Source: Anaerolineae bacterium (GTDB lineage Bacteria; Chloroflexota; Anaerolineae; DUEN01). From it: a DNA stretch of 64,000 bases. The DNA is taken from assembly GCA_025060615.1 (NCBI GenBank), contig JANXBS010000009.1, positions 1 to 64,000 on the forward strand. Direction: 5' to 3'. Under the pieces are notes generated by a model. That model was not told where the DNA came from, did not search any database, and was given only the letters and a program-made list of their open reading frames with translations. The position numbers and the translations under genes were made by a program. Below are positions 1 through 64,000 of the stretch, piece by piece; position 1 is the stretch's first letter, and every line of letters starts with the position of its first letter.

Positions 1-300
1 CCAGCGTCGAGCTAGACGCATGGTGATCGCCAAGGCCAGCGCGCCAGCCATCAACGACGGATAACGCAGCGCGAAATCGCTTTCCCCAGCGACATGGCGC
101 CAGGTGTACAACAATAGATGATAGCCAGGAGGCCGCCGCTCACGCGCCACCACCGCTCTCCAGACAGCCACCGCGGTAGGCTCGTGCGCGATCTCCGCCG
201 CCACCTGCTCGTCAATCCAGAACGAAGGCCCCGGGAGACGTCCACACCATAAGGTGAACGCCAGCAACAGCACGGCCAGCCGGACAAAGATGCCTTTCAC
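1..300 (-). CDS. Membrane glycosyltransferase, GT39/PMT-like, N-terminal part
   Basis: This is the first 100 residues of a gene cut by the window start. It starts at a GTG that overlaps the upstream stop as GTGA, so it is coupled to the squalene synthase gene. The N-terminus has a hydrophobic segment, then FWIDEQ and RRPPGYHLLLYTW, then a serine and arginine-rich LRYPS motif and a second hydrophobic segment. That pattern is typical of dolichyl-phosphate-mannose-type and ArnT-like GT39 membrane glycosyltransferases, with the acidic pair in the first loop as the catalytic site. Its place at the end of the hopanoid operon suggests it may glycosylate a lipid, possibly a hopanoid; that is inference. 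Family call is good, substrate unknown. Confidence 0.72.
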   Translation of the reverse strand, partial: MKGIFVRLAVLLLAFTLWCGRLPGPSFWIDEQVAAEIAHEPTAVAVWRAVVARERRPPGYHLLLYTWRHVAGESDFALRYPSLMAGALALAITMRLARRW

Positions 301-1355
301 CGGACGCGAGATGGTTCACGCAGAAGGGAGGCAAGCAATGCCTGACGAACCTCCAGGTAGTCTTCCTCGAACTTACCGTTGGAGTTGACAAAGAGCCTGC
401 ATTTCTCTAAGATGGTGGCAACCTGTGGGCGAGTCAGCTTCTCTCCTTTCCCTTCCACGATCTGGAGCAAAGTGTAATAGGCCAGGACGAAGGGGATCAG
501 ACAGAAGAGGCGGATGTCCTTTTCTCGTTCTGGCAAGATCTTGACGTAGTGTAACGTGGCATCAAAATGATACACCACCCGGGGGACCAATTCCTGAAGA
601 ATCTTTCTACTCTCCTCGTCGGAGAGGTGATGAAGCCTTTCCGGCCCTAGTCCGTATTTTTCCGTTACTGAGGTGGGGATGTAACACCAGCCTCTTTCCA
701 GGTCTTTGGTGTAGTCCTTGACGATATTGGTAAGCTGCAAAGCCAAGCCGAACTGTACCTGTCTCTCTTCCAACTCCTGTCTTGGGAGGCCTTCTCGTAA
801 ACAAAAGAGTTGGGTGAGCATGACGCCCACGTTGCCAGCTACATAATAGCAGTAACTTTCCAAATCGCTCAAATCGCGCGGCTGAAAACATTTCCCCCCT
901 TCTTCCAGCTTCCTCCTCTGAAACTTGGCCATGCCCTCGGCGGTTTCAACTATACGCGGGTCCATGATCTCGCGATAGAGCGGCGGAAGGGTGAAATAGC
1001 ATCGAAGGACGCGATCGCCGTGTTCCACCAGGTCCTTTTCCGGAGAATCCTCGGCCCATTGGTATTTCAACGGTTCATATAGCTTTAACCGTTCTTCCAG
1101 GCTTTTGTGTCCTTTAAAGATCTCAGCGAGCGCGAGCAGCGCCTCGATCTTCTCCCCTTCGCTCTGATAGTAGTTGTCTTCGAAGGTGTCGGCAATACGA
1201 AAGAGGAGATATCCCAGCAAAACGGCTCGATACGTCTCCCCCTCCAGCTCACCGATGTTCAAGGCAAAGGTTCGGGAGACCTGGGGGAGGATCTCCTCGC
1301 AATACTTCCAATCGGCCTGCACCTCGTCCTGCGATGTCTTCATGACTCTCTTCAT
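297..1355 (-). CDS. Squalene/phytoene synthase family protein (probable squalene synthase)
   Basis: This 352-residue protein is a head-to-head prenyl synthase that should join two farnesyl diphosphates to make squalene. It carries both aspartate-rich motifs: DTFED at residues 56-60 and NIVKDYTKD at 210-218, followed by RGWCYIP. YCYYVAGNVG near 168-177 is also typical. It overlaps the stop of the squalene-hopene cyclase as ATGA, with a GGAGG site upstream, so product and consumer enzyme are co-translated. A single squalene synthase-type gene here, rather than the hpnC/hpnD/hpnE trio, suggests the one-enzyme route to squalene. Phytoene synthase is the alternative, but the cyclase neighbour argues for squalene. 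Confidence 0.88.
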   Translation of the reverse strand: MKRVMKTSQDEVQADWKYCEEILPQVSRTFALNIGELEGETYRAVLLGYLLFRIADTFEDNYYQSEGEKIEALLALAEIFKGHKSLEERLKLYEPLKYQWAEDSPEKDLVEHGDRVLRCYFTLPPLYREIMDPRIVETAEGMAKFQRRKLEEGGKCFQPRDLSDLESYCYYVAGNVGVMLTQLFCLREGLPRQELEERQVQFGLALQLTNIVKDYTKDLERGWCYIPTSVTEKYGLGPERLHHLSDEESRKILQELVPRVVYHFDATLHYVKILPEREKDIRLFCLIPFVLAYYTLLQIVEGKGEKLTRPQVATILEKCRLFVNSNGKFEEDYLEVRQALLASLLREPSRVR

Positions 1356-3274
1356 GGCTCAATGACCTCCCGTTGATACCTGGCCAAGGCCAGCAGCGGA
1401 AAGTAAACAGGATAGAGATGATAGCGGAGATAAAAGGCGCGCGGAAAGCCGGTCCCCGTAAAGGCCTCCTCCTTCCAGCTTCCGTCCCCTTGCTGGGTTT
1501 CAATGAGGAAATGAACCCCCTTTCGAGCTTCGGGGCTCTTCGCCTCCCCCGCGGCGATCAATCCCAGCAGGGCCCAGGCGGTCTGGGAAGCCGTGCTTGG
1601 CCCTTGACCGCGAAGGCTGAGATCTTCATAGCTGGCGCAACTTTCCCCCCACCCTCCGTCCTCGTTCTGATGTGCTTTCAGCCAGCGAACTGCTTTCTGG
1701 ATATGCGGGCTTCTCATGTCCTCACCAGCGGCCTTCAGGGCGGGCAGGGCCAGGCCAGTGCCGTAGATATAGTTGACGCCCCATCTCCCAAACCAGGCCC
1801 CATCGGCCTCTTGGGCTTTCTTCAGGTAGTCCATCCCTTTGCTTACCCATCTCTCGAATCCCCCGAGTGCGCTCAGGAACTCGATGGCATGGCTGGTAAC
1901 ATCTGGGCAGGTGGGGTCGAGAGGGGACACGAAGTCGGCGAAAGGGACATGGGCGAGGGCTTTCTTGTTGTTATCCCTATCAAAAGCGGCCCAGCCCCCA
2001 TCGCTGCTCTGCATTCCGATCACCCAATGGGCGGCCCGGCGAACGGCCTCTAACTTTCGCGCTTCCTCGAAGTCAGGCAGTTTCACCCGGAGCAACCCCA
2101 GGGGCACGACGGCCGAGTCGTCAATATCGGGATAATGACTGTTTTCGAATTCGAAAGCCCAACCGCCAGGCTCGAGCTGGGGATTCTTCACCGCCCAATC
2201 CCCTCTCGCCCGGATCTCCTTCTTCAGAAGCCAGCGGGCAGCTTGAAGCAATGCCGGGTGATCCGAGGGGAGCCCGGAATCGCGTAAGGCGATGACCGCC
2301 CAGGCGGTGTCCCAAACGGGAGAGACAGCCGGCTGGAGGCGAAAGCCCCTTTCATCATCTTCCAGGATAAAATCCTCGAGTCCCTTTAAGCCTCTCTGGA
2401 TCACCGGATGGCTATCCCGATAACCCAGCTCCTTCAGCGCGTAAAGGGAGTATATCCAAGGGAGCATAATGCCCCCCCAGCTCCCATCGGCATCCTGATG
2501 GGCTACCACCCACTCTTCGACCTTCTTAAGTGCCAACCCTCTTCCAGGTTTCCAAGGACTTTTCTGGTAACCTTTGAAGATCCGATTCGCGAGAAGGTAA
2601 AAGCGTTCCCAGGAGATGAGCCCTTTTCCATGATTTGGACGATGAGGCCGCTCCCCCTCGACCCAAAGCTCCGCTATGCCACATCCCTCCGGAACAGGAC
2701 GCACAGGGCGGAGATGTGAGAGAAGCGCCAGGGCCATGATTGTGGCTCGGGCCCAACTGGAGAACTCATAGATGTTGAAATAGAACCACTTGGGAAGGAA
2801 GATGATCTCCGGCGGGATCATAGGGATCTCGTCCCAAGGGAATTGGCCAAAGCAGGCCAACCAGACTCTGGTGATCACATTCGTCCGGGCCACTCCGCCT
2901 CGGGCGCGAATAAACTCGCAGGCTTTTCGCATGAAAGGCTCTTCAGCGGATACCCCGGCGAGCTTCAGGGCGAAATAGACCTGCACGCTCACGCTCAAAT
3001 CCCCCGGCCCGCCGTGATAGGCCGGCCAGGAGCCGTCTGCGCTCTGGCGGCTTTTAGCGAACTGGATGATGCGCTGTCTCCTCGCCTCGCTGATTTCTCG
3101 TCCCATGAAATGCATCACCGGGATATACCCAGCGGCCACAGAGGCATCAGCCTCCAGCTCCCCTATCCAATATCCTTCCGGGTTCTGGAGGCTGAGCAGG
3201 TGTTCGCGGGCCCGGTGAATTGCCCGTTGCAAGGCGCCGATCTCGAGGTCCACAGTGGCTTCCAGCTCCCTCAT
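1352..3274 (-). CDS. shc: Squalene-hopene cyclase
   Basis: This 640-residue enzyme cyclises squalene to hopene at the membrane. The DXDD protonation motif is present as DIDD at residues 383-386, and QW-type repeats are visible (QSADGSWPAYHGGPGDLS near 77-94, DADGSWGG near 261, others in the C-terminal half). Length fits bacterial SHC (about 630-720). Start ATG at 3274 has GGAGGT nine bases upstream. It lies 16 bp after hpnA and overlaps the squalene synthase start by ATGA, so the whole set reads as one operon. Function is secure from the motif and the context. Confidence 0.95.
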   Translation of the reverse strand: MRELEATVDLEIGALQRAIHRAREHLLSLQNPEGYWIGELEADASVAAGYIPVMHFMGREISEARRQRIIQFAKSRQSADGSWPAYHGGPGDLSVSVQVYFALKLAGVSAEEPFMRKACEFIRARGGVARTNVITRVWLACFGQFPWDEIPMIPPEIIFLPKWFYFNIYEFSSWARATIMALALLSHLRPVRPVPEGCGIAELWVEGERPHRPNHGKGLISWERFYLLANRIFKGYQKSPWKPGRGLALKKVEEWVVAHQDADGSWGGIMLPWIYSLYALKELGYRDSHPVIQRGLKGLEDFILEDDERGFRLQPAVSPVWDTAWAVIALRDSGLPSDHPALLQAARWLLKKEIRARGDWAVKNPQLEPGGWAFEFENSHYPDIDDSAVVPLGLLRVKLPDFEEARKLEAVRRAAHWVIGMQSSDGGWAAFDRDNNKKALAHVPFADFVSPLDPTCPDVTSHAIEFLSALGGFERWVSKGMDYLKKAQEADGAWFGRWGVNYIYGTGLALPALKAAGEDMRSPHIQKAVRWLKAHQNEDGGWGESCASYEDLSLRGQGPSTASQTAWALLGLIAAGEAKSPEARKGVHFLIETQQGDGSWKEEAFTGTGFPRAFYLRYHLYPVYFPLLALARYQREVIEP

Positions 3275-3290
3275 GGCGTTTAACCTCCGA

Positions 3291-4301
3291 TCAGGCTTTC
3301 ACGTATCCGTTTTCTTGAAACCACCTCACTGCCTTCTCCAGGCCCATCTCCACCGGCGTAGGGGTGAACCCCAGCTCCTCGACAGCCTTAGAGCAATCGA
3401 AAAAGCGGAACTCTCTGGCCGCCTGGACTGCCTCGACGGTGATCCAAGGTGCTCTCCCCAAAAGCCTTCCCACAAAGACCTCGCTAAGATATCCCATCGC
3501 CAGGGCGAAAAGAAATGGGATGCGAATGCGGGGCGGCCTGATCCCGGTCAGCCGGCCCAGCATCTCCAGGACCGCCTGGAAGGTGAGGTTTTCGTTCCCC
3601 AAGATGTATCTCTCCCCCACCTTGCCCTTCTCCAAGGCGAGAAAATGGCCTCGGGCCACGTCTTCCACATTCACCAGGTTGAGCCCGGTATCCACATAGG
3701 CCGGTATACGGCGATTCAGGAACGAGAGGATCAACCTGCCAGTAGGCGTAGGCTTCCTATCACAAGGACCGATAGTGGCAGTCGGGTTGACTACAACTAC
3801 AGGCAGCCCTTTTTGAGCCATCTCCAGGGCGACCTTTTCTGCCAGGAACTTGGAACGTTTGTAGTGGTTCGTGAGCTCCTCCGGCCGAGCGATGATGCTT
3901 TCCCGGCCCAGCCCCGTTTTCCGGTCAATTCCGATGGTGGACTCGGTGCTGGTATAGACAACCTTTTGAATCCTTTTCCGCGAGGCAGCCTCAAGGAGGT
4001 TGGCTGTGCCTTTCACGTTGACCTCATACATCACCTCCGGCCGGGGAACCCAGAAGCTGTAAAGCGCTGCTGTGTGAAAAAGGACCTCGCAACCCTCTAA
4101 GGCTTTTTCCAAAGTCGCTTGGTCTCTCAAGTCGCCTAGGGCCAACTCCACATCCAACCCTTCGAGGCTGCGGCGGTCGCTTCCCTCCCTCACTAAGGCT
4201 CTTACCTTAAACCCTTGTCGCAATAGCTCTCGAACCACATGGGCGCCGATGAACCCTGTCGCCCCGGTTACCAGCGCCTTCGGCCCATTACCTCGGCTCA
4301 T
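3291..4301 (-). CDS. hpnA: Hopanoid-associated sugar epimerase HpnA
   Basis: This is an extended short-chain dehydrogenase/epimerase of 336 residues. The N-terminal Rossmann motif GATGFIG is at residues 13-19, the catalytic serine region is VVYTSTEST and the YxxxK pair is HYKRSK. Sequence style and position between hpnG and shc match HpnA, a hopanoid cluster member thought to act on the side-chain sugar. The start chosen is the second ATG (4301), which has GAGGGA just upstream; an ATG four codons earlier is possible. The start lies inside the end of hpnG, so the two are translationally coupled. Confidence 0.88.
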   Translation of the reverse strand: MSRGNGPKALVTGATGFIGAHVVRELLRQGFKVRALVREGSDRRSLEGLDVELALGDLRDQATLEKALEGCEVLFHTAALYSFWVPRPEVMYEVNVKGTANLLEAASRKRIQKVVYTSTESTIGIDRKTGLGRESIIARPEELTNHYKRSKFLAEKVALEMAQKGLPVVVVNPTATIGPCDRKPTPTGRLILSFLNRRIPAYVDTGLNLVNVEDVARGHFLALEKGKVGERYILGNENLTFQAVLEMLGRLTGIRPPRIRIPFLFALAMGYLSEVFVGRLLGRAPWITVEAVQAAREFRFFDCSKAVEELGFTPTPVEMGLEKAVRWFQENGYVKA

Positions 4302-5040
4302 CGAATCCCTCAAGGTATGAGTTCAGGAACAGTTGCAGGCTCTTTCTTGCCCTCCAAGAGCCCATAATGAGGCCTGGCAAGGCCAGCATTTCCAAAGGAT
4401 GAGAGGCGAAGTGGAGGGCAGCTTGCCCGATTCGCCAATCCCCTCGCACACCAACGAGGCGCTCCAATCGAGGCAGCCGCTCCTCTAAAGCATCGGAGAT
4501 GAATCGGACGGCCAGAAAGGGGATCCCCCGGGATATGGCGGCTTCTGCCTCCCAGAAGCTCTCCATGTCCACCACCTGGACCCCATACTTTTCCGCTAGG
4601 GCGAGCTTCTCCTGCGGGTCGGAGATAAAGCGTGAGACCGTCAACCCTCGGCCCCAAGTGAAGGGGATCCTGGCTCGAGCTAAAGCTTGGGCCGCCAACA
4701 GGCAAAGGCGATCATCGCTGGGGAGCTCACCTTTCTCCGGCTGCAAAACGCTCTGGCAGATCACAGCCTCTCCCTTCCTCAGGCCTCTAGCCGTCCCCCC
4801 CCCAAAGCCGCAAGAGAGCAGGGAGTGGAGCGGATATGCCTGGGCCAAGGAGTCGACCGCCTCCCTGCTCTGCCTACCCATCCCAGTCACCGCTACCGCC
4901 ACCTCTTTTCCCCATAACCTCCCCACCATCACCCAGCCTCCTGGCAGCTTCAGCCGGCTCTCGATCTCCATGTCTCTAGCAGCCCATTGGATTTCCTGCG
5001 GCAAAGCCGCCAGGATGCCTATCCTTTGCGGATGAGCCAT
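4288..5040 (-). CDS. hpnG: Hopanoid-associated nucleoside phosphorylase HpnG
   Basis: This 250-residue protein belongs to the purine nucleoside phosphorylase / MTA-SAH nucleosidase fold. It shows the early ILAALPQEI strand, the glycine-rich CGFGGG segment and VDMESFWEAEA, the usual Met-Glu-Ser substrate-binding motif. In hopanoid clusters HpnG removes adenine from adenosylhopane to give ribosylhopane (known for the family). The partner HpnH radical SAM, which makes adenosylhopane, is not in this window. The start at 5040 was chosen over an upstream in-frame ATG (5142) because homology begins there and GGTGAG precedes it. It is the first gene of the operon. Confidence 0.85.
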   Translation of the reverse strand: MAHPQRIGILAALPQEIQWAARDMEIESRLKLPGGWVMVGRLWGKEVAVAVTGMGRQSREAVDSLAQAYPLHSLLSCGFGGGTARGLRKGEAVICQSVLQPEKGELPSDDRLCLLAAQALARARIPFTWGRGLTVSRFISDPQEKLALAEKYGVQVVDMESFWEAEAAISRGIPFLAVRFISDALEERLPRLERLVGVRGDWRIGQAALHFASHPLEMLALPGLIMGSWRARKSLQLFLNSYLEGFDEPR

Positions 5041-5288
5041 GTTCTTCTCACCAGAGTTTCTCTCGTGAGGTCCGAGGGCAACAGAGCCTTCTCCGGCCCA
5101 GATAGGGGAAATGAATCTAGGAGAGACATAGGGGCTTCTCATACTGGCCAGGAACTTCAGGTCAAGGCGAACACAGCATCCTTTTGCGCAAACCCGAGTG
5201 CGATATGCCGATAGCTTTCTGGCGACAGCTTCAAAGCCACATCACAGGAGGGCTGGGGCTCCTTCGCCATAAACCTGAAGCCTAAACC

Positions 5289-5318
5289 AGTATATCCACA
5301 AACTGGCTTACAAGTCAA
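5289..5318 (-). promoter_or_regulatory. Promoter of the hopanoid operon
   Basis: On the minus strand TTGACT (5313-5318) and TATACT (5289-5294) are separated by 18 bp. This would start transcription near 5282 and give a leader of about 240 nt before hpnG. The leader holds a short possible reading frame (5157-5270, 37 codons) of unknown meaning. Confidence 0.7.
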
Positions 5319-5389
5319 TAGGCATCCCATGCTTGAGCGCACTTAATAAGCCCTTGATGACAATTTCATAGCGTGAACATGGATGAGAT

Positions 5390-5417
5390 TTGCCCTTCGC
5401 AAGGATTATATTATAAT
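5390..5417 (+). promoter_or_regulatory. Probable promoter of the LysM gene
   Basis: A perfect TATAAT at 5412-5417 is preceded by TTGCCC at 5390-5395 with a 16-bp spacer. The rest of 5041-5504 holds only this promoter, the divergent hopanoid promoter and their leaders. Confidence 0.5.
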
Positions 5418-5504
5418 CCTGCCACTGCTTGAGAGGTCGAGCTGTGGCTGCTGAATTGGTTGGGAAGAGGACGGAAATCTAAAACATAGAACCAAGGAGG
5501 CGAA

Positions 5505-6350
5505 ATGCGAAATAAGCTCGGTTACGTAACAGTCATTGCATCGGTCACGATGTCGTTGCTGGCTGCGATGGCAGTGTGGGTTGGCGCTACTGAGGGAGAG
5601 GCCCCAGCAGCCGAAGTTCCCCCTAGCGGCGCGGTCATCAGCCCAGAAGTGAAAGGGGAGTTGCCGACGCAATATAGCCAGCACTATCTAGGGCTCGATC
5701 CCGATGCGCCGGATGTTCAGATCACGCTGACGCTGACCTACGATCCCCAGGATCAGCCAGAACTAGACCGCGGGATTGGCTTCTGGGTTCTGGATGCTAA
5801 TGGCTTGCGTCGGGTAGAGGCAGGGGCGCGATTCCACGAAGCGAACGTGAGCATAGCAGCCGGAATGCGAGAAGCCAACATTCCCAACAATCAGCTACGG
5901 GCGACCTTCAAAGCAGCCGGGATGGGCAGGTATACGGTGGTCGTCTATAACAACTCATCGGTGCCGGCCACCTATGTCCTGAAGGCTGAGCACGCTACCT
6001 TGATGGACGAGTCCGGCCAGGTCAGCGCCGTCACTCCCCCCGTAACCACTGTGGAAGCGACGCCGACGCCTGCCGTGACAGCGGTTCGAGCGGTTACCCG
6101 CACAGCCCAACCCGGTGAGACCTATATCGTGCAGGCGGGCGACACGCTGAGCTTGATCGCCGCCAATATCTACGGCAGGTCCTCCCTCTGGCCAAAGCTC
6201 TGCGCCTTCAACAACCTGCAAAATTGCAACCTATTGGCCATTGGCCAGCAGTTGAGGCTACCTACCCTGGAACAGCTCGACACCATCGAAGCGCCTAGCG
6301 GGGCGCAGACGCCAGCTGTGCCGACAGCAACCCCAACCCCCACTTCGTAA
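5505..6350 (+). CDS. Secreted LysM-domain protein
   Basis: The 281-residue protein starts with a signal peptide (a basic start, then a hydrophobic stretch to about residue 28). The middle 160 residues hold a beta-rich region resembling a pre-peptidase or lectin-like fold, not identified. A LysM domain follows at about residues 204-250 (YIVQAGDTLSLIA to IGQQLRLPT), which binds glycan chains of peptidoglycan. A threonine/proline-rich tail closes it. AAGGAGG precedes the ATG closely. It is monocistronic, with its own promoter and a hairpin after it. A cell-surface role is inferred. Confidence 0.8.
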   Translation: MRNKLGYVTVIASVTMSLLAAMAVWVGATEGEAPAAEVPPSGAVISPEVKGELPTQYSQHYLGLDPDAPDVQITLTLTYDPQDQPELDRGIGFWVLDANGLRRVEAGARFHEANVSIAAGMREANIPNNQLRATFKAAGMGRYTVVVYNNSSVPATYVLKAEHATLMDESGQVSAVTPPVTTVEATPTPAVTAVRAVTRTAQPGETYIVQAGDTLSLIAANIYGRSSLWPKLCAFNNLQNCNLLAIGQQLRLPTLEQLDTIEAPSGAQTPAVPTATPTPTS

Positions 6351-6427
6351 CGCTGGGTCACGCATGTAAGTCGAGCTCCGTCCTGTAAGTTGAAACTCCG
6401 CCCATTCCATCCACAGCGAAAAGTTGC

Positions 6428-6458
6428 TCACCGCTGAGGTGCTATGCCTCAGCGGTGA
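6428..6458 (+). terminator. Hairpin terminator after the LysM gene
   Basis: Perfect 12-bp arms (6428-6439 and 6447-6458) enclose a 7-base loop. The tail is ATCTTCC rather than a full T run, so termination may be modest. The remainder of 6351-6735 shows only the next promoter. Confidence 0.6.
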
Positions 6459-6596
6459 ATCTTCCTAGCGAAAGTAGGGTTACCTGTGGCAGTAATACCT
6501 GATAGTCCAGGTGATTCGCCTGTAAGGCCCAAACCAGCGTGGCCACGCTGGAGGAGAGGATTAGAGGCTGTAACGGATGGAGCATCGAGTTTTGCC

Positions 6597-6625
6597 TTGT
6601 CATAGTGATGCCCGTCTGGTATGAT
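6597..6625 (+). promoter_or_regulatory. Promoter of the radical SAM gene
   Basis: TTGTCA (6597-6602) and TATGAT (6620-6625) with a 17-bp spacer. Transcription would begin about 100 bp before the GTG start. Confidence 0.55.
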
Positions 6626-6735
6626 AAGAGCTGCGACGAAGGGGAAAGCCCCTCTGCGCTATCCTCATAGGAACGTCCGGTTGCTCCTGAAATCAGCTTC
6701 AGGGACAAAGGTCGAGATCGTCAGGTCCGGTAGCC

Positions 6736-8163
6736 GTGGGGGCGCGTATCCTTTTTGTGTTACGGCAGCTAGATTACGAGCCACAAGGGATTATGCAGTT
6801 GGCCGCGGTGCTAAAGGCGGCGGGACATGAAGTCGGCCTGACAGTGGCGGCCTTAGAAGATCCGGTTAAGGCCGCGCGTCGTTTCGCCCCGGATGTACTG
6901 GCCTATAGCGTGTTCACTGGGAGCCAGCAGGAATACGTGCGGCTTAATCGTCGGCTAAAGGAGGCAACCGGCGCTTTCAGCGTTTTCGGCGGACCTCATC
7001 CCACGTTTTTCCCAGAGCTCATCGAAGCGGAAGGGGTGGACGCGATCTGCATCGGCGAGGGGGAGGGAGCCTTGCTGGACTTGGCCGATGCGTTCGCCCA
7101 GGGCAAGCCGATCCAGGGGATCGCCAACCTGTGGGTTAAAGAGAATGGGCGTATCCATCGCAACCCACCTCGCCCCTTGATCGCAAATCTGGATGAGCTG
7201 CCGTTGCCTGACCGGAGCCTGGTCTATGAGAAGGACTGCTTCACGAGGCAAAGCGGCTTGAAGCATTTCATCGCCAGCCGCGGCTGTCCGTACCGTTGCA
7301 CCTTCTGCTTTAACCAAGCGATGGGGGAGATTTACGGTCCGTCATGGCACCGGATCCGCCGTCGCAGTGTTAGCCACGTGATCGAGGAGATCCTGCAAGT
7401 CCGGGCCCGATATCCCCTCTCCTTCGTGGTTTTCTTGGACGATCTGTTCATCGTCCCCCGCGATTGGCTGGAGGAATTTGCCCGCGAGTACCCACGGCGA
7501 GTCGGCTTACCCTTCTTCTGTAATGTGCGCCCCAATTTGGTTAACCAGGACCTGACGCGACTGCTCAAATCGGCCGGCTGTGCCAGCGTAGGGATGGGTG
7601 TGGAATCGGGAGATGAGCGACTGCGCAATATCGTGTTGAAACGGCGTATCTCTAGAGAACAGATCGTGAGGGCAGCCGAGCTGATCCACCAAGCGGGTAT
7701 CGCTTTGATCACAACTAACATGTTGGGTCTGCCGACCGGCACCCTCGAGGACGACTTTAAAACGCTCGAGATGAACATCGCCTGCCGCGCTGAATATGCC
7801 AACGCTTTCCTCTACCAGCCATACCCGCGCACCGAGCTGGGAGAGTTCGCCCGCGAAGCCGGCCTGCTCGCCGCCAGCGTAGATGAGATCAGCACTTCGG
7901 CCTGGGATCGGTCCATCTTGCGATTCCCCAGCCTGCGCCATCGCCGTATGACTGAGAACCTGGCCAAGCTTTTCGCCATCGCAGTAGCATATCCACGCCT
8001 GGTCCCCTGGCTGTATCATCTGATCGCGCTGCCACGCAACCCGCTCTACTGGCTGGCCTACAAACTCTGGAAAGGCTATGCCATTAAACGGTGGATTCAT
8101 CCCTACCGGCCCTCGGTTGAAGAATTCCTGCAGGCAGTCGTCCGTTTCGCCCGCTTCGATTAA
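6736..8163 (+). CDS. B12-binding-domain radical SAM protein
   Basis: This 475-residue enzyme has an N-terminal cobalamin-binding-like domain (about 1-150, with GGPHPT at 85-90 and IGEGEGA at 107-113). A radical SAM core follows, with the cluster motif CPYRCTFC giving C184, C188 and C191. Length and layout fit class B radical SAM enzymes such as BchE-like and methylating types. The only usable start is GTG at 6736, with a weak ribosome site. It lies 1.4 kb from the hopanoid operon on the other strand. A role in lipid modification is possible (hopanoid methylases HpnP and HpnR are of this class), but nothing in the sequence proves it. Confidence 0.82.
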   Translation: MGARILFVLRQLDYEPQGIMQLAAVLKAAGHEVGLTVAALEDPVKAARRFAPDVLAYSVFTGSQQEYVRLNRRLKEATGAFSVFGGPHPTFFPELIEAEGVDAICIGEGEGALLDLADAFAQGKPIQGIANLWVKENGRIHRNPPRPLIANLDELPLPDRSLVYEKDCFTRQSGLKHFIASRGCPYRCTFCFNQAMGEIYGPSWHRIRRRSVSHVIEEILQVRARYPLSFVVFLDDLFIVPRDWLEEFAREYPRRVGLPFFCNVRPNLVNQDLTRLLKSAGCASVGMGVESGDERLRNIVLKRRISREQIVRAAELIHQAGIALITTNMLGLPTGTLEDDFKTLEMNIACRAEYANAFLYQPYPRTELGEFAREAGLLAASVDEISTSAWDRSILRFPSLRHRRMTENLAKLFAIAVAYPRLVPWLYHLIALPRNPLYWLAYKLWKGYAIKRWIHPYRPSVEEFLQAVVRFARFD

Positions 8164-8280
8164 CACGAGGCGCAGGGCCCCGCCTCCTCGCGTTTGGTTC
8201 CTCAATTCTATGGCCAGCCAGGACCTCCCGTGAAGCTGTAACCTTTGGGGCCATTTTGCATCAATCCTGGTAGTCCGCAA

Positions 8281-8298
8281 GCAAGGGCCGGCCCTTGC
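8281..8298. repeat. Perfect 18-bp palindrome upstream of the thioredoxin-TPR promoter
   Basis: GCAAGGGCC is followed directly by its reverse complement. It ends 22 bp before the -35 box at 8321, a position suited to an activator or repressor site. It could also be the end hairpin of the radical SAM transcript, but it has no loop and no T run. Confidence 0.6.
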
Positions 8299-8320
8299 AT
8301 TCATAGCGATCTAGCGACAT

Positions 8321-8349
8321 TTGGCATCCAGAACGCAGATGGATACAAT
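8321..8349 (+). promoter_or_regulatory. Promoter of the thioredoxin-TPR gene
   Basis: TTGGCA (8321-8326) and TACAAT (8344-8349), 17-bp spacer. Start ATG at 8408 leaves a leader of about 50 nt. Confidence 0.65.
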
Positions 8350-8407
8350 AGCACCCACTATGCCCTCCTGGGGGCAAAGCGAGACGGGGGATTGGGAGGA
8401 ATCAGGG

Positions 8408-9277
8408 ATGGTCACGATAACGGTCTCACAAGTAGTGGTGGATGTCAACGAGCGGGATTTTCAACGCGAGGTGATCGAACGCTCACACGAGGTGCCCGTA
8501 GTAGTGGACTTTTGGGCGCCCTGGTGTGCACCATGCCGGATGCTTGGCCCAGTGCTGGAGAGCCTAGCCCAGGAGTTCAGTGGTCGCTTTGTGCTCGCCA
8601 AGGTGAACACGGATGAGAACCCACGGCTGGCGACACGATTCGGAATTCAGGGCATCCCAGCCGTGAAAGCCTTCAAAAATGGCCGCGTGATCGCCGAGTT
8701 CGTTGGCGCGCAGCCCAGGCCGATCGTGCGTAGGTTTATCGAGCAGTTGCTGCCAAACGAAGTAGACGCGAAGGTGGCGGAAGGGCGAAGACTCTTGGCA
8801 GCCGGCCGGTTCTCCGAAGCGGAGGCTCAGTTCCAGGAAGTGCTCTCTAAACAGCCGGATCATCCGGCCGCGCTCTTGGGCCGGGCGCAAGCCCTGCTGG
8901 GGTTGGGACAGGACGAAGCAGCTTTGAAATTGCTGAACCAGGTCCCGGCAGCCACGCCAGAAGGGGCCGAGGCCGCTCGTTTGCGCGCTCAGGTCGCTCT
9001 GCGTCGGTGGGCTGACAATGGAGACGAGGCTGACCTCAAAGCCCACCTAACTGAGAACCCGGCTGATCTCGAGGCTCGCTACCAACTGGCCAGCTTGCTG
9101 GCCAGCCAACAGCGATACGAGGAGGCCTTGGAACACTTTCTGGAAGTCATCCGGCGGGATCGCAAGTTCCGCAACGGCGATGCCCGTCAGGCGATGCTTC
9201 ACATCTTCGAGCTGTTGGGCGATCATCCGCTCACGCGGGCCTATCGGAATAAGCTGGCCAGCGTGCTGTTCGCCTGA
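8408..9277 (+). CDS. Thioredoxin with C-terminal TPR repeats (CnoX/YbbN-like)
   Basis: The 289-residue protein has an N-terminal thioredoxin domain with an intact WCAPC active site (C40, C43) and the cis-proline region GIQGIPAVKAF. About 170 residues of TPR-type helices follow. E. coli CnoX has this layout and acts as a chaperone-redox protein handing clients to GroEL or DnaK. CnoX there lacks the first cysteine, whereas this one keeps both, so reductase activity is likely. Start at 8408 follows GGGAGGAATCAGGG; an in-frame ATG at 8321 falls on the promoter and is rejected. Confidence 0.88.
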   Translation: MVTITVSQVVVDVNERDFQREVIERSHEVPVVVDFWAPWCAPCRMLGPVLESLAQEFSGRFVLAKVNTDENPRLATRFGIQGIPAVKAFKNGRVIAEFVGAQPRPIVRRFIEQLLPNEVDAKVAEGRRLLAAGRFSEAEAQFQEVLSKQPDHPAALLGRAQALLGLGQDEAALKLLNQVPAATPEGAEAARLRAQVALRRWADNGDEADLKAHLTENPADLEARYQLASLLASQQRYEEALEHFLEVIRRDRKFRNGDARQAMLHIFELLGDHPLTRAYRNKLASVLFA

Positions 9278-9458
9278 ACGCTGAAATGAATATACCCCAC
9301 CTATCGCCTGGTGATCCGGAAAGGCTTCCTTACTATCTCCTTGACCCACCCATTGGGACTTGACAGGTAAGAGGCTGAAAAGAGCCATTCCGCGGAGGGG
9401 ATTTTCCCCTCCGCTTCCCATCCGGCGATGGATCGCCGGATGATAGCTTTATCCTCGT

Positions 9459-10829
9459 CTACGAGCTCGCTTGGATCTCTGTTAACATCCGACGTGCGGC
9501 GCGTCGGCCGATCTCTACAGCGAAGTTCGTCCCGCGATCCCACGGGTAAACCTGGCTCATGCTCGCCAACCACAGCCCGGGGATGGGCGTTTTCAGGTCG
9601 GGGATTGACTGAGAGTGGCAAACCGGCGGCACAGGTTGAGCATAGGGTGTGCGAAACAGCCATGCGTCGCGCACCCAATCAGGCGTAAAGCGCGGGTTGA
9701 AGCGGGAGAGCGCCGGCAAGAAGCGCGCTAATAGCTCCTCCTTGCTTAACGAGAAATACTCGTGGTTCGGGTCCAGATAATCGCCACAGTAAACGATATG
9801 GTCCCCGCCGAAGTACTCCGGCGAGAGAAAATTTGTATGCTCTACCAGCGCTAGAAAGGGGAATCCCGCCGCCTTAGGCAGATTATGCCAGTAAAAGCCC
9901 TGTTCCGACAGACGATGTTTAAGCGCCAGAACCATCACCACCGCCCCCATCGACTTAAGTGCCAGCAGGCGTTCCAGATAGGCAGGCGGCAGCGAAGGGG
10001 TCAGCCGGGCGAGCAGGGCTGGCGAGGTCGTCACCAGGCATTGGTCAAACTCGGCGATACCTTCAGGCAACGTCAGCCGTAGCCCACCTTCTGGCCGCGG
10101 CTCGATGCGCTGGACTGGGGTCCGCAGGCGAATGGTGGCCCCCTCGGCCTGCACTCGTTCGGCAAAGGCGTCCATAAACGCCTGGAAGCCGCCCTCGAAC
10201 GTCCCCAAACGGGGCGTGCGGGCCTTGACCCTGGCCCAGAACCAGGCCATGTTGACTTCTTGATAGTGCGGGCCGAACTTGCCGACGAGTAACGGCTCCC
10301 ACAGAGTCTGATAGCAATGCTGACCCATCCAACGGCACAGCCATTCATGGGCCGTCACCCGTTCCAGCGGCTGCCATCGTGAGACGGACAGCAGGTAAAC
10401 GGCGACCAGACCATAGCGGATTTTGTCTAACCAAGAAAGGGCGGGGAACCGGAACATGTACAGGGCGCGCGCCAACGTTCCCGCCCCGGGCATCTGGTCG
10501 AGCCAGGGAAGGGCTGGGAATATAGCGGATAGCGGACCATCTAGCGGGTAAAATTGGCCGGCGTGATAAACCGCCGTAATAGGCCAGGGAAAGATCACCC
10601 GATGGCGCCAGCCCAACTCATCAATGAGCTGAAGGATGTGACGATCGCTGGCGAACCAGTGATGGTAATACCGTTCGACCGACCAAGCCCAATGAGAGGC
10701 CTTGAAACCGGAGGCGAGCCCTCCCACATAATCCGCGGCCTCAAAAACGGTGACGCGGCAGCCGGCGCGCGCCAAATCATAGGCGGCGGCTAGGCCGCCT
10801 GCCCCTGCCCCGATAATAGCAACGTTCAT
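9459..10829 (-). CDS. FAD-dependent amine oxidase / protoporphyrinogen oxidase-like protein
   Basis: A 456-residue flavoprotein with the dinucleotide-binding motif IIGAGAGGLAAAYDL at its N-terminus, then VFEAADYVGGLA, which contacts FAD in the monoamine-oxidase/UDP-galactopyranose mutase group. The C-terminus ends with a second flavin-contact stretch (GLWLASMSQVYPWDRGTN). Close relatives are usually named FAD-dependent oxidoreductase near sugar or carotenoid genes; the substrate cannot be read here. Start 10829 has GAGAGAGGGGGT directly before it. It stands alone with its own strong promoter. Confidence 0.78.
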   Translation of the reverse strand: MNVAIIGAGAGGLAAAYDLARAGCRVTVFEAADYVGGLASGFKASHWAWSVERYYHHWFASDRHILQLIDELGWRHRVIFPWPITAVYHAGQFYPLDGPLSAIFPALPWLDQMPGAGTLARALYMFRFPALSWLDKIRYGLVAVYLLSVSRWQPLERVTAHEWLCRWMGQHCYQTLWEPLLVGKFGPHYQEVNMAWFWARVKARTPRLGTFEGGFQAFMDAFAERVQAEGATIRLRTPVQRIEPRPEGGLRLTLPEGIAEFDQCLVTTSPALLARLTPSLPPAYLERLLALKSMGAVVMVLALKHRLSEQGFYWHNLPKAAGFPFLALVEHTNFLSPEYFGGDHIVYCGDYLDPNHEYFSLSKEELLARFLPALSRFNPRFTPDWVRDAWLFRTPYAQPVPPVCHSQSIPDLKTPIPGLWLASMSQVYPWDRGTNFAVEIGRRAARRMLTEIQASS

Positions 10830-10886
10830 ACCCCCTCTCTCGGCCAGTTCAGGCATGGCCCCTTCTCAAGCGCTTTGCGCCTGGGG

Positions 10887-10915
10887 ATTATCACCGAAAC
10901 GATTAAAGCTGTCAA
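10887..10915 (-). promoter_or_regulatory. Promoter of the flavin oxidoreductase gene
   Basis: On the minus strand TTGACA (10910-10915) and GATAAT (10887-10892) have a 17-bp spacer, close to consensus. Confidence 0.7.
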
Positions 10916-11027
10916 CGCGTTTAAAGATTACCTTAGGGTTCTTCACCCCTGAACGCCTATCCATTGCAAGCCGTACATCCGAAGGCCAGAAACCAGTGAT
11001 TTAAAAACCCGTATTGGGCAAAGGGAT

Positions 11028-11056
11028 TTGCTCAAGAGGAGAAGAAGGGATATACT
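11028..11056 (+). promoter_or_regulatory. Promoter of the coiled-coil nuclease-fold gene
   Basis: TTGCTC (11028-11033) and TATACT (11051-11056) with a 17-bp spacer, followed by GGAGG and an ATG at 11096. Confidence 0.65.
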
Positions 11057-11095
11057 CTGCTCAAAGAGCATGAAAACCCTGGAGGCGAAGAGTGG

Positions 11096-11917
11096 ATGCC
11101 CTTTACAGTAGCTGATTTTCACGATTTGGCGCGGCTGCTTTACGAACATCCCGAATGGCGAGCTGAGATACGTCGGCTGGTGCTCACGGATGAGGTCCTA
11201 GAGTTACCAGCTTTGATCCGCCAATTGGTCGAAGAGCACCGAGCCTTTGCTGAGGAGCAACGTGCTCTGGCTGAAGCTCAACGGCTTAGCGAAGCGCGCC
11301 TAGCTCGCGTTGAGGCCGCTATTGAGCGCTTAGTTGAGGAACAACGCGCCTTGGCCGAGGCGCAGCGGCGCACCGAGGAGCGGGTGGGCCGGTTGGAGAT
11401 GGCCCTGACGGAGCTGGCCGAGGCGCAGCGGCGCACCGAGGAGAGCATACAAAAGCTGAGCGAGACCCAGGCCGGGCTGAAGGATCGCCTCGACCGACTC
11501 GAGGCTATCTTCGGCGCCACTGTGGAGGATGAAGCAGGCGGAGTCCTCCGCTCCATCTTAGAGGAAAAAGGCTATCGTCCTCTGGCAGAGCCATACAATT
11601 TGGCTTTGGATGGAGAAGTGGATGTGGTACTGCCACTGGCCGCACCAGATGGAGACATCGTCTGGGCTGTGGCTGAGGCTAAGGCCCGCCTGAGCTACAG
11701 CGATGTACGGGCCTGGGCTCAGCGTATGAAGTCAGCGGGGTGGCAACAGCGGTTAGCAGCATACCAGGTGCCAGGCCCGTTCTTGGTCTATGCTTTTGGA
11801 ATTCGGGTGGATCGAAGTGCGATAGAGGAGGCGGAACGGCAGGGAATTGGGCTGCTCACAGGTCAAGGGGAACGAGTAGCACCCAAAGGATTGGTGGGCG
11901 CGGAGACGAGGCCATAA
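11096..11917 (+). CDS. Coiled-coil protein with C-terminal PD-(D/E)XK nuclease-like domain
   Basis: The 273-residue protein has a helical N-terminus (DFHDLARLLYEHPEWRAEIRRLV) and a long coiled coil at about 45-140 built from EEQRALAEAQRRTEE-type units. A compact domain follows. There GEVDVVLPL and WAVAEAKARLS give the D-(x)n-ExK spacing of a PD-(D/E)XK nuclease. Such proteins are common in multiple copies in Chloroflexota and Cyanobacteria and are annotated DUF3782-like. A 29-bp exact repeat inside the coiled coil points to recent internal expansion. Whether it cuts DNA is unknown; no partner gene is seen. Confidence 0.75.
   Translation: MPFTVADFHDLARLLYEHPEWRAEIRRLVLTDEVLELPALIRQLVEEHRAFAEEQRALAEAQRLSEARLARVEAAIERLVEEQRALAEAQRRTEERVGRLEMALTELAEAQRRTEESIQKLSETQAGLKDRLDRLEAIFGATVEDEAGGVLRSILEEKGYRPLAEPYNLALDGEVDVVLPLAAPDGDIVWAVAEAKARLSYSDVRAWAQRMKSAGWQQRLAAYQVPGPFLVYAFGIRVDRSAIEEAERQGIGLLTGQGERVAPKGLVGAETRP
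11352..11443 (+). repeat. Exact 29-bp direct repeat, 63-bp period, inside the coiled coil
   Basis: The same 29 bases occur at 11352-11380 and 11415-11443. The 63-bp period equals 21 codons or three heptads, so the repeat keeps the coiled-coil register. Confidence 0.9.
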
Positions 11918-11950
11918 CGATTCTCTCCCCTTTTCCCGAGGAGTCATGTT

Positions 11951-12403
11951 ATGGATGGGCTAATCAATAACGTCATCACTCAGGTGGCTATCGTCGTCAG
12001 GGATATCGAGAAAACAGCCTGCAACTATGCCGAGCTTTTCGGCATGGAGATGCCCCCCATCATCCTTACCGATCCCGAGGAGAAAGCCCATACTCGATAC
12101 CAGGGACAACCTACCTCAGCGCGCGCCAAGCTGGCTTTCTTCCGGATGGGATCTCTCTCTCTGGAGCTGATCGAGCCGATAGGCGGCCCCAGCACTTGGC
12201 AGGAGTTTCTGGACAAACACGGCGAGGGGATTCATCACATCGCCTTCCAGGTCCAGGATATGGATAAGGCTGTGCGCTTCCTGGAGAGCAAGGGGATATC
12301 GCTGGTGCAGCAAGGGGATTTCACAGGGGGATGCTACGCCTATATGGACGCGACCCCGCAGTTGGGCGCCATTATTGAGCTGCTAGTCCACGATCACTCC
12401 TGA
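11951..12403 (+). CDS. VOC-family protein (glyoxalase / methylmalonyl-CoA epimerase-like)
   Basis: The 150-residue protein consists of two beta-alpha-beta-beta-beta VOC modules. Likely metal ligands are visible: Q in NVITQVAIVV at the first position, E in SLELIEP, H in GEGIHHIAFQV and E in AIIELL. In methylmalonyl-CoA epimerases the first ligand is normally His, so the metal site differs slightly. It begins 33 bp after the nuclease-fold gene and may share its transcript. The exact reaction cannot be assigned. Confidence 0.75.
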   Translation: MDGLINNVITQVAIVVRDIEKTACNYAELFGMEMPPIILTDPEEKAHTRYQGQPTSARAKLAFFRMGSLSLELIEPIGGPSTWQEFLDKHGEGIHHIAFQVQDMDKAVRFLESKGISLVQQGDFTGGCYAYMDATPQLGAIIELLVHDHS

Positions 12404-12431
12404 TATAGATGAGCTATTCCGCTCTTGTGGC

Positions 12432-12460
12432 TTGACAAGTGCGCTTCTCTGTTGCATAAT
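12432..12460 (+). promoter_or_regulatory. Promoter of the protoglobin gene
   Basis: TTGACA (12432-12437) and CATAAT (12455-12460), 17-bp spacer. The leader is about 90 nt to the ATG at 12557. Confidence 0.7.
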
Positions 12461-12556
12461 TTAGTTAGGATTCCTATCTATTAAGATGTTGTCCCCCACC
12501 TTCACTTATCTTCTAGGGCAGATCGCGCCCTTGAGTCTCACATCAAGGAGGGTAAG

Positions 12557-13156
12557 ATGAGCGGCACGCAACAGAGAAGCATCCCAGGATACACCTACGG
12601 TACTGCGGCAGTAGGACCATCGCCTATTAGCTTGCAGGACTTAGACCTCCTCAAGCAGGCTGTCCTCTTCACGGATGAGGATGTCAAGTACCTGCGGATG
12701 GCGGGGGAGGTGTTGGCAGATCAGGTGGAGGATGTGCTGGACCTGTGGTATGGTTTTGTGGGCTCTCATCCTCACCTGGTATACTACTTCAGCGGTCCTG
12801 ATGGTCAGCCCAGTGCCGAATACTTGGCCGCCGTACGTAAGCGCTTTGGCCAGTGGATCCTAGATACCTGCAACCGTCCATACGATCAGGATTGGCTGAA
12901 CTATCAGCACGAGATCGGCTTACGGCATCATCGCACGAAGAAAAATCGGACGGACAACGTCCAATCCGTTCCGAACGTAAGCTTCCGATACATGGTGGCC
13001 TTTATCTACCCTATTACTGCAACTATCAAGCCCTTCCTGGCGAAGAAAGGACACAGTGCTGAAGAGGTAGAGAAAATGCACCAAGCGTGGTTCAAGTCCG
13101 TCGTCCTTCAGGTCGCCCTCTGGAGCTATCCATACGTCAAAGACGGTGATTTTTGA
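12557..13156 (+). CDS. Protoglobin
   Basis: A 199-residue single-domain heme protein of the protoglobin family, the globin-coupled-sensor lineage without a signalling domain. It has the family-typical N-terminal extension (IPGYTYG), and EIGLRHHRTKKN at residues 119-130 carries the expected proximal heme histidine. Family members bind O2, CO and NO; the archaeal prototype is MaPgb. AAGGAGGG precedes the ATG. A strong hairpin follows and then a MarR regulator on the same strand, which suggests a gas- or redox-responsive pair. Confidence 0.93.
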   Translation: MSGTQQRSIPGYTYGTAAVGPSPISLQDLDLLKQAVLFTDEDVKYLRMAGEVLADQVEDVLDLWYGFVGSHPHLVYYFSGPDGQPSAEYLAAVRKRFGQWILDTCNRPYDQDWLNYQHEIGLRHHRTKKNRTDNVQSVPNVSFRYMVAFIYPITATIKPFLAKKGHSAEEVEKMHQAWFKSVVLQVALWSYPYVKDGDF

Positions 13157-13180
13157 CGAGCTCCTCTTCTAACTCGACGG

Positions 13181-13222
13181 GGCTTGGGTGGCTGAAGGCG
13201 CTATCTTCGGCCACCCAAAGCC
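13181..13222 (+). terminator. Long hairpin between protoglobin and MarR
   Basis: Arms 13186-13197 and 13205-13216 pair over 12 bp with one G-T wobble and a 7-base loop. They extend through GGCTT and AAAGCC with a one-base bulge. No T run follows directly. It can stop the protoglobin transcript or act as an attenuator for the MarR gene. It engulfs the alternative GTG start at 13188, which supports the later start at 13245. Confidence 0.6.
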
Positions 13223-13244
13223 AAATCCTAAAAATGGTTGTTCA

Positions 13245-13871
13245 ATGAACTCCGTTTTCGACCCGTCCAGGCAACAACAGGATGTGGCCAGCAAGGTGGT
13301 AGCCGCGCTGGAGCGGCTTTGTCAAGCTTTTCGCGTGTTGCTTTGGGAAGAGGCGAAGGTTCATCATCTGAGCCCAATCCAAATCCAGTTTCTGGTCTAT
13401 CTGCTCTATCACTCACCCGAGCTCTGCCGGATCAGCCAGCTTGCCCGTGAGTTTGGGCTGACTCAAGCGACCGTCAGCGACGCGATCGCAGCCCTAGAGG
13501 GGAAGGCCCTTGTGAGCCGCGAGCCTTGGCACGGAGATCGGCGCGTGTCTACCCTGAAGCTGACGCCGACCGGCCGAGAGCTGGCCGTTAGGCTCTCCAC
13601 CTGGGCCGAGGTGATCGGCCAATGCGTTTCCACTTTTCCCTTTGAAGAGCAGGAGGCCATTCTGCGATTTCTGATGCAGTTAATCGAATCGCTGCATCGA
13701 GCTGGGATCATCAGCGTCGCCCGGATGTGCATCACCTGTCGTTTCTTCCAACCCAATGTGGCTCCTCACAGCGATTCGCCCCACTACTGCCGGCTGATCA
13801 ACAAACCCCTCACCAACTCAGAGCTCCGCATCGACTGCCCGGACCATGAGCCGGCTATGATCCCCGGATAA
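13245..13871 (+). CDS. MarR-family regulator with a C-terminal four-cysteine motif
   Basis: The 208-residue protein has a MarR winged helix-turn-helix at about 40-120 (ISQLAREFGLTQATVSDAIAALE as recognition region, wing REPWHGDRR). A 50-residue tail carries C162, C165, C182 and C198, in CITC, HYC and DCPDHE. Four spaced cysteines suggest a bound metal or iron-sulfur cluster and hence redox or NO sensing; this is inference. Standard MarR proteins are about 140-160 residues, so the tail is an added module. The start at 13245 avoids the upstream hairpin, but lacks a good ribosome site. Confidence 0.8.
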   Translation: MNSVFDPSRQQQDVASKVVAALERLCQAFRVLLWEEAKVHHLSPIQIQFLVYLLYHSPELCRISQLAREFGLTQATVSDAIAALEGKALVSREPWHGDRRVSTLKLTPTGRELAVRLSTWAEVIGQCVSTFPFEEQEAILRFLMQLIESLHRAGIISVARMCITCRFFQPNVAPHSDSPHYCRLINKPLTNSELRIDCPDHEPAMIPG

Positions 13872-13976
13872 AGAATTCGACGCTGCACCTGACCGTGGGG
13901 GAAGTTACAGATGCGTAGCAGCCAAAGCGTCAGAATAGGCACAGTGGATCTCTAATCTCACGTAGGACATTTGGTG

Positions 13977-15134
13977 ATGCAAGCGATTGTAAACGGACAG
14001 CTGTTCACTCCTCAGCCCATCCCCGGCGAGGGGGTTGTGCTCATCGAGGGAGGGTATATCGTCGCTGCTGGGCCGGCGAATTCGGTGCGTATCCCACCGG
14101 GCAGCGAGGTGATAGACGCTGGTGGGCGTAAGGTTGTGCCTGGTCTGGTGGACGTGCATATTCACGGCTTGCTCGGCTATAGCTGTATGGGGGCTGAGCT
14201 GGCCGAGGTGGCAGCCATCCTACCGCGCTTCGGGGTGACGGCCTTCTGCGCTACCACCATCACTGCGCCCATCGAGCACGTCCAGGAGGCTCTGGGGGAA
14301 ATGGCCGAAGTGATCGAGCGCCGGCCGCAAGGAGCTCGCATCCTGGGGATTCACCTGGAGGGGCCACATCTCTCGCCGAAACGCTCAGGGATGGCCAAAG
14401 CCGACCTGCAACGTCCGCTCACATGGGATGAATTTCAGCGGCTTCAGGAGGCGGCGCACGGAAATATTCGCATGATCACTTTCGCGCCGGAAGAGGATCG
14501 TGCGGCTGAGTTGATCCCGCGCTTGCGGAAGCTGGGGGTAGTGCCCGTGATCGGCCATTCTGATGCCACATTCGATCAAGTGACCGCCTGGGTGAGGCTG
14601 GGGCTGGCACACGCCACCCACGCGTTCAATGCCATGCGCGGTTTTCATCATCGGGAGCCAGGGGTCCTGGGCGCGGTGCTGCTATACGACGAGATCATAG
14701 CGCAGTTGATCGCCGATGGGCACCATGTCCATCCGGGCGCGATGGCGCTACTGTGGAAGGTGAAAGGCCCAGAGCGTACTGCGCTGATCAGCGACGCTAT
14801 CCCGTATGCCGGCCTGCCCCCCGGCCAGTACGAGTGGGAAGGCTACCGGCTGATCCTGGATGGGGAGACTTGCCGACTGGCAGATGGGACGCTGGCAGGG
14901 GCTACCACTCTGCTAAACCAAGACATCATGACGCTGATTAGGCTGGTCGGCGTACCCTTTGCCGATGCGTTGGCAGCGGCCACCCGCACGCCAGCTCTCT
15001 CGATTGGTCATGGCACGTGGCTAGGGCAACTGGCGCCTGGCTTTGCGGCTGATGTGGCCATCCTAGAAGAAGATGGACAAGCCTGGCAGACATGGGTGAG
15101 CGGAGAACTTGTGTTCAGCACCTGCGCGTCCTGA
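13977..15134 (+). CDS. nagA: N-acetylglucosamine-6-phosphate deacetylase
   Basis: A 385-residue amidohydrolase that removes acetate from GlcNAc-6-phosphate during amino-sugar and cell-wall recycling. Motifs include VDVHIHG (first metal site), HLEGPHLSP, GHSDATFDQ and HAFNAM, then SDAIPYAG with the catalytic aspartate. The start at 13977 is eight bases after TAGGA; GTG and TTG codons just upstream are less likely. No nagB or transporter lies nearby. Confidence 0.93.
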   Translation: MQAIVNGQLFTPQPIPGEGVVLIEGGYIVAAGPANSVRIPPGSEVIDAGGRKVVPGLVDVHIHGLLGYSCMGAELAEVAAILPRFGVTAFCATTITAPIEHVQEALGEMAEVIERRPQGARILGIHLEGPHLSPKRSGMAKADLQRPLTWDEFQRLQEAAHGNIRMITFAPEEDRAAELIPRLRKLGVVPVIGHSDATFDQVTAWVRLGLAHATHAFNAMRGFHHREPGVLGAVLLYDEIIAQLIADGHHVHPGAMALLWKVKGPERTALISDAIPYAGLPPGQYEWEGYRLILDGETCRLADGTLAGATTLLNQDIMTLIRLVGVPFADALAAATRTPALSIGHGTWLGQLAPGFAADVAILEEDGQAWQTWVSGELVFSTCAS

Positions 15135-15227
15135 TAGGCATTCCCTTTGGACACGCTAAGGCTCCTTCGATTCCCCGCTGTTTATTCACCGCCCGGAAGC
15201 TATTGACAGAAAGGAGGCTATGACTAC

Positions 15228-15617
15228 ATGAATATCCTTTTGTGGCTTCTGCAAATCTTGCTAGGCGTCTACTTCTTCTTCACTGGGATCGTCCATTTTA
15301 TCGTGCCACCTGGCCTACCCGCGCCGATGGCTTGGATGTATGAGCTCTCGCCCGGCTTGCACTACCTCAGCGGCACCGCCGAAATCTTAGCGGGGCTTGG
15401 ACTTATCTTGCCTGGTCTGACTCGCATTCAGACCCGTCTGACGCCTCTAGCGGCATTTGGGTTGGTGCTTGTCATGTTGGGAGCGGCAATCTGGCACCTC
15501 CTGCGCAATGAGTTTTCCAACATCGCTATGAACCTGATCTTGGCCGGGCTGTCAGGCTTCGTGGCCTATGGTCGGTGGCGACTGAGCCCACTCAAGGCCA
15601 AGGGGGCTCAGCCCTGA
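15228..15617 (+). CDS. DoxX-like small membrane protein
   Basis: This 129-residue protein has four predicted membrane helices (about 3-24, 45-62, 68-90 and 97-115). LLGVYFFFTGIVHF at the start and GTAEILAGLGLILPG in helix 2 are DoxX/DoxD-type signatures. AGGAGG lies nine bases before the ATG. It precedes the CcdA-TlpA-glutaredoxin genes by 126 bp, and DoxX proteins are often linked with thiol or sulfur redox, so a shared role is plausible. The exact function is unknown. Confidence 0.72.
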   Translation: MNILLWLLQILLGVYFFFTGIVHFIVPPGLPAPMAWMYELSPGLHYLSGTAEILAGLGLILPGLTRIQTRLTPLAAFGLVLVMLGAAIWHLLRNEFSNIAMNLILAGLSGFVAYGRWRLSPLKAKGAQP

Positions 15618-15743
15618 CACCAAGATCACACGTGGAGGTCCGTTCCAGGAGGACGGAGTTGGATTTACAGCTGACCTGGTTGGACTCACTAGAATAGACG
15701 GCGCGTACAGGCCTCTACGATACGTGGGCCGGGGAGATCAATC

Positions 15744-16658
15744 GTGCTACGCCAAAATAGCACTTTTCTGCACGCCGCTGCCTTCGTTTTAGGGTTTGGG
15801 CTGATCTTTACGCTATTGGGGGCCTCCGTTGGCCTAGTCGGATATGTGATCTACGGATTTCTCCCGCTCATCCAACAGATCGGTGGCGTGTTGTTGATGA
15901 TCTTTGGGTTGATTACTATAGGGTTGTTTGGCTGGCTACGAGAGCTGGTGCAGCGCTCACCTGCCTGGCCCGCAAGCGAGTGGCGGCGAATGCTGGTTCG
16001 CGCGCTGAACTTTTTTATTTATCTCATGTACACGGAACGACGGGCGCAGATGGAGCTCAAGAGCCGGGGATATGTGGCCTCCTTTTTGACGGGGGTCTTC
16101 TTCTCCGCTGGCTGGATCCCCTGCGTAGGACCGATCCTGGCAGCGATCTTGCTATTGGCCTCACAACAGCAGACCGTCGCTCAGGGCACTGCCCTACTCG
16201 CGGTCTATTCGCTAGGGCTGGGGATCCCCTTCTTGATCACCGGTGCTGCCTTCAGCCCAGTGACCAGCGCGCTCCGGCGGTTGAACCGCTACGCTAGAGT
16301 CGTCTCACTGATCAGCGGTGTCTTCCTTATCTTAGTAGGATGGCTGCTGTTCACCGATCAACTTCGCATTCTCTCGGGCGCCTTCCTGAGCCGGTTCGGC
16401 TTGGGGCTGGTGGCCTTCGAGAGCAGCCTAATCGTTGACCAAGCTGACCTCTCGTTCCCCCTGGCTTTTCTAGCCGGCTTGCTCTCGTTCTTCTCGCCGT
16501 GTGTCCTGCCCCTGATCCCGGGCTATCTCGGATACTTGAGCGGAGCCTCGCTGGCCGGGATGGCATCTATAGCCCAAGATAAACAGCCTGCAGCGGCTGA
16601 ACAGCCTATCGCCGTCAGGAATGAGCCGCTCCGCCGTCAGCCTAGAGGTGAACTATGA
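15744..16658 (+). CDS. ccdA: CcdA-type thiol-disulfide transporter with permuted helix order
   Basis: CcdA moves electrons from cytoplasmic thioredoxin across the membrane. This 304-residue version has six helices and both active cysteines, but the order is changed. Residues 6-60 match normal helices 2-3 (TFLHAAAFVLGFGLIFTLLG). Residues 108-205 match helices 4-6 with C127 in GWIPCVGP. Normal helix 1, with C253 in FFSPCVLPLIPGYLGYLSG, sits at 236-267. The C-terminal tail resembles the usual helix 1-2 linker. No SPCVLP segment is encoded upstream in any forward frame. The GTG start has GGGGAG nearby. It overlaps tlpA as ATGA. Confidence 0.85.
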   Translation: MLRQNSTFLHAAAFVLGFGLIFTLLGASVGLVGYVIYGFLPLIQQIGGVLLMIFGLITIGLFGWLRELVQRSPAWPASEWRRMLVRALNFFIYLMYTERRAQMELKSRGYVASFLTGVFFSAGWIPCVGPILAAILLLASQQQTVAQGTALLAVYSLGLGIPFLITGAAFSPVTSALRRLNRYARVVSLISGVFLILVGWLLFTDQLRILSGAFLSRFGLGLVAFESSLIVDQADLSFPLAFLAGLLSFFSPCVLPLIPGYLGYLSGASLAGMASIAQDKQPAAAEQPIAVRNEPLRRQPRGEL

Positions 16659-17287
16659 GCCCTCTCAATCACTCGTCCTCGTCACCTTCCCTTACTCCGG
16701 AGATGGCTGCTTCGTCGCGGGTCACAGCCCTCTGGGCGCGCGTGGCGGTCGGCTTGCTAATGCTGTCGACGATAGCCGTGGCGGCGCGATGGCTCTGGCC
16801 GGCTGTGTCGCCGGCGCGTCCAGCCCACTCTTCGTTCGCCGAGGGGCATGCTTTACCTACGTCCGCCCCGCCGGTGGCTGGGCAGCCGGCTCCCGATTTC
16901 GAGATGGCTTACCCTGATGGCCGGCGTATGCGTCTAAGTGACTGGCGCGGCCAGCCCGTACTGATCAATTTCTGGGCGACCTGGTGCGGCCCTTGTCGAG
17001 TGGAAATACCGGAGCTCATCAAGGCTTATGAGGCTCACCGCCAACATGGGCTCGTGATCCTGGCGGTGAACGTGCAGGAGTCCGCTCACCAAGTGCAGCC
17101 GTTTGTAGACGAGTTGGGCCTGAGCTTTCCTGTGGTCTTGGACCTAGATGGGGAGATCTCCCGTCAGTACCAGGTTCGCAGCTTGCCTAGCAGCATCTTC
17201 GTCGGCCGGGACGGCCTGATCGCGGCTCGTTGGGTGGGTATTCTCTCGCCCGAACAGCTGTGGAACCATCTGGAGCGCATTCTTTGA
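16655..17287 (+). CDS. TlpA/ResA-like membrane-anchored thioredoxin
   Basis: A 210-residue protein with one N-terminal membrane anchor (about 23-50), a proline/alanine linker and a periplasm-side (extracytoplasmic) thioredoxin domain. The active site is WCGPC with C111 and C114, and LPSSIFVGRDG holds the cis-proline. The family reduces disulfides in apocytochrome c or other exported proteins and receives electrons from CcdA. It overlaps the ccdA stop by 4 bp, so they are coupled, which supports a working electron path despite the permuted CcdA. Confidence 0.9.
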   Translation: MSPLNHSSSSPSLTPEMAASSRVTALWARVAVGLLMLSTIAVAARWLWPAVSPARPAHSSFAEGHALPTSAPPVAGQPAPDFEMAYPDGRRMRLSDWRGQPVLINFWATWCGPCRVEIPELIKAYEAHRQHGLVILAVNVQESAHQVQPFVDELGLSFPVVLDLDGEISRQYQVRSLPSSIFVGRDGLIAARWVGILSPEQLWNHLERIL

Positions 17288-17288
17288 G

Positions 17289-17537
17289 ATGATCCAAGTC
17301 ACGCTGTACGGCACGGCGGATTGCCCGCTCTGCGATGAGGCGCTGGAGGCGCTAGAGGAACTAGCGGCGGAATACGGTTTCGGGATTCAGAAGGTGGACA
17401 TCACGCGAGATGAACAGCTATATGTCCGGTTCCATGAGGTGATCCCGGTGATTGACGTAGAGGGGACACTCCTGCTCGCCCCCATTGACTCGCGTGAGCT
17501 GCGACAGGTAATAGAGGCAGCGCTGGGATGGATATGA
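17289..17537 (+). CDS. Glutaredoxin-like protein (DUF836 type)
   Basis: An 82-residue thioredoxin-fold protein with a CPLC motif (C12, C15) directly after the first strand, and VIPVIDVEG containing the cis-proline. It begins one base after the tlpA stop. The lack of a signal peptide places it in the cytoplasm, where it might feed or drain the CcdA system; that role is inferred. Confidence 0.82.
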   Translation: MIQVTLYGTADCPLCDEALEALEELAAEYGFGIQKVDITRDEQLYVRFHEVIPVIDVEGTLLLAPIDSRELRQVIEAALGWI

Positions 17538-18235
17538 GCACGCCATGGGCCGCCAGCCCGAGCCGCTGGGTGGCCTATATAAACCGGCTGGTGTATAGGA
17601 TCGCCCGTCACTGGCTGGCCCTCTGTAATGGGATCGTGGCGTTATTTCTCGCGTTGCCGATAGCTGCTCCGCTTCTGCTGGCTGCCGGCGCAACGACGCC
17701 AGCGCAATTGATCTATCTCGTCTACTTGCCCGTCTGTCACCAGCTCCCGGAGCGCTCGTACTTCCTCTTGGGAGAGAAACCAGTGTATACCCCCGAGGAG
17801 CTGGAAGCGCGTGGGATGCCGGCCGGGCTTTCGCCGTTTCAGCGCCGCGGCTTTCGCGGCAATGAGGTGACCGGATACAAGGTGGCCTTCTGCGAGCGAG
17901 ACGTAGCGATCTACGGCTCGATTCTGTTGGCAGGCTTAGCTTATGGCGCGCTGCGACGTCGGGGGCGCCCGCGAGGGCTGCCACTGAAGATATACGTGTT
18001 GTTTTTAGTCCCTTTGGGCTTGGATGGGCTAACCCAGTTAGTCGGGCTGCGCGAGAGCAACTGGTGGCTCCGCACCATCACCGGCGCGCTGTTCGGAGGA
18101 GCCTCTGTATGGCTGGCCTACCCGCTGATAGACGAGGCGATGGAAGATACAGCTCGCCAGGTGGAAGCGCGCATCAACCCTGGCCAATTGGACAAAACCC
18201 AGGACCCCAGATATTATAATGAGCATTGTACTTAA
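17528..18235 (+). CDS. DUF2085 membrane protein
   Basis: The 235-residue protein has about four membrane helices. Family-typical motifs are VCHQLPERSYFL (about 68-79) and KVAFCERDVAIYGS (about 118-131), followed by GLTQLVGLRESNWWLR. It overlaps the glutaredoxin gene by 10 bp. DUF2085 has no known biochemical function. Each of the two motifs holds a cysteine, and its fixed place in a thiol-redox operon makes it a candidate redox partner or substrate. That link is inference. Confidence 0.8.
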   Translation: MDMSTPWAASPSRWVAYINRLVYRIARHWLALCNGIVALFLALPIAAPLLLAAGATTPAQLIYLVYLPVCHQLPERSYFLLGEKPVYTPEELEARGMPAGLSPFQRRGFRGNEVTGYKVAFCERDVAIYGSILLAGLAYGALRRRGRPRGLPLKIYVLFLVPLGLDGLTQLVGLRESNWWLRTITGALFGGASVWLAYPLIDEAMEDTARQVEARINPGQLDKTQDPRYYNEHCT

Positions 18236-18251
18236 AAGCGAGAAGGTCCGC

Positions 18252-18347
18252 AGGGGCAAGCCCCTCCAGGAAGGCTTTTACCAACTTTTAACCTGTCTCT
18301 CTTGGCTCACCAAGGAGGCTAACCGAGCCGGAAAGGGCAGGTAAAAG
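18252..18347 (+). promoter_or_regulatory. Structured leader of rpsT with competing stems
   Basis: A small stem (18252-18257 with 18260-18265) is followed by two alternative left arms, 18275-18282 and 18285-18295. Both complement the same right arm (18338/18340-18347): the first perfectly over 8 bp, the second over 10 bp with one bulge. An inner stem 18304-18308/18325-18329 can form in either. It could be a switch for S20 expression, which is autoregulated in E. coli. No promoter was recognised nearby. Confidence 0.35.
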
Positions 18348-18445
18348 ACCAGGGTTAGGCATGTGGATTTATCACAAATGGTCCTATTGTCGAGAGACGA
18401 CATGGAAGTCAGAAGCATAGTTTGATGGATGAGGAGGTAAGGTAA

Positions 18446-18730
18446 GTGGCCAATACTAAATCGGCATTGAAACGTATCCGCAGCTCCGAGCGCAAACGTC
18501 TCCGCAACCGCATCGTTCGCGGCCAGGCCCGGACGTTCGTCAAGAACACGCGACGCGCCATCGAAGCAGGTGACCTTGCGACGGCTCAGCAGCTTCTACA
18601 GAAGGCGATCAGCGCCTTAGATAAGGCGGCTGAAAAGGGGGTCATTCACCGCAACAACGCAGCCCGTCGCAAGTCTCGTCTGATGCGCGCGTTCAACCAG
18701 GCGATGAAACAGGCGCAAGCGCAAGCATAA
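18446..18730 (+). CDS. rpsT: 30S ribosomal protein S20
   Basis: A 94-residue, very basic helical protein that binds 16S rRNA in the small subunit. The N-terminus ANTKSALKRIRSSERKRLRNR is the S20 signature and the length is normal (about 85-95). It starts with GTG after GAGGAGGTAAGG. It stands alone, with a structured leader upstream and an IS remnant downstream. Confidence 0.95.
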   Translation: MANTKSALKRIRSSERKRLRNRIVRGQARTFVKNTRRAIEAGDLATAQQLLQKAISALDKAAEKGVIHRNNAARRKSRLMRAFNQAMKQAQAQA

Positions 18731-18739
18731 GAGTTCTCT

Positions 18740-19296
18740 GATTCACTGACAAAACCTTGAAAAAGGTGCTCAAGTTCGGCATACTTGGGATTCAAACCCA
18801 ACCAAGGAGCCGAAACATGAGCACCATCCATCAATTGTACTCGAAAATCGAGCAAACCATTCGCCCGCTTGTTGCCGTCAAACATGCTTCTCATCTGAGC
18901 CATCGGCTGTGGATGGTCTGCGGTATCTTGAGGAGTGAGTTAACTGGCGGATGAGCATTGAAAAGGGTTGCCCCGATGACCACTCAGAAGGCTTTGACCT
19001 GGAACACACCCCCTGAACGATGCGCAGCGTTTGGAACGCCTTTTACTGGCGCTGGCGGTTGCCACGCTGTGGGGTCATGCACTGGGCGAACGAGTGGTGG
19101 AGATGAAGCGCTACAAGCTGAAATGGATGCGGGAGGGAAGCAGCGAGAACCCAGCTTGTTCCAACTTGGTCCGCGCTTTCTCAAACGCTGTCTGGTCATG
19201 GTTGTTGAGCGCTTGCCAAGATTGCAACTCATCTTGACGAACTTGGCCTTGCTCCCGCTTGGGCCACGCACCGCTCAAGAAAAATGCCAGTGAATC
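18740..19296 (+). mobile_element. Decayed insertion sequence between rpsT and dnaK
   Basis: The ends carry an inverted repeat: GATTCACTG at 18740-18748 matches CAGTGAATC at 19288-19296, with weaker similarity continuing inward (CTTGA and GGTGC blocks). At 557 bp it is far shorter than a full IS. The inside holds transposase fragments in more than one frame. No clear target duplication is visible. Confidence 0.6.
18793..19293 (+). pseudogene. Transposase remnant, IS4-like, deleted and frameshifted
   Basis: An N-terminal fragment (18793-18954; STIHQLYSKIEQ, HRLWMVCGILRS) resembles the start of IS4/DDE-type transposases. The centre is missing. C-terminal pieces follow in different frames: EGFDLEHT, then LNDAQRLERLLLALAVATLW after a shift in a run of C, then LFQLGPRFLKR. 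The order matches a transposase C-terminus, so one gene with a large deletion and at least two frameshifts is the simplest reading. It cannot make a working enzyme. Confidence 0.6.
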
Positions 19297-19324
19297 AAAA
19301 GAGGTCTTTTGTTCTTCAGAAGAG

Positions 19325-19357
19325 AACAGGCCGACCTGCTCACGAGGTCGGCCTGTT
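19325..19357. terminator. Bidirectional terminator of dnaK
   Basis: Perfect 13-bp arms (19325-19337 and 19345-19357) with a 7-base loop lie 24 bp beyond the dnaK stop on the minus strand. GTTTT follows on the plus strand and a T-rich stretch follows on the minus strand. Confidence 0.75.
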
Positions 19358-19380
19358 GTTTTGGCTTCTGAGGGCTTTCC

Positions 19381-21273
<1,893 letters not shown>

Positions 21274-21420
21274 AGGAAGATCCTCCTTAAAAACCGCTAA
21301 AATCAAGCCCAAAGGGATGAAAGGGCTTATGCCCACCACCGTCTTTGCCCAAGATACGCCGATAGTATAAGACAGTCGTAAGGATTTCGTTAGCGAAGTG
21401 TATGAGCACGTCCAGGCAAA

Positions 21421-21450
21421 CTGGCAGCGCCGCCGCCGTTGTGCTACAAT
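21421..21450 (+). promoter_or_regulatory. Possible promoter of alr
   Basis: TACAAT at 21445-21450 is preceded by CTGGCA (21421-21426) at 18 bp. The -35 match is weak. Confidence 0.4.
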
Positions 21451-21496
21451 GTGTCTTTAGCAAGACATGGCAACTGGGTTCTTAGAGGTGTTGCCT

Positions 21497-22654
21497 ATGC
21501 AGGTTTCCCCACATCTGTTGGAAGCAGAGCTCGTCCCCCCGATGCCAACCCGGCCTACCTGGCTGGAGATCGATCTGGACGCGGTCAGCGAGAACGTCCG
21601 TCGGGCACGTCAGATCGTGGGGCCAGGCGTGCGCGTAATGGCGGTTGTCAAGGGAAACGCTTACGGACATGGGATTACGCACATTGCCCGGGCAGCGGTA
21701 GCCGGCGGCGCCAGTATGCTAGGCCTGGCCTGCCTCTCAGAGGCATATCTGTTGAAGTCATCCGGCATTATCGCACCGATGCTGGTCCTCGGATATACCC
21801 CGGCTTGGCAAGCCGAAGACGCAGTCCGTCACAACGTGCGCCTGACCCTGTTCGATCTGAACACCGCGCGAGCGCTCAGCCAAGCAGCCCAGCGCATTGG
21901 ACGTCCCGCTCGCGTGCATATCAAAGTGGATACGGGCATGGGGCGATTGGGCGTCTTGCCCGATGAGGCACCCGACTTCGTCGAGGCGGTCTCCCGCCTG
22001 CCCGGCGTTGAGATCGAGGGGATCTTTACCCACTTCTCGACCGCCGATGAGGCGGACAAGACATATACCTACTGGCAACTGGCCCAATTCCGCCAAGTGT
22101 TAGAGGCGGTAGAGCGCCGCGGGATTCATGTCCCCTACATTCATGCAGCCAATTCGGCCGCGCTGTTGACCGTGCCGGAGAGCCACTTCAATATGGTACG
22201 GCTGGGCATCGCCATGTATGGCCTGGCCCCCTCTCCAGCCACCCCTTTACCCCCCGGCTTTCAGCCTACCATCACCTGGAAGACGATCGTGGCGCAGGTT
22301 AAACGATTGCCTCCCGGCAGCTTTGTCAGCTATGGAAACACGTATCGAACCCAGGGCGAGGAGGTCATCGCGGTGATCCCGGTGGGATACGCCGACGGCT
22401 TTCGCCGAGCGCCGACCCACTGGGGACATGTGCTAGTACACGGGCAAAGGGCGCCTATCGTGGGCCGCGTTTGCATGGATCAGACGATGATCAATGTCAC
22501 GCATATCCCGGACGTCCAGCAAGGCGACGAGGTGGTGCTGATCGGTCGGCAAGGGGACGAGGAGATTACGGTGGATGAGATCGCCGCTCGCTTCGGCACC
22601 ATCAATTACGAGGTCGTCTCGCAGATCCTGGCCCGGGTTCCTCGCCTGGCGTAG
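21497..22654 (+). CDS. alr: Alanine racemase
   Basis: A 385-residue PLP enzyme that makes D-alanine for peptidoglycan. The PLP lysine is K52 in AVVKGNAYGHG. KVDTGMGRLG, HAANSAAL and VSYGNTYRT are all typical, and the second-domain catalytic loop VCMDQTMINV is present. The start at 21497 follows GAGGTG with normal spacing; an ATG ten codons earlier is also in frame. It is followed by dnaN, which has its own promoter. Confidence 0.95.
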   Translation: MQVSPHLLEAELVPPMPTRPTWLEIDLDAVSENVRRARQIVGPGVRVMAVVKGNAYGHGITHIARAAVAGGASMLGLACLSEAYLLKSSGIIAPMLVLGYTPAWQAEDAVRHNVRLTLFDLNTARALSQAAQRIGRPARVHIKVDTGMGRLGVLPDEAPDFVEAVSRLPGVEIEGIFTHFSTADEADKTYTYWQLAQFRQVLEAVERRGIHVPYIHAANSAALLTVPESHFNMVRLGIAMYGLAPSPATPLPPGFQPTITWKTIVAQVKRLPPGSFVSYGNTYRTQGEEVIAVIPVGYADGFRRAPTHWGHVLVHGQRAPIVGRVCMDQTMINVTHIPDVQQGDEVVLIGRQGDEEITVDEIAARFGTINYEVVSQILARVPRLA

Positions 22655-22714
22655 GCTTGAGCTTCCCCGGCGGCTTCACAGGACTGGAAGCGATGTCCGG
22701 GCGCGTGCGGCAAG

Positions 22715-22743
22715 TTGTGCCCCGTTATGTTCGATGGTATACT
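22715..22743 (+). promoter_or_regulatory. Promoter of dnaN-recF
   Basis: TTGTGC (22715-22720) and TATACT (22738-22743), 17-bp spacer. TAGGAGG and the GTG start follow about 45 bp later. No DnaA-box cluster was seen here. Confidence 0.6.
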
Positions 22744-22790
22744 TTTGCAGGCGCTGGAAGCCTGACTTGTAAGGGTAGGAGGATAAAACC

Positions 22791-24053
22791 GTGCGTGTAT
22801 CCTGCCTCCAGGAGAACCTCGCCAAGGGCCTCTCGATCGTCGGCCGAGCTGTCTCTACCCGGAGCACTCTGCCCGTCTTGGGTAACATTCTGCTGGCCAC
22901 CGACCGATCCAGGTTGAAACTGTCGGCCACAGACTTGGAGATCGCGATCAACTGCTGGATTGGCGCTCAGGTGCAGGAGGAAGGGGCCATCACAGTGCCA
23001 GCCCGCCTGTTGACTGAATTCATCAACTCGCTGCCGGCTGAGCGAATTGATATGGCGCTGAACGTGCGCACCCAAAGCTTATATATTCGCTGCGCACGCA
23101 CCGAGGGGAATATCAAGGGCATTGATGCCAATGAGTTCCCGCTCATTCCCACTTCGGACGATGGACAACGGACAACGGAAGACGGACGACCAACCTCCTC
23201 TCTCGCCTATGGCCCATCGTCTTTGATCCCCGTATCTACGCTGCGCAAGATGGTCGAACAGGTGGCCTTCGCTGCTGCCACAGATGACAGCCGCCCCATA
23301 TTGACCGGCGTCCATGCCCGCCTCCAGGGTGATCGCTTAACCTTGGCTGCTACCGATGGCTTTCGGCTCTCCGTGCGCTGGGCTCAGCTTACCCCTACCC
23401 CCGTTCCCCCCCCTGCAAGCGGAGGTGGGGCTGGGGTGGGAGATGTGATCATCCCAGCTCGTTCCCTGCAAGAGGTCGCCCGCATCAGCGCCGATGCCGA
23501 TGAGGAGTATCCGGTCGAGATGCGGGTGATCCAGGCTCGCAACCAGGTCCTGTTCCATTTGACCGGTAAAGCTGACGGAGCGGGCAAAGGGGGGTTCCAG
23601 CAGGTGGACGTGATCTCCCAGTTGATCGAGGGCAATTTCCCAGACTATATGGCGATCATCCCTAAGGCGTGGACGACGCGCGTGGTGGTGGATACAGCTG
23701 AGTTTCTAAAGGCTGTGCGGGTAGCCTATCTCTTCGCCCGCGATGCCGCCAACATCGTGCGTTTGTTGATCGCCCCGGGAGGTGGTGAACAGCCGGGAAC
23801 GTTGACGTTACAGGCGACCTCGGCAGAGTACGGCGATAATGTCAGCCAGTTGGAGGCTCAAAGCGTTGAGGGAGCTCCGATCGAGATCGCCTTTAACGCC
23901 CGTTATCTAATTGATGTGCTGAACGTGGTGGGCAGTCCGCAGGTCGCCCTGGAGATGACGCGTCCCAGCGCGCCGGGGGTGATACGGCCGATCGGCGTTG
24001 GGCCGGAGGAGTTCACCCACGTTATCATGCCCATGCACATCAGCCGCTCGTAA
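22791..24053 (+). CDS. dnaN: DNA polymerase III beta subunit (sliding clamp), with two insertions
   Basis: The clamp ring that tethers the replicative polymerase; three clamp domains are recognisable, ending in the usual VIMPMHIS. At 420 residues it is about 40-50 longer than typical (about 365-380). The excess lies in two low-complexity blocks. Residues 121-144 fall after EFPLIP in the domain 1-2 linker, and 201-217 (TPTPVPPPASGGGAGVG) lie within domain 2. Both look like in-frame copies of dispersed palindromic repeats. GTG start after TAGGAGG. recF begins 6 bp downstream. Confidence 0.95.
   Translation: MRVSCLQENLAKGLSIVGRAVSTRSTLPVLGNILLATDRSRLKLSATDLEIAINCWIGAQVQEEGAITVPARLLTEFINSLPAERIDMALNVRTQSLYIRCARTEGNIKGIDANEFPLIPTSDDGQRTTEDGRPTSSLAYGPSSLIPVSTLRKMVEQVAFAAATDDSRPILTGVHARLQGDRLTLAATDGFRLSVRWAQLTPTPVPPPASGGGAGVGDVIIPARSLQEVARISADADEEYPVEMRVIQARNQVLFHLTGKADGAGKGGFQQVDVISQLIEGNFPDYMAIIPKAWTTRVVVDTAEFLKAVRVAYLFARDAANIVRLLIAPGGGEQPGTLTLQATSAEYGDNVSQLEAQSVEGAPIEIAFNARYLIDVLNVVGSPQVALEMTRPSAPGVIRPIGVGPEEFTHVIMPMHISRS
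23151..23222 (+). repeat. Repeat-derived insertion 1 in dnaN
   Basis: The insert is made of GGACAACGGA/GGACGAC-type units and is bounded by inverted GACGATGG and CCATCGTC. A related motif (TTCATTGTCCGTC) lies between livG and livM at 62345. Confidence 0.55.
23391..23441 (+). repeat. Repeat-derived insertion 2 in dnaN
   Basis: A C-rich half, CTGCAAGCGG centre and G-rich half form an imperfect palindrome. It resembles the C-rich/GCAAGC/G-rich palindromic repeats scattered in many Chloroflexota and cyanobacterial genomes, here read in frame. Confidence 0.55.
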
Positions 24054-24059
24054 AAGCCC

Positions 24060-25307
24060 TTGCAATTGCACCATCTCTCACTCACTAATTTTCGAAATTA
24101 TATCCGGCTAGAGCTGGATTTCCCCGCTCGTTGGACGCTGCTGCAGGGAGGCAACGCGCAGGGCAAAAGCAATCTGCTCGAAGCAATCTACTATCTAGCG
24201 ACCGGGCGGGCTCTCCAGGCGGAGGCGGAGCGCGAGCTGGTCAACTGGCTGGCGTTAGAAGACCCACTTCCCTACGCGCGGGCAGCAGCAGACATTACCC
24301 ATGCGCATCAAAGCCAACGGCTGGAGATCACGCTGATGCCGGCCAATGGCCCAGGACGGCTGCTCAACTTCCGCAAACAGGTGCGCATTAATGGAGTTAT
24401 CCGGCGCGCGCTGGATCTGGTGGGGAATCTGCGAGTGGTGCTCTTCGTCCCGCAGGATATCGAGCTGATCGCCGGGCCCCCTGCCCACCGAAGGCGTTAC
24501 CTGGACGTGGCATTGTGCCAGATGAGCCGCGCTTATTGCCGGGCGCTCGCCAGCTATAACCAGGTATTGGCCCAACGGAATGCTTTGCTGCGAGCTTTTC
24601 AGGAGCGCGGTGCCGCTTCCATGCGAGGGAGCGACCAGGAGCAGTTGCAGTTCTGGAATGAGCAACTGATCGAGCACGGGACGTTGTTGATGAGAGAGCG
24701 GCAGCGCTTCGTCGCCAACTTGGATATCGAAGCGCGCGCTCGCCATCGTGAGCTTACCAATGGCCGCGAGTACCTGCAATTGTATTATGTGCCCAGTTTC
24801 GATCCCGCTGGCCGGCCCCTGCCCAACGCGCAGCTTCCCCTTGCCCTGGCCCCTAATGGAATCGAGCCGGCCTCCTTCCCCCCGCCAGCTGAGGTCGCTG
24901 AGGCGTTCGCCGATCACCTTCGCGCGCTCTATCAAAGAGAGTTCGCCACTGGAGTGACGCTCGTCGGCCCTCACCGTGATGACTTGCGTTTCATGGTGGC
25001 CAACCGCGATCTGCGGATATATGGCTCGCGCGGACAACAGCGCACAGCCGCGTTGGCCCTCAAGCTAGCCGAAGTGCAAGTGATGGCCCAAGAGACGGGA
25101 GAACCGCCGATCTTGCTGCTAGACGACGTAATGTCAGAGTTAGACGCCACTCGACGACAGATGGTATTGCGTACGCTAAACGACGTCGCTCAAGCGATCA
25201 TCACCACGACGGACTGGGAGGACTTCACGCCTTCGTTCAGAGCCCAGGCTCATTTGTTGCGGGTGTCCAATGGCAAGATCGAGGAAGTATCCCCCAGCGA
25301 GATATAA
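24060..25307 (+). CDS. recF: DNA replication and repair protein RecF
   Basis: A 415-residue SMC-like ATPase that helps load RecA at single-strand gaps. The Walker A region is GGNAQGKSN (residues 30-38), slightly different from the common GxNGxGKT form. The signature area is GSRGQQRTAALALKLAEV, and Walker B is ILLLDDVMSELD. The likely start is TTG at 24060, only 6 bp after dnaN. It ends 4 bp from the convergent DUF1028 gene with no terminator between. Confidence 0.93.
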   Translation: MQLHHLSLTNFRNYIRLELDFPARWTLLQGGNAQGKSNLLEAIYYLATGRALQAEAERELVNWLALEDPLPYARAAADITHAHQSQRLEITLMPANGPGRLLNFRKQVRINGVIRRALDLVGNLRVVLFVPQDIELIAGPPAHRRRYLDVALCQMSRAYCRALASYNQVLAQRNALLRAFQERGAASMRGSDQEQLQFWNEQLIEHGTLLMRERQRFVANLDIEARARHRELTNGREYLQLYYVPSFDPAGRPLPNAQLPLALAPNGIEPASFPPPAEVAEAFADHLRALYQREFATGVTLVGPHRDDLRFMVANRDLRIYGSRGQQRTAALALKLAEVQVMAQETGEPPILLLDDVMSELDATRRQMVLRTLNDVAQAIITTTDWEDFTPSFRAQAHLLRVSNGKIEEVSPSEI

Positions 25308-25311
25308 CGTC

Positions 25312-26310
25312 TTATGGGGGAGTGGCGGCCGCTTTCAGCGCCCCTACCACTCTGGGATCGGCTGGCAGAAGCCCCACCCCTGGCAAGTAATCCAACAGGC
25401 CGATCCACTGAGGCTCTGCGGCGAACACCTCGCGCAAGATCTCTCTAGCTTCCTGGATCCGCCCGACGTTGGCGAGGGTCACTGCCTGCCAGAACGCTAA
25501 CTCCTTAATCTCTGGAGCTAACTTAGCCGACTCGGCATAGGCCTGCAGCGCCTGTTCGATCTTCCCATCCGCCATCAGGACATCTCCCTGGTTAGAATAG
25601 CGATAGGCTCGGGCCAGCCTGACCAGGCGACGTAGCTCGGAGATGGGATCTGGGTGATCCTCAACTCGCAGGTCCATCACGCGGTCGGCCCACGGACGCC
25701 CAGTCGAGGTGCCCTGGACGATCAGGATGGCCGCGGATTGTCGGCCACGGACGTCACCGCCAGCCTCCTGCCCTGCCTCTAACGCCGCCAGAAGGCGCTC
25801 CGCCAGGTCGCCTGAGGCGTTTTCGAACGCTCTCGCCATGGCCGGCCAGACTTCAGGTCCGGCCATCAGGTTGGCTTGTACGGCATACTCCCGGCCCACC
25901 TGGTGACCAGCGAACGGGATGCAGGACTTCCCCGTGTGCACCGCCACCCGCCCCTGGGCATCCAGCATCGCCACCTGGCGCACTTCTGGGTGCGGATCCG
26001 CAGCCAGAAGGCCCCGCAACGCCTCCTCTGGTGTCCTGCCCGCCTTGAGCAGCTCTAGGCCCAGCGGCCCATAGCTCACTTCCACGAAGGACTGAGTGGC
26101 AACCACGCCGACTCCGGCCTCCCCCCACGGGACTATTGATCCTACCGAGAACCAATGGGATTGCACGGCCACACCCATTTCGCCTGTGGCCGGATCACGG
26201 GCTACGATGGAGAAAGTGTGCGCGTGAGGATAAGCTGACAAGGTGCGCTTCTTTAGGCAAAGCATAGGCTTTGGGATCAAATCTGCTGAGTTGTGGCATT
26301 GCTCGAACAT
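25312..26310 (-). CDS. DUF1028 protein with C-terminal TPR region
   Basis: A 332-residue protein. The DUF1028 domain spans about 32-225 (HTFSIVARDPATGEMGVAVQS, then GVVATQSFVEVSYGP), an Ntn-hydrolase-like fold of unknown reaction. The C-terminal 100 residues hold TPR-type helices (ALQAYAESAKLAPE) and a peptidoglycan-binding-like end is absent. GAGGAGGG lies ten bases before the ATG. It is the last gene after rsmG (45-bp gap). Confidence 0.8.
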   Translation of the reverse strand: MFEQCHNSADLIPKPMLCLKKRTLSAYPHAHTFSIVARDPATGEMGVAVQSHWFSVGSIVPWGEAGVGVVATQSFVEVSYGPLGLELLKAGRTPEEALRGLLAADPHPEVRQVAMLDAQGRVAVHTGKSCIPFAGHQVGREYAVQANLMAGPEVWPAMARAFENASGDLAERLLAALEAGQEAGGDVRGRQSAAILIVQGTSTGRPWADRVMDLRVEDHPDPISELRRLVRLARAYRYSNQGDVLMADGKIEQALQAYAESAKLAPEIKELAFWQAVTLANVGRIQEAREILREVFAAEPQWIGLLDYLPGVGLLPADPRVVGALKAAATPP

Positions 26311-26355
26311 GGCCAGTTTTCCCTCCTCATGGTCAAGGGGCTTTGCTTAAACGTC

Positions 26356-27093
26356 TTACAGCGGTCGGCGTACGGGCACACCAGCCCGACGAGGAAACTG
26401 TTCAGGTGTGGGGTGCGCTTTCTGCACCGCGACGATGAACCGCTCCTCGGCCAGATAGGGCACCTCAACGGGAAAGATGCAATGCAAGCGACCACCTAAC
26501 ACAGCTAGCGCCCGCTCGGAGGCCATGGCCTCCGCCGCTGCGGCGGGCCCCTTCCAGGCCAACAGCCAGCCATGAAGGCGCAAAAACGGCAAGGTCAGCT
26601 CCAGCAGGGGGCTGAGAGAAGCCACCGCGCGGGCTAAAGCCAAGTCATAGACGGCCCGATGTTCTGGCTGATGAGCCAACTCCTCGGCCCGGCCATGGAT
26701 GGCGATCACGTTGCGCAGTCCCAACTCGGCGATCACATGTTCTAGAAACCGCACCTTCTTTCCAGTGGCCTCCAACAGCGTTAGGCGCAGAGCGGGCCAA
26801 GCGATCTTGAGGGCTAACCCGGGAAAGCCGGCTCCAGTTCCCACGTCAATTGCGGCAGGCGATGTACTCAGATGGGGTGCTCCTTCCTCTGAGGCGAGCT
26901 GAGAGAGCACTGTAAGGCAGCTCAACGAGTCCAGAAAGTGACGGACCTCTACCTGCTCAGGGCTATCCATGGCTGTGAGGTTAAAGCGGCGGTTCCATTC
27001 CAGCAAAAGATCGCTGAAACGCCGGAAGCACGTGAGCTGCTCCTCGGTTAATTCGATCCCCATCTGGCGGGCTCCCTGTCGCAGCCGCTCCAT
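26356..27093 (-). CDS. rsmG: 16S rRNA (guanine-527 N7)-methyltransferase
   Basis: A 245-residue SAM-dependent enzyme that methylates G527 of 16S rRNA. The SAM motif is DVGTGAGFPGLALKI, preceded by the family signature HFLDSLSCL. ALARAVASLSPLLEL and LLAWKGPAA are also typical of GidB. It starts one base after the Trypco1 stop, so it belongs to the ATP-grasp/GNAT/Trypco1 transcript. Confidence 0.93.
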   Translation of the reverse strand: MERLRQGARQMGIELTEEQLTCFRRFSDLLLEWNRRFNLTAMDSPEQVEVRHFLDSLSCLTVLSQLASEEGAPHLSTSPAAIDVGTGAGFPGLALKIAWPALRLTLLEATGKKVRFLEHVIAELGLRNVIAIHGRAEELAHQPEHRAVYDLALARAVASLSPLLELTLPFLRLHGWLLAWKGPAAAAEAMASERALAVLGGRLHCIFPVEVPYLAEERFIVAVQKAHPTPEQFPRRAGVPVRRPL

Positions 27094-27094
27094 C

Positions 27095-27415
27095 TCACCG
27101 CCGCCAGGTCAATGTCACCCGGTAATTCGCCTCGGCACTAGCAGAGGTTATTACCACGCCAGCCTCCGCGCTCAGGGCTACCCCAAACTCCACCTGCACC
27201 TCATCTGGCGGGTCAGCTAGGCCGCGCAGCCTGGCGATGATGGCATCGGCGACCGGCCTCAGGCGTTCCAGCGTCGCTTCGAACGTCTGATGGGCCTGCA
27301 CAATGGCTTCGCCGACGCGCCCAGCGCGCGTCATATCTGCTTCCTCCGCCGGTTCCTGCACTTGAATTAGGACAGAGCCCCCCGCCTCTAACGGGAATTC
27401 GATTAGACGCCTCAT
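27095..27415 (-). CDS. Trypsin-co-occurring domain 1 (Trypco1, CU044_2847-like) protein
   Basis: A 106-residue single-domain protein. The C-terminal pattern PDEVQVEFGVALSAEAGVVI then ANYRVTLTW is the family hallmark, preceded by a helical part with FEATLERLRPVADAI. Trypco1 has been described next to trypsin-like proteases and NTPases in predicted bacterial conflict systems. No protease is adjacent here; it sits two bases after a GNAT gene and one base before rsmG. Its role is unknown. Confidence 0.78.
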   Translation of the reverse strand: MRRLIEFPLEAGGSVLIQVQEPAEEADMTRAGRVGEAIVQAHQTFEATLERLRPVADAIIARLRGLADPPDEVQVEFGVALSAEAGVVITSASAEANYRVTLTWRR

Positions 27416-27417
27416 GA

Positions 27418-27975
27418 TCAGCCCCCGCTTATGAGCGCACTGGCTGTGCCTTCCGGCGCTGACGTGTTTCCGCCTTCTTTTGCCAGGGAGGTGGAATGGG
27501 GGAGGAACTCCTTCTCAAAGATGATGAGGTCGTCCCCAGGGGCGTAGAAATCATGAATCACTGCTGCATAGTGATAACCGCATTCCTCGTAGAAGCGCCG
27601 AGCGGGCGCATAGGCCGGCGTGCTCGACGTTTCCACCACCAGAAGACGTCCACCACGGGCCTGTACCTCGGCTTCCACTCGTTCTAGTAGGGCATGGCCA
27701 ATTCCACGCCCACGGCTTGCCGGATCCACGGCAATCCAATATAGATCAAAGGTACCTTTAGTGAGCGGAGCTGGGCCAAAGCAGGCGAACCCCACCACCC
27801 GTGAACTCTCCCGGTAAACCAAGAACGAGTATCCGCTGGCCTCTCCTTGCCCAAGGTAAGCGTTCCACAGCTCCTCGACACATGCCACATCTGTTGGGCT
27901 AAAGGCGTTGACTTGAGCTGTTAGCTCACGAATTTGCTGGCCATCTTCTGCTCGCGCTTTCTCGATCATATACAT
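27418..27975 (-). CDS. GNAT-family N-acetyltransferase
   Basis: A 185-residue acetyltransferase. The acetyl-CoA loop is SRGRGIGHALL, after LYWIAVDPA, and the C-terminal RRFYEECGYHYAA is the usual GNAT end. A 25-residue tail follows the domain. Its start overlaps the stop of the ATP-grasp gene by 10 bp, so the two are coupled. That suggests successive steps on one small molecule or peptide, which is inference. Confidence 0.85.
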   Translation of the reverse strand: MYMIEKARAEDGQQIRELTAQVNAFSPTDVACVEELWNAYLGQGEASGYSFLVYRESSRVVGFACFGPAPLTKGTFDLYWIAVDPASRGRGIGHALLERVEAEVQARGGRLLVVETSSTPAYAPARRFYEECGYHYAAVIHDFYAPGDDLIIFEKEFLPHSTSLAKEGGNTSAPEGTASALISGG

Positions 27976-29012
27976 GAATCCTTTTGCTTCAAGGCTAGCT
28001 CCAGAATTCGCACGACCATTTGCGTGTAGGTATATCCGGCTGCCTGAGCTGCAATGGCAAATCCAGCATCGGGGGACAAATCCGGGTTGGTGTTGACCTC
28101 GATCACATAAACCGTCCCATCATCAGCCAGCCGCGTATCCATACGAGCATATCCGCGACAGCCGATAGCCGCCCAGGCCCGCCGCGCAAGGCTCGACAGA
28201 TGTGCCCGAAGAGCCGGCGTGATTGGGGCTGGACACCGGGACTGGATATGAGTGTACTCAAAGGAGCGCGAATCCCATTTCGCAGAAAAAGATAAAATGC
28301 GTAGGTGGGAATCAGCAAGGGCACTGAAGTCCGATTCAGAAGGCGGAAGGACCTCGGGTGGCTCGCCCCACACCGAGACGCTGAACTCACGACCTGGAAT
28401 AAACGCCTCAACCAGAGCGGCCTGACGATAGCATTCCACCACATACGCCACGCGATCGCGGAGTTGAGAGAGAGTGTAGACCACCGATTCCGCCTCGATC
28501 CCAATGCTGCCATGCTCAGCGGCCGGCTTGACGATCAGAGGGAAGCTCAAGCCAACAAGGGATTCTGGTGTGATCTCAGAGGGATGGCGGAAAAACCTTC
28601 CCGGCGGGATCGGCACTCCGGCCGCTGCCAGCGCTTTACGGCCACGGACCTTGTTAATGGAAAGCACCATGGCATCGCCATCGGAGCCTGTAAAGCGATA
28701 TCCCATGGCCTCTAACGCCCAGGCAATGCGTGCCTCTTCGAAGAGTCGACCTTCCACCCCCTCGCCTAGATTGAAGACCACCCACTCAGTCGGAGGATAT
28801 GGAGCTAACGCTAGCTCCACGTCGGTGAGGATGGGCACCTGCACTACCCGATATCCGGCTGTCAGGAGCGCTTCAGCTACCGCCTGAGCGCAAGTGATCA
28901 CCCCTTGCTCGGCTAATAGATCGTGCGCTTGCCCTTTTATCAAGCGCTCACTGCGATTGTACAGGACTACGACTCCTGGAGGTGGCTCCTTTATGTCCGT
29001 TCGCACGGTCAC
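27966..29012 (-). CDS. ATP-grasp ligase, D-alanine-D-alanine ligase-like
   Basis: A 348-residue ATP-grasp enzyme. The central ATP-binding region is LSFPLIVKPAAEHGSIGI, and EAFIPGREFSVSVWG and VIEVNTNPDLSPDAGF hold the metal and phosphate contacts. It resembles Ddl but lacks its usual context; true peptidoglycan Ddl could be elsewhere. The GTG start is uncertain, with another GTG two codons later. With the coupled GNAT it may build and then acetylate a dipeptide-like product. Confidence 0.8.
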   Translation of the reverse strand: MTVRTDIKEPPPGVVVLYNRSERLIKGQAHDLLAEQGVITCAQAVAEALLTAGYRVVQVPILTDVELALAPYPPTEWVVFNLGEGVEGRLFEEARIAWALEAMGYRFTGSDGDAMVLSINKVRGRKALAAAGVPIPPGRFFRHPSEITPESLVGLSFPLIVKPAAEHGSIGIEAESVVYTLSQLRDRVAYVVECYRQAALVEAFIPGREFSVSVWGEPPEVLPPSESDFSALADSHLRILSFSAKWDSRSFEYTHIQSRCPAPITPALRAHLSSLARRAWAAIGCRGYARMDTRLADDGTVYVIEVNTNPDLSPDAGFAIAAQAAGYTYTQMVVRILELALKQKDSCI

Positions 29013-29102
29013 TCACTTTCGAGATCACGTGGACTAACAACAGCAAGCCTTCCCACTGGATGTAAGGTTATTAGCATCTCATCAAGGCCACCGACATTCA
29101 GG

Positions 29103-29132
29103 ATTATACCAGACCATCGGGCAGGCATGTAA
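29103..29132 (-). promoter_or_regulatory. Probable promoter of the ATP-grasp operon
   Basis: On the minus strand TATAAT (29103-29108), preceded by TGG as a partial extended -10, and TTACAT (29127-29132) with an 18-bp spacer. Confidence 0.5.
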
Positions 29133-29182
29133 ACACGTGATCGAGTTGGAATGCCTCCTCAACAAGTTGTCGAAACTGACTT

Positions 29183-30058
29183 TCACAGCCTGCGCCACCA
29201 CAGGATCAGGCTGATCAAGCCCAAGATGGCGGCACTGGCGATCCCTACCAACCCGAATACCAACAGCCGCATCACATCCTGACGAGTTCCCTCAATCGGT
29301 GAAGGCGGCATCCGCCTAGTAGGCTCCCGACGAGCCGACTCCTGAGGTGGCTCGAGGACGGAACGCTCTTCGGAAAGCCTCTCTGCTACTATCGTTGGGG
29401 AAGGGGTCGGCGCTTCGATCGCAGCTTCGATCGTGGCCAGAGGCAAGGCGGGCTGTTCCACCACTGACGCGGTAGGGACTGGTGTAACCAATTCAGTAGG
29501 TATGGGCATAACAGGCTCCATCAAAGAGGGTGGCGGAAACTGCTCAGAAGGTGTCACCCAGATGGGCGTCGGTGTCGGCGTGGGGATCACCATGGACGTT
29601 TGCAAAGGTGTGAAAGTGGGAAAGGGCGCAGGGGAAGGTGTGGGCGTAAACGCGGGGATAGGCGTTGGAGGGATCACTGTGATCTTCAAAAGCCGCTCTT
29701 GCTCTCCCTCGGCAGTGAAAAGCTGCAGCCGATACATAGTGCTGACGGTCGGGCAAATCAGCATGAACCCAGAAAGAGGTTTCGGCTCGCCCTCTACGAG
29801 CACGCTTTGCGCATTGCCCACGTTCCACCGCAGCCAGGTACATGTTCCCTTCACGATCATCGTGCTATCAGCAGTGAAAGTGGCATACGGCGTGGGAGTG
29901 GGAATAGACGTGGGCGATTGCTGAGCCCAGCTCGTGTGATGAGGACTGCGCACAAGGGTGAGATGGATGATCCACACCATAATGAGGAGCCACGATAGCC
30001 CCGTCATGATCGCTCTAGTAGCCCCTCGTGCTGGTCTGAGAATAGGGCGATCCGTCAT
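29183..30058 (-). CDS. Pro/Thr-rich membrane-anchored surface protein
   Basis: A 291-residue protein with a signal or anchor helix near residues 20-38. A small beta domain follows at about 60-130 (CTWLRWNVGNAQSVLVEGE, CPTVSTMYRLQL), then a long PTPTP spacer, and a C-terminal helix (LLVFGLVGIASAAILGLISL) with a short RR end. Such proteins are common on Chloroflexota cells, and the small domain with its WxN and CP..YxL pattern recurs there. The start at 30058 follows GAGAGAGG. The binding partner is unknown. Confidence 0.7.
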   Translation of the reverse strand: MTDRPILRPARGATRAIMTGLSWLLIMVWIIHLTLVRSPHHTSWAQQSPTSIPTPTPYATFTADSTMIVKGTCTWLRWNVGNAQSVLVEGEPKPLSGFMLICPTVSTMYRLQLFTAEGEQERLLKITVIPPTPIPAFTPTPSPAPFPTFTPLQTSMVIPTPTPTPIWVTPSEQFPPPSLMEPVMPIPTELVTPVPTASVVEQPALPLATIEAAIEAPTPSPTIVAERLSEERSVLEPPQESARREPTRRMPPSPIEGTRQDVMRLLVFGLVGIASAAILGLISLILWWRRL

Positions 30059-30241
30059 GAGCCTCTCTCTACATAGCACCTCAGAGGCGGTATTGGCCCA
30101 ACAACACGAGTTCCCCGATCGTCTGCAGAGAGGCCCGACTCTCAGAAAGCGATACCAATATAGAGCCGCACCTTACTTGCGCCTGCCTCGTCTGTCAGAT
30201 CCGGCATTTAGGCCTTCCGCCGCTGCTCCCTTGCGGCAAGG

Positions 30242-30271
30242 AGTATAACACCGAGAGCTAGAAGGTGTCAA
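30242..30271 (-). promoter_or_regulatory. Promoter of the Pro/Thr-rich gene
   Basis: Minus-strand TTGACA (30266-30271) and TATACT (30242-30247), 18-bp spacer. It is back to back with the qor promoter. The leader to 30058 is about 180 nt with no further element recognised. Confidence 0.65.
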
Positions 30272-30292
30272 CCGGCTTGCAGCACCCCTTAC

Positions 30293-30321
30293 TTGCAAGT
30301 GGACAAGGCGTCAGATACAAT
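30293..30321 (+). promoter_or_regulatory. Promoter of the quinone oxidoreductase gene
   Basis: TTGCAA (30293-30298) and TACAAT (30316-30321), 17-bp spacer. The -35 boxes of the two divergent promoters are 21 bp apart. Confidence 0.65.
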
Positions 30322-30381
30322 CCCTCATCAGAGCCATAGATGTCTTACCGTCCATCGTCGAATCAACATGGGAGGTCAAGG

Positions 30382-31350
30382 ATGAAAGCAGTTCGCGTAC
30401 ACTCGTTCGGTGGCCCCGAGGTGCTGACTTATGAGGAGATTCCGCTGCCGGAGCCAGGCCCGGGCGAGGCGCGGGTGAGGATTGAGGCGGCAGGAGTTAA
30501 CTTCATTGATATCTATCACCGTACAGGCCAGTACCGGGGGCAGTTGCCTATGACCCTGGGGATGGAAGCCGCCGGCGTGGTGGATGTCGTCGGCGCCGGG
30601 GTCACCGAGGTGCGGCCGGGCGACCGCGTCGCCTACGCCATGCAGCAGGGCTCATACGCCGAGTACGCCATCGTCCCCGCCTGGAAGCTGGTGCCGGTGC
30701 CCGACGCGATAGACACTCAATCGGCGGCCGCGGTCATGTTACAGGGGATGACGGCACACTATCTGACCTACAGCACCTATCCGCTCCAGCCAGGGGATAT
30801 AGCGCTGGTACACGCAGCGGCGGGTGGCGTCGGGCTGTTGCTGGTGCAGTTGGCCAAGCGGCGAGGAGCGCGGGTAATCGGCACCGTCTCTACTGAAGAG
30901 AAGGCACGCCTGGCCCAGGAAATGGGCGCAGATGAGGTGGTCCTGTACACCCAGGCCGATTTTGAGGCAGAAGTGCGACGGCTTACCAGTGGCCGAGGCG
31001 TGGACGTCGTCTATGATTCGGTGGGCAGGGCGACCTTTGACAAAAGCTTGAATTGTCTCCGGCCGCGCGGCTACCTGGTGCTCTATGGACAATCCAGTGG
31101 CGCTGTACCGCCGCTCGATCCGCAGGTGCTGAACACCAAAGGTTCCCTCTTTCTGACCCGGCCCAGCCTGGGGCATTACGCTGCCACACGGGAAGAGCTG
31201 CTGGGACGGGCGAACGATCTGTTCCAGTGGATGATGGATGGCGCATTGGCCGTGCGGATTGACCAGACGTACCCTCTGTCGGAAGCGGCTGCAGCGCATC
31301 GGTACATGGAAGGCCGGCAGACGAAAGGGAAAGTTTTGTTGATCCCGTGA
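30382..31350 (+). CDS. qor: NADPH:quinone oxidoreductase, zeta-crystallin-like MDR
   Basis: A 322-residue zinc-independent medium-chain dehydrogenase. [16 protein letters not shown] and the NADPH loop [25 protein letters not shown] are the Qor signature, and the [13 protein letters not shown] end matches. The start at 30382 is just after GGGAGGTCAAGG; an in-frame ATG 14 codons upstream is less likely. It reduces quinones with NADPH in known relatives. It converges on the dehydratase gene at a hairpin. Confidence 0.9.
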
Positions 31351-31359
31351 GTTGAGCCA

Positions 31360-31398
31360 GGTGATCGGATAGGCTGCGAAGCCGCCCATCCGATCACC
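31360..31398. terminator. Bidirectional hairpin between qor and the dehydratase
   Basis: Perfect 11-bp arms (31360-31370, 31388-31398) enclose an inner GGCT/AGCC stem capped by a GCGA tetraloop. There is no clear T run on either side. Confidence 0.55.
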
Positions 31399-31409
31399 CA
31401 TCTCCAAGC

Positions 31410-33389
31410 CTATCTCCCAAGAGCCTTCCTCCCCGCCTCCAAGAGCTCGATGATCGCCTCTACATCGTATACGCAACCGCCCCAGGTGCCGCCGCTGGCG
31501 TTCTGTAGCGCTGCCCATAGGCGTGTGTCATCGGGCAGGTCGGGATCAGAGGTTAGGTCGGGATGTGGGTCTCGCGACGCTAACACAGCCGCCCCTTCCT
31601 CTGGACTGTACCGCCGCCCATCATGGCCGATCAGGTTCACGCTCCCCGTCAAGTGAACGCAATCAATAATGATCTGGATCGTGTCCCCTTCGCGCACGCG
31701 GCCAATGGGGCCGCCGGCCAGCGCTTCCGGACTCACATGGCCGATGCACGCGCCCGTGCTCACCCCGCTGAACCGGGCATCGGTGATGAGCGCCACCTCC
31801 TTGCCCCAGGGCAGGTGCCGTAAGGCCGCCGTGAGCTGGTAAACCTCTTCCATGCCGGACCCCATCGGCCCCCGACCAATCAGCACGATGACGTCCCCTG
31901 GCCGGATTGGCCGGTCGTTCAGCCCTTTGACAGCGGCGATGGCTGCCCGTTCGTTGGTGAAGACACGCGCGGGGCCGATCTTGCGATAGACGCCGTCGGG
32001 ATCCACTACGCTGGGATCAATCGCTGTGCTCTTGATCACAGAGCCCTCCGGGGCCAAGTTGCCCACCGGAAATGTGACGGTGCTGGTAAGCCCCCGTTCA
32101 CGCGCTCGTTGCGGGCTCATGATCACCTCGTCAGGGTCCACCCCATCCTCGCTTCGTAGCCGCTCGCGCAGCCGTTGGCGTCGTTCGCTGCGCTCCCACA
32201 TCTCTAGCATCTCACCCAGGGGCCGGCCCTGCACGGTCAGCGTGTCCAGACGTAGCAGCCCCAGATCACGCAGATGCAGCATCACCTCGGGCACGCCGCC
32301 AGCCAGAAACACGCGCACCGTGGGATGGCCTACTGGCCCGTTGGGCAACACGTCTACCAACCGCGGCACCATGCGGTTGATCCGCGCCCAGTCCTCCAAC
32401 GTCGGCCGTCGCAACCCCGCTGCGTGGGCGATGGCTGGGATATGCAGCAACAGATTGGTGCTGCCGCCAAACGCGGCATGGGTGACCATCGCATTGTGGA
32501 TCGAGTCCTCGGTCAGGATGTCGGCGATCGTGATGCCAGCCTCTTCCAGAGCCATCAACGCCTGCGCCGAGCGCCGCGCCATATCAAGCCAGATCGGCTG
32601 GCCAGATGGCGTAAGGGCTGAGTGGGTCAGGGAGAGGCCCAGCGCCTCGCACACAACCTGACTGGTGGCCGCGGTGCCCAGAAACTGACACCCCCCGCCA
32701 GGCGAGGCGCAGGCGCGGCAGCCCAGCTCGGCGGCCTCCTCTAGGGTGATCAGCCCATGGGCGAAGCGGGCACCCAGCGATTGAACCTTGCCGGCGTCCT
32801 CGCCCTCTGTCGGAGGCAGGGTGACGCCGCCGGGCACCACAATACAGGGCAGCCTGCGTTGCGCTGCCAACGCCATCATCATGGCGGGCAGCCCTTTATC
32901 GCAGGTGGCCACCCCCATTACCCCGCGCCGCGTGGGCAGGGAACGGATGAGCCGGCGCAGCACGATCGCCGCATCGTTACGGTAGGGCAGGCTGTCGAAC
33001 ATGCCAGTTGTGCCCTGGGTCCGCCCATCGCAGGGGTCGGAGACGAAACCGGCGAAGGGAATACACCCCTGGCGGCGGAACTCCTCCGCTGCAGCTTGCA
33101 TCAACAGTCCGACCTCCCAGTGGCCGGTGTGATAGCCTAGGGCGATGGGGCTGCCATCAGGGGCGCGGATGCCACCTTGAGTGCTTAGGATCAGAAACTC
33201 CTTCCGGCGGAGTTGAGCGGGGTCCCAGCCCATGCCGACATCTTGAGTGAGGCCGAAGATCTCGCCGCTGGGTGCATGAAGTAAATACTCCGCGTCGAGG
33301 GGAAGCCGGCCTGCTGGCCCGGGGGCATGAGTGCGGACAGCATAGATGCTAGGATCTGAGGAATCCATTGAGATGAACGCAGCTTTCAT
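31410..33389 (-). CDS. IlvD/Edd-family dehydratase, D-xylonate dehydratase type (YjhG/YagF)
   Basis: A 659-residue iron-sulfur dehydratase. Cluster cysteines are likely C120 (DPCDGRTQG), C163 ([10 protein letters not shown]) and C234 ([14 protein letters not shown]). The length and the C-terminal TGSVNLIG and ISFSGVS-like parts fit the YjhG/YagF branch, which converts D-xylonate to 2-keto-3-deoxy-xylonate, rather than IlvD (about 560). No other pentose genes are adjacent. GAGAGGAG lies before the ATG. The substrate call is by family only. Confidence 0.82.
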
Positions 33390-33551
33390 GTTTTTGCTCC
33401 TCTCGAATGTTGCTGTTGGCTCTGGTGTTTCGGACCTTTTGACTTCTTCAGATCGCTCCCAAGGGAAGGTTTCTTTGCAGCTACGGCCTTAGCGCAAGGC
33501 GCTTTGAAAACCCGCTGACAGATTGCGCATGCACTACGGCCCTGCCCTCCG

Positions 33552-33580
33552 TTGCGAACTCGGATAGCATCTGCTATAAT
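33552..33580 (+). promoter_or_regulatory. Promoter of the DUF4013 gene
   Basis: TTGCGA (33552-33557) and TATAAT (33575-33580), 17-bp spacer. Confidence 0.7.
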
Positions 33581-33640
33581 CTTGGCACGTCGTCAAAAAT
33601 CCATTCCATGAGCGTGCCACTCGCTCAGGAGGAGGTAATC

Positions 33641-34333
33641 ATGGACATTGGCAAGGCTTTCGGCTTCGTCTTCGAAGACCCCGAGTGGTTAATCAAGGTG
33701 CTGGTCGGTGGCCTCGTGATCCTGGGCGGGGTACTGCTCAGCCCGATCCTGGTCGGATTCTTCCTTCTGTTCGTCCTGGAGGGGTATTCCATCCAACTAT
33801 TGAAGAATGTCCGAGACGGCCTGAAACATCCTTTGCCGCGCTGGGACAACTGGGGGGACAAGGCCGTCAAAGGTCTCAAGCTCTTCGTTATCTTCCTGAT
33901 CTGGGCGATCCCGATCATCGCCGTATCGTTGGTGTCCTTTGTGATCTCAGCCCTGGCCGCTGACAACCAGGATCTTACCCCTGTAGCCGCCGCAGCCTCT
34001 ATTTGTCTCGCATGCGTATCTTTCCTGTGGGGTATCTGGTTAGCCGTGCTCTCGCCGGCCATTTGTGTCCGCTTTGCGGAGACCGAACAGATCAGCGCTG
34101 GTTTTGAGCTGAGCAGGCTTTTGGCTTTCATTCGCGACAACCTTGGCGACATCATCGTTGCCGTGTTGATCAGCCTGGTCGCCAGCATAGTGGCTTTGAT
34201 CGCCGGCTTTATCCTCTGCGCCATCGGCCTGTTGTTCACTGGCTTCTGGGCAGGGTTAGTGCAATTCCACCTGTTCGGCCAGATCGCCCGGCGTGATGCG
34301 GCCCGGCGCGCCGCATCACCGGTGATGGCATAA
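33641..34333 (+). CDS. DUF4013 integral membrane protein
   Basis: A 230-residue protein with four to five membrane helices (about 16-40, 70-95, 110-135, 155-180 and 185-205). The pattern of a first helix pair followed by LLKNVRDGLKHPLPRWDNW is the DUF4013 signature. GGAGGAGGT precedes the start at 33641. It is monocistronic and of unknown function. An imperfect hairpin with TTTTT after it (around 34400-34447) may end the transcript. Confidence 0.75.
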   Translation: MDIGKAFGFVFEDPEWLIKVLVGGLVILGGVLLSPILVGFFLLFVLEGYSIQLLKNVRDGLKHPLPRWDNWGDKAVKGLKLFVIFLIWAIPIIAVSLVSFVISALAADNQDLTPVAAAASICLACVSFLWGIWLAVLSPAICVRFAETEQISAGFELSRLLAFIRDNLGDIIVAVLISLVASIVALIAGFILCAIGLLFTGFWAGLVQFHLFGQIARRDAARRAASPVMA

Positions 34334-34443
34334 CCCCGGCCCTTTTATCAGCGTGCATCAGCGATGAGGTGCGCCCTAGACACCCGTTGAAAACCGGAGC
34401 CTGTTCCAGCTTTTGGGCGCCGAGCAGTTGGGCAGGCTGATTT

Positions 34444-35277
34444 TTAGGGCCTGCTCAAGAGCAGGCGAATCAGCTCATCCGCCTGGGTAAAGTCTGGGAT
34501 CAGCAGGTCAGCTCCGGCGCGGATGAGCCGCTGTCGTTTCCGCTCGTTCCAGCCGCGCCGATGGATCTCGTCTGACGCCACGCCCAGCGCGAGGGCGCCG
34601 CGCGCTTTCGCCTCGCGTATCTCCACCGGCCCATCGCCGACCACCAACAGTTCAGGCCCACGCAGGCCGTGCTCGTCCAGGATGCGCTGGATGATCCGCG
34701 CCTTGTCATGCGCTTCGGTCTCGTCCAGCGCGCCGTAGATGCCGCCGGCGAACAGCGGCGCAATCCTCAGCGCGCCAGCTTCTTCCACTACATAGACGTG
34801 ATCGGACCCTGATGCTAGATAGAGGATGACGCCGTGCGTCACCAGCGCCTCTAGGAAGCGCCGGGCGCCGGCGATCATCAAATCGTCCGCGGTGACTTCG
34901 CCGCGCATCAGGCGGCCCAATCGCTCGCGCACTGGCCGCAGCAGACGCTCGTTGTAGATCGCCTTGTATTCCCGCGCGGTGCGCGGCTGCCGGGTCAGCC
35001 TGTGTCGGCGCACCGCCTCCTCCAGCCATTCCATCTGCCGGATTGTCAGGATACCGGTGGAGCGGTCCACGTATTCGGCTACCTCGGCCTCGATGGCCGC
35101 CCGCCGCTCGGCCGAGACCTCTGCGCCCTCGCAGATCATCTCCACCATCAGCGGCCGCATGATCTCCTCCCATCCCTGGCGAATGGTGGAGATCGTGCCG
35201 TCAAAGTCGAAGAGGGCATGGCGTACGTAGCCGACAGAAGCGGATGGGTTCAGGACTTCTAGCCAGTCATCGGTCAT
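34444..35277 (-). CDS. HAD-superfamily hydrolase (phosphatase)
   Basis: A 277-residue HAD enzyme. The nucleophile motif is DFDGTIS, motif II is YLASGSD, and motif III/IV is LLVVGDGPVEIREAKARGALALGVASDE, with helical cap insert after the first motif. It follows the PfkB kinase gene by 76 bp in a set with a GmhA-like SIS protein, so a sugar-phosphate phosphatase role (the place of GmhB in heptose synthesis) is reasonable, though it is not GmhB-like in sequence. Confidence 0.82.
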   Translation of the reverse strand: MTDDWLEVLNPSASVGYVRHALFDFDGTISTIRQGWEEIMRPLMVEMICEGAEVSAERRAAIEAEVAEYVDRSTGILTIRQMEWLEEAVRRHRLTRQPRTAREYKAIYNERLLRPVRERLGRLMRGEVTADDLMIAGARRFLEALVTHGVILYLASGSDHVYVVEEAGALRIAPLFAGGIYGALDETEAHDKARIIQRILDEHGLRGPELLVVGDGPVEIREAKARGALALGVASDEIHRRGWNERKRQRLIRAGADLLIPDFTQADELIRLLLSRP

Positions 35278-35353
35278 CAGCAGCGATCCCCGGCGCTCAG
35301 CCCGCGCTACTCAGCCAGTGATAATCACTAGTGATTGCCTTTGGCCCAGGGAA

Positions 35354-36397
35354 TCACGAAGCTACTTCTGCCTGCCGAGCCAGCGTCAGCCGTTCCCGTA
35401 CCTCGTCGGGCGAGGCGGTACCGGTCTGGTTAAGTTTCTCCACTACCACCGCTGCGGCCAAATTGCCCAGGCTGCCCGCTTCCTCCAGGGTGGCTCTGGC
35501 CGCTAGCGCTGCGCCCAGCGCCGCCAGGAACGTGTCGCCAGCGCCCACGATGTCCAACGGCGGGCGCACAGGGGCCGCGGGCAAGTGGGTGACACCGTCT
35601 TCGCGACAGAGCAAAGCCCCATCGGCTCCGAGGGTGACAAAGCAGGGACGCCCAGCGAGTCGAGCTAGGGCCTGTCCCATGACGGCCAGCTCAGCACGGT
35701 CAAGGGGCCCAAGGCGGCTAGGAGCGATTGCCTGGGCGAGCTCCAGCTCGTTCGGTTTGAGGATCATCGCTCGAAAGTCGGCGATGTGTTTGCGCGAATC
35801 TACCACGAACGGGCGTCGCGGCTCGGCGGCGGCCAGCTCGATGAGCGCGCTGCGCACGCGCGGCGTGACCACGCCGGGGTCCAGTTGGTCGCCGATGACC
35901 ACCGCGTCTACGTCCGGGACGGCATGGCGCAGCGCTTCGATCACAGCGTCTTCCAAGTTAGCCGGCAGCGGCGTGAAATCCTGGAAGTCGAGTCGGCTGT
36001 CCTCCTGTTGGACGCCGCCATAGCCGCGTCGGATGGGCTTGATATACGTTGGAGTCGTGCGCTGTGGGGAACGGATAACAGCGGCGATGTCAATGCCGCA
36101 GGCCGTCAACTCCCTCATCAGGATGTCGCCGCGCCAGTCCTGTCCCAGCACGCCAATGGCCTGAACGCGCCCGACCCCCAGCGCCGCTAAATTGGCGGCC
36201 ACGTTGGCGGCGCCGCCGGGGCTGTATGTTTCCGCGACGATAGGCAAGGGGAAGCGCGGCGTCTCCCGCGACAACTCTGAACGGGTCATGTCAGCGTACC
36301 AGTACGCATCCAGGCAAAGATCGCCGATGAGTAACACGCGGGCGTTTCGGATCGCGCATAGCAAGACCTCCAGGCGATCAAAGGATGGGAAGCTCAT
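35354..36397 (-). CDS. PfkB-family sugar kinase, HldE kinase-domain-like
   Basis: A 347-residue carbohydrate kinase. The N-terminal LLIGDLCLDAYWYAD and PGGAANVAANLAALG are of the RfaE/HldE domain I type, and the ATP/anion-hole motif is DIVGAGDTFLAALGAAL. Known relatives phosphorylate D-glycero-D-manno-heptose-7-phosphate at C1. No nucleotidyltransferase domain is attached, and none is adjacent. AGGAGG lies nine bases before the ATG. Confidence 0.85.
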   Translation of the reverse strand: MSFPSFDRLEVLLCAIRNARVLLIGDLCLDAYWYADMTRSELSRETPRFPLPIVAETYSPGGAANVAANLAALGVGRVQAIGVLGQDWRGDILMRELTACGIDIAAVIRSPQRTTPTYIKPIRRGYGGVQQEDSRLDFQDFTPLPANLEDAVIEALRHAVPDVDAVVIGDQLDPGVVTPRVRSALIELAAAEPRRPFVVDSRKHIADFRAMILKPNELELAQAIAPSRLGPLDRAELAVMGQALARLAGRPCFVTLGADGALLCREDGVTHLPAAPVRPPLDIVGAGDTFLAALGAALAARATLEEAGSLGNLAAAVVVEKLNQTGTASPDEVRERLTLARQAEVAS

Positions 36398-36427
36398 AGC
36401 AAGGGCCTCCTACGAGAAGAGGAAAGG

Positions 36428-38101
36428 CTATCGTCTCTCACCTACACTGCCAAAGAAGTGATCTTCCAACATGGCACACAGCGCGTGGTAGATGCGGACG
36501 TGCTGCTCCTGGATGCGGCCAGTAAGGATGCCAGGGGCGTGAATGGTTACATCAGCTAGCCGGCCTAGCTCGCTGTCCCGCTCTCCAGTAAGGGCGATCA
36601 CTCTCAGATTCAACGCGCGAGCCACCTGCGCGGCCAGGCAGACATTCCGTGCATTCCCGCTGGTGGAAATGCCTAGTAGCACATCACCTGGGCGGGCCAA
36701 CGCGTACAGCTCTTGAGCCAGCCCCATTGCCCGCTGAAGGTTGTCGTTGTCCACCGCGCTGGCCAGCGATGGATTTGCCCCTAGGACAAGCGCCCGCAGC
36801 CCGCCTTCCAGGCTCGCGGCTAGGCGCTCGCCATCAGGCGCGGCCAAAAGGCGCTGGCGGATGCGTTCCGGTAGGGGACGAGGACGAGCATAGGACTTGA
36901 GCAGTTCGCCGGAGATGTGTAGCGCGTCGGCCATGCTGCCGCCGTTGCCGGCCAGGAAGAGAGTGCCGCCGCGTTCCAGGCTATGGGCGATGAGGAGAAA
37001 CGCCTGAGCTAGCGCTGGCCCGGCCGATGTCAGCTCTGGCGACCGTTGGAGAAGCGCGCGAAGCTGGGCGGCCGCGGCCGGAGATCGCCGCGTTAGGGCC
37101 TCGATGGGATCTACCGGCTCGACGCGCTGCGATGGCAACGGGACCCGATCCAGCGCCGCCACCACGCGATGATGCAGGTTGGGAATGGTCTGCACATGAT
37201 CACCCGTGATGTGGAATCCCTTGCCCCCCAGCGACGTAGGGCGGTTAACGACGTTCTTGCGTGGGCGATAGTAGTAAGCGGGATCGTCCATACCCACCTT
37301 GCTCCGATAATCACCCAGTGGGATCAAGTCGAAGTTGGCCGTGGTAATGTGGGCAACGGTGTAGCCCAGGTTGCGGGCGATGGAAAGCGCCTTGAGGAAC
37401 ACCTCAGGGCCGGTGACGGCTGAGCCGAAGTTGAGGAAGACGCCCCCCTCTAGCTCGCTGACAGAAGCGCAATAGATCTTGAAGTCCTGGCCTGAGGCCC
37501 AGCCCAGGATGCCGAAGTCGCAGGCCGGATGCTGATGGATGATGTCGGTGCCAATGGTGACATGGACGGTAAAGGGAATGCCCAGACGATAGGCTACGTA
37601 GGCAACGCTGATCTCGCGATGACGGAAGCGTTCATCTTGGGCGATGAAACGGCCGATGGATTCGCCGTATCCCAGGCCGAGGCGAGCCCCCTCGCGCAGC
37701 GCCTGGTGCATGAGCGCGCTGGTCTCCTCTACCATACCGAAGGTGCCATCTTCAATGGAACTGGCGACATCCTCGCTCGTCTCACCGATCAGGGCCAACT
37801 CGAAGTCATGGATTGAGCCGGCACCGTTGGTGGCGACGTGAGTGACGATGCCGCGCTCCATCAAGTCAATCAGCAGGCGAGAGAGGCCGCACTTGATTAC
37901 GTGCGCGCCCATCATCCAGATCACAGGCCGGCCGGCGCGGCGAGCAGCAACGATGCGATCGGCTACCTCGTCCAACTCGGGGTTCTCAAAGGGGGGAGCG
38001 GGCGCAGCTGGATCAATCAGATCAGCCAGGGTGACCAAATTGCGCCGCTCGCCCAGGTGGTAAGTACGAATACCGGTGAGTTCCAACGCTCGATAGGGCA
38101 T
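36428..38101 (-). CDS. Fusion protein: deoxyhypusine-synthase-like domain plus GmhA-like SIS domain
   Basis: A 557-residue, two-domain protein. Residues 1-320 have a Rossmann-like, NAD-type layout (MMGAHVIKCGLS, ATNGAGSIHDFELALIG, VTIGTDIIHQHP) with weak likeness to deoxyhypusine synthase; function unknown. Residues 360-550 form an SIS domain with GmhA signatures (AGNGGSMADALHISGEL, STSGNARNV and QEQHVRIYHALC, holding the catalytic Glu and His). GmhA turns sedoheptulose-7-phosphate into heptose-7-phosphate. AGGAG lies seven bases before the ATG at 38101. It heads a transcript with the kinase and HAD genes. Confidence 0.75.
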   Translation of the reverse strand: MPYRALELTGIRTYHLGERRNLVTLADLIDPAAPAPPFENPELDEVADRIVAARRAGRPVIWMMGAHVIKCGLSRLLIDLMERGIVTHVATNGAGSIHDFELALIGETSEDVASSIEDGTFGMVEETSALMHQALREGARLGLGYGESIGRFIAQDERFRHREISVAYVAYRLGIPFTVHVTIGTDIIHQHPACDFGILGWASGQDFKIYCASVSELEGGVFLNFGSAVTGPEVFLKALSIARNLGYTVAHITTANFDLIPLGDYRSKVGMDDPAYYYRPRKNVVNRPTSLGGKGFHITGDHVQTIPNLHHRVVAALDRVPLPSQRVEPVDPIEALTRRSPAAAAQLRALLQRSPELTSAGPALAQAFLLIAHSLERGGTLFLAGNGGSMADALHISGELLKSYARPRPLPERIRQRLLAAPDGERLAASLEGGLRALVLGANPSLASAVDNDNLQRAMGLAQELYALARPGDVLLGISTSGNARNVCLAAQVARALNLRVIALTGERDSELGRLADVTIHAPGILTGRIQEQHVRIYHALCAMLEDHFFGSVGERR

Positions 38102-38171
38102 AAGTCGCTCCTGTAAGATGCAATACGGACATACCAAGACGTAGTGGGTCTTGCACCGCTTGGCGCTGGAG

Positions 38172-38201
38172 ATTATCGCGCTTGGATTTGGGGAAGGTCA
38201 A
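38172..38201 (-). promoter_or_regulatory. Promoter of the SIS-fusion/kinase/HAD operon
   Basis: Minus-strand TTGACC (38196-38201) and GATAAT (38172-38177), 18-bp spacer. Confidence 0.55.
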
Positions 38202-38216
38202 GACCTTCGCCGGTCT

Positions 38217-38245
38217 TTGGCTCTGCTTCCCAAAAATGCTACAAT
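38217..38245 (+). promoter_or_regulatory. Promoter of uvrC, giving a leaderless mRNA
   Basis: TTGGCT (38217-38222) and TACAAT (38240-38245), 17-bp spacer. The -10 box ends only six bases before the ATG at 38252, so the expected start of the mRNA is at the ATG itself. No Shine-Dalgarno is present. An AAGACC/GGTCTT inverted repeat (38200-38217) sits between the divergent -35 boxes. Confidence 0.65.
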
Positions 38246-38251
38246 ATAACC

Positions 38252-40135
38252 ATGGTTCGCGCGATCTCCGAAGAGCTTTTGGCCAAACTGGACACCCTGC
38301 CGGGCCGGACGGGCGTCTATCTGATGAAAGATGCCAGGGGCAGCGTGATCTATGTGGGCAAAGCGGTTAATCTGCGCAGCCGCGTCCGCTCGTACTTTCA
38401 GACGTCCGCCGACCACGGCCCGCGCACGCGCCGTTTGGTCGAGGACGTCGCCGACTTGGAGTGGATCGTCACCGACACGGAGCTGGAAGCGCTCATCCTG
38501 GAGAACGAGCTAATCAAGCGCCACCAGCCGCGCTATAATGTCCGCCTCAAGGACGACAAGAACTATCCCTATATCAAAATCCACTGGCAGGATGATTTCC
38601 CCAAGGTCTCGATCGTGCGCCGTATGGCCCACGATGGCGCCCGCTATTATGGGCCTTTTACCTCGTCGCAGGCCGTGCGACAGACCCTGGATGCGCTGCG
38701 ACGAGTGTTCCCGTATCTCGACTGCGATCGCAAGATCACCGGTGAGGACGAGCGCCCCTGTCTGTACTTCCATATCAAGCGCTGTGCCGGCCCCTGCATC
38801 GGCGCCATCAGCCGCGAGGAGTACCGCTCAATCATTCAGGGGCTGTGTGATTTCTTGGAAGGCAAGACCGAGCGCGTATTGGCCGATCTCCAGGCCAAAA
38901 TGCAGCAGGCCGCCGACGAATGGCAATTCGAGCGAGCCGCCCTTTATCGGGATCAGATCCGGGCTGCCGAGCAGATCGTTGAGCGACAAAAGGTGGTCTC
39001 TGGCCGCGATGAGGACGAGGATGTTATCGCCTTCGCCTATGATCCACGCCAGGACGAGGCCTGCGTGCAGGTCTTTCTGGTTCGGCATGGCCGATTGATC
39101 GGGCGCGAGACGTTCGTGTTGGATGGTGTGGCGGCCGAGGAGAATGGCGAGTTGCTGTCGGCATTCCTCAAGCAGTTTTACGACGAGGCAGCCTACGTGC
39201 CCCCGCGCATCCTGCTCCCTCAGGAACTGGACGAGCGACAGATCATTGAGCAGTGGCTGCGCTCTAAGCGCGGTGCCCAGGTGATGTTAAAGGTGCCCCG
39301 GCGAGGCGCCAAGCGCCAGCTCGTGGAGATGGCCTTGGAGAACGCCCGAGAGACATTACAGGCGCTGCAGGCGCAATGGCAGGCCGACACCCACCGCCAA
39401 ACTCAAGCCCTGACTGAATTGCAGGAGTATCTACACCTGCCGTCGCCGCCGTTACGTATCGAGTGCTTCGATATCTCTACGCTGCAGGGCACGAACACTG
39501 TGGGAAGCATGGTGGTGTTTGCCAAGGGTGTCCCTCTCAAGTCGGACTATCGGCGGTTCAATGTGCGCTCGGTGGGGCAGGCCGGGCAGCCGGATGATTA
39601 CGCGGCGATGCGCGAGGTATTGCGTCGTCGCTTCCGCCGGGCCGTGGAGGCAGCCGAGAATCCTGACCCTGGCCAGAAGGCGCGCCGGCAGGACGCCGTA
39701 TGGTCGCTGCTGCCTGACCTGGTAATTGTGGATGGCGGCAAGGGACAGCTCAACGTAGCGCTGGAGGTGCTGGACGAGTATGGGCTGCGCGAGGTGGTAC
39801 CGGTGGTGGGGCTGGCCAAACAACATGAGGAGATTTTCCTCCCTGGCCAGCCGGACCCAGTGGTGCTGCCGCGCGGCTCGGAGGCCCTTCATCTGATGCA
39901 ACGCATCCGGGATGAAGCCCATCGCTTTGCCATTACCCATCAGCGCGCACGCCGCCAGAAATCCGCGCTCGTCTCAATATTGGACGAGATCCCTGGTATC
40001 GGCCCTCGCCGGCGGCAGGCTTTACTTAAACGCTTCGGTTCTCTAGAGGCTATCCGCCAGGCCTCCTTGGAAGAGTTGGCCGCTGTGCCAGGCATGACCC
40101 GAGCCGCCGCCGAACGGCTCAAAGCTAGCCTCTAG
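38252..40135 (+). CDS. uvrC: Excinuclease ABC subunit C
   Basis: A 627-residue repair nuclease that cuts on both sides of lesions with UvrB. The GIY-YIG domain is at the start (TGVYLMKDARGSVIYVGKA), the UvrB-binding helices near 205-240 (AAYDEWQ-like; WQFERAALYRDQI), an RNase H-like C-terminal nuclease with ECFDIS and IVDGGKGQLN, and tandem helix-hairpin-helix at the end (IPGIGPRRRQALLKRFGSLEAI). The start is set by the promoter, not by a ribosome site. Confidence 0.95.
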   Translation: MVRAISEELLAKLDTLPGRTGVYLMKDARGSVIYVGKAVNLRSRVRSYFQTSADHGPRTRRLVEDVADLEWIVTDTELEALILENELIKRHQPRYNVRLKDDKNYPYIKIHWQDDFPKVSIVRRMAHDGARYYGPFTSSQAVRQTLDALRRVFPYLDCDRKITGEDERPCLYFHIKRCAGPCIGAISREEYRSIIQGLCDFLEGKTERVLADLQAKMQQAADEWQFERAALYRDQIRAAEQIVERQKVVSGRDEDEDVIAFAYDPRQDEACVQVFLVRHGRLIGRETFVLDGVAAEENGELLSAFLKQFYDEAAYVPPRILLPQELDERQIIEQWLRSKRGAQVMLKVPRRGAKRQLVEMALENARETLQALQAQWQADTHRQTQALTELQEYLHLPSPPLRIECFDISTLQGTNTVGSMVVFAKGVPLKSDYRRFNVRSVGQAGQPDDYAAMREVLRRRFRRAVEAAENPDPGQKARRQDAVWSLLPDLVIVDGGKGQLNVALEVLDEYGLREVVPVVGLAKQHEEIFLPGQPDPVVLPRGSEALHLMQRIRDEAHRFAITHQRARRQKSALVSILDEIPGIGPRRRQALLKRFGSLEAIRQASLEELAAVPGMTRAAAERLKASL

Positions 40136-40206
40136 TCCAAGCGCGGCTCCGACGCGCATCATGGAGGTCTGCTCTTTCAGCATACCGTGGTCTACTCATG
40201 TTGTGC

Positions 40207-40236
40207 TTGTGCAACTACACAAGCTCGGGCTATAAT
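40207..40236 (+). promoter_or_regulatory. Promoter of the DUF6800-like gene
   Basis: TTGTGC (40207-40212) and TATAAT (40231-40236), 18-bp spacer, about 30 bp before the start. Confidence 0.55.
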
Positions 40237-40266
40237 CTGAATGCCATCGCACTGAGGGAGGAGGTG

Positions 40267-40437
40267 ATGTCTGTGACTGTTGAGCGCGATCGCGAAGTGC
40301 GCCGTCGTCGGCACCGCCGAAAGAAACTGCGTCTCTTGCGCGCTCGGCTGATGCAGGCCAAGACCGCGCGCGAGCGGCAGCGTATCATCGAGAAGATCCG
40401 GCGCATCTCCCCGAGAGCGCCCATCCCAGAGGTGTAG
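40267..40437 (+). CDS. Small basic DUF6800-like protein
   Basis: A 56-residue, arginine/lysine-rich protein (VERDREVRRRRHRRKKLR, then EKIRRISP). The pattern of a charged helix followed by KIRRISP matches DUF6800 small proteins known mainly from Planctomycetes. GGGAGGAGGTG precedes the ATG, which supports real translation. Its charge suggests nucleic-acid or ribosome binding, but this is not shown. Confidence 0.65.
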   Translation: MSVTVERDREVRRRRHRRKKLRLLRARLMQAKTARERQRIIEKIRRISPRAPIPEV

Positions 40438-40476
40438 TGCAGCTCACACCAGACTTGGCGGCTATCATCATCTAGG

Positions 40477-40542
40477 AGGGTGTCTGAAAAGCCTCGACCG
40501 GCCCTTTTTGTTTTTGCTCGGATGGTTTTTACGACACCCTCG
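40477..40542. repeat. 66-bp MITE-like inverted-repeat element
   Basis: The ends GAGGGTGTC (40477-40485) and GACACCCTC (40534-40542) pair perfectly, and similarity goes on inward (15 of 18 matches, including AAAA and CC). It looks like the two ends of a small IS without a core. No target duplication is evident. Confidence 0.5.
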
Positions 40543-40561
40543 CAAAGACAAGGAGCTCGAA

Positions 40562-41752
40562 ATGCCTCAGAGCCATGTGGCTTATGTCAGCGATTTTCTG
40601 CTAAGCGTTCGCGCCATCGCCCTCGCTGGGCAGGATTTACAGGATGCGCTGGCACAGGGCGATGCTGAAGCTCAGGATTTCGCCATCGCGGAGTTGGAAC
40701 AGGCCTACGCGCGCTACGATCAGGCCAGCGAGAGTTATCGGACGTTTATGTTGGGCCGGCTGGGCACCACCCGCTCCGCTGTCCAAGCCGAGCGGGTCAG
40801 TGTGGACACCCTCGGCAGCGTGGTAGCCGACCTTCAGGTAGCCCATGTGCTGTTAGCGGCCGGGCAATCTGTTGGCGAGATAGAAGAGCCGGCCATGCGC
40901 ACCCGAGCAGTGGGCCCCGCGCCGATGCTGGCCGACGCACTTCGATCACTGGATGAAACCGCGCGGGGCCTGCGATGGGCGCTAGCCATGCCGATCTCAC
41001 GGCCTGTCGCGGCCACGCGCAGCCTTTTTGGCCCTCCTCAGCCGGTGGTCATCGAACCGGTACAATCGCCATCGGTTGAACAGGCGCTAAGCACTTTTCG
41101 CAGCATCGCCATGGACACACTGGAGCATGTGGTGGCCGGCGTACACAAGGCGATCCGATCCTGCATCGAGGCGATCTCGAGCTTGGATGAGAAGGCCATC
41201 TTGAGCGCCCTGGAGATGTTGGTAGGGGAGATCGGGGCCTTACCTGAGATAGGCCGTCTGATCCGGTTAGGAGTTGACCGCCTAAAGAAAGCCATCACCG
41301 CCATCATCACTTTCCTCGGCGATGAGGTCATGGACGCGCTCAAGGCCAAATTGAAGGAAATGGTGCAACAGTGGCTGAGCGCGCAGCAGTTGGACGCTGA
41401 GCTGCGCAAGGCATTGAACATCCAGGCCACGCAAAAGCTCATCGAGGAGGTCAGCGCCAGGCCCGGCCTGATAGGAGATCAGCTCGACCAAGCCAGCACT
41501 GCTATCAAAGTGCTGCGCGTTCGCTTCGATGGGCATGTGGAGACGATCGCGCAAGCTTCGAAAACAGTGGCAGTGGTCGGGGGCTTGCTCGCCACGTCGG
41601 GGCTGGGCGTGAAGGCCGTGCTACTCGCCGCGGTAGCCTATCTAGCGATCATCGCCTGGGCTGTGGGGATGGGGATAGACTACGCTGATTCTGGCCGCAT
41701 CCTCAACCGGGTGCAGGGGATCGGGATGATCGCCCAGGAGCTGATCCGGTAA
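40562..41752 (+). CDS. Unknown helical protein with C-terminal membrane segment
   Basis: Not recognised. It is 396 residues, almost wholly alpha-helical by composition, with many hydrophobic-heptad stretches (residues 10-110 and 185-330). A hydrophobic segment near 350-385 (TVAVVGGLLATSGLGVKAVLLAAVAYLAIIAW, in two parts) may be a membrane anchor. The start at 40562 follows AAGGAGCTCGAA. It is followed by a strong hairpin. No catalytic motif could be seen. Confidence 0.6.
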   Translation: MPQSHVAYVSDFLLSVRAIALAGQDLQDALAQGDAEAQDFAIAELEQAYARYDQASESYRTFMLGRLGTTRSAVQAERVSVDTLGSVVADLQVAHVLLAAGQSVGEIEEPAMRTRAVGPAPMLADALRSLDETARGLRWALAMPISRPVAATRSLFGPPQPVVIEPVQSPSVEQALSTFRSIAMDTLEHVVAGVHKAIRSCIEAISSLDEKAILSALEMLVGEIGALPEIGRLIRLGVDRLKKAITAIITFLGDEVMDALKAKLKEMVQQWLSAQQLDAELRKALNIQATQKLIEEVSARPGLIGDQLDQASTAIKVLRVRFDGHVETIAQASKTVAVVGGLLATSGLGVKAVLLAAVAYLAIIAWAVGMGIDYADSGRILNRVQGIGMIAQELIR

Positions 41753-41759
41753 AAACAGA

Positions 41760-41794
41760 AGGGCCTGATCGATCTCAGAGACCGATCAGGCCCT
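41760..41794. terminator. Bidirectional terminator between the helical protein and def
   Basis: Perfect 12-bp arms (41760-41771, 41783-41794) with an 11-base loop. On the minus strand a T-rich run (TTCTGTTTTT) follows, fitting a def terminator. Confidence 0.75.
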
Positions 41795-41880
41795 ATAACC
41801 TAGCAAGTTAGGACCCCCTCTGAAAATCTCGCCGGGCACGTGCGAGTAAAGCCTTCACCCACCCAGAGGTATGCCCGGTT

Positions 41881-42447
41881 TCAAGTGGGCATCGCTATAG
41901 TTGCTGGTGGCGGTACGGCCGCTTCTACTGCTTCTCCTTCCGGCTTTGCCGCTGGCTCCACCTTCCGGATCTTGTCCGGGCTGGTTACCCTGTCAATGAA
42001 CAGGATCCCATCTAGATGGTCAATCTCGTGCTGGAAGACGCGGGCCAGAAAGCCATGAGCACGCACGCGCACGGGCCGGCCGAAGCGATCCTGTCCTCGG
42101 ACGACGACCATGCTATGGCGGGGCACCTCACCTACGTAGCCAGGGATGGAGAGGCACCCCTCCTCCCCTTCGACCAGCTCAGGGCTGGCCTTAACGATTT
42201 CAGGGTTGACCATCTCGTATAGAAGGGTACCCGCGTCCGGATTTTCCTCATCCTTCGGGACTTCCACCACGATCACACGTTCCAGCACGGCCACCTGTGG
42301 CGCAGCCAGCCCCACTCCAGGGGCAGCTCGCATTGTCTCAATCATATCGTCAATAAGCTGCCCCAGCTCCGGGCCAAATCGTTGAACCTTACGCGCTTTC
42401 TGGCGCAGGATCGGGTTTTCGATGGTGATGATCGGCCGCAATGCCAT
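41881..42447 (-). CDS. def: Peptide deformylase
   Basis: A 188-residue metalloenzyme that removes the N-formyl group from new proteins. All three motifs are intact: GVGLAAPQ, EGCLSIPG (metal cysteine) and HEIDHLDG (HExxH). A tail of about 25 residues, alanine/proline-rich, follows the catalytic core. It has its own promoter, whose -35 box overlaps the end of trxA. Confidence 0.96.
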   Translation of the reverse strand: MALRPIITIENPILRQKARKVQRFGPELGQLIDDMIETMRAAPGVGLAAPQVAVLERVIVVEVPKDEENPDAGTLLYEMVNPEIVKASPELVEGEEGCLSIPGYVGEVPRHSMVVVRGQDRFGRPVRVRAHGFLARVFQHEIDHLDGILFIDRVTSPDKIRKVEPAAKPEGEAVEAAVPPPATIAMPT

Positions 42448-42485
42448 AATAACGACCTCTCTCGGCGGTTTTTATCACACAAATG

Positions 42486-42514
42486 ATTATAAAACGGAAA
42501 GCAGTGGACGTCAA
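42486..42514 (-). promoter_or_regulatory. Promoter of def
   Basis: Minus-strand TTGACG (42509-42514) and TATAAT (42486-42491), 17-bp spacer. The -35 box includes the trxA stop region. Confidence 0.7.
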
Positions 42515-42882
42515 GCTTCGCCATGCCTTGTCTGCCCCTCCGCCGATGGGGCGATGTCATCAAGATGTGGCTTGATCCGGCTGAGCAAGCGAGCCTTGGG
42601 CATCGCGCCAACCAAGCGCTCGACCGGCCGACCGCCCTTGAACAGGATCAGCGTCGGGATACTCATGATCCCGAACTCCATCATCGTGATCGGGTTCTGA
42701 TCCACATCCAGCTTGGTGACCTTCAGCCTTCCCTCGTATTCCTCTGCGATCTCCTCCAGGATCGGCGCGATCATCTTACAGGGGCCGCACCATTCAGCCC
42801 AGAAGTCGTTCAGCACCGGAATATCCGACTGAAGCACCTCTTCGTTGAAGGTGGCATCTGTGACCACAATCGGTTTAGCCAT
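42511..42882 (-). CDS. trxA: Thioredoxin
   Basis: A 123-residue thioredoxin with the classical WCGPC active site (about residues 31-35) and cis-proline region [18 protein letters not shown] is nine bases before the start at 42882; an earlier in-frame start is rejected. It is the general disulfide reductase type and is transcribed divergently from nth. Confidence 0.95.
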
Positions 42883-42946
42883 CGAGATTCCTCCAGATAA
42901 GTTAGCGATCCCTCGCCAAAAGACGCACGACGAGTTTGTAGGGCGC

Positions 42947-42976
42947 ATTATACCGACAGCCTGATCACTTGTCCAA
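42947..42976 (-). promoter_or_regulatory. Promoter of trxA
   Basis: Minus-strand TTGGAC (42971-42976) and TATAAT (42947-42952), 18-bp spacer. Its -35 box overlaps that of the divergent nth promoter. Confidence 0.65.
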
Positions 42977-42998
42977 TCTCAGCGCGTTTGAGTATAAT
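42969..42998 (+). promoter_or_regulatory. Promoter of nth
   Basis: TTGTCC (42969-42974) and TATAAT (42993-42998), 18-bp spacer, sharing bases with the trxA -35. Confidence 0.65.
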
Positions 42999-43066
42999 GT
43001 CGGCGTCTTTGTCGAGGTTGTCTGATAGCAGGATTCAGCCCTGGAAAGGAAAGCAAAACAAGCGCT

Positions 43067-43717
43067 ATGACGCACCCTTCCGATATGAGAGAACCTGAAC
43101 GGATCGCTGAGATCTTGAGGCGATTGCGTCAGGCTTATCCGGATGCCCAATGCGCCTTGCGCCACAGCAACCCGTTGGAGCTCCTGGTGGCTACGATCTT
43201 GTCGGCACAATGCACGGACGAGCGGGTCAACCAAGTCACCTTGAGTCTGTTCCAGAAATATCGATCCGCCGAAGACTACGCAATGGCCAACCCAGCCGAA
43301 CTAGAGCAGGACATCCGCCCGACTGGTTTCTACCGCAACAAGGCCCGGCACATCCAGGGCGCGGCTCGGGTGATCCTGGAGCGTTTTGGCGGAGAGGTAC
43401 CGCAAACCATGGACGAGCTGTTGCAATTGCCAGGCGTGGCGCGCAAGACCGCCAACGTGGTGCTAGGCGTTGCCTTTGGCCAGGCGGAGGGCATCGTTGT
43501 AGACACCCATGTGAGGCGGCTGGCCAACCGGCTGGGCCTGACGAAAGAGCAAGATCCCGATAAAATCGAACGGGACCTCATGGCGATCATTCCACGCGAG
43601 CATTGGATTGACTTTGGACATCAGTTGATCTGGCACGGGCGTTGTATCTGTCACGCGCGCAAGCCGGATTGTCCCAATTGCCCCTTAAACGACCTCTGCC
43701 CTTCGGCCCAAATGTAG
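43067..43717 (+). CDS. nth: Endonuclease III
   Basis: A 216-residue DNA glycosylase/AP lyase for oxidised pyrimidines. The helix-hairpin-helix LPGVARKTANVVLG holds the catalytic lysine, VDTHVRRLANRLGL holds the aspartate, and the [4Fe-4S] cysteines follow as C-x6-C-x2-C-x5-C in the last 20 residues. An ATG at 43067 is used; a second ATG six codons later is possible. Confidence 0.95.
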   Translation: MTHPSDMREPERIAEILRRLRQAYPDAQCALRHSNPLELLVATILSAQCTDERVNQVTLSLFQKYRSAEDYAMANPAELEQDIRPTGFYRNKARHIQGAARVILERFGGEVPQTMDELLQLPGVARKTANVVLGVAFGQAEGIVVDTHVRRLANRLGLTKEQDPDKIERDLMAIIPREHWIDFGHQLIWHGRCICHARKPDCPNCPLNDLCPSAQM

Positions 43718-43773
43718 TTCCAGGAGCGTGCTTGAAACGCCCTGTTCAACTCCTCTAGCGAAGAGCTTAGATC

Positions 43774-43801
43774 CGTGAGGCATCGGAAATGTTGCCTCAC
43801 G
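43774..43801 (+). terminator. Hairpin after nth
   Basis: Perfect 9-bp arms (43774-43782, 43793-43801) with a 10-base loop, without a T run. The rest of 43718-44063 shows no recognised promoter or gene. Confidence 0.45.
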
Positions 43802-44063
43802 CCTCGCGCACCATACTCTACGCAATCTATCCTTCCTCAACGATGCTTGCGACGTCCCCTGACTCCTTCTCAACGCGCCGTCCAGGTTACTCCATCCCAT
43901 AAGAATTGTTCAGCTCACCCGCTCTCGCCTTCCTCGGACGGTACCATTGTCCTGCTTCCCATGACCTGGCTTAGGCCAGCGGTAACCTTAGAAAACACCC
44001 CGGCTGAGGGTTAAGATGAGCCGTAGCAGCAAAAGATTGTCCAAATTTAAGGAGAGATTTCTG

Positions 44064-45890
44064 ATGAGAAGTTTGTTAACTCATATCTGGAAAGGAGGCG
44101 TCGCTCTTGCCTTTATCGCTGCATTCACATCGAGCTTTTTACCCGGCCAGAAGGCGATCTATGCTCAAACGAGCGGTCCGGATTATATCCACGGCCGCGT
44201 CATCGTTAAGTTCCGCTCGCAGGCCGTTCTGGATAAGCGCATCCAGCTCCAGTTCGATGCCGAACGGATGGTGATTCAGGCGATCCCACAGCTTCAGGTG
44301 GCGATCCTGGACATCGGGGACAGGGATATCGCGTCGTTTGTCCAAGAGCTAGGTGCCGACCCTGAGGTCGAGTACGTAGAGCCCGACTACATCGGCTACC
44401 CCGCTTGGGACCCCAATGACCCCGCCTATCTCGGAGGCCAACAGTGGGCGCTGCCCAGGATTCAAGCTCCCCAGGCGTGGGATATCACCAGGGGACAGGG
44501 AGCTGTGGTCGCTGTTCTGGACACCGGGGTGGACGTGAGCCACCCCGATTTGCAAGGCCGGCTCCTCCCCGGCTTCAGCTATACCACCGATAACGAGAAT
44601 GTTTCCGACCTCTGTGGCCATGGGACGCATGTCACCGGCATCATCGCCGCGGTCGCCAACAACGGCATAGGCCTCACCGGTGTAGCTCCAGAGGTCCAAA
44701 TTCTGCCGGTCAAAGTGATGGATCGTTACCGGGCGGGCTATAGCTGCTATGGCTCATACAGTGACTTCGCTCGCGGCATCATTTACGCAGTGGACCACGG
44801 CGCTAAGGTCATCAACATGAGCTTTGGAGGCACCTACTATTCTACTACCTTGCGCGATGCAATCGCCTATGCTGCTAGCCGTGGCGTTCTATTGGTCGCG
44901 GCGGCCGGCAACAACAACAGCTCGAGCCCCTTCTACCCTGCTTACTTTGAGGAGGTGATGGCCGTAGCGGCCACTGACTCGAACGATGCGCGCGCCTCTT
45001 GGTCGAATTATGGCAACTGGGTGGACATCTCAGCCCCCGGGGTGGGCATCTATTCCACCTACTTTGACGGCGCTAACTCGACTTATGCCACTATGTCGGG
45101 GACTTCAATGGCGGCGCCCCATGTGGTTGGTGTGGCAGGCTTGTTGCTCGCTCAGCATCCAGGCCGTAGTGCTGCAGAACTGCGATCGCTCCTTGAGGGA
45201 AGCGCCGATGATTTGGGCGAACTCGGCAAGGACGTCTACTTTGGATACGGCCGCGTCAATGCCTATCGCGCATTAACGACGGGCCAAAACGTATTGGTGC
45301 CGACGGCCACGCCCACTCCGGTGCCGCCCACGCCGACCTTTACACCCACCCTGGTGCCGCCTACGCCCACACCGACCTTTACACCTACCCCAGTGCCACC
45401 AACGCTAACACCAACCTTTACACCCACTCCAATGCCGCCTACGCCCACACCGACACCGACCTTCACACCCACTCTAGCACCACCGACACCGACGCCAACC
45501 CGCACCCCCACTCCAACGTCAATGCCCAAGCGAAGGAAGGTTGTGGTGCTTCGATTGGAAACAGGGCGGTCACAGAACAGCAGCATTCAGGGCTTCACCC
45601 CCCGCACTGCCTTTAAACGCAGCGAACGGGTTACCGTGCTGGCATACGTGGCACAGGATAACCAACCCGCTCCGGGGGTCATTCTCGCTATGCAGATGCG
45701 TGAGCCAGGGGGCCGAACAGTCCTATTGCAGACTACCACAGATGCCCAAGGGTTTGCCCTCATCCAATATCAGCTCTCGCGGCGCGCCAAATCCGGCACC
45801 TATGAATTGCGATTGGCCAACGTGACTGGCGAAGGGATCGAGCTGAATCTCCAATCCTCAGTCATCCGAACAGCGTTTACCGTTTACTGA
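44064..45890 (+). CDS. Secreted subtilisin-family serine protease with Pro/Thr linker
   Basis: A 608-residue exported protease. A signal peptide (about 1-34), an I9-like prodomain (to about 110) and an S8 domain with D153 (VLDTGVD), H186 (GHGTH), N283 (AAGNN) and S348 (SGTSMAAPH) are clear, a thermitase-type arrangement. A PTPTP-rich linker (about 415-490) joins a C-terminal beta domain. The start at 44064 follows AAGGAGA; an ATG 16 codons earlier is possible. The stop codon lies within a 5-bp target duplication of a small element. Confidence 0.92.
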   Translation: MRSLLTHIWKGGVALAFIAAFTSSFLPGQKAIYAQTSGPDYIHGRVIVKFRSQAVLDKRIQLQFDAERMVIQAIPQLQVAILDIGDRDIASFVQELGADPEVEYVEPDYIGYPAWDPNDPAYLGGQQWALPRIQAPQAWDITRGQGAVVAVLDTGVDVSHPDLQGRLLPGFSYTTDNENVSDLCGHGTHVTGIIAAVANNGIGLTGVAPEVQILPVKVMDRYRAGYSCYGSYSDFARGIIYAVDHGAKVINMSFGGTYYSTTLRDAIAYAASRGVLLVAAAGNNNSSSPFYPAYFEEVMAVAATDSNDARASWSNYGNWVDISAPGVGIYSTYFDGANSTYATMSGTSMAAPHVVGVAGLLLAQHPGRSAAELRSLLEGSADDLGELGKDVYFGYGRVNAYRALTTGQNVLVPTATPTPVPPTPTFTPTLVPPTPTPTFTPTPVPPTLTPTFTPTPMPPTPTPTPTFTPTLAPPTPTPTRTPTPTSMPKRRKVVVLRLETGRSQNSSIQGFTPRTAFKRSERVTVLAYVAQDNQPAPGVILAMQMREPGGRTVLLQTTTDAQGFALIQYQLSRRAKSGTYELRLANVTGEGIELNLQSSVIRTAFTVY

Positions 45891-45979
45891 AAGTCTATCC
45901 GAAAACCTGCAGATGAATTTATGGGCAAGCAGAGATGTTTCCCTCATCTATCTAGAGAGGTTTTCAAGTAGACTCTGAA
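45887..45979. mobile_element. 83-bp MITE-like element with 5-bp target duplication
   Basis: CTGAA at 45887-45891 and 45975-45979 flanks the element 45892-45974. Its ends, AGTCTA and TAGACT, extend into inverted repeats with 14 of 17 matches (GAAAACCT blocks inward). AGATGA and TCATCT form a further inner stem. The left CTGAA contains the protease stop codon, so the element entered at the very end of the gene and may now act as its terminator. The rest of 45980-46130 shows nothing. Confidence 0.65.
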
Positions 45980-46130
45980 GGTTTCCAATCCATCTCCGGA
46001 GCAGTCTTATGTTTCCTCGCAAAGCAGTCCGAAAGCCGAACGCTTATATTCACCCCCAGCTTCGCCCCGAATTCGGACAAGGGAAACTTCCTCATATAGG
46101 GATTAGTCGCGATAACCGGACAAGCTGACA

Positions 46131-46159
46131 TTGACATTCGTTACCTGGTATGTTACACT
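46131..46159 (+). promoter_or_regulatory. Promoter of the gcv operon
   Basis: TTGACA (46131-46136) and TACACT (46154-46159), 17-bp spacer, leading straight into the riboswitch. Confidence 0.75.
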
Positions 46160-46190
46160 GTAGTAGCTAATTCCCATATTGCTGGTTGAT

Positions 46191-46400
46191 CAGCGCGAGA
46201 GAGAACCCTCCGGGGGAGGGTCGCCGAAGGGGCAGAGCGGTGGCAAGGCCGGCAAGGGCCATCGTGAAACTCTCAGGCAAAAGGGATCGCGCTGGGACAG
46301 CACTCTGGAGAGCCGTCGCAGATTGGGCTGCGACGCACCGACGGGGCAACCCCGCGTTAGGGCGGGGAATCTCTCAGGTACTGGACAGAGGGAGCGCCGG
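46191..46400 (+). promoter_or_regulatory. Tandem glycine riboswitch
   Basis: Aptamer 1 (46191-46294) is closed by an 8-bp P1 stem (46191-46198 with 46287-46294) and holds CGCCGAAGGGGCA and CTCTCAGGCAAAAGG. Aptamer 2 (about 46295-46400) holds CACCGACGGGGCAA and CTCTCAGGTACTGGACAG. These are the conserved cores of the gcvT-type glycine riboswitch. The P1 stem of aptamer 2 (46303-46307 with 46386-46390) overlaps the left arm of the terminator. Glycine binding should therefore turn expression on, as in Bacillus gcvT. Confidence 0.93.
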
Positions 46401-46432
46401 ACCTATTTGGGTTCGCGCCTCCCTCTTTTTTT
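46387..46432 (+). terminator. Riboswitch-controlled intrinsic terminator
   Basis: Arms 46387-46397 and 46415-46426 pair over 11 bp with one bulged C, followed by seven T (46426-46432). The gcvT ribosome site GGAGAG comes directly after. Confidence 0.88.
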
Positions 46433-46443
46433 GGAGAGCTTCC

Positions 46444-47577
46444 GTGACAGGCAAAGGGCTTAGGCGAACGCGATTGTATGATTGGCATGTGCGCGCAGGT
46501 GCGCGCATGATGGAGTTCGCCGGCTGGGAGATGCCAGCACAGTACCCTACTGGCCCCATTGAGGAACACCAACGGGTGCGTACAGCAGCCGGCCTTTTTG
46601 ACATTGACCATATGGGCCAGCTCCGGCTCAGTGGTCCCGACGCAGAGGCCCTCTTGCAGGCGGTGCAGACCTGGGATATACGCCGGACAGGCGTGGGACA
46701 GGCACACTACACCCTGTTCTGCTATGCTGATGGCGGGACCGTGGACGATGTATTCCTTTACCATCTGCCGGATCACTGGCTGATCGTGGTGAATGCCGCT
46801 AATCGGGAGAAGGATCTCACCTGGTTGCAAGCACATGTCGGAGACGCCACCGTCACCCTGGAAGACATCTCCGAGCAAACTTATATGCTGGCACTGCAAG
46901 GTCCGCAAGCCCAGACGATTCTGCAGCGGGTGACAGAGGTGGATCTGGCGCGCGTGGCCTTTCACACTATCGTCAGCGGCCACGTGGCCGGGGTTCCGGC
47001 CCTGATCAGCGCCACCGGTTACACCGGTGAGCACGGCTATGAGCTGCTCTTCCCAGCCGATGAAGCCGAGCACGTATGGACCACATTGTTGCGCGTTGGC
47101 GAATCTGAAGGGCTGATTCCCTGCGGACTGGTCGCCCGCGATACGCTGCGGGCTGAGGCCTGTCTGCCCCTTTATGGCCATGAGATCCATGCCGCGATCG
47201 ATCCCATCAGCGCTGGACTGGGATTCGCTGTGAGTTTCGACAAAGGTGACTTCATCGGACGCGAGGCGCTGCTCAAAGTTCACCTAGAGGGGCCTCAGCA
47301 GCGCCTGGTCGCTTTTGAGATGGTGGAACGGGGCGTACCCCGGCCGGGGTATCCGGTGGTGGTCGGCGGCGCATCCGTAGGCCAGGTGACCTCCGGCCTG
47401 TATAGCCCTAGCACCGGCCGCTATGTGGGGATGGCCTACGTGCCGGCTGCATACGCCGCCGTGGGCACGGAGCTGGCCATCGTCATCCACAAGCAACCGC
47501 GGGCTGCTCGCGTCGTGCCACGGCCGTTCTACCGGAGAAGACAACGAGGAGAGGGTGGCGAAGTGCCGAGAGGATAA
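46444..47577 (+). CDS. gcvT: Glycine cleavage system T protein (aminomethyltransferase)
   Basis: A 377-residue enzyme that moves the methylene group from lipoyl-GcvH to tetrahydrofolate and releases ammonia. YDWHVRAGARMMEFAGWEMP, FDIDHMGQ, ARDTLRAEACLPLYGHE and GFAVSFDKGDFIG are the standard motifs. The reading frame extends back through the riboswitch, but the start must be GTG at 46444, just after GGAGAG and the terminator. It is the first gene of the operon. Confidence 0.95.
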   Translation: MTGKGLRRTRLYDWHVRAGARMMEFAGWEMPAQYPTGPIEEHQRVRTAAGLFDIDHMGQLRLSGPDAEALLQAVQTWDIRRTGVGQAHYTLFCYADGGTVDDVFLYHLPDHWLIVVNAANREKDLTWLQAHVGDATVTLEDISEQTYMLALQGPQAQTILQRVTEVDLARVAFHTIVSGHVAGVPALISATGYTGEHGYELLFPADEAEHVWTTLLRVGESEGLIPCGLVARDTLRAEACLPLYGHEIHAAIDPISAGLGFAVSFDKGDFIGREALLKVHLEGPQQRLVAFEMVERGVPRPGYPVVVGGASVGQVTSGLYSPSTGRYVGMAYVPAAYAAVGTELAIVIHKQPRAARVVPRPFYRRRQRGEGGEVPRG

Positions 47578-47671
47578 GGCGACGAAACGCTGCGCCCTTC
47601 ATGGCCTCGTGATTTGTTGCGTCATCAATTGCTGACTTGTTACCCTCATGGATTCATGAAGGAGGAAGCGT

Positions 47672-48070
47672 ATGGAGTATCGGTTCGATCCAAATGTTCG
47701 ATACGCCAAAACACACGAGTGGGTCCGTGTAGAGGGAGAAGAGGCTATCGTGGGCATCAGCGACTATGCCCAGCACGAACTTTCTGATGTAGTGTATGTG
47801 GAGCTGCCTGAGGTAGGGAGCATCGTGCAGCAAGGAAAGGCGTGTGCTGTGGTCGAGTCTGTGAAAACCGCCGAGGACGTCTATGCGCCCATCTCTGGAG
47901 AGGTGATCGCCATCAATGAGGCACTGCGGGACAAGCCGGAGCTGGTCAATCAGGACCCCTTTGGCGCTGCCTGGTTCTTCCGTGTCAAAATGTCCGATCC
48001 CAGCGAAGTGAACGCGTTAATGGATGCAGCGGCGTATCAGAGGCACGTGGAAAGCGAGGAACGCAGATAG
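47672..48070 (+). CDS. gcvH: Glycine cleavage system H protein
   Basis: A 132-residue lipoyl carrier shuttling intermediates among P, T and L proteins. The lipoylated lysine is K65 in AVVESVKTAEDVYAPISG. Length and the C-terminal GAAWFFRVKMSDP are normal. AAGGAGGAAG lies before the ATG. It is 94 bp after gcvT. Confidence 0.96.
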   Translation: MEYRFDPNVRYAKTHEWVRVEGEEAIVGISDYAQHELSDVVYVELPEVGSIVQQGKACAVVESVKTAEDVYAPISGEVIAINEALRDKPELVNQDPFGAAWFFRVKMSDPSEVNALMDAAAYQRHVESEERR

Positions 48071-48113
48071 GAAGCGCAGCACAGGGATTTCTGGATGAAG
48101 TGAGGTGGCCGCA

Positions 48114-49478
48114 ATGAACTATATTCCTCATTCGGATGCCGACCGGACGGCGATGTTGCGCGCAATCGGCGTAGCAAACGTGGAGGAGCTCTTCCACGAC
48201 GTGCCTGAGGCTTATCGTTATCCGCCGTTGAACTTGCCTGCGCCGGTTTCCGAGTTTGAGATCCTTCAAGAGCTACAAACGTTGAGCGAAGAAAACGTGG
48301 ACTTGAACCACGCGACCTGTTTCCTAGGTGCCGGCGCATATCGGCATTTTATCCCTAGCGTGGTGGATTTCGTCATCTCCCGCTCAGAGTTTTACACCGC
48401 TTACACCCCATACCAGCCCGAGATCAGCCAAGGCACGCTACAAGCGATGTTCGAGTATCAGACGATGATCTGTGCCCTCACCGGCATGGAGGTCTCTAAT
48501 GCCTCGCATTACGACGGAGCTACTTCGACCGCTGAAGCGGTGATCATGGCCCTCAACGTGCACCGCGGCCAGCGGCGCAAGGTGATCCTCTCGCCGGCCG
48601 TCCACCCACAGTATCGCCAGGTGGTGCGCACGTACACCCAGGGCATGGGGCTGACCCTCGTCGGTGACGAAGGGATCAGCAACGGGCCAGAAGAGCTGAT
48701 GCACCTGTGCGATGAGCAGACAGCCTGTGTGGTCATTCAGGTGCCAGACTTCTTCGGGCGCGTCCTGCATCCCGATCGCCTCCGGGCGCTGGCCCAACAG
48801 GCGCACGGCTGTGGAGCGTTGCTGGTGGTCGTCGCCAACCCGATCGCCTTAGGGCTGTTGCAGCCGCCAGGGGCCTGGGGGGCCGACATCGTCGTAGGCG
48901 AGGGACAGGCGCTAGGGAACCCGCTCAACTTCGGTGGGCCCTACCTTGGCTTTTTCGCCTGTCGGATGGAGCACGTACGTCGTTCCAGCGGCCGCATCGT
49001 GGGTGAGACGGTGGATCTCAATGGACAGCGGGGTTATGTGCTGACCTTGAACACGCGAGAACAGCATATCCGCCGGGCCAAGGCCACATCCAACATCTGC
49101 ACCAACCAGTCACTCAATGCGCTGGCGGCGGCGGTATATCTATCGGCACTGGGCCGGCAAGGGCTGCGACGCGTGGCCGAGCTGTGCTATCACAAGGCAC
49201 ACTACGCTGCCGATCAGATCGCCGCGCTGCCCGGATATGCGCTGTGGTCGGGCGATTTCTTTCATGAGTTCGTGGTTCGATGCCCGAAGCCAGTGGCGGC
49301 GATTAACCGGTATCTGTTGGATGAGTGGGGCATCATCGGCGGTTACGATCTGGGCCAGGATTACCCGGAGCTGGCTGGGCATATGCTCTTATGCGTGACC
49401 GAGGTGAACTCGCGGCAGGAGATAGATGACCTGGCGACAGCGCTGCGCGAAGTGGCAGAGCAGGAGGGTGAACTATGA
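48114..49478 (+). CDS. gcvPA: Glycine decarboxylase subunit 1 (P-protein alpha)
   Basis: A 454-residue half of the split P protein, which decarboxylates glycine with gcvPB. MNYIPHSDADRTAML starts as in other GcvPA proteins, with ASHYDGATSTAEA and GEGQALGNPLNFGGPYLG as landmarks. The start at 48114 has GAGGTGG eight bases before; the GTG at 48105 is part of that ribosome site. The stop overlaps the gcvPB start as ATGA. Confidence 0.95.
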   Translation: MNYIPHSDADRTAMLRAIGVANVEELFHDVPEAYRYPPLNLPAPVSEFEILQELQTLSEENVDLNHATCFLGAGAYRHFIPSVVDFVISRSEFYTAYTPYQPEISQGTLQAMFEYQTMICALTGMEVSNASHYDGATSTAEAVIMALNVHRGQRRKVILSPAVHPQYRQVVRTYTQGMGLTLVGDEGISNGPEELMHLCDEQTACVVIQVPDFFGRVLHPDRLRALAQQAHGCGALLVVVANPIALGLLQPPGAWGADIVVGEGQALGNPLNFGGPYLGFFACRMEHVRRSSGRIVGETVDLNGQRGYVLTLNTREQHIRRAKATSNICTNQSLNALAAAVYLSALGRQGLRRVAELCYHKAHYAADQIAALPGYALWSGDFFHEFVVRCPKPVAAINRYLLDEWGIIGGYDLGQDYPELAGHMLLCVTEVNSRQEIDDLATALREVAEQEGEL

Positions 49479-50995
49479 GGGAACCGTTGATCTTCGAGAT
49501 CTCCTCGCCAGGTCGAATAGGGGCTTCATTGCCGCCGCTGGACGTGCCGGAGGCTGTAATCCCGGCTGGCTGGGCGCGCGAGAACCTGCCCTTGCCCGAA
49601 GTGGCTGAGATAGATCTGGTTCGCCACTACGTGCGCCTTTCGCAGATGAACTACGCTGTAGATGTCGGCTTCTACCCGCTAGGCTCCTGCACGATGAAGT
49701 ATAACCCCAAGGTGAACGAAGTGGCCGCCCGCCTGCCTGGCTTTGTCCACCTTCATCCATTGCAAGACCCCTCCACTGTGCAGGGGGCGATGGCGCTCAT
49801 GTACGAGCTGCAAGCCTATTTGGCCGAGATCGGTGGCTTCGCCGCGGTGACGTTACAGCCCTCAGCGGGGGCGCATGGCGAGCTCACCGGCGTCCTCATG
49901 ATGCGCAAGTATCTCCACGAGCGCGGCGAAACGCAGCGGACCAAGGTGCTGGTGCCCGATTCAGCCCACGGCACCAACCCTGCCTCGACTACGATGTCAG
50001 GCCTGGAGGTGGTGGAGATCCCGTCGGATCGCCGGGGCAACGTGGACCTGGAGGCGCTCAAAGCAAACCTAGACGATCGGGTAGTGGGCCTGATGCTCAC
50101 CAACCCCAACACCCTTGGCCTGTTCGATGAGCACCTCCTAGAGGTCACCCGGCTGGTGCATGAGGCGGGTGGCCTAGTTTACGGCGATGGCGCTAACTTC
50201 AACGCCATCCTAGGCATCTGCAAGCCGGGCGAGATGGGGTTTGACGTCCTTCACTATAACCTGCACAAGACCTTCTCCACCCCTCACGGCGGTGGTGGCC
50301 CTGGCTCTGGCGCAGTGGGCGCGGTGGGACGGCTGGCCCCCTATCTGCCAGGCCCGATCGTAGACCGAGAGATGACAGAAGAGGGGCCACGCTACATATG
50401 GCGGATGCCGGAGCGGAGCATCGGCCGCGTCAAGAGCTTCTGGGGTAACTTCGGCGTGCTGGTGCGGGCATACACGTACATCCGTCTATTAGGAGCTGAA
50501 GGATTGCGTGCTGTAGCCGAGCATGCAGTACTGAATGCCAATTACTTACAGGCCCGACTCAAGGGAGTTTATCCCATCCCGTATGGGGAGCGCACTTGTA
50601 TGCATGAGTTCGTGGCCCAAGGCAAGGTAGAGGGAGCGCCAGAGGTGCGGGCGCTGGACATTTGTAAACGGCTGATAGACTACGGTTTTCACCCGCCGAC
50701 GATGTATTTCCCGCTGATCGTGCCGGAGGCGCTGATGATCGAGCCGACGGAGACGGAGAGCAAGGAGACGCTGGACGCGTTCGCAGAGGCAATGGTCAAG
50801 ATCGCCGAGGAAGCGCGCGCCGATCCAGAGCTGTTGCGTACAGCGCCACATCGGGCGCCGGCGCGCCGATTAGATGAGGTGCGAGCCGCGCGTGAGTTAA
50901 AATTATGCGCTAAGACTAGGGCCTATACGCCTGAAGGGCAGTTTTCTTCCCAGGAGCCAGTCTCTCTGCAGGAGACAATCGCCACACAGGGATAG
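49475..50995 (+). CDS. gcvPB: Glycine decarboxylase subunit 2 (P-protein beta)
   Basis: A 506-residue PLP-binding half of the split decarboxylase. The PLP lysine is in HYNLHKTFSTPHGGGGPG; YPLGSCTMKYNPK and DSAHGTNPAS are typical. It overlaps gcvPA by four bases, ensuring equal output. The last 25 residues after the conserved core are variable. No gcvL (dihydrolipoamide dehydrogenase) is in the window. It converges on nuoN. Confidence 0.95.
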   Translation: MREPLIFEISSPGRIGASLPPLDVPEAVIPAGWARENLPLPEVAEIDLVRHYVRLSQMNYAVDVGFYPLGSCTMKYNPKVNEVAARLPGFVHLHPLQDPSTVQGAMALMYELQAYLAEIGGFAAVTLQPSAGAHGELTGVLMMRKYLHERGETQRTKVLVPDSAHGTNPASTTMSGLEVVEIPSDRRGNVDLEALKANLDDRVVGLMLTNPNTLGLFDEHLLEVTRLVHEAGGLVYGDGANFNAILGICKPGEMGFDVLHYNLHKTFSTPHGGGGPGSGAVGAVGRLAPYLPGPIVDREMTEEGPRYIWRMPERSIGRVKSFWGNFGVLVRAYTYIRLLGAEGLRAVAEHAVLNANYLQARLKGVYPIPYGERTCMHEFVAQGKVEGAPEVRALDICKRLIDYGFHPPTMYFPLIVPEALMIEPTETESKETLDAFAEAMVKIAEEARADPELLRTAPHRAPARRLDEVRAARELKLCAKTRAYTPEGQFSSQEPVSLQETIATQG

Positions 50996-51097
50996 ACCAG
51001 GAAAGGATGCAACCCAACAGGCGACGATAATCCGATGGAGCCCAAAAGGAACGTCTACGCTTGTGAGGTCCCAATGCGGCGTCCATCGCCGATATCT

Positions 51098-52582
51098 TTA
51101 AAGGGCAGCCGCTAACAGCGTAGCTGAGCGGAGAGCCCATTCAATGAACGGCTGTGCATACACACCGATGAGCAGCGTCATCGCTGTGCAAACCCACAGC
51201 ATCGCCCGCATGGCCGGCGTCACCGAGAGAGCGGCAGGTTCCCCCTCTGGCGAGGGCAGCAGAAACATATAGCGGACGACGTTCAGGTAATAGAAAGCAG
51301 CGATGGCGCTGTTCACGATCGCCACAATGGCCAGAGGCAGGAACTGAGCCCGGATCGCCGCGCCGAAGACGAAAAACTTGCCCAGAAACCCTCCGGTAGG
51401 CGGGATCCCAGCCAGGGACAGCAAGAAGACCGTCAACATAGCGGCCAGCAGCGGTGACCGATGGACCAGGCCGGCGTAGGCTGGCAAGTCCACAGCGCCC
51501 GTCGCGTTCTCGATGGCGATCACCACCAGGAATGCCCCCAGGTTGGTGAATAAGTAGGCGAGAAGGTAGATCAGAAGCCCATCAAGCCCGTTGAACGCAG
51601 GGCCAGCCGATAGCGCAGCCAGCCCGATCAGAATATAGCCGGCCTGCGCAATACTGGAGTAGGCCAGCAGCCGCTTGACATTGGTCTGCTGGATCGCCAC
51701 CAGGTTGCCTAGAGTCATCGTCACCATCGAGATCGCCGCCAGGATGGGCACCCATGCCGATCCTTGGAACATTGGCAAGCCCACTGTCAACACCCGAACC
51801 ATGATGGCAAAGCCGGTCGCCTTGGAGGCAGTCGAGAGGAAAGCCGTGATCGGCGTAGGCGCTCCCTCATACACATCGGGCGCCCACTGGTGAAACGGCA
51901 CCAGACTGGCCTTAAACCCGAAGCCAACGACTAGCAACACGATGGCAGGGAACCCCAACAACCGTAGGTCCCCCGTCGCCTTCGTGCTCAGCGCGCGAGC
52001 GATCGCCTCCAGGTCCGTCGCGCCGGTGGCGCCATATAACAGCGACATCCCATAGAGCATCACCGCAGAGGCAGATGCGCCATAGAGGAAATACTTCAGC
52101 GCCGCTTCAATGGAGCGACGGTCTCGCCTCAAAAACCCGGTCAGCACATAGGAAGTGATGCTGAGGAACTCCATGCCCAGGTAGATGAGGATCAGGTCGT
52201 TGGCGCTCACTGTGATGCTGATCGCCAGGGCTGCGGCGACCAGCAGCGCGTAGAACTCGCCCACGTATGGGGTGCGGCTGGGGATGTAGTCCATCGCGCT
52301 CACGATCACCAGCCCCACGCCCACCACAGCGATCATCTTGAAAAATAGCGCCAGTGGGTCCACGCTCATCATCGTAGCGACGCGTGCAGATACGCTCTGG
52401 GTCATCAACATCAGCGTCGCTCCCAGCGCGGCTATTAGCCCCACAATAGCCACGAGAGGCAACAGTTGCTGCTGATGCCTCGGCTCACGGCGTCCGGTCA
52501 AATCCAACGTCAGCACAATCATCGCCGTCAGAAGCAAGATCAGCTCTGGTGAGAGATATCGAAGAGTATCTCCAGGGGTCAA
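51098..52582 (-). CDS. nuoN: NADH-quinone oxidoreductase subunit N
   Basis: A 494-residue, 14-helix antiporter-like proton-pumping subunit of complex I. YFLYGASASAVMLYGMSLLYG and FHQWAPDVYEGAPTPITAF are NuoN signatures. The start is TTG at 52582, seven bases after GGAGG; a longer frame upstream is not supported. It is the last gene of the operon, 17 bp after the DUF1232 gene. Confidence 0.95.
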   Translation of the reverse strand: MTPGDTLRYLSPELILLLTAMIVLTLDLTGRREPRHQQQLLPLVAIVGLIAALGATLMLMTQSVSARVATMMSVDPLALFFKMIAVVGVGLVIVSAMDYIPSRTPYVGEFYALLVAAALAISITVSANDLILIYLGMEFLSITSYVLTGFLRRDRRSIEAALKYFLYGASASAVMLYGMSLLYGATGATDLEAIARALSTKATGDLRLLGFPAIVLLVVGFGFKASLVPFHQWAPDVYEGAPTPITAFLSTASKATGFAIMVRVLTVGLPMFQGSAWVPILAAISMVTMTLGNLVAIQQTNVKRLLAYSSIAQAGYILIGLAALSAGPAFNGLDGLLIYLLAYLFTNLGAFLVVIAIENATGAVDLPAYAGLVHRSPLLAAMLTVFLLSLAGIPPTGGFLGKFFVFGAAIRAQFLPLAIVAIVNSAIAAFYYLNVVRYMFLLPSPEGEPAALSVTPAMRAMLWVCTAMTLLIGVYAQPFIEWALRSATLLAAAL

Positions 52583-52599
52583 AGCGCTTCCTCCCACGG

Positions 52600-52995
52600 T
52601 TAGCCCCCTACCACGCGTATGATGAAAGCAACGACGAAGGCCGCCAACAAGAGCCAAATCGCCACAACGGCTACAGCGGCAGTTTTATGAATAGGCTTGC
52701 CTCGGCAAATAAGCTCTCGGGCTTTGTCCCGACTTTCAGCCATCACATGGGGTGGGATCATCATCAGCGCGAACTTAACTCCTAAAGGGATGAGAACTAG
52801 ATCATCCATGTAACCAAGGACGGGAATGACATCCGGGATCAAATCGATCGGGCTAAAGGCATATCCCACCACGCAAGCGGCGAACACGCGAGCGAACCAG
52901 GGGACCCTGGGGTCTCGATAGGCCAGATAAAGGGCATAGGCCTCCAACTCAAGCTGCCTGGCCCATCGTTTCCATCGCTCGAGAAGCCGCGCCAT
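52600..52995 (-). CDS. DUF1232 (YkvA-like) membrane protein inside the nuo operon
   Basis: A 131-residue protein with the DUF1232 core AFSPIDLIPDVIPVLGYMDDLVLIPLG, in pieces at about 45-72, plus a C-terminal helix at about 106-128. It is 36 bp after nuoM and 17 bp before nuoN, so it is co-transcribed. The function of the family is unknown. It is not a known complex I subunit, which makes its place notable. Confidence 0.85.
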   Translation of the reverse strand: MARLLERWKRWARQLELEAYALYLAYRDPRVPWFARVFAACVVGYAFSPIDLIPDVIPVLGYMDDLVLIPLGVKFALMMIPPHVMAESRDKARELICRGKPIHKTAAVAVVAIWLLLAAFVVAFIIRVVGG

Positions 52996-53031
52996 CGCAT
53001 GTCCCCGCCGCCCATCGAATCAAGTAGCGCA

Positions 53032-54609
53032 TCACAGCCCACGCATCAGAGCCGTCGTCGCTCGATTGAAAAGCTCCAGGATCGGCGTCGGATAAATGCC
53101 GAACAGGATCATGAAGGCCACTAGCGGCCATAGGGTCACCTTCTCGAACGTCAACATGTCCACCGGCTCATGCGATTCATTGCCGTCGGCCAGGTTGGTC
53201 CAATGGGCGATCTTGTGTGGGTCGTACTCGCCTAAGAACACGCTTTGGATGATCCGCCACAGGATATAGGCCGCCGTGACGACGATGCCGATCACCCCGA
53301 TCGCCGCCCATACGCGCACGATGTCAAAAGCGCCCCGGAACACGAAGAATTCGCCCCAGAAGCCCGCTAGCCCTGGCAACCCCAGCGAAGCGAACCCGGT
53401 AACCATCATGATACCATAGAAATACGGCAATTTAGCGCTCAACCCCCCGAACTGTTCGAGGTCTCGCGTGTGGGCGCGCTCGTAGATCACGCCTACCAGG
53501 AAAAAGAGCCCGCCTGTGATAATCCCGTGATTGAACATCTGCAAGGCCGCCCCGTTGAGCGCCATCGCCGCGCTATCCACGATGCCAGGGCGGTCCAGCC
53601 CGATGGCAAAGGCCGCTGCGCCGACCCCCAGCATCACATACCCCATGTGGCTCACCGAGGAGTACGCGATGAGCCGTTTGAGATCGGTTTGGGCCATGCA
53701 TACGAAGGCTCCGTACACGATGGAAATCACACCCAGCGCCACCATTACTGGCGCCCATCGGCTGGCAGCCTCAGGAAAGACAGGCAGGCTGATACGGATT
53801 AGGCCATATGCGCCCAACTTCAGCAGGATGCCGGCCAGGACGACGGAGCCGGCCGTCGGCGCAGCCGTGTGCGCATCGGGCAACCAGGTGTGAAACGGCC
53901 AAGTTGGTACTTTGATGGCGAACGCCAGGGTAAACCCCCAAAACGCCAGGCTGGCCAGGGTCAGGTTGCCAGCAAACGGGCGCAATTGAGCAGCCTGTAC
54001 GATGTCAAAAGTACCGGTGTCAAGATACACCCCCAGGATCGCCAGCAGCATCGCCACCGAGCCGGCCAGCGTGTACAGGAAGAACTTGATCGCCGAATAG
54101 TGGGGCCGATCCCTCTCCTGTCCCCAAATGCCGATCAAGAAATACATCGGCACCAGGCCGATCTCCCAGAACACATAGAACAGGACGAAGTCAAGCGCCA
54201 CGAAGACGCCGATCATACCCGTTTCCAGCAGCAAGAAGAGCAGGAAGAACTCGCGCACCCGGTGTTTGATTACCCATGCCGAGTAATACAGCCCCAGGGT
54301 GGTCAACAGCGTCGTCAGAAACACCAACGGCACACTCAAGCCGTCCACCCCAAGATGGTAAGTAACTCCCAGGGTTGGGATCCAGTTGTAGATCTCTTCG
54401 AATTGAAAGCCGCCGGCGTCCCGGTCATAAGCGAACCAGAGGTAGATCGCCAACACCAGGGGCACCAGGCTGATCAAGACGGAGAGGCGACGGATGAAGT
54501 CGTCCTCCCTTGCCTTATCCCAGCCCAGCCATCGCCTCCAGGGCAGCAGACAAAGGACTGCCCCTACTAGCGGCATGAAGGTGATCACCGTCAGGATCGG
54601 ATAATTCAT
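53032..54609 (-). CDS. nuoM: NADH-quinone oxidoreductase subunit M
   Basis: A 525-residue, 14-helix antiporter-like subunit. LFYVFWEIGLVPMYFLIGIWG carries the conserved glutamate, TWPFHTWLPDAHTAAPTAGS and AYSSVSHMGYVMLG are typical. A GTG immediately before the ATG could also be the start; GGAGGGG fits either. It lies 31 bp after nuoL. Confidence 0.96.
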   Translation of the reverse strand: MNYPILTVITFMPLVGAVLCLLPWRRWLGWDKAREDDFIRRLSVLISLVPLVLAIYLWFAYDRDAGGFQFEEIYNWIPTLGVTYHLGVDGLSVPLVFLTTLLTTLGLYYSAWVIKHRVREFFLLFLLLETGMIGVFVALDFVLFYVFWEIGLVPMYFLIGIWGQERDRPHYSAIKFFLYTLAGSVAMLLAILGVYLDTGTFDIVQAAQLRPFAGNLTLASLAFWGFTLAFAIKVPTWPFHTWLPDAHTAAPTAGSVVLAGILLKLGAYGLIRISLPVFPEAASRWAPVMVALGVISIVYGAFVCMAQTDLKRLIAYSSVSHMGYVMLGVGAAAFAIGLDRPGIVDSAAMALNGAALQMFNHGIITGGLFFLVGVIYERAHTRDLEQFGGLSAKLPYFYGIMMVTGFASLGLPGLAGFWGEFFVFRGAFDIVRVWAAIGVIGIVVTAAYILWRIIQSVFLGEYDPHKIAHWTNLADGNESHEPVDMLTFEKVTLWPLVAFMILFGIYPTPILELFNRATTALMRGL

Positions 54610-54643
54610 CACGAAGTTCCCCTCCGAGCGAAGTCTCCTTTGC

Positions 54644-56878
54644 CTAGAAACCGGGCATAGTATACACCGCCAGCAATACTAGGACGACGATCAACATGAC
54701 TACCAGGTAATTCTGGACACGCCCGGTCTGGATCAACCGCAGAAAGGCCCCCAGCGCGTTGCTCACATGTCCTACTGCGTTCACCAGGCCGTCAACGATC
54801 GGCTCATCGAACAGATAGCGTAACCCCTGAGCCAACCCACGCCCCCAGCGTCCCACTAGGTTCACCAGTGGGTCGATCACCCACTGCTGATCTATCCGAA
54901 ACAGGACATCAGCCAACCACCGAGCAAAGCGCACCACTGTCGCTGCATACAGCTCGTCGAAGTAATATTTGTTACGTAACACGACGTAAAAACGTCCCAG
55001 CAGCCGCTCCAACGGATCCGGCTCCTCAGGAGTGGTGATCGGCCGCACGCCATACACCACCCACGCTAGCGCCAACCCTCCCAATGCCACTAGCACGGAA
55101 ACGCTAATCGGAACCGGATCGAAAGGTGGGGGCACAGCTTTGATATGCAATGCCTTGGCCAGGCTCCCGATAAAGTGATGGAACGGGTTCCCCAACAGCT
55201 CACCCAAGCCAGGGAAACTCTCCGGAATGCCCACCCATCCGCCAGCGATGGCGAAGGCGGCCAGCACGACCAACGGAAACGTCATCGTCCGATCGCTCTC
55301 GTGAGCGTGGCGAGCGGCCTCGGTACGCGGCGGCCCGAAGAAGACCAGGAAGATCTGCCGGCCGGTATAGAAGGCCGTTAGCAGAGCTGCCAACGCCAAC
55401 GTCCAAAAGACCATCTGATGGCCGTGCACCCAAGCGTCGGCCAGGATTTCGTCTTTTGACCAGAAGCCGGCGGTCACCAACGGGAAGCCGGACAATGCTA
55501 GCCCGCCCGCGATGAACGTCAGCGCCGTGACGGGCATTTTGTGAAACAGCCCTCCCATGTAGCGCATATCGTTCGCATCGAAGACCTGCGGGCTATGTGT
55601 CCCGTGATGGACAATCTCATGCGCTTGCCCTCCGTGCCCTGCCGTCTCACCGTGGTGCGCGGCGTGGTGCCCATGCTCAACGCCGTGGATCACGCTACCG
55701 GATCCTAGAAATAAGAGCGCCTTGAAGAAGGCGTGGGTCAGCAGGTGGAAGGCAGCTGCCACATAGGCGCCGATTCCCAGCGCAGCAAACATGTAGCCGA
55801 GCTGAGAGATGGTGGAATACGCCAGCACCCGCTTGATGTCGTTCTGGGCCAGGGCGATGCTGGCGGCGAAGAGCGCCGTGAACGCCCCAATGAAGGCAAT
55901 AAAGGAAAGCGCCGGCCCATGTTCCACTGCCTGCATCAGCGGGAACATGCGGAGGACTAGATACACACCGGCTGACACCATCGTGGCCGCATGGATCAGC
56001 GCTGAAACGGGCGTGGGCCCCTCCATTGCGTCTGGCAACCACACGTGGAGCGGGAACTGGGCACTTTTGCCGATGGCTCCCCAGAAGATGAGGACCGCCA
56101 GCAGCGTCGCCCACGGGATGGAGCCGACGAGCGGAAGGTCCACCGTGGTCGTCGCCAGCCGCTCCAGGTTAGCAGGAGTGAAGAGATCGGCAAAGGCCAG
56201 CGAGCCAGATTGGGCGTACAGCAGGGCCATCCCCGCGAACATGATCGCATCACCGATGCGGGTGGTCAGAAACGCCTTCACGCCTGCCTGCTTGGGGGTG
56301 ATCCGACGGGGGTCCGGATACGAGCGGGCAAACCAGAACCCGATGAGCAGATACGAACAGAGGCCCATGATCTCCCAGAAGATGAAGAGCATGAGCAGGT
56401 TCTCCGCCACCACCAGCCCCAACATTCCGCAAGCGAAGAGGGAGATATAAGCGAAGAAACGGCTAGCCAGTGGATCCACATGTCCCGGCGCGGCAGGCAC
56501 CCCTCGCCGGCCAGCTGGATCCTCTACACGGCCGATCCCCATGTACCCCACTGAGTAGATGAAAATCATCAGGCAAACGAACGGGACCATGAACAGCATG
56601 GCCGCGGTCAGCGGGTCTACCGTCACGCCCATGGTGAGCATTGTCGAGCCGGCCGGCAGCCAATCATATGCCAGGCGGAAAGGATGCTTGCCCAGCTCCG
56701 GCGTGACCACGCTCGCCAGGAACACCCACCAGCCCAACACCCATGAAACGGCGACCCCTGCGACAGCGATCATCGCGCTGAGCCGTTTGTTGGCATTGGT
56801 CGCCAGGACGATCAGGGCAAAAGCTAGCAAAGGCGGGATGGGGATCAGCCAAGACAGGTTAAACGCGATTTCGCCCAT
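54644..56878 (-). CDS. nuoL: NADH-quinone oxidoreductase subunit L
   Basis: A 744-residue pump subunit with the long lateral helix at its C-terminus. FIFWEIMGLCSYLLIGFW, PLHVWLPDAMEGPTPVSALIHAATMV and LAYSTISQLGYM are standard. A histidine-rich insert (11 His in about 34 residues, encoded near 55590-55690) sits between the helix ending GSGSVIHG and DMRYMGGL. Most NuoL proteins have only a short loop there. GAGGTG precedes the ATG. Confidence 0.95.
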   Translation of the reverse strand: MGEIAFNLSWLIPIPPLLAFALIVLATNANKRLSAMIAVAGVAVSWVLGWWVFLASVVTPELGKHPFRLAYDWLPAGSTMLTMGVTVDPLTAAMLFMVPFVCLMIFIYSVGYMGIGRVEDPAGRRGVPAAPGHVDPLASRFFAYISLFACGMLGLVVAENLLMLFIFWEIMGLCSYLLIGFWFARSYPDPRRITPKQAGVKAFLTTRIGDAIMFAGMALLYAQSGSLAFADLFTPANLERLATTTVDLPLVGSIPWATLLAVLIFWGAIGKSAQFPLHVWLPDAMEGPTPVSALIHAATMVSAGVYLVLRMFPLMQAVEHGPALSFIAFIGAFTALFAASIALAQNDIKRVLAYSTISQLGYMFAALGIGAYVAAAFHLLTHAFFKALLFLGSGSVIHGVEHGHHAAHHGETAGHGGQAHEIVHHGTHSPQVFDANDMRYMGGLFHKMPVTALTFIAGGLALSGFPLVTAGFWSKDEILADAWVHGHQMVFWTLALAALLTAFYTGRQIFLVFFGPPRTEAARHAHESDRTMTFPLVVLAAFAIAGGWVGIPESFPGLGELLGNPFHHFIGSLAKALHIKAVPPPFDPVPISVSVLVALGGLALAWVVYGVRPITTPEEPDPLERLLGRFYVVLRNKYYFDELYAATVVRFARWLADVLFRIDQQWVIDPLVNLVGRWGRGLAQGLRYLFDEPIVDGLVNAVGHVSNALGAFLRLIQTGRVQNYLVVMLIVVLVLLAVYTMPGF

Positions 56879-56925
56879 CGATCACCTCATCAAAAACGGC
56901 TCTGCGAATGGCATTCGCCAATTGG

Positions 56926-57234
56926 CTATCCTCGGAGGATGTCGAGCTCTTCGACATGCACCGTCCGTCGCATACGGTAGGCAGCAATGATGAGCGCTAG
57001 CCCTACAGCCGCCTCCGCCGCCGCCACCGTGATCACGATGATCGCGAACATCTGACCCGACAAGTCAGCAGGCTGCACGTAACGCCAGAACGCCACCAAG
57101 TTCAAATTGACGGCGTTGAGCATTAGCTCAACTCCCATCAGGACGGCGATCGCGTTGCGGCGCGCTAGCACGCCGTACACGCCGATGGAAAACAATGCCG
57201 CGGCGACGATCAGATACCAGGTGAGCGGGATCAT
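56926..57234 (-). CDS. nuoK: NADH-quinone oxidoreductase subunit K
   Basis: A 102-residue, three-helix subunit. The conserved membrane glutamates are in [14 protein letters not shown] and [12 protein letters not shown]. It starts 6 bp after nuoJ, with an AAGGAG site nine bases upstream. Confidence 0.95.
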
Positions 57235-57240
57235 GGCCTC

Positions 57241-57732
57241 CTACTCCTTCTCACGGGCGATGAGGATGGCCCCGATCAATGCCACCACCAACAGCACAGA
57301 TGCCACCTCAAATGGGATCACATACGGCCCCATAAAGGCCCGTCCCAGCCCCGCCAAGATGTCCGCGGCCGGCTTCGCCTCGGTGACGGGCCAGACGATC
57401 TGCTGGATTAGGGCGGTCAGCACGGCGAACAGCGCCAGCGCGCCAATAGCCACCAGAAGCCATTGGTCGTTCATAGGGCTGGCCACATCGCGAAGGCCGC
57501 CACGGCTGAGCATGATGGCGAATACGATCAGGGTGGCGATCGCGCCGACGTAGATCAGGACCTGCACGACTGCTAGAAACTCCGCCTCCAACAGGATGTA
57601 GAGAGCAGCGATCCCAAAGAAGGAAGCGGTGAGAAACAATGCGCTATGGAACAGATTGCGAGAGGTCACCACTAGAAGCGCGGCGCCTAGCGTGGCCGCG
57701 CTGACGAGGAGGAAGATCACCTGAAGTAGCAT
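57241..57732 (-). CDS. nuoJ: NADH-quinone oxidoreductase subunit J
   Basis: A 163-residue, five-helix subunit. ALFLTASFFGIAALYILLEAEFLAVVQVLIYVGAIATL, in parts, is the family hallmark with the pi-bulge helix. AAGGAG precedes the ATG. It begins 32 bp after nuoH with no nuoI between them. Confidence 0.94.
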   Translation of the reverse strand: MLLQVIFLLVSAATLGAALLVVTSRNLFHSALFLTASFFGIAALYILLEAEFLAVVQVLIYVGAIATLIVFAIMLSRGGLRDVASPMNDQWLLVAIGALALFAVLTALIQQIVWPVTEAKPAADILAGLGRAFMGPYVIPFEVASVLLVVALIGAILIAREKE

Positions 57733-57764
57733 GCAAAGCGCTCCTTGTGGGAAGGTTCAGCCAC

Positions 57765-58934
57765 TCAGGTAGCGGCCATGCGCCGCCGTTCCACGCTTAA
57801 GCGAAGCCCACGCCCGATCAGCCCTAGCCCAATCAAAAGCAGAGCCAAGTTAGCGCCAAAGAGCACCAGCGATTGCACTGGCAAGGGGAGTGGAAGCTTG
57901 ACCAGAAGGGCCACCAGCAATAAGTTCGCCAGCGCCCCCGGGACCAACACTTTCCAGGCCAGGGCCATCAGTTGGTCAATGCGCACGCGCGGGAAAGTGC
58001 CGCGGAACCATGTGAACAGCGTATAGACCACCAACACCTTAACGACGAAGTAAGCCACCCCCAGCACAGGGACGTTGCCGACAAAGGGGCCTTGCCAGCC
58101 TCCTAGGAACAGCGTAGTAGCGATCGCAGACAAGGTGAAGGTGTTCATGAACTCGGCTAGGAAGAACCAGGCGAACTTCATCCCGCTATACTCGATATGG
58201 AACCCGGCCACCAGCTCCGATTCCGCCTCGATGAGATCGAACGGCGAGCGACCGGTCTCCGCCACGGCGCTGATCAGGTAAATAAGGAAAGCCGTAGGCA
58301 TCAAGAAGATGAACCAGCGACCGCCTGACTGCGCCTGGACGATTCCCTGCATAGAGAGGGTGCCAGCCAGTAACACTGCGCTGAGCATCGCCAGCACCAT
58401 GGGGATCTCGTAGCTCAGCAACTGCGCCACCACGCGAAAGCCACCCAGCAACGCGTATTTGTTGTTGGATCCCCATCCCGCCATTAGGATCGCCATGCTG
58501 CCGACGGAGCCCAGTGCCACCACATATAGTACCCCCACGTTGAGATCCTCGCCGATAAGCCCGGCGCCGAAGGGGATCACGGCCAAGAGCATGACTGCGG
58601 CGAAAACCGATAACACCGGGGCTAGGTTGTAGGTCCACCAGTCAGCGCCGGCCGGCGTGATGTCCTCCTTAATGAGCAGCTTCATGGCATCGGCTGGGGT
58701 CTGAAGCAGGCCCGCCGGCCCCGCCCGATTCGGCCCTAGGCGATCCTGCATTCGAGCGATCACCTTGCGCTCATACCAGATGGCGAACAGGACCACGTTC
58801 AGTCCGATCAAGAGCAAGATGACCGCTACTAGCACATCGTTGATCAGCGTGACGGCCCACTCTGGCAGAAAGCCGCTCAGCCAGCGAATGAACGCAGCGC
58901 CGACATTGCGGAACAGATCAGCGACGAAGTCCAT
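57765..58934 (-). CDS. nuoH: NADH-quinone oxidoreductase subunit H
   Basis: A 389-residue membrane subunit at the quinone channel. [26 protein letters not shown] and [30 protein letters not shown] are the signatures. The start at 58934 follows GAGGCGAG; a GTG five codons earlier is possible. It comes 39 bp after nuoA, where nuoB, nuoC and nuoD would normally lie. Confidence 0.96.
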
Positions 58935-58973
58935 GGTATCTCGCCTCACACAGCGACTGAGACCCGTCGGGTG

Positions 58974-59330
58974 TTACTGCCACTCTAAGGCGCCTTTGCG
59001 CCAGGCATAGAGCAACCCGCCGAGCAAGATCAAGATAAACAGAGCAGCCTCCACTAACGCATAGAGGCCCAACTGGTGATAGGCCACCGCCCAGGGGAAT
59101 AGAAATATCGCCTCGACATCGAATATCACGAAGATTAGGGCGAAGAGGTAATATTGGGCCTTAAATTGGACCCAAGTATCACCGATGGTCTCGATCCCAC
59201 ACTCGTACGCCTCGTTTTTGATCGGGTTGGGCTTTTTCGGGCTTACCAGCCAGGCGGCTAGCAGCCCTACCACCGCAAAGCCAAGGGCGACAATGGAGAG
59301 GACACCAATGAAGGCGTAACTATTGAGCAC
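58974..59330 (-). CDS. nuoA: NADH-quinone oxidoreductase subunit A
   Basis: A 118-residue, three-helix subunit. [44 protein letters not shown], read in parts, is diagnostic. A GTG two codons earlier lies on the AGGAGG site, so the second GTG at 59330 is preferred. It is the first gene of the membrane-arm operon. Confidence 0.95.
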
Positions 59331-59648
59331 TAGCACCCTCCTATCCTATTGTGGCGATTCGTACAAACGAAATGATAACAAAGACAGCCCGGCCCTTCAT
59401 GTTCGCTAGCGTACAATCTATCCCGACAGGGGCATCATAGGCCACCTCTTAGGCATGAGAGGATGACGATAGTTTTAGCAATATAATTAGGTTATGCAAT
59501 AAAACTGTACAATTTTTTCTTTCTAATCATTATAAATTAGGAAAAGCTCCCTTGATTTTAGCACAGGAGCTAGAACCGCGCAAAACCTTGAGGTGGGAAT
59601 AGAAGGCCGAGGTGATCCTATTCCTAAGGAAGGCCTACTGTATCGAGG
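59331..59648. other. AT-rich intergenic region upstream of nuoA
   Basis: This stretch of about 320 bp is clearly richer in A and T than the flanks (59460-59570 above all). It must hold the nuoA promoter and the end of the MBL transcript. A TATCAT box on the minus strand near 59390 is a weak promoter candidate, and GGAATAG/CTATTCC with repeated GAAGGCC blocks lie at 59595-59640. No gene was recognised. Confidence 0.4.
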
Positions 59649-60545
59649 TCACCTAATCAAATGCCACAGCGCCCGGTTGTCTCTCACCTCTACTGTCACC
59701 TCACCGGCAGCCTGCAGAGCGCTCAGGCAGGCGTGGATCGTCGTAAAGGTGAGGTAGTAGACGGCAAGCGTCGAGATGGAGATCCCCATCGTCTCGGTTA
59801 CTGTCGCCAGCACCCCCTCCGCGGCGATAGGCTCACGTAGGGCAGCGCGCACATGCTCACGGATGGCCTGGATCCGTTGAAGGTTCAGCTCGGCCACTGA
59901 AGTGATGTCTGTAATGGCAGAGCCATGTCCCGGCACGAACCAGGTGAAACAGCCATTCAGCGCCGCCAGCCGCTCCAGGCTTTCCTGCGCCCGTGTGATA
60001 TCCACATAGAAAGGGATGCCATACTTTTCAAGCACGGCGGGCTGAAAAAAGGCATCCCCGGCGAAGCAGACATCGTTGTGGGCGATCATCATCTGGTTCT
60101 GGGCGTGACCTGGCATTGGGATCGCCTCAATGGCAAAGCCGGCAAGGATTTGGGGGCCTGGCTCGATGCGCCCATCTACCGGACAGCTCGGCGCGAGGAT
60201 GAACTTGTGTCGCAACTCAGCGGGTGGCTGCGCACCGGAGAAGAGGTAGTAAGCCTCCAGCTCCGGATTTTCCACGATTGCGGCCTCAAAGGCCGGCGCG
60301 TAGACCATTGCACCGGTCCGCCGTTTGATCTCCGCTGCGCCGCCGAAGTGATCGGCATGGGCATGGGTGATCGCCACCGCCGTGATCCGTATTCCTAACT
60401 CCTCCGCGGCGCGCACCACTCGTCGTCCGGCATCTCGATCGAGACCAGCATCAACTGCCAGTGCTCGTGAGCCATCCACGATCAGGCCAACATTCGTGCC
60501 GCCCTGCAATTGGTAAACCGATTCAGCGAGCCGGATCAAGTCCAT
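59649..60545 (-). CDS. MBL-fold metallo-hydrolase
   Basis: A 298-residue metallo-beta-lactamase-fold enzyme. The metal motif is ITHAHADHFGG, with MPGHAQNQM, CFAGDAFF and VPGHG supplying the other ligands. A C-terminal helical region of about 80 residues could aid dimerisation or DNA-like wing binding (STLAVYYLTFTTIHACLSAL). The substrate is unknown. It follows the liv genes upstream on the same strand by 42 bp, so it may be the last gene of that transcript. Confidence 0.85.
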   Translation of the reverse strand: MDLIRLAESVYQLQGGTNVGLIVDGSRALAVDAGLDRDAGRRVVRAAEELGIRITAVAITHAHADHFGGAAEIKRRTGAMVYAPAFEAAIVENPELEAYYLFSGAQPPAELRHKFILAPSCPVDGRIEPGPQILAGFAIEAIPMPGHAQNQMMIAHNDVCFAGDAFFQPAVLEKYGIPFYVDITRAQESLERLAALNGCFTWFVPGHGSAITDITSVAELNLQRIQAIREHVRAALREPIAAEGVLATVTETMGISISTLAVYYLTFTTIHACLSALQAAGEVTVEVRDNRALWHLIR

Positions 60546-60587
60546 AGAGCGACATGTCTACCCAGGGGTGGCGCGGCGCGGGAGTTT

Positions 60588-61301
60588 TTAGCGCCCTCCC
60601 AGGTACGCTTCGATCACCAACGGGTTGTGAAGCAGCTCTTGCGCCGAGCCTTCCAAGACGACACGTCCTGTCTCCAGTACGTACCCACGATGAGCCACCG
60701 ACAACGCCATGAGAGCGTTCTGCTCCACCAACAGGATGCTCACCCCTTGGGAGTTGATATCCTGAATGATCGAGAAGATCTCCTCCACCAAAATCGGCGC
60801 TAACCCCATAGATGGCTCATCCAGCAACAGCAAACGGGGCTGAGCCATCAGCGCCCGTCCGATCGCCAACATCTGCTGTTCGCCACCAGAAAGGGTGCCG
60901 CCGAGCTGATGTCTTCGCTCTTTTAGGCGAGGGAAGACGGTGAAGACGAAGTCCATACGCTGGGCGATCTCAGCCCGATCCTTAACGGTGTAGGCGCCCA
61001 TCTCCAGGTTCTCGGTCACCGTCAGACGCCCAAAGATGCGACGCCCTTCAGGCACCTGTACAACGCCCTTGGCGACGATCTCGTGGGGTGGACAAGTGCT
61101 CAGCTCCTCCCCCGCTAGGCGCACGTGTCCCTGGCGTGGCCGCAACACACCGCTGATCGTCCGCAACGTCGTCGTCTTGCCCGCGCCGTTGGCCCCAATC
61201 AGGGTGACGATCTCTCCCGGCTCGATGGTAAACGAAACGCCCTTAAGGGCGTGGATATTGCCGTAATAAGTGTGTACGCGATCTACTTCCAAAATAGCCA
61301 T
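60588..61301 (-). CDS. livF: Branched-chain amino acid ABC transporter ATPase LivF
   Basis: A 237-residue ATPase. Walker A is GANGAGKTT, the signature LSGGEQQMLAIGRAL, and Walker B LLLLDEPSMGLAP. These match LivF. The start at 61301 follows AGGAAG; an in-frame extension of 64 codons upstream is not supported. It works with LivG, LivM and the unseen LivH and binding protein. Confidence 0.93.
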   Translation of the reverse strand: MAILEVDRVHTYYGNIHALKGVSFTIEPGEIVTLIGANGAGKTTTLRTISGVLRPRQGHVRLAGEELSTCPPHEIVAKGVVQVPEGRRIFGRLTVTENLEMGAYTVKDRAEIAQRMDFVFTVFPRLKERRHQLGGTLSGGEQQMLAIGRALMAQPRLLLLDEPSMGLAPILVEEIFSIIQDINSQGVSILLVEQNALMALSVAHRGYVLETGRVVLEGSAQELLHNPLVIEAYLGGR

Positions 61302-61503
61302 AGGATGATTCTTCCTTGAAGGGGGTCCGGCTCTTTTACAAGGGTCGGCTGTTCGCCAGTGGCCTAGATGTGAATGTCCAGGCTGAAATCCAGCCCCCAA
61401 AGGAGGTTTTTTACCCTCTTCGCTTGACAACTTATCGTCGGGTGAACGGACGCTACAAAAATCTGCTTCTGAAAGGTTCCGGCTCTTCCCCACCTCTCAG
61501 GAC

Positions 61504-62316
61504 CTATCCTGCCGCTGTTGGCGCTGGCTGGCCTGGTATGGAGGCGGCCATGCCGCGCCCGAGATAGGCCTCGATCACCTTGGGATTGTTCTGGATTTCG
61601 GCAGGGGTGCCCTCAGCAATCTTCATCCCATAGTCCAAGACGCTGATCATCTCCGAGATCCCCATGACCACACGCATTTGGTGCTCGATCAGCAGGATGG
61701 TGATGCCCAGCTCATCGCGTAGGCGTCGGATAAAAGTCATCATCTCTTGGGTCTCGAAGGGGTTCATGCCTGCCGTGGGCTCGTCCAATAAAAGCAGTTT
61801 AGGCCGGCTGGCGAGCGCGCGCGCGATCTCCAACCTGCGCTGGTCGCCATAGGGCAGGTTTTTGGCGAGCATATCCCCCTTGCCAGCTAACCCGACCAGT
61901 CGAAGCAAGCGACGAGCTTCCTCCAGAGCCATCTGCTCCTCTCGCCGCGTGGCCGGATCGCGCAGGATGCATCCCAAGAGTCCAGCTCTCATATGGGCAT
62001 GCATCCCTACCTGAATGTTCTCGATCGCGGTCATGTTCTTGAACAGGCGAATGTTTTGGTAGGTGCGAGCGATCCCCAAACGGCTGATCCGGTCGGGAGG
62101 GAGGCCGGTGATATCCATCCCATTGAGGTAAATATGTCCCTCTTCGGGCTTATAGAAACCGGTAACGCAATTGAAGAAAGTGGTTTTACCAGCGCCGTTA
62201 GGGCCAATAATACTCCAAATGGCACCTTCCGGGATTTCCAAGTCCACATTAGAGAGCGCTTCGAGCCCACCAAAGCGTTTGGTCACCTTGCGCGCTGAGA
62301 GCACAACCTTGGTCAT
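61504..62316 (-). CDS. livG: Branched-chain amino acid ABC transporter ATPase LivG
   Basis: A 270-residue ATPase with Walker A GPNGAGKTT and Walker B LLLLDEPTAGMNP. The signature is NLPYGDQRRLEIARAL, where LPYG replaces LSGG as usual in LivG. The C-terminus runs past IEAYLG into a proline/alanine-rich tail. The 202-bp gap to livF shows no clear element other than a GGCTG/CAGCC stem. Confidence 0.93.
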   Translation of the reverse strand: MTKVVLSARKVTKRFGGLEALSNVDLEIPEGAIWSIIGPNGAGKTTFFNCVTGFYKPEEGHIYLNGMDITGLPPDRISRLGIARTYQNIRLFKNMTAIENIQVGMHAHMRAGLLGCILRDPATRREEQMALEEARRLLRLVGLAGKGDMLAKNLPYGDQRRLEIARALASRPKLLLLDEPTAGMNPFETQEMMTFIRRLRDELGITILLIEHQMRVVMGISEMISVLDYGMKIAEGTPAEIQNNPKVIEAYLGRGMAASIPGQPAPTAAG

Positions 62317-62340
62317 ATCTTAGGCCCTCGTCTGTCACCT

Positions 62341-62360
62341 GCCGTTCATTGTCCGTCTGC
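62341..62360. repeat. Fragment of a dispersed repeat
   Basis: GTTCATTGTCCGTCTGC resembles the GTTGTCC/GTCCGTC units found in the first dnaN insertion. It lies between livM and livG. Confidence 0.35.
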
Positions 62361-64000
62361 TAGCTTTCTCCTCCATCTCTTACAGTGGAGGAGAACGCCG
62401 GAATAGGGACTGGAGATGCGGGGAGCGGCTCTTCGACAGGCATCGCCGCCTCTTCGTGCAGCTCGAGCTGGCGACGGGCTTCCGGCCACAAGCCCTCTGG
62501 TCGCATCAACATCATCGCCATCAGGACCGCGCCATAGACCAGCAGGCGGAACTCGGCGAACTCTCGCAGCAGGCCCGGCAGCCCCACCAACGCCAGCGCC
62601 CCTACGACCACGCCCGGGATGCTGCCCATGCCCCCGATGATGATCAGAGCCAGCACGTTAATAGAGACCAGGAAGCCGAAATCGCCAGGGATAGTTGAGC
62701 CAAGTTTGGCCGCAAAGATAGTGCCGCTCAGGCCAGAGAAGAGCGCGCCTGTGGCGAAGGCCAAAAGCTTAGTCGTCACCGGGTTAACCCCCAACGCCTG
62801 GGCCACATCTTGATCCTCTCGAACAGCCATCCAAGCTCGGCCCAGACGTGAGTCCTTCAGCCGCCAGGAGATCACGCCGGCGATGAGGCAGCTAACTAAG
62901 ATCACATAATAAAGCTGTTGCTGCGTGGCCAACTCCAAGGGGCCAATGCGAGGGCGAGCGATCAACTGAATCCCATGGGAGCCGCCCAGATAAGGGCGCA
63001 GCCAGTCCGATAGGACCAAAAGCCGAATGATCTCGCCGAAGCCCAGCGTGACGATGGCCAGGTAATCGCCGCGCATCTTGAGCACAGGCAGGCCTAACAA
63101 CACGCCTGACAAGACAGCTATTGCCAGGGCGATGGGGAGGGCCTGCCAATAGCTCAAGTTGAAAAAGCCTAGCTCGGGCGAAGTCAGCACGCCCATACTG
63201 TACGCGCCGATGGCATAGAAGGCCACGTATCCCAGGTCGAGCAAACCAGCGAAGCCCACCACGATATTCAAGCCCAGGCCCATCAGGATGTAGAGCCCCA
63301 CGTTGTCCAAGATCTCGCTGAAGAAGCTACCCAACACCCAGGGCAACGCCAACAAGATCACACCGCTAAGAGCCAACACACCCCAGCGGATCCATCGCTG
63401 CTGCGCAGGGAAGCGGTTAAGCCAGGCTTGGGCGGGTCGGCTTGAGCGCCATAGGGATAGCCCACTAGCGATCCCGAAGACCACCACGGCCCCCACTGGC
63501 GAAAGCCCGCTTTGTGCAAACAGCCATCGGATCCAGGTGGCGATCGGCCCCCACAGGTTAATTACCGTGACCAGCAGGTCTCGCAACAGGCCGATCAGGA
63601 CGACCCACATAGCGGCCTGGATGATCGCTGAACGCGGGCGAGGCGGCAGAAGAAACACGCCAGCGCTCAGTTCGCTCACCACCAGCCCGGCTAGCACAGG
63701 GAGTCCGACTCCCAAAGGGTATTCGCGGCCGAACATGAGCACCTGGTATAGGGCCGGTGAGGCATTGATGAAGACCGCCCGCAGGTTGATCACATGCCCG
63801 ATGATGAGCAAGGCGGCGATCACTGCGCCCCCGATCAGACCTGCCCCACCACCAGCGAGCAAGATTAAGCCAGGCGATTGAGGAAAGCGATCCGCCATAC
63901 GGCGGGCGGCGATGTAGCCTGCTAGTGCTAGCGGTGCCAACAGCAGGACTTGTCCCATCGTGATCGCCTTATAAACGATAGCGCGCTGATTAAAGGCCAC
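62360..64000 (-). CDS. livM: Branched-chain amino acid ABC transporter permease LivM (5' end beyond the window)
   Basis: At least 546 residues. The C-terminal 330 residues form a normal LivM (LGLNIVVGFAGLLDLGYVAFYAIGAY, LKMRGDYLAIVTLGFGEI, GGMGSIPGVVVGA). The first 205 hold four to five extra membrane helices, with INLRAVFINASPALYQVL; similar N-terminal extensions occur in some Chloroflexota LivM proteins. The GTG at the window edge may be internal, so the gene is probably cut. The last residues form a short acidic tail. Confidence 0.88.
   Translation of the reverse strand: MAFNQRAIVYKAITMGQVLLLAPLALAGYIAARRMADRFPQSPGLILLAGGGAGLIGGAVIAALLIIGHVINLRAVFINASPALYQVLMFGREYPLGVGLPVLAGLVVSELSAGVFLLPPRPRSAIIQAAMWVVLIGLLRDLLVTVINLWGPIATWIRWLFAQSGLSPVGAVVVFGIASGLSLWRSSRPAQAWLNRFPAQQRWIRWGVLALSGVILLALPWVLGSFFSEILDNVGLYILMGLGLNIVVGFAGLLDLGYVAFYAIGAYSMGVLTSPELGFFNLSYWQALPIALAIAVLSGVLLGLPVLKMRGDYLAIVTLGFGEIIRLLVLSDWLRPYLGGSHGIQLIARPRIGPLELATQQQLYYVILVSCLIAGVISWRLKDSRLGRAWMAVREDQDVAQALGVNPVTTKLLAFATGALFSGLSGTIFAAKLGSTIPGDFGFLVSINVLALIIIGGMGSIPGVVVGALALVGLPGLLREFAEFRLLVYGAVLMAMMLMRPEGLWPEARRQLELHEEAAMPVEEPLPASPVPIPAFSSTVRDGGES
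62410..62500 (-). other. Acidic Pro-rich C-terminal tail of LivM
   Basis: The last 40 residues of LivM (HEEAAMPVEEPLPASPVPIP) are acidic and proline-rich, unlike the rest. Such tails are often loosely folded; no role can be given. Confidence 0.4.

Follow-up and report, generated by a model that had tools for sequence, protein, structure and literature searches.

The open reading frame at 15744-16658 of the window, by which we mean the whole 64,000-nucleotide stretch of Chloroflexota DNA analysed here, is by its sequence a circularly permuted CcdA in which helix 1 has moved to the end of the chain. This order is widespread in the Chloroflexota. On the trees made here the permuted CcdAs are not one clade; they are polyphyletic. 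We believe the protein is very probably a working CcdA-type electron carrier whose chain runs 2-3-4-5-6-1, and that the order has changed more than once within the Chloroflexota.

The permuted gene and its neighbours

The features on which the argument turns are listed below. Residue numbers are those of the window protein, and 5vkv is the structure of CcdA from Thermus thermophilus.

15744..16658, + strand: permuted ccdA ORF, 304 aa, GTG start, helices 2-3-4-5-6-1 (translation, phmmer, HMM order, rotation scan)
15768..15929, + strand: helix 2-3 segment, residues 9-62, in CcdA normally at about 41-93 (phmmer, HMM order)
16065..16361, + strand: helix 4-5-6 segment, residues 108-206 (phmmer)
16122..16124, + strand: codon of C127, the helix 4 redox cysteine in GWIPCVGP (invariant in 53 aligned permuted proteins, L173 excluded)
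16362..16448, + strand: new linker between helices 6 and 1, residues 207-235, similar to a canonical C-tail joined to an N-tail (lengths, best z)
16449..16547, + strand: relocated helix 1, residues 236-268 (phmmer; dN 0.04-0.07 against the three nearest relatives)
16500..16502, + strand: codon of C253, the helix 1 redox cysteine in SPCVLP (cysteine in 62/62 non-redundant permuted ORFs)
16548..16655, + strand: C-terminal tail, counterpart of the beginning of the canonical helix 1-2 linker (K+R 5 vs D+E 4 over residues 266-304)
16655..17287, + strand: tlpA/resA-like thiol-disulfide oxidoreductase (AhpC-TSA 1.5e-29, Redoxin 6e-24)
17289..17537, + strand: glutaredoxin-like protein (DUF836), same cluster (Glrx-like 3.4e-17)
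17528..18235, + strand: DUF2085 membrane protein, overlapping the glutaredoxin-like gene (DUF2085 3.6e-19)

An earlier note on this DNA had claimed that the half of the protein with C127 comes first and the helix-1 segment with C253 last. The translation agrees: the helix-1 motif FFSPCVLPLIPGYLGYLSG (also SPCVLPLIPGY), which holds C253, lies near the C-terminus and helix 2 begins near the N-terminus. The claim that no SPCVLP is encoded upstream holds as well. In locus L001 (14244-18155 of the window, six frames, ORFs of at least 25 aa, E < 0.05) the helix-1 HMM matches only at the C-terminal end of the ccdA ORF. The note had also described tlpA as coupled downstream, and the ccdA stop codon does share 4 bases with the ATG of the gene at 16655-17287.

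The order is clearest from comparison with canonical proteins. A phmmer search of the PDB returned 5vkv as its sole match (E 1.6e-25), in three blocks that stand in permuted order: residues 236-268 match chain positions 3-35, residues 9-61 match 41-93, and residues 111-215 match 111-211. The N-terminus thus begins where helix 2 begins, as had been proposed. We also rotated the protein in 2-residue steps against 12 canonical CcdAs. The mean global score is 283 for the native form and 495 for the best rotation (offset 230), with a median of 259 over all rotations. Each of four canonical controls has its best score without rotation, and rotations within its tails come close to that score. Moving residues 236-304 to the front, which the note had suggested as a check, improves the alignment for 12 of 12 canonical pairs. 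One rotation restores homology over the whole length, as in naturally circularly permuted proteins.

Homology places the protein in the DsbD_TM family (Pfam PF02683). It scores 55.2 bits in three stretches, above the cut-off of 27.1, and both cysteines (SPC and PC.G) are present. A TlpA/ResA-type thioredoxin neighbour of the kind looked for beside a CcdA is found at 16655-17287 (AhpC-TSA/Redoxin). The helices of CcdA should run from 1 to 6, and here they run from 2 to 6 and then 1, so we class the protein as a permuted variant rather than an ordinary member. The Pfam score does not discriminate between the two orders, since the rotated protein scores 56.8 bits. Profile scores of this kind conceal the permutation, which is a warning for profile-based annotation.

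The permuted ccdA is the single DsbD_TM match in its source genome. The draft is 97.78% complete, so a second CcdA could be absent from the assembly. The best NCBIfam model for the gene at 16655-17287 is ResA (2e-37, 128.8 bits, below the cut-off of 170). Directly upstream of ccdA, on the same strand, 15228-15617 encodes a DoxX-like membrane protein. Elsewhere in the source genome (G000), contig C22 has a weak ResB-like match at about 39766-40905 (L217, L218); it falls below cut-off and may mark a partner in cytochrome c maturation (System II).

The order is widespread in the Chloroflexota

The permuted order had already turned up in an initial search, which covered 60 genomes. From permuted proteins we then made one HMM each for the segments helix 1, helices 2-3 and helices 4-6, and searched every ORF of loci L001-L215 with them. 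They find 90 permuted ORFs (2-3/4-6/1), 120 canonical ORFs, 4 of which have an additional weak overlapping match, and 9 ORFs with only some of the blocks. The 90 include the window's own, and 2 of them are cut by the end of a contig. Judged on the last 200 residues, 85 are distinct; five pairs are identical over that length, partly from one record fetched twice. The loci were mostly chosen for similarity to the window protein, so the permuted and canonical counts are not frequencies. The same order in this many ORFs does mean that the permutation is not chance.

The note had asked whether other Chloroflexota have this order, and they do: it spans 13 coded families. Among the 121 Chloroflexota-side genomes with a classified ORF, the fetched loci are permuted only in 62, canonical only in 54 and of both kinds in 5. 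Permuted loci from titled records are Chloroflexota in 16 of 17 cases. The remaining one, L073, is from an uncultured bacterium and groups on the trees with permuted proteins of the window's class. Homologs with an additional helix 1 at the N-terminus, which the note had named as a finding that would speak against it, are absent from L001-L215 at the HMM threshold used, where no single ORF has helix 1 at both ends. No tandem ccdA-ccdA fusion or seven-helix intermediate was found among these fetched loci.

The window comes from a draft genome, and nothing further favours the idea that the order is an assembly or sequencing artefact. Against it stand the 90 ORFs with the same order, which include members from the single-contig genomes G013, G029 and G168 and from the 5.06 Mb chromosome OY282381.1. 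We give the idea practically no weight, and misassembly in particular is ruled out by recurrence in many assemblies.

Two other phyla were sampled. The phylum of L136 (a Bacillus record) is represented by 199 genomes, 85 of them with a match at 1e-14, and one of these, G454, has a permuted ORF (L219 / L224) beside two canonical copies (L222, L223). The best 12 BLAST matches of L219 among the fetched loci are all permuted proteins from the Chloroflexota. Its neighbour in this genome, which was drawn as Bacillota, is a 977-aa ORF that may be of a Chloroflexota type. Given these matches and this neighbour, a misbinned contig is as likely as horizontal transfer. A spanning match in G539 and an over-extended match in G467 both proved canonical. 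In the phylum of L069 (a Geobacter-named record; 198 genomes, 61 with a match at 1e-22) there is no permuted protein among the matches listed. The only one of those that reaches well into helix 1 (to residue 249) is G335, which is L069 and canonical.

How many times did the order change?

The first tree was built from helices 2-6 of 134 ORFs (152 columns), leaving out the duplicates L058, L062 and L065 and also L094, whose blocks lie in separate ORFs. It needs 7 order changes, at least 4 of them forced by starred branches, and a single permuted clade is rejected on this set (AU p=0.0024). The second tree has 127 non-redundant Chloroflexota rows (62 permuted and 65 canonical, L073 included) and 8 outgroup rows over 152 columns, and 37 of its 132 inner branches are open. 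Rows more than 85% alike were removed, which took the Chloroflexota side from 170 to 127, and 31 of the 39 other rows were dropped. The divergent second CcdA-like ORF of L061 and the incomplete-block loci L094, L166, L181, L190, L195 and L209 were left out. This tree needs 8 order changes, at least 6 of them forced by starred (well-supported) branches. A single permuted clade is rejected here too (AU p=3.2e-6), and leaving out the f65 pair gives 1.6e-5.

Membership of the full permuted set was fixed from helix order beforehand; the groups P1-P7 were named after seeing the tree. P1 is f1 and f38 (the window's), P2 is f19 and f31, P3 is f15 and f17 (with a long helix 3-4 stretch), P4 is 18 rows around f11, f22, f27 and f34, P5 and P6 are f16 with L106, and f4, and P7 is f65. 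Several unions of these groups are not rejected as one clade: P1+P2 (AU p=0.17), P1+P2+P3 (0.126), P4+P5+P6 (0.096) and P5+P6 (0.38). Since one clade is rejected and these unions are allowed, two or more order changes are firm, and the number of origins itself is uncertain. Our best estimate is six to eight order changes. The canonical order is likely the ancestor, since the other phyla seen have the normal order, G454 aside.

It could be argued instead that a functional permuted CcdA arose once and that the present mixture comes from reversals to the normal order and horizontal transfer. There is something to be said for this. Several sub-groupings of permuted proteins pass as single clades in the AU tests, gains and reversals are indistinguishable on the tree, and 5 of the 121 genomes hold both orders among the fetched loci, so exchange between copies is possible. 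We still find a single origin unlikely. One clade is rejected on two data sets and also without the f65 pair, so several reversals would be required. Canonical relatives also share tail strings with the permuted linkers, and some share the long helix 3-4 stretch of the f15/f17 group.

That stretch is hydrophobic and 109-126 residues long in the permuted f15/f17 proteins and in some canonical ones, against a median of 20 elsewhere. It is found in permuted L011, L013, L014, L153, L156-L158, L160, L161 and L163 and in canonical L029, L125, L206 and L208, and L013 and L029 match within it (BLASTP 2e-10). On the second tree L206 groups with these permuted proteins, and L029 and L208 lie elsewhere with open forks.

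The junction and the origin of the permutation

The lengths around the junction are informative. The canonical C-tail and N-tail have medians of 17 and 5, against 27 for the permuted helix 6-1 linker (65 canonical and 61 permuted proteins, with the ATG nearest upstream of the block taken as the start of the N-tail). Between helices 1 and 2 the canonical linker has a median of 15, and the permuted N-tail and C-tail have medians of 15 and 10. Several permuted linkers are also like the tails of near canonical relatives in the residues themselves. The window linker has LRILSGAFLSRFG where canonical L205 has LSMISAYLSRYFG, permuted L154 has LNILFSATPEWL where canonical L213 has LNGYFIRMTPEWL, and permuted L014 has LAQFGTFINVD where canonical L029 has LAQYGTFLDID. 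We scored 23 junctions, hand-picked from the 62 permuted proteins with none from P6 or P7, against 300 shuffles, and took the best z of 3-5 canonical references for each. The values run from 1.1 to 6.4 and are weak (1.1-1.6) for L012, L024 and L059. The window's own linker (residues 207-235) has its best z of 4.5, among four canonical references, against L201.

Linkers that resemble canonical tails in several lineages suggest that the permuted order arose by tandem duplication and tail-to-head fusion. The ccdA gene would have been duplicated in tandem, and read-through would have joined the tail of the first copy to the head of the second. A new start would have appeared in the helix 1-2 linker of the first copy, and the second copy would have been lost after its helix 1. 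The alternative is that the helix-1 segment of DNA was moved directly to the end of the gene, with no duplication and loss. The lack of any duplicated intermediate among loci L001-L215 would fit a direct move. Against it, the junction resembles the old C-tail plus the old N-tail in length and, in part of those tested, in sequence. We regard a direct move as improbable and prefer duplication and fusion.

The strongest form of this preferred reading is that the same one-helix permutation arose at least six times from different canonical lineages by tandem tail-to-head fusion, with function kept and with a fold and elevator indifferent to the end at which helix 1 is joined. We offer it tentatively; it is a serious possibility, and we stop a little short of calling it probable.

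Topology, structure model and elevator

The earlier note had reasoned that the topology allows helix 1 to stand at the end, and the charges agree with the positive-inside rule, as a prediction with segment limits set by hand. With these limits, loop 3-4 has 9 K+R, loop 5-6 has 4, the C-tail has 5 and the N-terminus 1; on the other side loop 6-1 has 2, and loops 2-3 and 4-5 have none. The predicted topology puts loops 3-4 and 5-6 and the C-tail in the cytoplasm, the N-terminus weakly so, and loops 2-3, 4-5 and 6-1 outside. Compared with canonical CcdA, the break in the chain would lie in the cytoplasmic loop between helices 1 and 2, and a new periplasmic loop, about 29 residues long, would connect helix 6 to helix 1. 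Both chain termini would then be cytoplasmic.

An AlphaFold2 model made with 53 permuted sequences has a pLDDT of 81.7 and a pTM of 0.72, with helix 1 broken at 250-256, FSPCVLP. Among solved structures it matches 5vkv best (Z 6.5, rmsd 5.3, 187 residues; next Z 4.6). The match lays model residues 4-230 on chain positions 36-224, which takes in helices 2-6 only and leaves helix 1 outside. On the tool's own scale a Z of 6.5 is commonplace among helical bundles, and the Foldseek E is 0.04. An earlier model made with 16 sequences was weaker (pLDDT 76.3; 5vkv Z 6.0; Foldseek E 0.014). No other fold family stood out in the structure searches of the models, an absence that is not evidence.

A review describes an elevator model in which TM1 and TM4 may shift inside a scaffold (PMC7329351); the other helices would make up this frame. 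In the permuted protein the tether of helix 1 would be on the periplasmic side, with the cytoplasmic end left free, which is the reverse of normal.

Conservation and function

The helix-1 cysteine is present in all non-redundant ORFs, 62/62 permuted and 65/65 canonical. The helix-4 motif PC.[GS] is present in 61/62 and 64/65; the misses are L173 and the canonical L043, which has PCIT there. Over the whole gene the window sequence differs from its three nearest relatives with dN 0.19-0.23 and dS 1.6-1.9 (near saturation), and the six pairs of these four sequences give dN 0.15-0.23 and dS of at least 0.9 (near saturation). In the relocated helix 1, dN is 0.04-0.07 between the window and the three relatives and 0.01-0.07 across the six pairs. 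The relocated helix is under purifying selection.

A few loci are broken or odd. The permuted gene of L195 changes frame within the helix 6-1 linker, close to a G run (minus strand, about 1734-2530 in the reverse-complement count), probably a homopolymer error. L181 has its permuted ccdA spread over two frames. L173 (1494 onward) is a permuted ORF that lacks an in-frame helix-4 stretch and its cysteine, either a real deletion or an assembly fault; it was kept in the second tree and excluded from the structure alignment. In L094 (about 3992-4730) a canonical ccdA has an in-frame stop in the helix 1-2 linker that leaves helix 1 as a separate small ORF, a sequencing error or a split gene. L195 and L094 may both be sequencing errors, and neither is used as evidence. 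L061 carries, about 3 kb downstream of its permuted ORF, another CcdA-like ORF (7864 onward); this second one is very divergent, has the canonical order and runs off the end of the locus.

Broken members such as L195, L181 and L173 could be read as signs of a decaying pseudogene. We reject this, and consider its chance negligible. The blocks are uninterrupted in 90 ORFs, and in six of six pairs dN is far smaller than dS across the gene, and smaller again in helix 1.

CcdA passes electrons from the cytoplasm across the membrane to a periplasmic partner. The six helices of the permuted protein would pack as in ordinary CcdA. With that packing, C253 of helix 1 and C127 of helix 4 would form a disulfide/dithiol pair, which would take electrons from the cytoplasm and hand them to the periplasmic TlpA/ResA-like partner.

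A thioredoxin-motif ORF starts at most 120 bases downstream in 23/62 permuted and 20/65 canonical loci, counts in which 1 permuted and 4 canonical loci had less than 500 bases downstream. These figures show no link between the permutation and a downstream thioredoxin gene. The rates are similar, so the permuted order does not accompany a new neighbourhood.

The relocated helix could be kept in a protein with a task other than the usual electron transfer of CcdA, such as a paralog that serves another partner. The 5 of 121 genomes that hold a canonical copy as well, among the fetched loci, lend this some appeal. But the permuted protein is the sole DsbD_TM match in its own genome, both cysteines are conserved, and a thioredoxin-motif ORF follows it about as often as it follows canonical genes. 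We think another function quite improbable and continue to read the protein as a CcdA-type electron carrier.

Comparison with known systems

The closest known system is CcdA itself, as in T. thermophilus 5vkv. The permuted protein is homologous to it in all three blocks, has both redox cysteines and has a similar gene neighbourhood. The differences are the order of the chain, 2-3-4-5-6-1 against 1-2-3-4-5-6, and the tethering of helix 1 at its other end. The termini differ too: those of the permuted protein are predicted to be cytoplasmic, whereas both termini of canonical CcdA are periplasmic. The transmembrane domain of DsbD belongs to the same Pfam family. DsbD carries fused periplasmic domains, and the NCBIfam DsbD model gives the permuted CcdA 18.4 bits against a cut-off of 330.

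The occurrence of both orders among close homologs in one phylum makes several questions testable: whether the order in which helices are inserted affects folding, whether it makes a difference to a redox elevator at which end its moving helix is held, and by what route permuted membrane proteins come about. To our knowledge natural circular permutation of helical membrane proteins has rarely been reported. Our search of the literature on CcdA or DsbD with permutation or Chloroflexi found no report, which is weak evidence since subscription papers were mostly outside the search.

The precedent for a permuted helical membrane redox protein is the pair DsbB and VKOR. According to a 2015 paper, these four-helix membrane thiol-redox proteins are related by circular permutation, a route by duplication and deletion is proposed as it is here, and the authors call the case the first in helical membrane proteins (PMC4555120). 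DsbB and VKOR are distant, functionally diverged families linked by structure, whereas the CcdAs compared here are close homologs in one family, whose order has switched more than once and in which rotation takes the window protein from a mean score of 283 to 495 against 12 canonical relatives. Permutation as such already has its precedent in DsbB and VKOR; the repeated switching of CcdA order is the new and surprising part. With close homologs in one phylum and both orders in neighbouring clades, nature seems to have repeated the experiment.

Follow-up and report, generated by a model that had tools for sequence, protein, structure and literature searches.

The window, which is the whole 64,000-nucleotide stretch of DNA that was analyzed, carries on its minus strand a fused gene (36428..38101) encoding a chain of 557 amino acids. 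The N-terminal domain, referred to here as NDOM (residues 1 to 312; 37166..38101, minus strand), belongs to the GSU2086 family and has the fold of deoxyhypusine synthase (DHS) and AgrE, while the C-terminal domain (residues 326 to 557; 36431..37126, minus strand) is a GmhA-like SIS domain. The gene runs from an ATG at 38101 to a stop codon at 36428 to 36430 with no internal stops, and translation might also begin at a TTG lying 12 codons upstream. The first-pass annotation had placed a two-domain fusion at this position; its coordinates were right and the gene is a single intact one, although the annotation omitted the minus strand. An assembly artifact or frameshift was ruled out as the source of the fusion because ten other genomes have the same NDOM-SIS chain. 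The fused gene heads a trio on the same strand, being followed after 30 bp by a PfkB-family kinase of 347 amino acids (35354..36397, minus strand) and then, after 76 bp, by a HAD-family hydrolase of 277 amino acids (34444..35277, minus strand). Near the trio, with an opposite-strand open reading frame (ORF) between, lies a D-xylonate dehydratase gene of the YjhG/YagF type (31410 to 33389, minus strand; TIGR03432, 1166.5 bits; cutoff, 808). The plus-strand ORFs at 33608 to 34333 and 40508 to 41752 had no NCBIfam match at an E value of 0.001.

NDOM residues 6 to 311 scored 416.5 bits against the NCBIfam model NF052581, named "GSU2086 family" (cutoff, 250), demonstrating membership in that family; no Pfam model matched over NDOM above the Pfam cutoff. 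The AF2 model of NDOM had a mean pLDDT of 94.4, and all of its listed best structural matches were AgrE/ArgZ, DHS, or LOR/SDH proteins, with Z scores of 17 to 20 (20.2 over 221 residues for AgrE and 19.7 over up to 267 residues for DHS). When compared by hhalign to a DHS profile built from the genomes of archaeal relatives, the NDOM profile aligned with an E value of 2.7e-6 and was collinear over nearly the whole domain. The family profile also found ArgZ (E value, 3e-4) and AgrE (E value, 5e-4) by sequence through a common NxAxxxHDxE motif. A profile was needed for this, as a PDB sequence search with NDOM alone returned chance matches only. Structure and profile thus bear out the DHS likeness that had been ascribed to the N-terminal half. 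Considered alone, this domain has the AgrE/DHS fold and is not a well-described enzyme that is always fused to SIS. The window protein had no match to the DHS model PF01916 at an E value of 0.1, and two Woesearchaeota matches reached 30 to 32 bits (cutoff, 27). It was likewise unlisted at an E value of 0.1 for TIGR00300, the AgrE ornithine cyclodeaminase model (cutoff, 410.8 bits), against which one relative scored 30.7 bits. NDOM shares with DHS and AgrE/ArgZ/TIGR00300 a fold (Z score, 18 to 20) and aligned NAD motif positions but differs from them in its low structural identity (9 to 19%), its sugar-phosphate gene context, and its invariant basic residues R19, K237, R243, R279, and R287. It also lacks the catalytic lysine of DHS (WGK motif; Lys329 in the human enzyme), which has no conserved counterpart in the profile alignment; near that position R287 is invariant, and some groups have E or R in place of K282. 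Since this lysine is absent, the chemistry of NDOM need not resemble that of DHS.

Residue conservation was assessed in 98 aligned NDOM domains, comprising 92 domains and the six second copies of tandem NDOM-NDOM proteins from Paenibacillaceae (L091, L094, L096, L097, L101, and L107). The motif N92-G-A-x-x-x-H98-D99-x-E101 (37799..37828, minus strand) aligned to the NAD motif of DHS. NAD sites have been given for Pyrococcus horikoshii DHS (PMC7432094), and these contacts aligned with N92-G93-A94, H98, T254-A255, and D301 of NDOM, a mapping made partly by eye because hhalign shifts in the last third. NDOM also keeps D258 and the glycine loop. These alignments suggest that NDOM binds NAD in the manner of DHS; a point against this is that outside the main NDOM groups L, R, K, and N occur in place of D301. 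Apart from the second tandem copies, H98 was invariant, as was H67 of the H67-x-x-K70 motif (37892..37903, minus strand); K70 was K or R in 92/92 other domains, and H189 (37535..37537, minus strand) was His in 91/92. In the second copies, H67 was replaced by N or K, K70 by G, H98 by Q, and H189 by Q (5/6), while D99, E101, D186, D206, E233, K237, R243, D258, R279, R287, and H302 were kept. The first copies kept nearly everything, with all four lost positions, K70 among them, intact. In DHS, the dimer interface houses the active sites, and the trypanosomatid enzyme pairs an active subunit with a dead paralogue that activates it (PMC3663545). By analogy, the loss pattern in the tandems is what would be expected if the active site were formed at an interface and one of the two partners were dead. 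Because they are lost in the second copies and DHS provides this precedent, H67, K70, H98, and H189 are the best candidates for catalysis. The residues kept in the second copies may, on the same analogy, serve structure or contribute to the site of the partner.

The SIS half scored 65.6 bits against SIS_2 (cutoff, 27) and matched GmhA structures (1x92; E value, 1.4e-25), in agreement with the GmhA likeness noted at first pass. It shares with GmhA, a sedoheptulose-7-phosphate isomerase, the fold, the phosphate loops (GNGGS and STSGN), and four residues aligned to the Zn and acid-base set, namely, H395 and E399 (36905..36919, minus strand) and Q531 and H534 (36500..36511, minus strand). However, it scored 101.5 bits against the GmhA equivalog TIGR00441 (cutoff, 209.45), and, like the other SIS domains of the class B setting described below, it has lost the Asp of the GmhA "TTD" motif and carries a common loop insertion, of about 25 residues in the window. 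The earlier statement that the GmhA motifs are kept is thus correct for the four residues and the two loops but not for the TTD Asp.

An HldE-like kinase and a HAD protein had been reported beside the fusion, and both are present. The nearest solved relative of the kinase is the heptose-7-phosphate kinase HldA (4e84; E value, 9.8e-20), although its score against the HldE model TIGR02198 was 183.5 bits, below the cutoff of 345. In a FastTree phylogeny it fell within a clade of 63 class B kinases (support, 100) that lies apart from HldA. The HAD protein scored 51.3 bits against PF00702, and its AF2 model (pLDDT, 96.1) gave Z scores of 18 to 21.5 with Rv3400, beta-phosphoglucomutase, and sugar-phosphate phosphatases. 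It has the fold and cap type of the beta-phosphoglucomutase-like family but shares only 15 to 20% identity with it, and no GmhB (HAD-IIIA) model was among its matches at an E value of 0.1. Judged from its modeled structure, it may be a mutase or a phosphatase.

A scan of species genomes yielded at least 582 encoded NDOM relatives, of which the best 80 were taken as loci. NDOM is mostly unfused to SIS, which elsewhere is a separate gene. The NDOM-SIS fusion is rare: the window and ten of these best 80 loci have it, 11 cases in all, found in Chloroflexota and in thermophilic archaea, namely, a Bathyarchaeota metagenome-assembled genome (MAG) and three Brockarchaeota/Crenarchaeota MAGs; the closest other fusion was 93% identical to the window in NDOM. 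The fused SIS halves formed one clade (support, 100), and the fused NDOMs fell into a group that also includes the unfused NDOMs of L044 and L045 (support, 88). The simplest history would be a single fusion with a neighboring gene followed by transfer between Bacteria and Archaea. Other fusions were HAD-NDOM (L059, L074, and L093), ROK-SIS (L076), and the six Paenibacillaceae NDOM-NDOM tandems. In a Chloroflexota sample, 8/301 genomes passed the NF052581 cutoff, and the long frame was present in the window's genome only. With respect to a viral or phage origin, there was no phage match and no viral fold match at an E value of 0.001.

Gene neighborhoods were described from the 56 NDOM loci flanked on either side by 3 kb or more. 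A search for the trio showed that kinase and HAD genes are conserved with NDOM: within 3 kb, a kinase homologue was found in 46/56 loci, a HAD gene in 34/56, SIS in 17/56, ROK in 15/56, and GH38 in 4/56. The neighboring kinases came from nine named phyla. The rough chance rate for a neighboring kinase is 0.35% per locus, and since the loci are related, they do not count as 56 independent trials. Two settings were distinguished. The class A loci of Woesearchaeota and of a single Chloroflexota genome (G270) combine NDOM with a GT9 glycosyltransferase, with a kinase that reaches or exceeds the HldE cutoff, and, mostly, with a GmhA-like SIS. Those of Woesearchaeota add a GmhB-like HAD, and three of them an HldC-like nucleotidyltransferase. 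Such heptose-type operons (L082, L083, and L088 to L090, with HldA, GmhB-like, and GT9 genes) seem unusual for Archaea. In class B, the window's type, and related clusters, the neighbors were ROK, ABC importers, GH38 mannosidases, DUF4432, and GFO/IDH/MocA with a TIM-barrel isomerase and SDR, with transketolase or deoC adjoining. In one Brockarchaeota locus, the gene after the HAD gene (L043, 7420 to 8640) showed a weak mannose-6-phosphate isomerase (ManA) likeness (32.8 bits, below the cutoff). Module neighbors in two other loci (L120, 12705 to 14231; L079, 9770 to 10636) had no Pfam or NCBIfam match.

Among known systems, the closest to the window's arrangement is GSU2085-2087 of Geobacter sulfurreducens, a class A operon with the gene order hldE-GSU2086-gmhA, whose NDOM belongs to the same family as that of the window (416.5 bits versus the cutoff of 250) and which, like the window, has GmhA-like and HldE-like neighbors. 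The Geobacter genes are separate and include a bifunctional HldE, whereas the window has a fused SIS, a kinase from a separate clade, and a different HAD. In Geobacter, hldE, GSU2086, and gmhA have matching electrode-growth defects of -3.1, -3.2, and -3.7, respectively (PMC5585712), which could be explained by polar effects. A search of the available literature for DHS-like proteins in connection with heptose, phosphoheptose isomerase, or epimerase gave no result, and just one paper there names GSU2086.

The first-pass annotation had hinted at a modified heptose or other sugar-phosphate pathway lacking the nucleotidyltransferase. The window's cluster indeed contains no nucleotidyltransferase. 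Elsewhere in the genome there are an HldA-like kinase (C1; 297.5 bits) and an HldC-like protein (C15; 165.5 bits, below the cutoff of 181.5), and the fusion is the only clear GmhA-like protein. Because these HldA-like and HldC-like genes lie elsewhere, the window's trio is a separate module, although in this genome the fusion might supply the HldA/HldC route as well. Three Chloroflexota genomes with NDOM and the class B kinase type have no real HldC (G142 and G168, none; G136, 24 bits), and so the class B module can do without it. Across 48 genomes, NDOM and HldC were not associated (P = 0.44; HldC tallied by hand). Since 0/10 genomes passed the HldD cutoff, whether class A or not, that comparison did not discriminate the idea that HldD is replaced. 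A plain ADP-heptose pathway was rejected as a label for the module, and the heptose part of the earlier proposal is weakened, because the kinase falls short of HldE, the HAD is not GmhB-like, and the three genomes lack HldC. The broader alternative in the same annotation, another sugar-phosphate pathway, stands as a conserved sugar-phosphate module.

Its recurrence across many bacteria and archaea suggests that the trio belongs to a sugar-phosphate pathway not yet described. We propose that the fused gene would encode a bifunctional enzyme in a pathway of three to four steps. The SIS half would interconvert a ketose phosphate and a manno-configured aldose phosphate in the manner of GmhA, and NDOM, with NAD, would oxidize one hydroxyl of the same phosphosugar. 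The keto intermediate would then rearrange, most simply by epimerization, and be re-reduced by NDOM, after which the kinase would phosphorylate the anomeric oxygen and the HAD protein would take off one phosphate. The observations behind this proposal are the fold, the conservation of motifs and of neighbors, the single fusion clade, and the four residues lost in the tandem copy; the use of NAD, the phosphosugar substrate of NDOM, and the order of steps are our interpretation of these. We consider it an even bet that NDOM is an NAD-dependent enzyme that performs a redox-neutral step on a phosphosugar common to the SIS and the kinase, and epimerization is our guess at the likeliest form of that step. 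The full proposal, in which a DHS-fold enzyme using NAD, or in some lineages nickel-pincer nucleotide (NPN), epimerizes a phosphosugar by hidden redox in an undescribed pathway of Bacteria and Archaea, is more tentative. A point against the main proposal is that class A operons already contain the ordinary heptose steps, which leaves the added step of NDOM unexplained. The DHS-fold members with assigned reactions act on amines (spermidine and ornithine), and so an NDOM branch in sugar-phosphate metabolism would, if true, widen the chemistry of this fold and provide a function for the named but uncharacterized GSU2086 family, which counts in Geobacter electrode growth. The family itself already had a name (NF052581); what is added is a branch of this fold that had not been described, within a module absent from the literature searched. 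The four residues lost in the tandem copy directly suggest which mutants to make, and the fusions show which partners to assay jointly.

Two further readings concern what the pathway is for. In one, the SIS product, a manno-aldose phosphate, would be converted by the kinase to a 1,6(7)-bisphosphate and by the HAD protein to a 1-phosphate, which a nucleotidyltransferase encoded elsewhere would activate; NDOM would set one stereocenter in this variant route to heptose- or mannose-1-phosphate for a nucleotide sugar. The company of NDOM in class A (SIS, HldA, GmhB-like HAD, HldC-like nucleotidyltransferase, and GT9) and the HldC-like and HldA-like genes in the window's genome, with its single convincing GmhA-like protein, are consistent with such a route. 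Nevertheless, the three Chloroflexota genomes without HldC and the lack of association between NDOM and HldC argue against it, and the class B importers, ROK proteins, and GH38 mannosidases suggest uptake and breakdown instead, making this route rather unlikely. Breakdown of a manno-configured sugar or glycoside is itself a serious possibility, if somewhat short of an even chance, and as a statement about the purpose of the pathway it overlaps with the enzyme proposed above. GH38 would release the sugar, the ABC system import it, ROK phosphorylate it, and SIS isomerize it, and NDOM, kinase, and HAD would pass it to central metabolism. Consistent with this are the ROK and GH38 genes within 3 kb of NDOM, a single NDOM-KIN-GH38-HAD-SIS operon (L073), ABC importers at three loci (L084, L104, and L120), the aldose-epimerase-like DUF4432, and the weak ManA-like neighbor. 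However, no transporter, ROK, or GH38 gene was seen beside the window's own trio, the neighbors differ among clades, and a kinase plus a phosphatase would be odd in one catabolic route.

Other readings concern NDOM itself. That it is a noncatalytic scaffold or sensor joining SIS and kinase would accord with its fusion to several partners and with the persistence of the second tandem copy despite the loss of its likely catalytic residues. We regard this as very improbable, given the numerous charged and glycine positions that do not vary among the 98 bacterial and archaeal domains and the confinement of residue loss to one tandem copy while the first keeps all. If NDOM is catalytic, its hydride carrier might be NPN instead of NAD. 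TIGR00300, the curated family closest to NDOM, carries the NCBI name "ornithine cyclodeaminase, nickel-pincer nucleotide-dependent," and, in line with this name, the TIGR00300-like genes of a Chloroflexota sample (taken as NF052581 hits below the cutoff) co-occurred with LarC (79/85 versus 77/208; hand count). A search of the available literature that combined NPN and ornithine cyclodeaminase gave no result. NDOM itself was not significantly associated with LarC (P = 0.07). LarC exceeded its cutoff in 32/50 NDOM-positive genomes but in 0/3 Brockarchaeota/Crenarchaeota MAGs, and G168 was also without it; the window's genome has LarC. Incompleteness of MAGs can account for some of these absences, but hardly for all. 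Because LarC is below the cutoff in 18/50 NDOM-positive genomes, NPN is no general requirement, and we consider it an improbable carrier for the family. Within the Paenibacillaceae, larA was not found among the scanned neighbors of the tandem NDOM clusters, and clusters of this kind (L091, L107, L094, and L097) contain larC1, larC2, a NicO nickel transporter, and genes resembling larB and larE, an observation in favor of NPN. These genes flank the tandem NDOM cluster at 2537 to 4960 and 10766 to 11272 in L091 and at 11254 to 12282 in L107.
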